Shown here: positions 1 through 24,726 of the stretch, in pieces
Numbering within the stretch: the first letter of the stretch is position 1
How the letters are laid out: each line of letters starts with the position of its first letter
Virus record (IMG/VR): IMGVR_UViG_3300027797_000131
Coordinates: 1-24,726 of that record
DNA from: a virus
DNA: 24,726 nt
Reading direction: 5' to 3' (one strand)
Translations under genes and position numbers: made by a program
The notes under the pieces: model-generated
What the model was told of the DNA's origin: nothing
The model's database searches: none
Seen by the model: only the letters and a program-made list of their open reading frames with translations

Positions 1-783
1 CCTAAGATTCCTGTTAGGATACATGTTGTTGATTTTCGCCACCATATCAAAAGAAGGATTATGCAAGCAATCAGCATGATCCTTCGCATGGCGTTGATCG
101 GCTGGAGAGATACTTGGGAACTGGGAAAGCATCAGTAGGATCTCTTCGCATCCCTTATCTTTCTTACTAGGGAAGTGACAATCAGCAGTAGCTAATACAG
201 GTCTACCATAAGCGTTTGCTAAATCAATTAACCCGTCATTTAACTGCTTAGGGTTCCATGATTGCATCTCATAATAGAAATCATCTTTAAATATCTTTAT
301 AAACCTTTCAGACAACTTCTCTGCCCGAGCCGTATCGCCAGCCATGATTGCTTTAGAGATTGCACTACCCATACAACCCGATAGGGATATGATATCCCCA
401 TCAACTAACTCTTCTAATAGTTCAAAGTCAATCCTGGGTTTATAATAGAAATTGTCAGTCCAAGCCGTTTGATTCATCTTAAATAGCTTCTTAAGACCTT
501 CATTGTTTTTAGCCAGCAATATTAAATGGAAACGCTCGCTTCTATCTTCTGAGTCAGACTTGATAGAAGGAACAAAGTAAGCCTCTACACCGAATAAAGG
601 CTTTACATTATTGGCTAGGCAGGCATCTTGAAATTTTAATACACCGCCCATTGTGCCGTGGTCTGTGATTGCTGCTGCAATCTGACCGTTGGTGCTTGTT
701 ATCTTGGCAATCTCCTCGGGAGTTGACATTCCGTCAAGCAATGAATATTCTGAGTGGCAATGCAAGTGAACAAAGTCGGTCAC
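1..783 (-). CDS. dnaE: DNA polymerase III alpha subunit, DnaE type (partial, N-terminal PHP domain)
   Basis: This is the 5' part (261 codons) of a replicative C-family DNA polymerase; the rest lies beyond the left edge. Translated from a GTG at 783, the protein begins TDFVHLHCHSEYSLLDG, the first PHP motif (His8, His10), followed by ITDHGTMGG near residue 45 and ATADCHFPSKKDK near residue 210, which correspond to further PHP metal-binding motifs. The visible part covers the PHP domain, which in many DnaE proteins holds metals and may proofread; the polymerase palm is not in view. The GTG was chosen because it is the first start of the frame and overlaps the TGA of the upstream phosphatase gene (ATGTGA, bases 780-785), giving a GTGA coupling. 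The gene ends the replication cluster helicase, primase, SSB, phosphatase, polymerase, so the phage seems to encode its own replisome core. Family assignment is firm; activity cannot be judged. Confidence 0.93.
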   Translation of the reverse strand, partial: MTDFVHLHCHSEYSLLDGMSTPEEIAKITSTNGQIAAAITDHGTMGGVLKFQDACLANNVKPLFGVEAYFVPSIKSDSEDRSERFHLILLAKNNEGLKKLFKMNQTAWTDNFYYKPRIDFELLEELVDGDIISLSGCMGSAISKAIMAGDTARAEKLSERFIKIFKDDFYYEMQSWNPKQLNDGLIDLANAYGRPVLATADCHFPSKKDKGCEEILLMLSQFPSISPADQRHAKDHADCLHNPSFDMVAKINNMYPNRNLR

Positions 784-1319
784 ATATTCTCCAAGTCAAT
801 ATCTAGTAGCGAGTTAATTCCATCCATCTGTTTCCAGTAGCCAGTATTGTACCATGCATTCTTCAGAAAACATTTGATTCCAGCATCTTCAAGAATTTCA
901 ATTTCAGAAGGATTGTCTTCTACGACAAACATTGGATTTAAACTTTTTATAATATCAACCTTTTCACCAAACTTAGAGAAGTGCGGAACAGTGGTGCTTA
1001 TGTTCCATTTGTCCAGCCAAGGAATTGTTTCTGCGACTGCAGCAGGTCTTCTTCGTGCAGTAACCACATGAACATCAATACCTAAATTAAACCAGTAGTT
1101 AACTTGAAAGAAAGCATCTTCAAATGGTTTTAAATTTTTCCAAAACAATGCATTTGAAAATAGCTTTAAAGCTTCTTCGTCTTGAGTATCTGTCATCAAC
1201 CAATCTTTATAATCAACATCAACACCGCAAGCATAATGCAAGTAGTCAGATATGCCCGTGTCTATGTCAGCAATAACGCCATCTAAATCTAAAACAATTG
1301 ATTTGTTTTTATAATTCAT
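780..1319 (-). CDS. HAD-superfamily phosphatase, 5'(3')-deoxyribonucleotidase-like
   Basis: A 179-residue HAD-fold hydrolase. Motif I is DLDGVIAD (nucleophile Asp11, acid/base Asp13), motif II is VVTARR with Thr87, motif III is probably Lys120, and motif IV is VEDNPSE with Glu134/Asp135. Length and motif spacing fit the small NT5C-like deoxynucleotidase group, which dephosphorylates deoxynucleoside monophosphates; a role in shaping the nucleotide pool for replication is inferred from its place between the SSB and polymerase genes. A polynucleotide 3'-phosphatase-like role is an alternative. I chose the ATG at 1319 because GAGAGGA (1326-1332) lies six bases upstream and the HAD motif starts eight residues later. 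A longer reading from 1361 would translate through the terminator hairpin and is unlikely. The stop overlaps the GTG start of dnaE. The gene sits only 21 bases downstream of a terminator, so it probably depends on read-through or antitermination. Confidence 0.85.
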   Translation of the reverse strand: MNYKNKSIVLDLDGVIADIDTGISDYLHYACGVDVDYKDWLMTDTQDEEALKLFSNALFWKNLKPFEDAFFQVNYWFNLGIDVHVVTARRRPAAVAETIPWLDKWNISTTVPHFSKFGEKVDIIKSLNPMFVVEDNPSEIEILEDAGIKCFLKNAWYNTGYWKQMDGINSLLDIDLENM

Positions 1320-1340
1320 ATTAATTCCTCTCGGTAAATT

Positions 1341-1369
1341 AAAAAACGCTGGGGCTTTCACCCCAGCGT
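1341..1369 (-). terminator. Rho-independent terminator after the SSB-like gene
   Basis: Read on the minus strand, a perfect 9-bp stem ACGCTGGGG / CCCCAGCGT (1361-1369 paired with 1346-1354) encloses the six-base loop TGAAAG and is followed directly by a run of T (1341-1345, plus the last stem T). This is a textbook intrinsic terminator and lies 13 bases past the stop codon of the gene ending at 1383. The ribosome binding site of the phosphatase gene begins 8 bases after the T run, so the terminator separates the helicase-primase-SSB transcript from the phosphatase-polymerase pair. I found no convincing promoter between them. Confidence 0.88.
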
Positions 1370-1382
1370 GTCTTAAGTTCTT

Positions 1383-2018
1383 TTACCAGCTGTCTTTCAT
1401 TTCACCAGTGGTTAGGTACATTTGTTGCTTTTCGTATGGCAACAACATATACACCGAATCAAGCTCATGCATTGGCATTGACTTAATAGCATCTGTTTCA
1501 GGAGATGTGTCTAGTGGAATTAATGAATAGTTAGTGTCGGATGCTGCCGAACCAGTTCTTGAATACTTATAGAATCTGTCAGTAATGGTTCCAAATTCTT
1601 TTGCGTATTCAATCAATGTCAAACCGATATGGCGCTGATTAAATGTTGTATCAAGAACTCGTGGTTCCCATACTCCTGGCTCTAGCTCAACCGCAATATT
1701 GATAAGCAAATGCGGCTTTGCTCGCCATGCCTTATCAACTGCTGCTTGCTCGGTACCCCAGCAACGGTAATTATACTTTTCCATTCCCGATGTAGAAGCG
1801 ATTCTCCACTTCCAGTTAATTGGTGAAGTGACTACTGGAACATTGATTGCTGTTCCAATTGCTTCGGAAAAGTTTTTTGAGTCTTCTGTCAGTTCTTGAC
1901 GGAAACGAATTCTGTATGATTGACCAGATTGTACCGTGAAGAATTTCTTCGGACCGCTTTCTTTTTTTGTTACAGACTTTTCAAGGTCTTTTAATGATTT
2001 TAATGATGAAAATGACAT
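1383..2018 (-). CDS. Probable single-stranded-DNA-binding protein (gp32-like position and size)
   Basis: A 211-residue protein starting MSFSSLKSLKDLEKS with a basic N-terminal stretch followed by a section (FFTVQSGQSYRIRFRQEL) that looks like the opening strands of an OB-type fold, many aromatic residues (WKWR, KYNYRCWG, RFYKYSR) suited to stacking on DNA bases, and an acidic-to-mixed C-terminal tail. Phage SSB proteins of the gp32-like group are of similar size and lie with primase and polymerase, as here. The role is therefore inferred from composition, start pattern and position; there is no single diagnostic motif. Translation starts at an ATG with an excellent Shine-Dalgarno AGGAGGA (2026-2032) that overlaps the stop codon of the primase gene. 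This strong site would suit a protein needed in many copies, such as an SSB. A terminator follows immediately downstream. Confidence 0.6.
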   Translation of the reverse strand: MSFSSLKSLKDLEKSVTKKESGPKKFFTVQSGQSYRIRFRQELTEDSKNFSEAIGTAINVPVVTSPINWKWRIASTSGMEKYNYRCWGTEQAAVDKAWRAKPHLLINIAVELEPGVWEPRVLDTTFNQRHIGLTLIEYAKEFGTITDRFYKYSRTGSAASDTNYSLIPLDTSPETDAIKSMPMHELDSVYMLLPYEKQQMYLTTGEMKDSW

Positions 2019-2030
2019 ATTTATGTCCTC

Positions 2031-2951
2031 CTATAGTGTTATGGTTTTGTTATTAATTGCATTTATTATTTGCTCTTTAGTCATTTCGGCAGGGTCTTTA
2101 ACTCCTTCCGAAACGCTTGCTACCGAGATTTGTTTGCCTCGGCACATCTCTATCATAGCACACCCCATTGCTATACCTGCATCATCATTGTCACAAAATA
2201 AAGTTATTTTATCAAAGAATTTCCTAATCATTTGACCTTGATTCTTAGATACAGCAGCACCTAAAGTTGCCACAACATTAGGGTATCCAGCTTGATGCAC
2301 AAACATAGCATCAATACTACCCTCTACTATAATGACAGATTCATGATGCTTAGCGTTATTGATATTAAACAACTCGTCAGCACGCTTAAAGCCTTTATTA
2401 TACAAATACCTCGGTTGTTGTGATGAATCAATCGCTCTACCGATTAGCCCACTCACACGATAATTATATGACCTAACTGGTATTACCACTCTATTCTTTT
2501 CATAAGAAAATCCAACTTCAAAGTGCTGAAGTGTTTCTACAGTCAGACCTCTTTCAAGCATCGTTGCCAGTAGGTTAATATCTTTTTCATAATCTATTGC
2601 AAGATTATCTATTGATAGCTCAGTATCCTCCTCAACTGGATTAAGATACTTGTTTAAATCCCGATCCATCTTGAACTTATCAAACTCTACATGCTTACTG
2701 TAAACCTTGCCTGTTAAGTTAAAATACAGTTGCCTAAAGTTACCTTTCTTACCACAGGAAGGGTTAAAGCACTGCCATAGACCAGTTTTTGCATTGATGT
2801 ACATAGCAGCACTATGAGTGTTCTTATGGAAAGGACAGTAGACATTTAATTCTTCACTACTGGCGCTCTGAATCGCCACATTGTAAGTATTAAATAATGA
2901 TAAAATATCCTCTTCTAGCGAGCTAGATAAGAAGTTTGAATTTGTAGACAT
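2031..2951 (-). CDS. DnaG-type DNA primase (CHC2 zinc finger plus TOPRIM)
   Basis: A 306-residue primase. The N-terminal zinc-binding domain has Cys39 and His42 (YCPFH) and Cys61 and Cys66 (WQCFNPSCGKKGN), the CHC2 arrangement that recognises the template. The TOPRIM catalytic core follows: VEGSIDAM with Glu210 and Asp214, then CDNDDAG with Asp254, Asp256 and Asp257 for metal binding. At 306 residues it is about half of a full bacterial DnaG and lacks the C-terminal helicase-binding domain, as in many phage primases. It would make RNA primers at the phage fork with the DnaB-like helicase encoded just upstream. The ATG at 2951 lies inside the end of the preceding small gene (29-base overlap), with AAGG a few bases upstream; translation is probably coupled. 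The stop codon overlaps the ribosome binding site of the SSB-like gene. Confidence 0.92.
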   Translation of the reverse strand: MSTNSNFLSSSLEEDILSLFNTYNVAIQSASSEELNVYCPFHKNTHSAAMYINAKTGLWQCFNPSCGKKGNFRQLYFNLTGKVYSKHVEFDKFKMDRDLNKYLNPVEEDTELSIDNLAIDYEKDINLLATMLERGLTVETLQHFEVGFSYEKNRVVIPVRSYNYRVSGLIGRAIDSSQQPRYLYNKGFKRADELFNINNAKHHESVIIVEGSIDAMFVHQAGYPNVVATLGAAVSKNQGQMIRKFFDKITLFCDNDDAGIAMGCAMIEMCRGKQISVASVSEGVKDPAEMTKEQIINAINNKTITL

Positions 2952-3138
2952 CTCTACCTTGAATGTAATCTGTTCTTAGGAATGTTTTGTCAAAGTTACC
3001 ATAGATATCTCTAGCCTCATCTTCCATCCACGGTCTCAGTCTGTTCAGTGTTTCTATATCAACAACTTCTCCTCTTACAATAACCTTTTTGCCTAAATGT
3101 CCCACTCTTCTACCCACTTTCCTGTTTCTAGGTTCCAT
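2923..3138 (-). CDS. Small unknown protein between helicase and primase
   Basis: A basic 71-residue protein, not recognised. The C-terminal two thirds (KVIVRGEVVDIETLNRLRPWMEDEARDIYG in part, then FLRTDYIQGRDVYKF) reads like a small folded domain with a helix rich in acidic and basic residues. The reading frame overlaps the 3' end of the helicase gene by 46 bases if the ATG at 3138 is used and the primase start by 29 bases. In-frame GTG codons at 3117 and 3105 would reduce the first overlap to 25 or 13 bases; the GTG at 3105 gives MGHLGKKVIVRG and is a realistic alternative start. Its wedge position in the replication operon suggests a helicase or primase partner, but this is only inference. 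It could still be a non-coding overlap frame, though it fills an otherwise uncovered gap (2952-3092). Confidence 0.65.
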   Translation of the reverse strand: MEPRNRKVGRRVGHLGKKVIVRGEVVDIETLNRLRPWMEDEARDIYGNFDKTFLRTDYIQGRDVYKFKLLI

Positions 3139-4307
3139 CGCAAATAAAAACCAAAGTGCGATGCTCTTCTTACTTTTCTTGATACAACTTGAAATAGATC
3201 AGAGGACAAATCTCTATGTATTGCAAGAACAAGATCTGCGTCATAAGCCAATTGCTTGCTCCATGCTACTTCTTCAAGCTCTGGTGGTCTCTCAGAGTGT
3301 CCATCTGCCATTGTAACTGCTGCAACATCTATGATAGGCAGTCCATTCTTGACAGCGATCCTCTTGAAAGCTTTAGAAAGGTTCTTTGCTTTTTCAGTTT
3401 CATTCTTAGCACCGCTTGAATCATCAAAAAGGCTGTGATAGTCAAGAATTACCATATCGGGGTGATACTGATCAATCTTAGCCTGCACCATGTTTTGATC
3501 TGCCGAGTCAAGACCTTCAGATGTAACCAAGTGGATAGCGTGTTTACCTTCAAATGTAGCCTCTGCCCATTTTTCATATGAATCAACAATGTCAGGGTTT
3601 GCTTTTACAAGATCGGTATTAGTGAAGTGACCTTCACCATTGTTAAGCAAAGTATCTAACCTCTGCCCCTCTTGTTGCTTATTCATCTCCAATGAGATAA
3701 TAAGTGGTCTATAGCCAGCCTTCCATGCATTAACTGCAAACAGTCTTGCAATGAACGACTTGCCAACACCAGTCCAACCGAGCAGAACAATAAAGTCTCC
3801 AGATTGCCAACCCCCGAATACTTTATCAATAACATCAATACCGCTAGGGATTCCAGCAATAGCTTTAGGGTTTAATGATCGTGCTCGTAGACTTTCTACA
3901 CGGTCTTTCCACTCGCCAGCAAGATCTGTATCTTTAAGGTTTGAAGAGAACTTATATAGCTTAGATGACTCTTCCATTAAGAAAGATATTGCATCCTTAG
4001 GACCAGCCTCATTGATTAGATTATGAGCCTTAGCAACAATACCTCTAGCTTGGTACGCCAACGACTCCCTCTTAGCCTCATCAATATAATACTTAATAGG
4101 CTCTGGAGTAATAATAAACTCAAAGTCCTGGTGATGTTGCTTGATTGTTTCCTTTGACGGTACTTTGCTATGTGTTTCGTAGTGAGAAACTATAAAATTC
4201 CAAACATCACGGTATTCAAGAAATACATTCTCAACACCACCATTCACCGCCCCAACATAATCTTGAGTATCAACAATTGAATTCAGAAGTCTAACTTCGT
4301 AGTTCAT
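3093..4307 (-). CDS. Replicative DNA helicase, DnaB-like (RecA-fold)
   Basis: A 404-residue helicase. Residues 1 to about 120 look like the helical DnaB N-terminal domain. The C-terminal RecA-type ATPase begins near residue 150 with IPSGIDVIDKVFGGW, typical of DnaB H1 regions, then Walker A GWTGVGKS (177-184), the catalytic-glutamate motif ISLEM (Glu207), Walker B MVILDYHSLFD (Asp289) and later a basic stretch (SRKVRRASHFGF, near 376-387) in the place of the arginine-finger and DNA-loop region. It is somewhat shorter than bacterial DnaB (about 450-470 residues). It would unwind the phage fork and work with the primase encoded downstream. The ATG at 4307 shares its A with the TAA stop of the preceding 100-residue gene (TAATG), so the two are probably translationally coupled. 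The assignment to the DnaB family is firm. Confidence 0.94.
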   Translation of the reverse strand: MNYEVRLLNSIVDTQDYVGAVNGGVENVFLEYRDVWNFIVSHYETHSKVPSKETIKQHHQDFEFIITPEPIKYYIDEAKRESLAYQARGIVAKAHNLINEAGPKDAISFLMEESSKLYKFSSNLKDTDLAGEWKDRVESLRARSLNPKAIAGIPSGIDVIDKVFGGWQSGDFIVLLGWTGVGKSFIARLFAVNAWKAGYRPLIISLEMNKQQEGQRLDTLLNNGEGHFTNTDLVKANPDIVDSYEKWAEATFEGKHAIHLVTSEGLDSADQNMVQAKIDQYHPDMVILDYHSLFDDSSGAKNETEKAKNLSKAFKRIAVKNGLPIIDVAAVTMADGHSERPPELEEVAWSKQLAYDADLVLAIHRDLSSDLFQVVSRKVRRASHFGFYLRWNLETGKWVEEWDI

Positions 4308-4609
4308 TACGACTCCAATCTTTTCTTCGTTTCTTGGACAATGGATTTAAATTTATCATTAGATTTCTTATCAAACTCTGCTTTATCAACAAAATTTCTT
4401 GATTCTATTGCAAAATCAAATATCAAAAACGGACCAGTTCTGTTTTTGATAAAATATTCTATCCCAGTAGAGAGGTTATCTGTTTTATAAAACTTAGATA
4501 ACGCATCCGCTACTGCCTCCTGTCTAGGAGAATCTGGAATAAATAACTTACTGTGCTTTTCGCAACAGCTTTTGAAGAAGTCTATCAGTTCTTGACCAGT
4601 TGTTATCAT
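4307..4609 (-). CDS. Unknown 100-residue protein, coupled to the helicase gene
   Basis: I do not recognise this protein. It starts MITTGQELIDFFKSCCEKH, likely an amphipathic helix with a Cys-Cys pair, continues with mixed helical sequence (PRQEAVADALSKFYK) and ends in a lysine-rich tail (KFKSIVQETKKRLES). The stop codon TAA shares a base with the helicase ATG (TAATG). Such tight linkage to a DnaB-like helicase makes a loader or accessory role possible, because phages with their own helicase often encode a small loader next to it; no loader motif is visible, so this remains a guess. The ATG at 4609 lies 62 bases inside the end of the WhiB-like gene, an unusually long overlap; no later ATG exists in the N-terminal half, and the N-terminal helix looks genuine. 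Confidence 0.75.
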   Translation of the reverse strand: MITTGQELIDFFKSCCEKHSKLFIPDSPRQEAVADALSKFYKTDNLSTGIEYFIKNRTGPFLIFDFAIESRNFVDKAEFDKKSNDKFKSIVQETKKRLES

Positions 4610-4838
4610 TTTCTTTTTTTGCTTTCTTCCATGTTTCTAATAAAATATCATACTCGGAGAAACCGCCATTTACGCCATAAGCAGGATTTGATTCCCACAT
4701 ATTTAATAGACATTCTTTTCTTACTGTACAGGATTTGCAAACATTTTTGGCATACTGAACATCGCTGTACTTATAGGAAAACCAATATTCACCATTGGCA
4801 TCTATTGCGCAAAGGGCTAGGTCTCGCCAAGATGTCAA
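4548..4838 (-). CDS. WhiB-like iron-sulfur transcription regulator
   Basis: A 96-residue Wbl protein. Four cysteines, Cys10, Cys34, Cys37 and Cys43, are arranged C-x23-C-x2-C-x5-C, the ligand set for the 4Fe-4S cluster of WhiB proteins. The turn that in the family usually reads GVWGG is present as GVNGG (55-59), followed by FSEYDI in the normal place, and then a lysine-rich C-terminus (KKAKKEN) fit for DNA binding. Wbl proteins bind region 4 of the primary sigma factor and redirect host RNA polymerase; phage Wbl proteins (for example TM4 WhiB) can repress host whiB genes. Either role is possible here. The start appears to be the TTG at 4838, immediately after the TAA of the upstream gene and in the same frame, with no clear Shine-Dalgarno, so re-initiation is likely. 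The 3' end overlaps the next gene by 62 bases. The family strongly implies an actinobacterial host. Confidence 0.92.
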   Translation of the reverse strand: MTSWRDLALCAIDANGEYWFSYKYSDVQYAKNVCKSCTVRKECLLNMWESNPAYGVNGGFSEYDILLETWKKAKKENDNNWSRTDRLLQKLLRKAQ

Positions 4839-5045
4839 TTACTTTTCTGCATCAAGTTCTTGGAGCTTTGCTTCAATTTGTGAGTCAATAGCATCCCACA
4901 ATTTGTTCCAAGACTGATCGTCATCAATACTGGTGCATACAACTCTCGCACCAGCGTCAAGACGAAGTGATTCATAATTTCCTAAGTTCTTCGTAATACC
5001 AACCGAAGCCCATAGTTCAACTTGATTCTCATTTAGCTGTGTCAT
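4839..5045 (-). CDS. Small acidic protein of unknown function
   Basis: A 68-residue acidic protein. The central section VGITKNLGNYESLRLDAGARV looks like two or three beta strands and resembles a pattern (T-x-NLGNYES-x-R-x-D) I associate with small uncharacterised proteins in many phages; the C-terminal half is a helix rich in Asp, Glu and Trp (WNKLWDAIDSQIEAKLQEL). No function can be assigned. The ATG at 5045 is preceded by GGAAAGAG at suitable distance and lies two bases after the stop of the MerR-like gene. Its TAA stop is followed directly and in frame by the TTG start of the WhiB-like gene, so both lie in one reading frame separated by a single stop codon. Confidence 0.82.
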   Translation of the reverse strand: MTQLNENQVELWASVGITKNLGNYESLRLDAGARVVCTSIDDDQSWNKLWDAIDSQIEAKLQELDAEK

Positions 5046-5047
5046 TT

Positions 5048-5482
5048 TTATCTCTTTCCTAGTTTTATTTTTTGGGATATTCTAATTATTCTTGCTTGTG
5101 CTTGCCCAGTAGTAACTGGTCTTCCTGGAGTTCTTCCACTGAAGAATGTTACCATATCATAGACATCTTGTCTTTCATAGTAGCGCCAACTTTTGTAACT
5201 TTCACAAGTTTGGCTGAATTTTTTTCCACTTGGTATTAATTCTCGCTTTTCATACTTACGAATAGTATCAGGTCTTTTTTCAACAATCTTAGCTACTTCA
5301 CCAATAGTATAAATCCTGTGCATAATCAACTCAGCACCCTCATACGGCATGATGATTTCCTCTTTTGTCGTTAAATCAATAACATAGATTTTATTAAGAT
5401 TTTTTGTTATCTTTTTAACTTTTACAATTGTATCGGAATACTTGTAAAATTTATTTAGGATTATTTTCGTCTGCAAATTCAT
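5048..5482 (-). CDS. MerR-like helix-turn-helix DNA-binding protein
   Basis: A basic 144-residue protein. Residues 56-103 (RIYTIGEVAKIVEKRPDTIRKYE, in part, then the tyrosine- and arginine-rich WRYYERQDVYDM) form a winged helix-turn-helix of the MerR/excisionase type: a first helix GEVAKIV, a recognition helix PDTIRKYEKR and the typical RYY-x-x-DV wing end. Residues 1-50 look like a small all-beta N-terminal domain, and the C-terminus is basic (GRTPGRP, then RIIRISQKIKLGKR). There is no visible effector domain of classic MerR activators. It may be a transcription regulator of the phage switch or an architectural protein. A terminase small subunit is less likely given distance from packaging genes. 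AGAGGA lies six bases before the ATG, and the first 32 bases overlap the end of the zinc-ribbon gene. Confidence 0.82.
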   Translation of the reverse strand: MNLQTKIILNKFYKYSDTIVKVKKITKNLNKIYVIDLTTKEEIIMPYEGAELIMHRIYTIGEVAKIVEKRPDTIRKYEKRELIPSGKKFSQTCESYKSWRYYERQDVYDMVTFFSGRTPGRPVTTGQAQARIIRISQKIKLGKR

Positions 5483-5678
5483 AGCGTTCCTCTATTGTTT
5501 TAAAACTAAAGGCTCTCAGTATTTTATTTAGCTTCCTTACTTCAATGTCTGTACTATCAGAACAATTGATGCATGTTATGTCTACCCAATTTTTCTGCAT
5601 GGCATAATATTGGCTTCCAATCATTTTCTTACCACCGCAAAATGTGCATCTAAAGTCTTTTAATTTAATAACTTTCAT
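5451..5678 (-). CDS. Small zinc-ribbon protein
   Basis: A 75-residue protein with two CxxC knuckles, Cys11/Cys14 (RCTFCGGKK) and Cys36/Cys39 (ITCINCSD), spaced as in a zinc ribbon, followed by a helical charged tail (IEVRKLNKILRAF, EERYEFADENN). Zinc ribbons of this size bind nucleic acid or a protein partner; the exact role is unknown. I used the ATG at 5678 because it shares its first base with the TAA of the metallophosphoesterase gene (TAATG); a TTG five codons upstream is possible but adds nothing. The gene overlaps the MerR-like gene by 32 bases. With the WhiB-like, MerR-like and metallophosphoesterase genes it forms a run of metal-binding or DNA-binding proteins between tail and replication modules. 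Confidence 0.82.
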   Translation of the reverse strand: MKVIKLKDFRCTFCGGKKMIGSQYYAMQKNWVDITCINCSDSTDIEVRKLNKILRAFSFKTIEERYEFADENNPK

Positions 5679-6844
5679 TAGTTCAACCAGCAATTATATT
5701 CTGCTGTAACCATGCCCTTCTCGGGATGAACGAAGTAAAGTGACTGAGATGGTCTGCCAGCAGCAGCAAGTACTTCTGCAGCATATGTATTGACCGACTC
5801 AGGGCTACCTGAAATTCTCAACTGAACTGTGTTGAATGTCATTTTGGTAGGAGTGTGGAAGTGACCGATATAGATATCATCAAAATCCTCATTTAAAGCA
5901 CCAATCTTCCAACCGTATGCTTTCTTCTGGAATGTATGGAATGATGAAAGGCTGTTAAATTGATCACCGTGACATAACAAAGCTTTATAATTACCAATCG
6001 TGTCAATAGCGTACCAATGCCTTTCTCCACGACCATCGGGTATTTCAAACTTGATTCTCTTTTCTTTTTCAAACATTAGCTGGGTAATGCGGTAAAGCAT
6101 TCTGTCACCATTGGTTTCAGGGTCATGGTCTCTTCTTGCACGACCACCGATAGAACCATGATTACCAATAACACCAACAAATGTTACCTTCTCAAAATTC
6201 TCCAACATCATGTTAATAAAGTTCTTCATAATGCGTGGACCATCAACAGTAATCTGCCTATACAGACCACCATCAACTAGGAATGATTGACCAGGAAAGA
6301 TTAACTCACCTTCAATAATATCCCCCAAAGCCCAAATTCTAAGCTCTTTTACGGGGTGATCTTGTCTTTGAATGTTGGTTAATTCAACAACCTTTTCCGC
6401 AAACTTATAAATTCTTTGCTCACAGATAAGGGAGTTATAATCGGGAGTAATTTTAGCCAACTGCCAGTCTGCAATTACAGCAACAGCGACTTCTTCCCCA
6501 CCTTTTTGCTTCTTGAAGACTGGCTTTGCAATTGGTTTATTTTTATTATCAGCAATATCTTCTTTCACTGCTTGATAAACGGCATTCGCTAAGTCATCAT
6601 TCTTTGTTTTAAGTTTATTATATTCCTGTTGCAACCTAGTAAATGCTACACGCAATTCAGGGTCTGATACGGGGGTTTCCCCAGTTACTGGATCTTTAGG
6701 CACTTGAAATAGACCTTTCTCTCGTCTAAATTTGCACAAACCAGAGCTGTCAATTGATCTACGACATTCTTTATCTGCGTATTTATGGTTAGCTGTATGT
6801 GATTCAAATTGCTGATCGCAATTTTCTCCTTGGCATATTTTCAT
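5678..6844 (-). CDS. Calcineurin-like metallophosphoesterase with N-terminal zinc knuckle
   Basis: A 388-residue protein of two parts. Residues 1-40 contain Cys4, Cys9, Cys27 and Cys37 with a central Phe (CQGENCDQQFESH, then ADKECRR), resembling a small zinc finger. Residues 60-100 are a helical linker. From residue 120 a metallophosphoesterase core follows: VIADWQLAK (Asp126), LGDIIEG (Asp175), GNHG (Asn228, His229), CHGDQ (His292) and GHFH (His328, His330). In the usual first motif DxH the His is replaced by Gln (DWQ), so one metal site is altered or belongs to a DWQ-type subfamily. Such phage proteins are often annotated as SbcD/Mre11-like nucleases or phosphatases; DNA as substrate is inferred from the zinc knuckle and the replication neighbours. 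There is no Shine-Dalgarno sequence; the ATG lies 7 bases after a TACAAT hexamer, suggesting a leaderless transcript. Its stop overlaps the next start (TAATG). Confidence 0.88.
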   Translation of the reverse strand: MKICQGENCDQQFESHTANHKYADKECRRSIDSSGLCKFRREKGLFQVPKDPVTGETPVSDPELRVAFTRLQQEYNKLKTKNDDLANAVYQAVKEDIADNKNKPIAKPVFKKQKGGEEVAVAVIADWQLAKITPDYNSLICEQRIYKFAEKVVELTNIQRQDHPVKELRIWALGDIIEGELIFPGQSFLVDGGLYRQITVDGPRIMKNFINMMLENFEKVTFVGVIGNHGSIGGRARRDHDPETNGDRMLYRITQLMFEKEKRIKFEIPDGRGERHWYAIDTIGNYKALLCHGDQFNSLSSFHTFQKKAYGWKIGALNEDFDDIYIGHFHTPTKMTFNTVQLRISGSPESVNTYAAEVLAAAGRPSQSLYFVHPEKGMVTAEYNCWLN

Positions 6845-6851
6845 AAGGTTA

Positions 6852-6857
6852 ATTGTA
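6852..6857 (-). promoter_or_regulatory. Candidate -10 element of a leaderless promoter for the metallophosphoesterase gene
   Basis: On the minus strand the hexamer TACAAT ends seven bases before the ATG at 6844. A transcription start seven to eight bases downstream would fall on the A of the ATG itself, giving a leaderless mRNA. The gene has no Shine-Dalgarno sequence (the bases before ATG read TAACCTT), which supports the idea. No good -35 box is present at 17 bases; the expected place overlaps an inverted repeat. The promoter reading is inference from spacing and consensus. Confidence 0.5.
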
Positions 6858-6869
6858 CATCATCAAGAG

Positions 6870-6892
6870 GGCAATAGTTGCCATTTTGCAAC
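6870..6892. repeat. Two overlapping inverted repeats ahead of the metallophosphoesterase gene
   Basis: On the plus strand GGCAA-TAG-TTGCC (6870-6882) is a perfect 5-bp palindrome and GTTGC-CATTTT-GCAAC (6877-6892) is another; the middle TTGC half-site is shared by both. The element lies 13 to 35 bases upstream of the TACAAT hexamer, where a repressor or activator would act. Neither hairpin is followed by a T run in the direction of transcription, so a terminator is unlikely. An operator for the phage's own MerR-like or WhiB-like protein is possible but unproven. Confidence 0.45.
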
Positions 6893-6896
6893 TTAT

Positions 6897-7301
6897 CTAT
6901 ATTTTTTTTATTTTACTTTCCCTAGTAATTTTATTGCGTTCTTTCATATTTTCACGCATTTTTTGACGATGTTTCTCCGTTGGCTTTTTCCCTTCCCTAT
7001 GGATAGCACTATGTTCTGGAACAGTACACAGGTACAAATTAGCAACTCTATTGTCAACTTTTATTTCATTAATATGATGAACCGTTTCCCACGGCTCCAA
7101 GAATCTACCGAGATAGACTTCCATAACCGCCCTGTGTTCATAGACATAACCCTTAATGTTAAAAGGGTGATCTTGATTTAGAATACGAATATATCCCTTA
7201 TCATCTATATATTTTCCACCACCGTAGTTGGGGTTGTGCTCGCCACTTGTTGATCTAATTGACCATTCAATGTCCTGCCTTTGTGAAGCTAGGTTAGGCA
7301 A
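6897..7301 (-). CDS. HNH endonuclease (homing-type)
   Basis: A 134-residue protein with an HNH nuclease core: YEHRAVM (His56), VHHINEIKVDNRVANL (His75, His76, Asn78, Asn84, Asn88) and HSAIHR (His97, His101), the pattern of the HNH_3 group often seen as free-standing phage homing endonucleases. The N-terminus carries GEHNPNYGGGKYIDDKGYIRI, a substrate-binding strand region commonly preceding this nuclease, and the C-terminus is very basic (EKHRQKMRENMKERNK), probably binding DNA. It should nick or cut DNA at a specific site and could spread between related phages. The start is the TTG at 7301, with GGAGGA eight bases upstream inside the last codons of the tail gene. It is inserted exactly between the tail module and the replication module, the usual setting for a mobile intergenic endonuclease. 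Confidence 0.9.
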   Translation of the reverse strand: MPNLASQRQDIEWSIRSTSGEHNPNYGGGKYIDDKGYIRILNQDHPFNIKGYVYEHRAVMEVYLGRFLEPWETVHHINEIKVDNRVANLYLCTVPEHSAIHREGKKPTEKHRQKMRENMKERNKITRESKIKKI

Positions 7302-7303
7302 TA

Positions 7304-7981
7304 CTACAATCCTCCGCCGATATCCTCAACATATAACTGAGCTTTCGTGTCTGCATCTGCAACAATCATAACGGCTGGCGCATTTGTTGCCCCAGACCCG
7401 CCAAAAGTTCTTGATGCTGCAACAGAAAAGTTTTGTTGAGACAATCCACCACCAGTGGATAGAACAAAAGAGTAAACGCCAGCACCAATGATATTATGGT
7501 CGGGGTAGTTCTTAAATGAAATAGCACTAGCTAGAATGTTAGCGTTAGCAGAAACATTGTAAAAAGAATATGGTGGTATTGCAAAGTCAAAACTTGTAAG
7601 CGGTGATGTATTTTCGTAATAACTAGCGCCTTGTACTTGTTGATAAAACTTTAATGATAAAACCGAATCCTCAGCCCCTTGGGCTCTAACATTGAAGCCA
7701 GGGAACACGCATACGATACGAATATAACGAGATGCGTCTGCGTTGACTCTTCTATCCGTACCGCCAGCTGGGTTTGTAAGAGCAATAATTGACTGGTTTA
7801 ATGCAACAACATTAGACAGCAATGTACCCGATGATACTTCAATAAACTGAAGAAGACCGTTGGGTTTATTATCGTTGGCATCCCGAACCTGCTCAACATT
7901 CATTGACATCTGAGCCAGCCTTTCAGATGTTAAAGGTGTTCCGTCTGTCCATGATACAAATGTATAGTTCTCGTAAGCCAT
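7304..7981 (-). CDS. Minor tail protein or tail-fibre-associated protein
   Basis: A 225-residue protein with no catalytic motif. It begins MAYENYTFVSWTDGTPLTSERLAQM, a pattern seen at the start of many actinophage tail-tip proteins (a short strand, then W-x-DGTPLTS, then a helix), and the rest is rich in Ser, Asn, Ala and beta strands with glycine turns (LSTGGGLSQQNFSV, TFGGSGATN) as expected for a trimeric surface protein. Its place after the S74 tail fibre and before the HNH gene marks it as the last tail gene, perhaps a receptor-binding or fibre cap protein. There is no Shine-Dalgarno sequence at proper distance; a perfect TATAAT ends six bases before the ATG, so it may also be made from its own leaderless transcript. 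Exact function is unknown. Confidence 0.75.
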   Translation of the reverse strand: MAYENYTFVSWTDGTPLTSERLAQMSMNVEQVRDANDNKPNGLLQFIEVSSGTLLSNVVALNQSIIALTNPAGGTDRRVNADASRYIRIVCVFPGFNVRAQGAEDSVLSLKFYQQVQGASYYENTSPLTSFDFAIPPYSFYNVSANANILASAISFKNYPDHNIIGAGVYSFVLSTGGGLSQQNFSVAASRTFGGSGATNAPAVMIVADADTKAQLYVEDIGGGL

Positions 7982-7987
7982 TTATCT

Positions 7988-7993
7988 ATTATA
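7988..7993 (-). promoter_or_regulatory. Candidate -10 element of a leaderless promoter for the last tail gene
   Basis: On the minus strand a perfect TATAAT lies six bases (AGATAA) before the ATG at 7981 and overlaps the stop codon of the tail-fibre gene. Transcription would start on or next to the ATG. The only purine-rich stretch (TAAGG) is about 13 bases from the ATG, too far for a normal ribosome binding site. No recognisable -35 is seen 17 bases upstream. AT-rich sequence gives such hexamers by chance, so the case rests on the exact spacing and on the second example before 6844. Confidence 0.5.
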
Positions 7994-9452
7994 CCTTACT
8001 TTCTAGTTCTTTGATACGATTGTTTAGATCATGTATAACTGATATTAGATGAGGAATGAGAACAGTGTAGTCAACTGACGCATATCTTGGCTTTTGCCAA
8101 ACCCCCTCTCCTGGAACAAACTCATAGTAATCTGAGTCAAACTTCTCCATTTCCTCTAAAGAAAACCCTTCAGGGTGTTCATCATAGCGGTGAACCCATC
8201 CTTCATAAGATCCAGAATCAAGAACTGCGGTTGGGTACAAACCCTTAAGCTCATCAGCTATAACACCAACACTACGACCAGCATTTTGCATGTACTGCGG
8301 TGCTTTATCATTCCAATCAAACTCATAAGTTTTTATTGAATAAAATTTATCCAATACTGCACTTGAAATCGGCTCTATATTGTCTTTTAATCTTCTATCT
8401 GATGCTGCTGTTTTTGTAAGATAAAAAGACACTCCAGTGTTATTATCAACAAGAGCATTTAATTGCCCAGTGCCATTGCTATATCCAAAAGCAATAGGGA
8501 AACCATCACTTTCTAAATTACTTGCATTGTAATATACACCTTTCCCATAAGAAATGAAATCACTTCCTTGAATTTCTCCGTCAGCTGTAAAGTTTCCTCC
8601 TACGCTGTAATCGTTAGAAGAAAAATTAAAATTTAATTTATAGAATGAATCACCACTCCTATAAGCAAGCCATTGATCACCATTCATTCTTACGCCGCCA
8701 CCAGCAGTGTTTAATTCCATTCTATTATTGCCGTTATCTATTAGAACAGTTGGTCTTGTCCATGCCCCAGCACCAGCAAAATTTGTATGAGTTACAAAAG
8801 TGTCACTTGATATTTCTCCACGAATTTCTGCATTTTCTGCAGATAGATTTCCAGATGCATCAACTTGGAAATTACCAGACGATGTAACAATTGCGCCATT
8901 CCCATAAAGAGTAAAAGAACCACCAGCTAATGTTCCGTTAGAATAGATATCTACACCTGGGGTAAGAACTTCTGAAGCACTAAGTGAACCTCTAATAAAG
9001 GTTGTATCAAAAACGGCTTGACCTTGACCAGATACAGCCCAGCCAACTGTCCCAGAAGTAGTAATAGTACCATTGGCAAGAACTGTCCCATCAAAGTTAT
9101 TACTTCTAATAACATTGTTAACAAGAACAATGTTTGCAGCCAATGCGGTTGCCGTAACTGCTCCAGCCGAAATATTTTCAGCCCGAACTTGCTGAGGACC
9201 CAATGTAATACCTGATGGTCCTAAAACACTGGTCTTTACTATCTCTGCAATAACATTTTTAAACACTCTAGAATTTTCTTCCTGCACCAATCGTATTGCC
9301 TCTATGCTGGAAAAATTAGCTGTAAAATCATAGAACGAATACTTCGCCGTATCTATACGGGCAGATGATATGCCATCATGGTTATGACCACCATTATAGA
9401 AAATAATAGAACTTTCGGATGTTCCTGTTGACAGAGGCTGCCTTATTGCCAT
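7989..9452 (-). CDS. Tail fibre protein with C-terminal S74 intramolecular chaperone
   Basis: A 487-residue protein. The N-terminal part has YNGGHNHDGISSARID, a motif common at the start of phage tail-fibre and tail-tip proteins that probably attaches it to the tail. The middle (about residues 90-345) is a beta-rich, repetitive Ser/Thr/Asn/Gly sequence (NGTITTSGTVGWAVSG, then VDASGNLSAENAEIRG), expected to form a trimeric shaft and head. The last 137 residues are a peptidase S74 domain: SDRRLKDNIEPI with the catalytic Ser351 and Lys356, then YEFDWND, GVIADELKGLYP and a C-terminal coiled coil. In this family the chaperone helps trimerisation and cleaves itself off just before the serine. The ATG at 9452 shares its base with the TGA of the hub gene (TGATG); a GTG one codon upstream is an alternative. 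It likely recognises the host surface. Confidence 0.9.
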   Translation of the reverse strand: MAIRQPLSTGTSESSIIFYNGGHNHDGISSARIDTAKYSFYDFTANFSSIEAIRLVQEENSRVFKNVIAEIVKTSVLGPSGITLGPQQVRAENISAGAVTATALAANIVLVNNVIRSNNFDGTVLANGTITTSGTVGWAVSGQGQAVFDTTFIRGSLSASEVLTPGVDIYSNGTLAGGSFTLYGNGAIVTSSGNFQVDASGNLSAENAEIRGEISSDTFVTHTNFAGAGAWTRPTVLIDNGNNRMELNTAGGGVRMNGDQWLAYRSGDSFYKLNFNFSSNDYSVGGNFTADGEIQGSDFISYGKGVYYNASNLESDGFPIAFGYSNGTGQLNALVDNNTGVSFYLTKTAASDRRLKDNIEPISSAVLDKFYSIKTYEFDWNDKAPQYMQNAGRSVGVIADELKGLYPTAVLDSGSYEGWVHRYDEHPEGFSLEEMEKFDSDYYEFVPGEGVWQKPRYASVDYTVLIPHLISVIHDLNNRIKELESKV

Positions 9453-12400
9453 CACACCACCTTCCTTATAACTAAACTCTGGGACGGCTGATTACCGTAA
9501 CTAATTTCCGTACTTATTACCCAATACTCACCATTAATTATATCAAATGAATCCATTGATGATATCTTAACCCTATCGCCAAGTTGAATTCTTGGTGTTG
9601 GAGTTATGTTTAAGTTAAGAACAGGAACTGGATCGCTCATTTTAGATATAATAAAAGTTGCAATCGTTTTTGCATGTTCTAAATCAGTAATAAATTCGTT
9701 TTCTATTACAATTTCTTTTAACCCATAAAGTCTAATATTATCATCTAATGTTTCTTTTTGCTCCCTTATGTCGTTATTTGTGCTCTGAACGATGATCGGT
9801 ATACCAGCTATTGAAGCAACAGATACTTCATTTTTTTGCTCATCAGTCCCCTTAAGGAACACTTCAGACCCATTTTCGGCATGTATAGATGCCCCAACTA
9901 TTAAGTTAGCTTTATAAGAATTTGGTTCAAATTTAATGATTTCAATTAATGCTGGATTTTTATTAAATATACCAGAAATCAATGGATTTTGAATTTGAAA
10001 AGCAGGAGCTGAATTATAAGATATACTATATTGCTGAACTTCTCTCACCAGCGCATTAGCAGTGTGAGATGCAGCCGTAGTGTCAAAATACGCCCTAGTT
10101 AATGTATCTAGGGAGTTTGCTGTTTTAGCTTCGTATTTAATTATCTCACTATCAATTTTAACATACCCGCTTTTTGGGAAATAAGGCTTGTCAGTTGTAA
10201 TCATTGGTATTGATGATGAATTTGATAAAATATTTGCGTTCAATTTTCCAACAGCAAGTGTTGTTCCATCATCAGGAGCCCAAAGTCCCTGAATTGCATT
10301 ATTTTTTGTTGAAACACCCGTTAATTTTACAACCACTTTATTAGCCTGTAATTGAACATTGTATGATGCATCAATAATGTTAGTTGTATCTGAAAAAATT
10401 TGCTGAACGGTAGTGTGTTGATCTATTGTTGGTTCAAAGAATCTGTAATAATGCTCATACCGAGCCTTGTTGTATTCATCAATATATAATCTACCCAAAT
10501 CGGCTAAACTTATTGTATCAATTAATGATTGAATCGTAACATCATTGCCATAAATAAAGGGCATGACAAAAATTGGTTGAATTTTTATTTGAATATAACT
10601 ATTTTTGATTTCCGCAGCCGACAATTGTTTTGCAAACATAGCGAATTCATCTATATAGAAAGATCTAATACTTGATGGTGCTGTTTCTCCAACATTTTCT
10701 GTGTAAGATGCATTACGACCACCAATAGTTAAATCACGACCCGTATAGGCAACTAAGTTTCCAGTTGTTGTAACCGAATTAGACAAAGCACCATTAACAT
10801 AATATTTTAAAGAATTATTCTTATAGGTTACAGCGATATGTGTAAATTCAGATGTTGAAATTGCTACATTTGAAGAAACGGTTTGCACACCACTTGATGA
10901 TCTAAATTTAAATCCATGAGAAGTTGAATTATGGTAAAATTCAAAACCAGATGTAGGGGTTGCGTTAGCCCAATTGCTAATATACTCCCCATTAGAGCTA
11001 AACGATCCGTTATGGAATTTAGCATTTAATTCAATAGAGAATTCATTGTTGTAAACTGGGCTGGCTGAATTAAATACATCATAAGATATATGATAAGGGA
11101 CTCTTATGTAAGAATTACTGGAAAGCAGCACGCTTTTGTTATCAGTATCGGAAACAACACCGCTAGGTTGACCTGTAAGTACCGATCCGACATAGATTCC
11201 ATCATTTCTATTTGCAACTCTTTCAACAAAATTACCAGCAGTATTGACACTCCATGACCCGTTTGAAAAATTCAAATAAGGTGCAACATTTTTGTTCCCA
11301 ATATAATCAAAACAAGGCATTGTTGCACACTCATCTTCATCAACCCAAGATATAGTGCCGCCAACATCCTTTTTTAAAGCAATTCCCAGTGTATTTGTTT
11401 TATGAAAAAATTCAATTCTTAATTCATAAGCATTACCAGCGGTTAAGTCCATTTCTTCGGTTAAAAAAGTAGTCGTTGCATCTCCTGTTTCATACCACTC
11501 ATTTATTTCTGTTAAATTTTTATTAAAAAACATTCTTACACCGCAGTTTTTTACATCTAAACGAAGCCTTTGAATACCGCTTGAGGAAGGTATGTAAACC
11601 CCGTCAAAAACACCATTATAGTAATCCGTAACTGTTGTTCCATCTACCGCAACAAAGGAATCAGTTGTGTAATTTAACGCAACTGTTGTCTGCCCTGCTG
11701 GCTGTGTAGTTATTGCTTTTGATGTTGATACAAAAGACGGAGCAATGTATGTTGTTATGTCTAAAGCTTTCTCCTCAGCAGACAAAACCCTATCGTTAGC
11801 GTCAAGCTTTATATCCTTGATTGCACTTCTTTGTTTTTCTGCTGGGGCAACAAATCTAGCCCTCAAAGACTTAGATGGTGTCCTTGTTGAGTTGGCTCTA
11901 TCCACGGTATCTTCATCAAAACCAAAATGCAGGATAGCATCATTCTTTGTATATGATTTTGATGGTATTAAGAAATAAGAAATATCAGATTTTGGAAAAT
12001 TTGTTCTTAATAAAAGATTGTTAACTGATTCAGCAACAGTACTATCTTGCATAAAGAACCCATTGGTAATCATTTTTTCATTGGTAAATTTATTCCAATT
12101 TGTTAAAGTTGCAGAAGCAGTCATTGATGATGATGCCGATTGCCATTCATCAATATAATATGTACCAGCTGGCACATATTCGTATGGGTCAAAAGATACA
12201 GTAGTTCCCGCAGAATAACTAGCGGCTATTGTATCGGCATACCCTCTTGTCACCGCAGTAAAAGAAAATGCATCATTCTTATAACACAAGACCCTTTCTG
12301 GGGTAGCCGTACCTGGATTTATTGTAATAACATAGTTATTGTTTCCACCGCCAGCGGGGAAGGAATCTGTTGAGTTTACAGGAATCGTGCTTGAATTTGC

Positions 12401-13459
12401 TGAAATAGCATTTGATAATATATTTGTAATTAATTCTTCATTTGTTTTTAGAATTTGCCAACCAGTATAGACATGAACTCTTAAGTCTTTTTTCATATAT
12501 TTACCAAAAGTTGAAGCAGAACTAAATATGCTAAAATCCTTACCAGAATTATCCAAGTTTAAATTACATGTTGAAGAACCACCACCAGCAATCGGCAAAC
12601 TTGTTTCATGAACATCACGAACCTTGCTAACGCCAAAATCAATTACATAATCTGTTATATCAACTTGATAAATTGGGCATACTTCATTAACCCTTGCTCG
12701 GTCTAATGGGTTTTTTGTTGTATAAATTGTTAATGTAATTCTGTTTATATTTTCATTATTTAAATAATGAGTATTATAATAACTATCAGTAACTATTTCA
12801 CCATCAACATTCAAAACAATAGTTGATGTATTAACATAAGCTTTTATATTATAAGCTTTAATTTGACCATTGTATTCTGATGTTATTACTTTTAATATAT
12901 TACATTTTCTTTCCGTAAAATTATATTCAATAATAACTGGCGATGCAAACTCATACCCAGATCTAGTCGCATGCAGGGAGCTTGTGCTTTTTGTATTGGA
13001 TATGAAACCAAATTCATAATTATCATCTTTTGAAGATGGCAATGCATGCCATTCTCCATTGGCAGTAATAGTTTTTCCAAATTTATCTTTTGCATCACAC
13101 ACAGCCCATGTAAATGACTGGCGTTCTATCCCATTAATTGATTCATTTGGAGTAAAATAATAATCCGATCTATTTCTTTTATTAAAAGATATCTCATTGG
13201 CGCTCAATGAACGATAAGTAGCAGATGGTGATCTAGCAGTCCTGAGCAGCATCCCGCTTGCTTCTGAGTTAATAGTCTCAGTTGATGGAGTTGTAAATGC
13301 CGAGTTGCTTGATGCAATATCAACCCCATTATATTTAAGAACATGCCTACTATCTAAGAAATCTATTAATATTAATGGCTTAATTCTTTGAGATATGTCT
13401 GTTGTTTTAGAAATAAAAGTATTGGAAATTGCTTTTCCATACAGACCAGTATCTAACAT
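9452..13459 (-). CDS. Tail hub or minor tail protein with PA14-like and LamG-like modules
   Basis: A 1,335-residue structural protein. The N-terminus (residues 1-340) and the C-terminus (about 1150-1335, ending with RIQLGDRVKIS, INGEYWVISTEISYG) look like the two halves of a central tail hub or Tal-like protein. Between them lie accessory modules: a TRGY-type phage module at about 346-423; a PA14-like segment at about 600-705 (GIQRLRLDVKNCGVRMFFN, then NAYELRIEFFH); a concanavalin/LamG-like domain at about 750-960 (EFSIELNAKFHNG, FTHIAVTYKNNSLKYYVNG, SIRSFYIDEFAMF, LSAAEIKNSY); and a second TRAY-type module at about 1071-1138. PA14 and LamG modules usually bind glycans, so the protein probably touches host surface sugars at the tail tip. 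It starts at an ATG one base after the stop of the preceding gene, with AGAGGAAG as ribosome site. Modules are identified by pattern only. Confidence 0.82.
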   Translation of the reverse strand: MLDTGLYGKAISNTFISKTTDISQRIKPLILIDFLDSRHVLKYNGVDIASSNSAFTTPSTETINSEASGMLLRTARSPSATYRSLSANEISFNKRNRSDYYFTPNESINGIERQSFTWAVCDAKDKFGKTITANGEWHALPSSKDDNYEFGFISNTKSTSSLHATRSGYEFASPVIIEYNFTERKCNILKVITSEYNGQIKAYNIKAYVNTSTIVLNVDGEIVTDSYYNTHYLNNENINRITLTIYTTKNPLDRARVNEVCPIYQVDITDYVIDFGVSKVRDVHETSLPIAGGGSSTCNLNLDNSGKDFSIFSSASTFGKYMKKDLRVHVYTGWQILKTNEELITNILSNAISANSSTIPVNSTDSFPAGGGNNNYVITINPGTATPERVLCYKNDAFSFTAVTRGYADTIAASYSAGTTVSFDPYEYVPAGTYYIDEWQSASSSMTASATLTNWNKFTNEKMITNGFFMQDSTVAESVNNLLLRTNFPKSDISYFLIPSKSYTKNDAILHFGFDEDTVDRANSTRTPSKSLRARFVAPAEKQRSAIKDIKLDANDRVLSAEEKALDITTYIAPSFVSTSKAITTQPAGQTTVALNYTTDSFVAVDGTTVTDYYNGVFDGVYIPSSSGIQRLRLDVKNCGVRMFFNKNLTEINEWYETGDATTTFLTEEMDLTAGNAYELRIEFFHKTNTLGIALKKDVGGTISWVDEDECATMPCFDYIGNKNVAPYLNFSNGSWSVNTAGNFVERVANRNDGIYVGSVLTGQPSGVVSDTDNKSVLLSSNSYIRVPYHISYDVFNSASPVYNNEFSIELNAKFHNGSFSSNGEYISNWANATPTSGFEFYHNSTSHGFKFRSSSGVQTVSSNVAISTSEFTHIAVTYKNNSLKYYVNGALSNSVTTTGNLVAYTGRDLTIGGRNASYTENVGETAPSSIRSFYIDEFAMFAKQLSAAEIKNSYIQIKIQPIFVMPFIYGNDVTIQSLIDTISLADLGRLYIDEYNKARYEHYYRFFEPTIDQHTTVQQIFSDTTNIIDASYNVQLQANKVVVKLTGVSTKNNAIQGLWAPDDGTTLAVGKLNANILSNSSSIPMITTDKPYFPKSGYVKIDSEIIKYEAKTANSLDTLTRAYFDTTAASHTANALVREVQQYSISYNSAPAFQIQNPLISGIFNKNPALIEIIKFEPNSYKANLIVGASIHAENGSEVFLKGTDEQKNEVSVASIAGIPIIVQSTNNDIREQKETLDDNIRLYGLKEIVIENEFITDLEHAKTIATFIISKMSDPVPVLNLNITPTPRIQLGDRVKISSMDSFDIINGEYWVISTEISYGNQPSQSLVIRKVV

Positions 13460-13460
13460 A

Positions 13461-14528
13461 TTAAACTTCCTCTAATGTCATTGAACAATCCCAGAAATAA
13501 ACATCATTGCTCAGATCTCTCCTTGTTAATGTTTCATTATAATCTTTCACTAATACATTATAACTTGTTTCTGTCGGTGGAGTCACTCCAGATTCATCTA
13601 AATTAACTATTTTTAGAACATGATGACTTGGATCTGAGGCTATTTCTTTAATATAATCCCTTCCCTTCTTCCCATCAACCGTGAATTCTGGAGAATTAGG
13701 CAACCACGACCAAGACAGGCTAAATGTCTTCCTGCCCGATCTTGCTGAGGACTTATAGTATCTACTTCTGGAATTGGTCCAATTTTTATTTTCAACAAAA
13801 ATAGGCTCAAGGGCGGATTCAAACTTCCTATTATGATTAGTAATTGGCTTATCATCAATCAGCATAAATGTGCGAATTATTGAACTATCAACAATTCCAT
13901 TAACAGCAAATTTAATTGCCTGTGCGGAAATTGAACCCATATTTTCAATAGCAATTCTTATTGTTGCCAGCGATATTTTCCCAACAATTGACAATACTAC
14001 ACTTGAATTTATCGCAGCAGATGCAAGGACTATTTTAGTTAGTATCGTAGATGCATTGGATGTCATAACGACATTGGTGGAGCCAAAAGCTGTTTTCACC
14101 ATAGATGTAACAATTGAAGCAGCCGAGTCTATTGCAGATGAAGCCGATGATATTTTCATTCCTACCGTAACAACACTTGATGTACAATTTATTGCAGATG
14201 AAGCATACGCTATTTTTGTACCTACAGCAGTTAGTGAGGAAGTTGCACTAATAACAACTAATGACCCCTCTCTTATAGTTGTACCAGCAGTTACGGTTGT
14301 TGAAAGCAGGTCGGAAATATTTGCCGAAGCAAAGACTATTCTTCTAGCAGTAATTAATGCATCAGTATTTGCAGATGCATCCACTGCGCTAAACGCTATT
14401 TTGGTTAAACTAATTGCAACACTGCCATCAATAGATATCGCAGCAGATATTAACTTAGCATCATCAGCATTGTAGAAATCTACACCACTATTGAGAGGTT
14501 CACTAAAACTATAGAAACTGTCTGCCAT
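13461..14528 (-). CDS. Tail protein: N-terminal 20-residue repeats fused to a paralogue of the preceding gene product
   Basis: A 355-residue protein of two parts. Residues 25-217 are a run of about ten units of roughly 20 residues, each opening with a pattern such as KIAFSAV, RIVFASA, KIAYASS, KISSASS, KTAFGST, KIVLASA, KISLATI (at 43, 63, 105, 125, 145, 165, 184) and rich in Ser, Ala, Val and Ile, which suggests a beta-solenoid or elongated fibre. Residues 222-355 match the whole 131-residue protein encoded just upstream: RSRYYKSS, FSLSWSWLPN, EFTVDGKKGR, ETLTRRD, against RRRYYSNN, FNISWTWLPD, HTVDSRGGR, ESLVRRD. It is probably a tail-tip or distal tail component that contributes a decoration or receptor-contact arm. 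The ATG at 14528 overlaps the upstream TAA (TAATG), with GGTGGAAG as ribosome site. Confidence 0.82.
   Translation of the reverse strand: MADSFYSFSEPLNSGVDFYNADDAKLISAAISIDGSVAISLTKIAFSAVDASANTDALITARRIVFASANISDLLSTTVTAGTTIREGSLVVISATSSLTAVGTKIAYASSAINCTSSVVTVGMKISSASSAIDSAASIVTSMVKTAFGSTNVVMTSNASTILTKIVLASAAINSSVVLSIVGKISLATIRIAIENMGSISAQAIKFAVNGIVDSSIIRTFMLIDDKPITNHNRKFESALEPIFVENKNWTNSRSRYYKSSARSGRKTFSLSWSWLPNSPEFTVDGKKGRDYIKEIASDPSHHVLKIVNLDESGVTPPTETSYNVLVKDYNETLTRRDLSNDVYFWDCSMTLEEV
13878..14456 (-). repeat. Tandem coding repeats of about 60 bases (20 residues)
   Basis: Inside the tail gene at 13461-14528, about ten degenerate units of roughly 60 bases encode blocks that begin with Lys/Arg-Ile/Thr/Phe followed by a hydrophobic and Ser/Ala stretch (starts at residues 25, 43, 63, 84, 105, 125, 145, 165, 184 and 206). 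The spacing of 18 to 22 residues is regular although the DNA sequences differ, so the repeats are old and kept by selection on the protein. The complementary strand stays open for 201 codons here, which is a by-product of the repetitive composition. Confidence 0.7.
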
Positions 14529-14923
14529 TACGCTTCCACCAGAGACAAGGATATGTCATAGTAAGAACATTTTGAAGATGGATCTCTTCTTACAAGAGAT
14601 TCAGAATATGAATCTATAAAGCAATTATATTCGGTATAACCTTCACCTGGAGATAATTCAATCCCGACCAAAACAGAAGATGTTGCATTAACCAAGCTAT
14701 TTAGAAAAGCCCTACCACCCCTGCTGTCCACGGTATGTGCTGCCAAGTCTGGGAGCCAAGTCCACGATATATTAAACTTTTGTTTATTATTTGAATAATA
14801 CCTTCTTCTATGACCGCTTGCCAGATCTATATCGTTAGCAGAAATTTCTTCATCAATCTTTATTGTTCTGCCGTGCTCAGTTACCTCTGTTCCATTAATA
14901 GAGAGAAGCTTGTATAGATACAT
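14528..14923 (-). CDS. Small tail protein, paralogue of the next gene's C-terminal domain
   Basis: A 131-residue protein placed directly after the tape measure gene, the usual position of the distal tail protein or a tail-tip adaptor. It starts MYLYKLLSINGTEVTEHGRT, has a RRRYY-x(5)-F-x-ISWTWLPD block (39-60), a conserved HTVDSRGGRAFL block (63-74) and ends with a strand pair (YNCFIDSYSESLVRRD, then YYDISLSLVEA). The same blocks recur in residues 222-355 of the following gene product, so the two arose by duplication; this one lacks the repeat arm. An adaptor ring or tail-tip protein is plausible, but no named family is certain. The ATG at 14923 shares a base with the tape measure stop (TAATG) and has GGGGGA four bases upstream, a good ribosome binding site. 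Confidence 0.8.
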   Translation of the reverse strand: MYLYKLLSINGTEVTEHGRTIKIDEEISANDIDLASGHRRRYYSNNKQKFNISWTWLPDLAAHTVDSRGGRAFLNSLVNATSSVLVGIELSPGEGYTEYNCFIDSYSESLVRRDPSSKCSYYDISLSLVEA

Positions 14924-17900
14924 TAGTTCCCCCTGTTTAATCCGCTGTAAGTACTAATCACTCTGCTCTCAAGACCCGCCGCTTTTTGATTTCGGGGAAG
15001 AACTGTTGTGTTATAATCTTTCATCATTGAGTTAAACCACTCAGGCTCACCAATGAAGTTATCTACATAGATGTTTACATTCTGTGTAGATGTTGACATT
15101 CCGCCAGCGAGACTGCCACTGAAGGATGATTGTGGGACAGAGAAACCTGGTTGAGGAACATTGAATCTCATTTGATTCATTGCTTCAATGTGCGCCAAGC
15201 CGTACTTCTTTACAGCACCAGCGTTAAGAACATACTCTCCACCATGAAGAATAGAAGGAACTTCTCCACCTTCTTTAAATTTGAGGTATCCGCCTTTCTT
15301 GAATTTTGGCATATAGCCGCCATTAGAAAATCTGTCAGGACCAGTATACTCAATATTAGTGCGAATACTGTTGAATAAGTCTGTCCTTGCAAGCAGTCGG
15401 GTGATATCGTTATCACTAAGACCTTGCATCATATACTTGCTTAAGTATTGACCAATTCCAATATCATCTCCACGCTTTAAGCCAGAAATTATCTGTGTTG
15501 GGCTCCCAAAATGAGGACCAGATCCTACATTCATATTTCTTGCCATTTGATAAGTAAACTGATTGGTTCCCATATCGCTTCCATGATCCCCACCTTTAAA
15601 TATGTGTTTAAAGTAGGAACTATCAATTTTTGATGGGTTCATCATTTGCGCAAGTGATTCTTTAACAGCGCCATATGTTGAAACAGGTTTTTCATGTAAT
15701 TGATAAGTACCCTTTGGAAATACAAGACCTCTACCTGGAGCTGGAGTTAGCACTGTGTCAACGGGGTATAGAGAACTCAATGATCCTGGGTTTGCTTTCA
15801 TAGCATCCATGAAATTTGCTACAAGCAAGAAAGGTTCTTTGACACTTTCCCTCTGCTGATGTCCCATCACTGGGTGGTTGAGAGCAAAGTGTACTGTGTC
15901 TCGGACATACTCCATTGGGTATCCATCATTAGGGAATAGCGTTTGATAATCAGATGTTGGTCTAATAACAGCATTGCCAAATTGATCAATAAATGGTTTG
16001 TATGGCGTTTCATGAACTAAGAATAAATCTTCAGGTGTGAAGTCGGATAAACCAACATCTTTGATTGACTTTTGATACATTAATAGATCATTTCCAGTTG
16101 GTGCAGGGTTATATGACAGTCTAAACTTATCAACCTGCTCTTTACCAATATCAGCAAGTCTCTGCATCTCCATTCTTGCTTTCAAATCACCCTTGCTTCT
16201 TGCATACAATAAAGCGCTAACAAATGTATCTTTATTATCAATTGCTGGGTTTTCAAATTTATAACCAACATGAGCATTCGCCCAAAGACTAGCTACTCCA
16301 CGACCAACTTCTGTAAACTCACTCTCCCCACTAATATCATATGGATTAAGTGGAATATTTTTTACCAGTTTATCATTAAGCCAATCTAAACCTGGGTATT
16401 CGTTTGAAGGCATGGTTGAGCCATATTGATTTGCCGTTTCATAAAGATTAGTAAATGGATTTCTTGACCTGTTTACACCAAATGAAACTTCTTCTAAACC
16501 AATCTTCCATGCATCAAATGATTGAGTAAGGGCATCATCCCCAATCTGCATTGTGCGACTAAGAATTTCCCTTGGGATTCTACTTCCTTCCATTATTGAA
16601 GGAATCGCTAGAGATCCACCTTTCGTTCCCATCCCTAGTGCTTTAGGAGCAAGAGCCATTTGGTCTCTTAATGCATTTGCAGTAGCCAGTGCTTCATTAA
16701 ACCGTGAACGCAGAAGTTCACCACTGATAAGTGGCTGATTCCCTATTGGCAAATGCATAAAAGGAAATTCTTCCATCATATTTCCAGTTTTTGGTCTGTA
16801 ACCAAGCGCCTCAGTTACTTTACTACGAATATCAGGTGGTATTACACCTTCACTATCTCTTAAAAGATCTTGTATTTGTTTACCAATATCCTGCTGCAGG
16901 AACTGATAATCAAAAACCTCTCCAGAGGCTGGAATTATTCTTGGATCTATGTTTTTAGGCGTAAAAGCTGCGGAGGCGGCTCTGTTAAGAGCATCAAAGA
17001 TTCCAGTTAGCTCCCCAAAAGCCTCAGGGTCTACGCCAGAAACACCTCTTGCATTATCTCCAAGACCAAGAAGATTATCCAACATCATGTTATAGAAAGC
17101 TAAATCTTCTGGAGACTGCATTGCTTTAGGTATTGCCCCACTGACTTGCAATTGCGCTCTAAGCATTTCTCGTCTAGTTATTGTAGGAAGGTTTTGTGTT
17201 GCACCAGATGCAAGTCCATCCAACTCATCAAAAAGCTCAAGAATTGTTTTATCAAACGCTCCACCTTCGCCATGTGTGAAAGCAGAGTTTCTTCCTATTA
17301 ATCTAGGAGCAAATCCATCGCCAAAGAAATCTTCAACAGCAACTTTAGGAATTTGAGATGGAGCAGGTGGAAGTGCTAATCTTGGTCTTACTATTTGTGT
17401 ATCAATTATATTTGCAGGGTTTAATATTGTAGAATCAAATCCCTGAAGTGCACCTCTCCCCGCTAGCGCAGCTGCTTCTCGTGTCAAAGCATTATTCACA
17501 ACAGCCATAACTCCTGGCTTCATTATTTGACCAAGAGTCATTTCTGTCGCAGAAAGACCCATTCTCCCTACTACCAGTTTTCCAATAGTTGGGGTAAGCT
17601 TGAATCCTTGTCCTAGTCCAGGGATTGAAGTTATAACATTAAATGCATCACCAAAATTTGTAAGTTTACCACCAGCAATTTGTCCGAGCCCGCCAGTTTC
17701 CCCGCCAGGAAGATTGAGACCAGTAATTCTATTAATTCCACGAATATAATTGATACCATTATCTATTTGATCTTGATTTCTCTTTTGTAGATTCGTAATT
17801 GGATTAAAACTTAATCTTTTATCAACTAATGCAAGTGGGGATTCAACAAGCGCTGAAGCAATATTAAGTCCACCACTGCCAATTTTGGCAAACGATTGAG

Positions 17901-20900
17901 TAGTATCTGTTATCGCTTTACTTAAGAAACCACCAACTTTACCAAACACACCCTGCTTTGTTGGCTTAACAACTGGCGGCATTGGTCCAATGAACTTCGG
18001 AGATGCACTCGCCCTCTCCATTGCATCTGCGCTTCCGTACTTTCTTACACTACCGCCAAGCGCCAAACCTTGTGCTTTTAATCTGTTATATGTACTAAGG
18101 TCAGAAAGTTTTGGAAAATCAACTCTGCCTAATCTAACTCCTTCAAACCCGTCAAGATACTTTGGAGCACGACCCCATGCGGATGGGTCTGATGCCAACC
18201 CCTTATACATAATCTCTGCTACTTTAATTTGATTTTCAAAAGATGGAGGGTTTAAAGGATCATTAAAATTACCAAACTTACCTTGACCAAATCGCATCCA
18301 GTTTGCTCTTGCAATATTGAGAGCACCAACGAAAACCCCCTTATCTGTTTTGCTAACTTTACCTAAACTCTTTTCCCAATTTTGACCGTTCTCAGAAACA
18401 GCAATTGCCTGCCAATCCAATGGGTGTAGAATCATTCCACTGTTAGCACCCGACCTTACATTAGTGTCTGGAACATAATAAGATTGACCGTTTTTGTTAG
18501 TGAACAGCTTCATTCCATTGTTAGTTTGATTAGAATCACTTTGTTTTGGCTTATTACCTACATTCCTTCTTACTGCACCGCCCTTTGCAAAACCAGGGAT
18601 TGTCATGTATCCACCGTTTGCAAATCCAGGGACTGTCATATAACCACCAGAAGCAAAACCTCTGAAATCACCGCCGTTCTTTAAATTATTAATTCTTTCT
18701 AAATTACCTTTTCCAAATTTCTCAACGGCTTTATGATTAATGATATATTCGCCACCATGCAGCAATGCTGGAATTCCTTGCGATGCGGGGGCTTTAAGAT
18801 ATCCACCAATACCGTATCTACCAACTTGACCACCATACATAAAACCAGTTCTGCCCTCGGAGTCAGTTCTGTAAGCGTAAGCGTTAGGGTTTGCGGTTAA
18901 AGCAAGAGCCCCAGATGCAATATTTAAAGCAGGTAGTGCCAACTTTAAAATTGCTATTTCTGTAGCACTCAAACCAGAATCTGCCCTTGCTGCAGATGAA
19001 AGTATTCCAACGGAGCCTTCTGAAATATGAGCACCAATAAACTCTGTTACTCTGGTTGCCATTATTCCCAGCTGTGCTGGAGGAATATAAGCCTTACCAG
19101 CACCATACTTTTTTGCAGCCGTAAGCGTTGTCGCTTGAAAATCTTTCATGGTTGCTTCATCTAAAATAGTAGTTGGCGCAGCAGTTTGACCGCCAACATT
19201 TGCCAACGCATTTTGAGCGGCTACAGCTAGATCTACGACTTTTTTAATCTTTGGCTTCAAACCATCAAACAAGTCATCAAAGCTCTTAAATATTTTCTCC
19301 CAAGCAATAGTTCTATTGAGTTCTGATTCCAAAGCTTCAAAAGCATCTTTACCAGCTTTTGTCCAAATATCTTTAATATTATTTGGATCACCAGGTTTAG
19401 ACAAAGATGAGGTAATCAAAGTAATTGCATCAACAGCTGGTTTTACATATAGTGGAGCAAATGTTGTACTGAACGCATCCTTAAAGCCTTGCTCTACTCC
19501 AGACACCATTAAACCAACTGCTCCGAGCAAAGACTTCGGATCTTTTGATTTTGTATTTACTCCAAAAGATATTGCTGCTTCATTAATTAAATCACCCATT
19601 GAAGCAGAGAACATTGCAAGAGCAGGATCTCTTACCGCTGCAATAGCCGCAGGAAGTTTTGCAAGACCAGTTTCAAATGCAGTACCTAATTCCAGGGAGG
19701 AAGAAAGTGCTTTATCCGCAACACCTTTCAAAGCCGCAGCAAATTCTTCTTGTGTTGCAAAAGACTTATTCTTAACTCCCTTCATGAATTCATCAAAAGA
19801 CTTAAGAATTACATCAAACTCTTCCTCTGCCAAATCCTTTTGATTAGCAATTGCTTGCTTAGCAAGATCTCTCTGAGCGGATTGAAGCGTCTTTAACCTG
19901 TCACTATCAAGATCAGTAAGTGATTTATCAGATTCAGTTTTTGATGCTACTTCCTCTCTGTCAAGTCTTCTAACATCAAAAGTCCTTCCCTCATACACCG
20001 CCAGTTTTCTTTCAACAGAATAATTTTCATGATCATACTGTCGCTTGTCAATGATCTCTCGTTTTTTAGATTCATAATCTTTTGTATCTGTAAGTCTTTC
20101 TTCAGCTGCAGCCAATTCGTCAATAGCAGTAATCTGATCATCGTATGCTTTAAGTTGTTGGTCTTTTTGTTTCTCAAGAGCATCTGTGTATTGAGTTACA
20201 ATATCATCAAATTTTTCATCAACATTGCTATAGAAAGCACCCTTAAGTGTATCTTTTATTTCAGCAACTTTTGATTTCATTCCATTATTAATTTGATCCA
20301 TCAACGATTCGCCACCTGCAGTTGCAGCGTCCGCTGATTCTTTGACTATATAGGCAATCTGGTCAATCACGCCTTTTGGTGATCCTTTGTCTATAACAAT
20401 TGGTACATTTATTCCGTTAACTTTTATGTTTGTTGCACCTAATACCTCAACATATCTCCTATCTAATTCGGCTAGTATTTTGTCATATGCACCACCAACA
20501 CCAACCCCTGCGCTTTTAATGAGATCCCTTAGCTTTGCATCCCATTTCTTAATATTCTTCTCAGCTTCCGTTGGTGGCTTTATAGGGGTTTCTGAAACAT
20601 ATTTTCGCAGCCCTGGATCAACACCTTCAAGAGCTTTCTCTTTTTGTGACTTTTTCTCGTAAGACTGAGCAAAAGTCACTCCTGCATCAGAGACTCCAAA
20701 TAAATCATCCAACTTCAAAACACCCCGAAGCAATGGAGAAGTATTTATGACACCCTTGAGTATGCCGTTCGTAGTGCCTTCAGCTATGTTTTCCCCTATT
20801 TCTTTCATAGCAGCCCATATCATTTCTCCCAATAACTGCAAGAGACCCTGCATCACTTGAATAATTACAGGAGCTGCATAAGCAAATGCATTGATTAAAC

Positions 20901-23900
20901 CAACTGTAATAATTTTAAGAATGCCAACAATATCGTATGCAAAGCTAACCATCACTGCTTTCAATTTAGCCATACCCGCAGTTTTGTCACCGTTGGAGAA
21001 ATCTTTAATTGCACTGCCCAGCAAAATAAATTTGTTAATAATTCTTGTAATCTGAGGGACAACTGTGTTCTTAACAAATGCAGCACCAATTGTTTCAGCC
21101 CATTCCTTAAATGCCGTTGTAGCTTTCTTAATAGCATTAGCTATTATTGTAAAGAAGGCTGCATTCTTTTGACCTTCACTGGTCAATCCACCCATTTGTT
21201 TATCAGCCCCAATAAAGACAAAGATTAAATCTCTTACTGGAGCAAACAATGCTTTTGCGCCATCAACTAATGCTTTGAATGCTTCCTTGAGCGCCGTGGC
21301 TGCTCCCGCTAGTCTTCCGTTTGCTGATTTGAACATTCCATACAGTGCAATAAGGATTCCAATAATTGGCACTATGATCAACAAACCTGTACCAACTAGA
21401 AGGATAGCACCAGCTAATTTAGAGAAAATATTTAATCCAACCGTAGCCGCCTTTTGAATACCACCGAATACATTTGATGTTATTTGCCCAGCTCCAGCGG
21501 CAACACCCTTGAGCATTGATCCAGATTGTGCAAAGATAGTTGCAGTACCAGCAAATACTTGCTTCAACCCACCAAAATTCTTTAACACTTTTGTCAATGG
21601 ACCAATAAGAACAGACAAACCACCAGACAGAGCAAACAGCCAAGTTTTACCAAGCGCCCCAGTTAAGAGTTTCTTCAATCTTGTAAAGTTTGGCAAAACA
21701 CCTTTTGTCAAAAGCCTGTCTATATCTGCAAGGTCCTGCTTGATCGGCAATCCAATTGGAATCCTGCCAAACGGAAGAAGTGATCTTTTCCTTGTAGCAG
21801 AACTCAAAAGTGTTTTTTCAGTTCCATCTTCTAATTTCTCAGTAACATATTCAGGAATTATATTCCTCTTCTTCATTTGCTTACCAAAGAGAGATTCAAT
21901 TACACTCTTCTCAGCACCCGCTGCAAACTGTCCCTTCAAAGCTTTGTTACCAAACAAAGCTTTTGAAATTGCACTTTGCTTAAGTGCAACCGAGGCGGCA
22001 GTCACTGCTGCGGCACCCTCGGTAAGTGCTGCACCTGCTGTCTGTCCTCCTGTTGCAACTGCTGTCGCACCCGCAACATGACCCGCCATTAAATCATCAA
22101 AATTCGGAATAATATCTTTTAAGTTCGCATCAAAGATATTTTTTGAAAAGATGTTTGGTCCTTGGAACCTATGACCAATCTTATCAATATTGAAACTCTT
22201 TCCATCACCGCCATCATCCCCGATAGGGATGCCTCTGCTTCTTCTTTTACGCACTATTCTTGGTGTCTTCTCTTCTTCATTTTCAGGTGGTGGTAGTGTT
22301 GGTTTTCCAGCACCCGTTGTTTTATTTGCTGGAATTACTTTAGGAGCCTTAGCTGCCTCAGACAAAAGCCTTGCAGTTTCTTGTTCAATCAATAAAGATT
22401 GATTTATATATTTTTCTAAATCTGCAAGTTCTTTTTTAAACAATTCCAGCCTATTCTTTTTTGCAGCAACACCTGAAAGATTGTTTATTCCTGTTGATCC
22501 CTTACTAGGATGTGCAATCTGAGCTGCAGCAAAAGCTTCAGCATATTCTTTCTCCGCCATTACAACTGATTCTGAAATTTGCTTAATCTTCAATGGAGCA
22601 TTTAATTTTATCTTTTTCAAATCTGTAGTTTTAAGGATTTCACCTGCCCTGATTGTTGAAGAATCAATTTCCTTAAATGCAGTAGCTAATTCTTTAGCAG
22701 CCCTGTCTAATGCTTTTTGCGCTTTTTTGGTAATTGGTTTTCCTGCCTTTTTGCCAACTGGTTTTACCGTTACTGTTTCAACTATATCTGCAGGATCTAG
22801 CACTGATGGATCAAATGCATCAAGTGCAGAGTTGGCAACATCTTGCATTTGCTCTTGTGCCTGCACAAGTGGGCGGACAAGTTCTCCCTTAAGATCGTCC
22901 ATATTAGGGACATCAATATCCTTTACATCACCAGTTATTACCTTTACACCCTCATCCAAAGAACTAGCTACATCTTGCTGGAACTGATCAATTGGATCAA
23001 CGATGGATGCTACCATTTGGGCTGCTACATCAGGAACAACAATGTTCTTCTGATCAATCAAGCCCTGGACTTTATTGGCTAATTGGGTACGAAGATCAGT
23101 TAATTCTTGATTAACATCCCCAACCGCTTGTGTAATTGCCTTCTTAGCCCTTCCTGTCCTTTCAGAAAATCGTCTTCTACTTGCTCTTGCACCATCTCTT
23201 GTATCTCGCTGCCTTCCCTGTCCTGGCTGCAGAATATCTTCTTGAAGCCTAAGACCAGTAGGGACGGAAGACCTTGCCTCTTCACCACTTGCTAAACCAA
23301 CATAATTAGATTTCATTCCGTCTACGAATACATCTTTCAGATTCTGAGCTAAACCTGCTTCTGTTCTTGGGTCTAACTCTAGCTTAGGTCCTTTTGGTCT
23401 TGCCCCAAAAAACTTTTGATAAACGCCTTCAACGACTGTTTTCCCATCTTCTCCTGGCACCCCACCCAAGTTCTTGCGCAATCTTTCAACAAAAGAACGA
23501 AGAGAGCGTTTTGTATGGGCTTTTGAATTAGGACCAGCCATTCCTGCTGCGGTTTGGCTCCTAAATGTTGCAGTAATATCTTTTATTGTTGCCTGCATCA
23601 CTTTATTAACTGCGTCATCTGGTAGTTCAACAAGATGATCAAAGAATGCCCGAGTAGCATCTGCAGCCGCCTTATGCCCCGTCTTTGGGTGTCTAGCAAT
23701 TGTATTCATGGCAGTCATTAATTTATCAATGTCATGTCCTGCTCCCGTGAGCACTTCGCCAAGTTCTTTACGAAGACCCTCTGCAAACTTCTCAACAATG
23801 TTAACCCCCCTCATTGGCACAGCAGCAGCGCCTACAGATTTAGGCGTTCTAAATAATCCTCCTAAATCAAGATGCCCAGCATCTGAAATACCTGCGGATT

Positions 23901-24726
23901 TATTTCGTCCAAACAAACCTTTAATCCGACCAAGAATGCTTTGCTTTGCATCAGGTATAGCAGGGGCGGTAGGAGTAGCAAACGATGTTCGTATTGGATA
24001 ATCTTTAAGTCTGAAAGGTTTCCCGTAGAAATCGGTTACAGATGGTATTCTTGCTTGATCAAATTTCGGTCCAAGGAAACGAGAAGTTGTTTGAGGATAT
24101 GCAGATGGGGGAACAACTGGTTTTACAATTGGCTTCGGGTATACAGGGGTGTATGGGCTATACTGAGGAACAACTGATTTGCCCATCATGTCAATTCTTC
24201 CTGGTGTTTCACCAATGGCTACGGCAGGTCCACGAGCCCTCTCCGATGCCATAGCTGCTGCATTTCTCTTAGCTACTCTTTCAGCCCTTGATAGTTCTTC
24301 TTCAAATATTACCCCTGAAGTGTCAACAGGGGCATTCATTGCAGCAATTCTATCTTGTAATGTTAATATGTCAGCAGTTGGACGATTTGGTGGTATGTAC
24401 CCAGCTTTCTTAATTTTACGATTAAGTTCTTTTCTTTCTTTAATTAATGTTTTCTCTGCATCACTCAAATCAGTGCTTGGCAAAATTTCGTTTAATTTAG
24501 TTTCTGCATCATGTATTTGGCTGTCAAATGACGCTGGAGATGCATCCAGTCTTGACCTAGCATCGGATATAATTCTTCTGTTATCTTCAATTTCTCTTTC
24601 TATATACTTAAGCTCTTCGGCGTGCATTTTTCTGATTTCTGCTACTTTTTCCAAACCTCGTTTTTCAAGTTTTTGTTTTGCACTAGGAGTAGAAGCGGCT
24701 TCCATTTCTTCTGTTAAAATTTTGTT
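14923..24726 (-). CDS. Giant tape measure protein with Rpf-like muralytic domain (5' end probably outside window)
   Basis: At least 3,260 residues from the ATG at 24705, but the frame stays open to the window edge and that ATG has no good ribosome site, so the true start is probably upstream. Numbering below is from that ATG. Residues 1-130 are coiled coil; 1020-1040, 1097-1125 and 1255-1290 are hydrophobic and may be membrane-spanning during DNA entry; 1497-1640 are a long charged coiled coil. HGGEY motifs typical of tape measures occur at 1983 and 3154. Residues 2095-2182 resemble the Rpf transglycosylase-like fold (WQAIAVSENGQNW with Glu2105 in the catalytic place, then NWMRFG, QIKVAEIM and AWG). 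About 1,000 residues follow this domain, including an unrecognised block at 2885-3010 with VHFALNHPVMGH. The protein sets tail length and probably helps penetrate the cell wall. The length suggests a tail of several hundred nanometres by the usual rule of about 0.15 nm per residue. Confidence 0.93.
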   Translation of the reverse strand, partial: NKILTEEMEAASTPSAKQKLEKRGLEKVAEIRKMHAEELKYIEREIEDNRRIISDARSRLDASPASFDSQIHDAETKLNEILPSTDLSDAEKTLIKERKELNRKIKKAGYIPPNRPTADILTLQDRIAAMNAPVDTSGVIFEEELSRAERVAKRNAAAMASERARGPAVAIGETPGRIDMMGKSVVPQYSPYTPVYPKPIVKPVVPPSAYPQTTSRFLGPKFDQARIPSVTDFYGKPFRLKDYPIRTSFATPTAPAIPDAKQSILGRIKGLFGRNKSAGISDAGHLDLGGLFRTPKSVGAAAVPMRGVNIVEKFAEGLRKELGEVLTGAGHDIDKLMTAMNTIARHPKTGHKAAADATRAFFDHLVELPDDAVNKVMQATIKDITATFRSQTAAGMAGPNSKAHTKRSLRSFVERLRKNLGGVPGEDGKTVVEGVYQKFFGARPKGPKLELDPRTEAGLAQNLKDVFVDGMKSNYVGLASGEEARSSVPTGLRLQEDILQPGQGRQRDTRDGARASRRRFSERTGRAKKAITQAVGDVNQELTDLRTQLANKVQGLIDQKNIVVPDVAAQMVASIVDPIDQFQQDVASSLDEGVKVITGDVKDIDVPNMDDLKGELVRPLVQAQEQMQDVANSALDAFDPSVLDPADIVETVTVKPVGKKAGKPITKKAQKALDRAAKELATAFKEIDSSTIRAGEILKTTDLKKIKLNAPLKIKQISESVVMAEKEYAEAFAAAQIAHPSKGSTGINNLSGVAAKKNRLELFKKELADLEKYINQSLLIEQETARLLSEAAKAPKVIPANKTTGAGKPTLPPPENEEEKTPRIVRKRRSRGIPIGDDGGDGKSFNIDKIGHRFQGPNIFSKNIFDANLKDIIPNFDDLMAGHVAGATAVATGGQTAGAALTEGAAAVTAASVALKQSAISKALFGNKALKGQFAAGAEKSVIESLFGKQMKKRNIIPEYVTEKLEDGTEKTLLSSATRKRSLLPFGRIPIGLPIKQDLADIDRLLTKGVLPNFTRLKKLLTGALGKTWLFALSGGLSVLIGPLTKVLKNFGGLKQVFAGTATIFAQSGSMLKGVAAGAGQITSNVFGGIQKAATVGLNIFSKLAGAILLVGTGLLIIVPIIGILIALYGMFKSANGRLAGAATALKEAFKALVDGAKALFAPVRDLIFVFIGADKQMGGLTSEGQKNAAFFTIIANAIKKATTAFKEWAETIGAAFVKNTVVPQITRIINKFILLGSAIKDFSNGDKTAGMAKLKAVMVSFAYDIVGILKIITVGLINAFAYAAPVIIQVMQGLLQLLGEMIWAAMKEIGENIAEGTTNGILKGVINTSPLLRGVLKLDDLFGVSDAGVTFAQSYEKKSQKEKALEGVDPGLRKYVSETPIKPPTEAEKNIKKWDAKLRDLIKSAGVGVGGAYDKILAELDRRYVEVLGATNIKVNGINVPIVIDKGSPKGVIDQIAYIVKESADAATAGGESLMDQINNGMKSKVAEIKDTLKGAFYSNVDEKFDDIVTQYTDALEKQKDQQLKAYDDQITAIDELAAAEERLTDTKDYESKKREIIDKRQYDHENYSVERKLAVYEGRTFDVRRLDREEVASKTESDKSLTDLDSDRLKTLQSAQRDLAKQAIANQKDLAEEEFDVILKSFDEFMKGVKNKSFATQEEFAAALKGVADKALSSSLELGTAFETGLAKLPAAIAAVRDPALAMFSASMGDLINEAAISFGVNTKSKDPKSLLGAVGLMVSGVEQGFKDAFSTTFAPLYVKPAVDAITLITSSLSKPGDPNNIKDIWTKAGKDAFEALESELNRTIAWEKIFKSFDDLFDGLKPKIKKVVDLAVAAQNALANVGGQTAAPTTILDEATMKDFQATTLTAAKKYGAGKAYIPPAQLGIMATRVTEFIGAHISEGSVGILSSAARADSGLSATEIAILKLALPALNIASGALALTANPNAYAYRTDSEGRTGFMYGGQVGRYGIGGYLKAPASQGIPALLHGGEYIINHKAVEKFGKGNLERINNLKNGGDFRGFASGGYMTVPGFANGGYMTIPGFAKGGAVRRNVGNKPKQSDSNQTNNGMKLFTNKNGQSYYVPDTNVRSGANSGMILHPLDWQAIAVSENGQNWEKSLGKVSKTDKGVFVGALNIARANWMRFGQGKFGNFNDPLNPPSFENQIKVAEIMYKGLASDPSAWGRAPKYLDGFEGVRLGRVDFPKLSDLSTYNRLKAQGLALGGSVRKYGSADAMERASASPKFIGPMPPVVKPTKQGVFGKVGGFLSKAITDTTQSFAKIGSGGLNIASALVESPLALVDKRLSFNPITNLQKRNQDQIDNGINYIRGINRITGLNLPGGETGGLGQIAGGKLTNFGDAFNVITSIPGLGQGFKLTPTIGKLVVGRMGLSATEMTLGQIMKPGVMAVVNNALTREAAALAGRGALQGFDSTILNPANIIDTQIVRPRLALPPAPSQIPKVAVEDFFGDGFAPRLIGRNSAFTHGEGGAFDKTILELFDELDGLASGATQNLPTITRREMLRAQLQVSGAIPKAMQSPEDLAFYNMMLDNLLGLGDNARGVSGVDPEAFGELTGIFDALNRAASAAFTPKNIDPRIIPASGEVFDYQFLQQDIGKQIQDLLRDSEGVIPPDIRSKVTEALGYRPKTGNMMEEFPFMHLPIGNQPLISGELLRSRFNEALATANALRDQMALAPKALGMGTKGGSLAIPSIMEGSRIPREILSRTMQIGDDALTQSFDAWKIGLEEVSFGVNRSRNPFTNLYETANQYGSTMPSNEYPGLDWLNDKLVKNIPLNPYDISGESEFTEVGRGVASLWANAHVGYKFENPAIDNKDTFVSALLYARSKGDLKARMEMQRLADIGKEQVDKFRLSYNPAPTGNDLLMYQKSIKDVGLSDFTPEDLFLVHETPYKPFIDQFGNAVIRPTSDYQTLFPNDGYPMEYVRDTVHFALNHPVMGHQQRESVKEPFLLVANFMDAMKANPGSLSSLYPVDTVLTPAPGRGLVFPKGTYQLHEKPVSTYGAVKESLAQMMNPSKIDSSYFKHIFKGGDHGSDMGTNQFTYQMARNMNVGSGPHFGSPTQIISGLKRGDDIGIGQYLSKYMMQGLSDNDITRLLARTDLFNSIRTNIEYTGPDRFSNGGYMPKFKKGGYLKFKEGGEVPSILHGGEYVLNAGAVKKYGLAHIEAMNQMRFNVPQPGFSVPQSSFSGSLAGGMSTSTQNVNIYVDNFIGEPEWFNSMMKDYNTTVLPRNQKAAGLESRVISTYSGLNRGN
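18580..18650 (-). repeat. Tandem GYMT-PGFA-GG coding repeats in the tape measure gene
   Basis: Two adjacent units of 33 bases encode GGYMTVPGFAN and GGYMTIPGFAK, preceded by a partial GFASGG copy. Related glycine blocks (FSNGGYMPKFKKGGYLKFKEGG) occur near the C-terminus at about 15270-15340. Such short glycine-hinge repeats are common in tape measure proteins and may act as flexible linkers next to the HGGEY motif. Confidence 0.7.

Follow-up and report, generated by a model that had tools for sequence, protein, structure and literature searches.

A divergent, cysteine-free Rpf-type domain within the tape measure protein of an uncultured phage, predicted to cut peptidoglycan

Our analysis indicates that the tape measure protein (TMP) encoded in a 24,726-nt stretch of uncultured phage DNA (hereafter referred to as the window) contains, with high probability, a divergent Rpf domain that lacks cysteines and has a lysozyme-like fold (residues 2097-2182). 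This domain is predicted to be most likely an active cutter of glycan strands that uses Glu2105 as its catalytic acid and aids DNA entry. We base this on computed homology, a predicted fold, a conserved glutamate, purifying selection, the position of the domain within the TMP, and an actinobacterial marker gene. Against it stand a window sequence that scores below the Pfam cut-off, the loss of both Rpf cysteines, and the change of the Rpf motif GGLQF to GALNI.

Results

The tape measure gene

The largest gene of the window is a long open frame with two hydrophobic stretches detected by a Kyte-Doolittle scan:

24705..14923, minus strand: open reading frame of 3,260 codons (3,260 aa), the TMP
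21349..21405, minus strand: hydrophobic segment ILLVGTGLLIIVPIIGILI, residues 1101-1119 (mean 2.92)
20830..20964, minus strand: hydrophobic region, residues 1248-1292

Homology, gene order, and the hydrophobic segments identify the product as a siphophage TMP. The window protein itself gave no TMP-family match; a 1,883-aa homologue (L039), which aligns with its residues 1066-2009 and 3129-3259, exceeded the cut-off of PF10145 PhageMin_Tail, a phage minor tail/TMP family (34.1 bits vs 33.2). After the gene, on the same strand, come a 131-aa ORF, a 355-aa ORF, a 1,335-aa protein with matches to minor-tail, LamG, and PA14, and a tail fibre bearing an S74 chaperone domain. No cysteine occurs anywhere in the 3,260 residues of the TMP. 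Elsewhere in the window, an HNH endonuclease ORF (6897-7301) lies between the tail-fibre region and an exonuclease gene.

An Rpf-type domain in the tape measure protein

The domain and its predicted catalytic residue are located as follows:

18160..18417, minus strand: Rpf-type (PF06737) lysozyme-like domain, residues 2097-2182 (profile matches and model)
18391..18393, minus strand: codon of Glu2105, the predicted catalytic acid, equivalent to RpfB Glu292 and RpfC Glu16 by alignment and structural numbering

The segment reads ILHPLDWQAIAVSENGQNWEKSLGKVSKTDKGVFVGALNIARANWMRFGQGKFGNFNDPLNPPSFENQIKVAEIMYKGLASDPSAWGRAPKYLDG. An earlier note on this DNA had reported the landmarks of resuscitation-promoting factors (Rpfs) at residues ~2095-2182, and we found them there in order: D2097-W2098-QA-IA-VS-E2105-NG-Q-N-W2110, then ANWMRFG and ENQIKVAE. 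The ExGxNW motif, with its Glu after a conserved Trp and IA, is thus present (W2098..E2105..W2110), and the Trp that follows the GALNI motif is retained. The note had described one longer loop; we found two, one with residues inserted between NW and GVFVGALNI and one ahead of the last helix. The late AWG that it had also listed is not a conserved landmark, because relatives read TWM and YYR at that place; model confidence there is low (pLDDT < 50 from residue 90).

PF06737 matched a single site in the whole window (E 2.4e-6, 23 bits; cut-off 27) and was the sole Pfam family to match the isolated segment (23.5 bits, likewise below the cut-off), while the same site exceeded the cut-off in three related TMPs (G004, 29.4 bits; G003, 27.3; G002, 27.3). 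When a profile of five phage domains was compared with one of 30 bacterial Rpfs, hhalign (95.7% probability, E 8.6e-9) paired Glu with Glu, Trp with Trp, and QI-x-VAE with QI-x-AE. With ~30% identity to bacterial Rpfs, the domain was rightly called a divergent member. In a phmmer search of PDB sequences with the single domain, RpfC and RpfE appeared at E 0.7, level with unrelated chains, a result that is weak alone. Such modest single-sequence scores are what would favour an ordinary TMP coiled-coil or linker that resembles Rpf by chance. This is extremely improbable, since a model built from the 30 bacterial Rpfs alone gave the window domain 14.6 bits against 8.6 for the best of 2,000 permutations of the same residues, relatives pass the curated cut-off, and the top matches among solved structures have Rpf-like folds (see below).

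A scan of viral contigs with the alignment yielded no loci beyond those from the single-sequence query. Neither an export signal nor a stand-alone secreted form was found; the domain lies inside a TMP, and we therefore refer to an Rpf-type domain and not to an Rpf protein, which is a secreted growth factor. Two loci with very long TMP frames (L071 and L072; 4,712 and 5,075 aa) contain a further Rpf-like half at positions 5184-5327 (WRKESKDW; PF06737, 23.4 bits), which was too divergent to serve as evidence and was set aside.

Predicted fold and catalytic glutamate

AlphaFold2 with a 48-sequence alignment, including 42 bacterial Rpf domains, modelled the window domain with a pLDDT of 75 overall and 85-90 in the core (pTM 0.71). 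A model from five phage sequences alone (pLDDT 46, no Foldseek match) was discarded. Good confidence was reached only after bacterial Rpfs entered the alignment, so the model is not fully independent of homology; an ill-fitting sequence would be expected to stay at low confidence despite their presence. The first Foldseek match was RpfC, at modest strength (E 0.19, probability 0.77), and structural alignment ranked RpfB first (Z 7.1, 2.0 Å, 70 of 80 residues), followed by RpfE (Z 6.6), RpfC (6.4), and invertebrate lysozymes (6.5-6.9), all of them ties, as Z differences below 1 are read as such. Between a lysozyme-like fold and an unrelated helical domain, the outcomes that the earlier note had set against each other, these matches favour the former.

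The tie between the invertebrate lysozymes and RpfB would also suit a generic lytic transglycosylase or an i-type or g-type lysozyme domain in place of Rpf. We consider this very unlikely, given that PF06737 is the only Pfam match, that hhalign links the domain to Rpf, that QIxVAE and ENGxNW are Rpf landmarks, and that the sole PHROGs match is to a transglycosylase family (E 0.007).

Model residue 9 superimposes on RpfB residue 283 and model residue 6 on RpfC residue 4. If the first helix is free of gaps, these offsets place Glu2105 (model residue 18) on RpfB Glu292, which we take to be the catalytic glutamate of that protein, and on RpfC Glu16, in line with the catalytic position that the earlier note had proposed for Glu2105. 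In RpfC, the catalytic role belongs to Glu16 (PMC4648573).

Conservation of the domain and variability of its surroundings

Glu2105 and both flanking Trp residues are invariant in six relatives (L002, L003, L004, L006, L007, and L027), whose domains share 43-94% identity with that of the window. With dN/dS values of 0.12-0.25 for the window against its close relatives L002, L003, and L004/L006, the domain is under purifying selection; for L007 and L027, the ratios were computed from saturated dS. The domain is also retained in L010, L006, and L011, where a neighbouring stretch of ~900 residues is absent.

The domain lies in a variable segment of ~1,100 residues between two copies of a module with the motif GG...IPALLHGGEY(I/V)(I/L)N..AV.K.G, which are about a third identical to each other, and it starts ~115 residues past the first copy:

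18652..18846, minus strand: first HGGEY module, residues 1954-2018, HGGEY at 1983
15376..18018, minus strand: rest of the cargo segment, residues ~2230-3110, absent in L010, L006, and L011
15139..15372, minus strand: second HGGEY module, residues 3112-3189, HGGEY at 3154

Judging from the related loci, of which 67 were found, the Rpf-bearing segment between the modules appears to behave as a cargo region of variable content. Short relatives with complete sequences (L034, L036, L038, L039, L045, and L051; 1,883-1,940 aa) have one HGGEY copy and no interspace, and three copies occur in the available sequence of L025 and L072. In L018 and L026, the flank is 75-78% identical up to ...PGFA(K/N)GG, after which a STVRS...LLPTV...HLGI domain replaces Rpf. 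This second domain (L018 residues 2813-2860, L026 from 2467, L010 from 1413) matched no Pfam family above the cut-off. The idea that the two domains are strict alternatives at one site was rejected, because L010, L006, and L011 have both.

The rest of the cargo segment gave no match in the phage collection. Its residues ~2780-3110 (window 15376-16368; LFLVHETPY...RDTVHFALNHPVMGH...) are common to several TMPs of the group and look like a separate globular domain; residues ~2781-3125 gave zero matches when searched against Pfam alone. In the TMP of L068, a metallopeptidase-like Reprolysin_4 match was seen near residue 3620 (27.4 bits, cut-off 22).

Absence of the cysteine pair

In secreted Rpfs, a disulfide lies next to the active site; replacement of its cysteines is reported to impair muralytic activity (PMC4648573). 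We found both cysteines in all 30 aligned bacterial Rpfs and in 8/8 stand-alone phage Rpfs (Alone3, prophi79-1, BRock, Weasels2, Shagrat, REQ1, Madraxi, and Dorin), which have hydrophobic, leader-like N-termini. In contrast, neither cysteine was present in any of 14 Rpf domains within annotated TMPs of isolate phages (Giles, DrLupo, BigNuz, Phayonce, LilMcDreamy, Pacc40, Fishburne, Saguaro, BirdsNest, Babsiella, Boilgate, CRB2, Troll4, and Alyssamiracle), most of which retain the textbook ESGGNW...GGLQF site. Both are likewise missing from the window domain, L007, L027, and one endolysin. The cysteine pair therefore marks secreted Rpfs and not the domain itself, a contrast that fits proteins made in the cytoplasm versus exported ones. 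As to independent losses of the cysteines, the pattern needs four changes on the tree, at least two of them on starred branches, but a single clade of all cysteine-less domains was not rejected (AU p 0.41), and long branches are involved. The literature searched, with partial coverage, contained no mention of this contrast.

The missing cysteines bear on whether the domain still cuts. Their loss, the degraded GALNI, and the longer loops could mean that a true Rpf fold is kept without catalysis and serves just to bind glycan strands, which would hold the ejected TMP in the wall. We judge this unlikely, as the same cysteine loss is found in the 14 other TMP copies with their largely textbook sites, and Glu2105, which mere binding would not need, is invariant in the six relatives. 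The RpfC pocket is lined by V12, W21, L33, F35, and I58 (PMC4648573), and these positions map to I, W, L, I, and I in the window domain, which also argues against binding alone.

A wider reading, to which we give slightly less than an even chance, is that TMP Rpfs form a disulfide-shedding class and that the HGGEY interspace is an exchangeable cargo bay, holding Rpf, the STVR/LLPTV/HLGI domain, the ~900-residue part, or the metallopeptidase-like part of L068. The disulfide would then have been shed because of the reducing cytoplasm and an unfolded passage through the tail tube before folding in the wall.

Host of the phage

A marker gene for the host lies elsewhere in the window:

4548..4838, minus strand: WhiB-like gene, 96 aa (PF02467 at 4650-4829, E 2.6e-12, 42.3 bits, above the cut-off)

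WhiB was also present in 14 of the 19 other related records searched, all the larger ones carrying one or two, and the same search of 14 control genomes matched Corynebacterium glutamicum only. The closest DnaB helicases among isolates were those of Streptomyces phages (35%). The WhiB gene in the window and its relatives, together with the DnaB similarity, makes an actinobacterial host likely, and the phage probably infects an actinobacterium; the WhiB gene thereby lends independent support to the host proposed in the earlier note. The GC content of the window's phage is 38%, from which a low-GC actinobacterium is a plausible host.

Discussion

Rpf motifs in TMPs have been described since 2003-2006 (PMC1796659, PMC1084345, PMC6392294; also PMC3314691), among them "motif 1" of the mycobacteriophages Barnyard, Giles, CRB2, Saguaro, and Thonko (PMC1796659, PMC6392294). 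We found matches to the Rpf consensus (E <= 1e-3) in 165 of 50,697 phage records, and most of the matches listed are mycobacteriophage TMPs. An Rpf domain in a TMP is thus already known, and the window copy is a new divergent member from an uncultured group. It resembles motif 1 in lying inside an actinobacteriophage TMP, in the Glu of E-x-G...W, and in having no cysteine pair, as in the copies examined. It differs in its two longer loops, its different TMP, and its low-GC (38%) uncultured phage group; it is ~30% identical to bacterial Rpfs, whereas most mycobacteriophage TMP copies are 46-69% identical to the Rpf consensus. What is new is how the cysteines differ between TMP and secreted copies and how the cargo is arranged, which specialists might not expect.

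Other relatives differ more. Secreted RpfB, RpfC, and RpfE share the predicted fold, the catalytic Glu, and most landmarks with the window domain, but are exported and have a conserved disulfide near the active site, whereas the window domain lacks both a signal peptide and cysteines. The TMP transglycosylase (TG) of Cluster D mycobacteriophages and Gordonia phages and the Hammer-type lysin TG likewise have an RpfA-like TG domain (PMC3314691), and Troll4, Alyssamiracle, and the Georgie2 lysin are cysteine-free like the window; this TG is another sub-branch (ESGGNPxI...GLFQI), and its grouping with the window is unsupported (75/16). Motif 3 of the TM4 TMP cuts peptidoglycan and aids DNA injection and infection of stationary cells (PMC1796659). 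It is, like the domain predicted here, a wall-cutting domain in a TMP, but belongs to a separate sequence family (Rv0320/Rv1728c-related) and not to Rpf. Peptidoglycan cutting by TM4 motif 3 is a precedent that supports the proposed role in entry; for Rpf-type (motif 1) TMP domains, the literature searched reported no activity.

We infer the following course of events. The TMP would be made in the cytoplasm and then packed into the tail tube; on firing, it would leave the phage first, and the Rpf-type domain, presumably located at the tail tip, would refold outside the tube and within the wall. There, its muralytic activity would cut the glycan strands of peptidoglycan and open the wall locally, which may allow the hydrophobic segments of the TMP, and then the DNA, to reach the membrane and so benefit DNA entry.

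These findings broaden the range of virion-borne, putatively wall-cutting Rpf-type domains, which now takes in an uncultured, low-GC group of actinobacteriophages besides the mycobacteriophages. If the cysteine-less TMP copies prove active, catalysis does not require the disulfide, and having lost it would be a mark of domains that pass through a tail.
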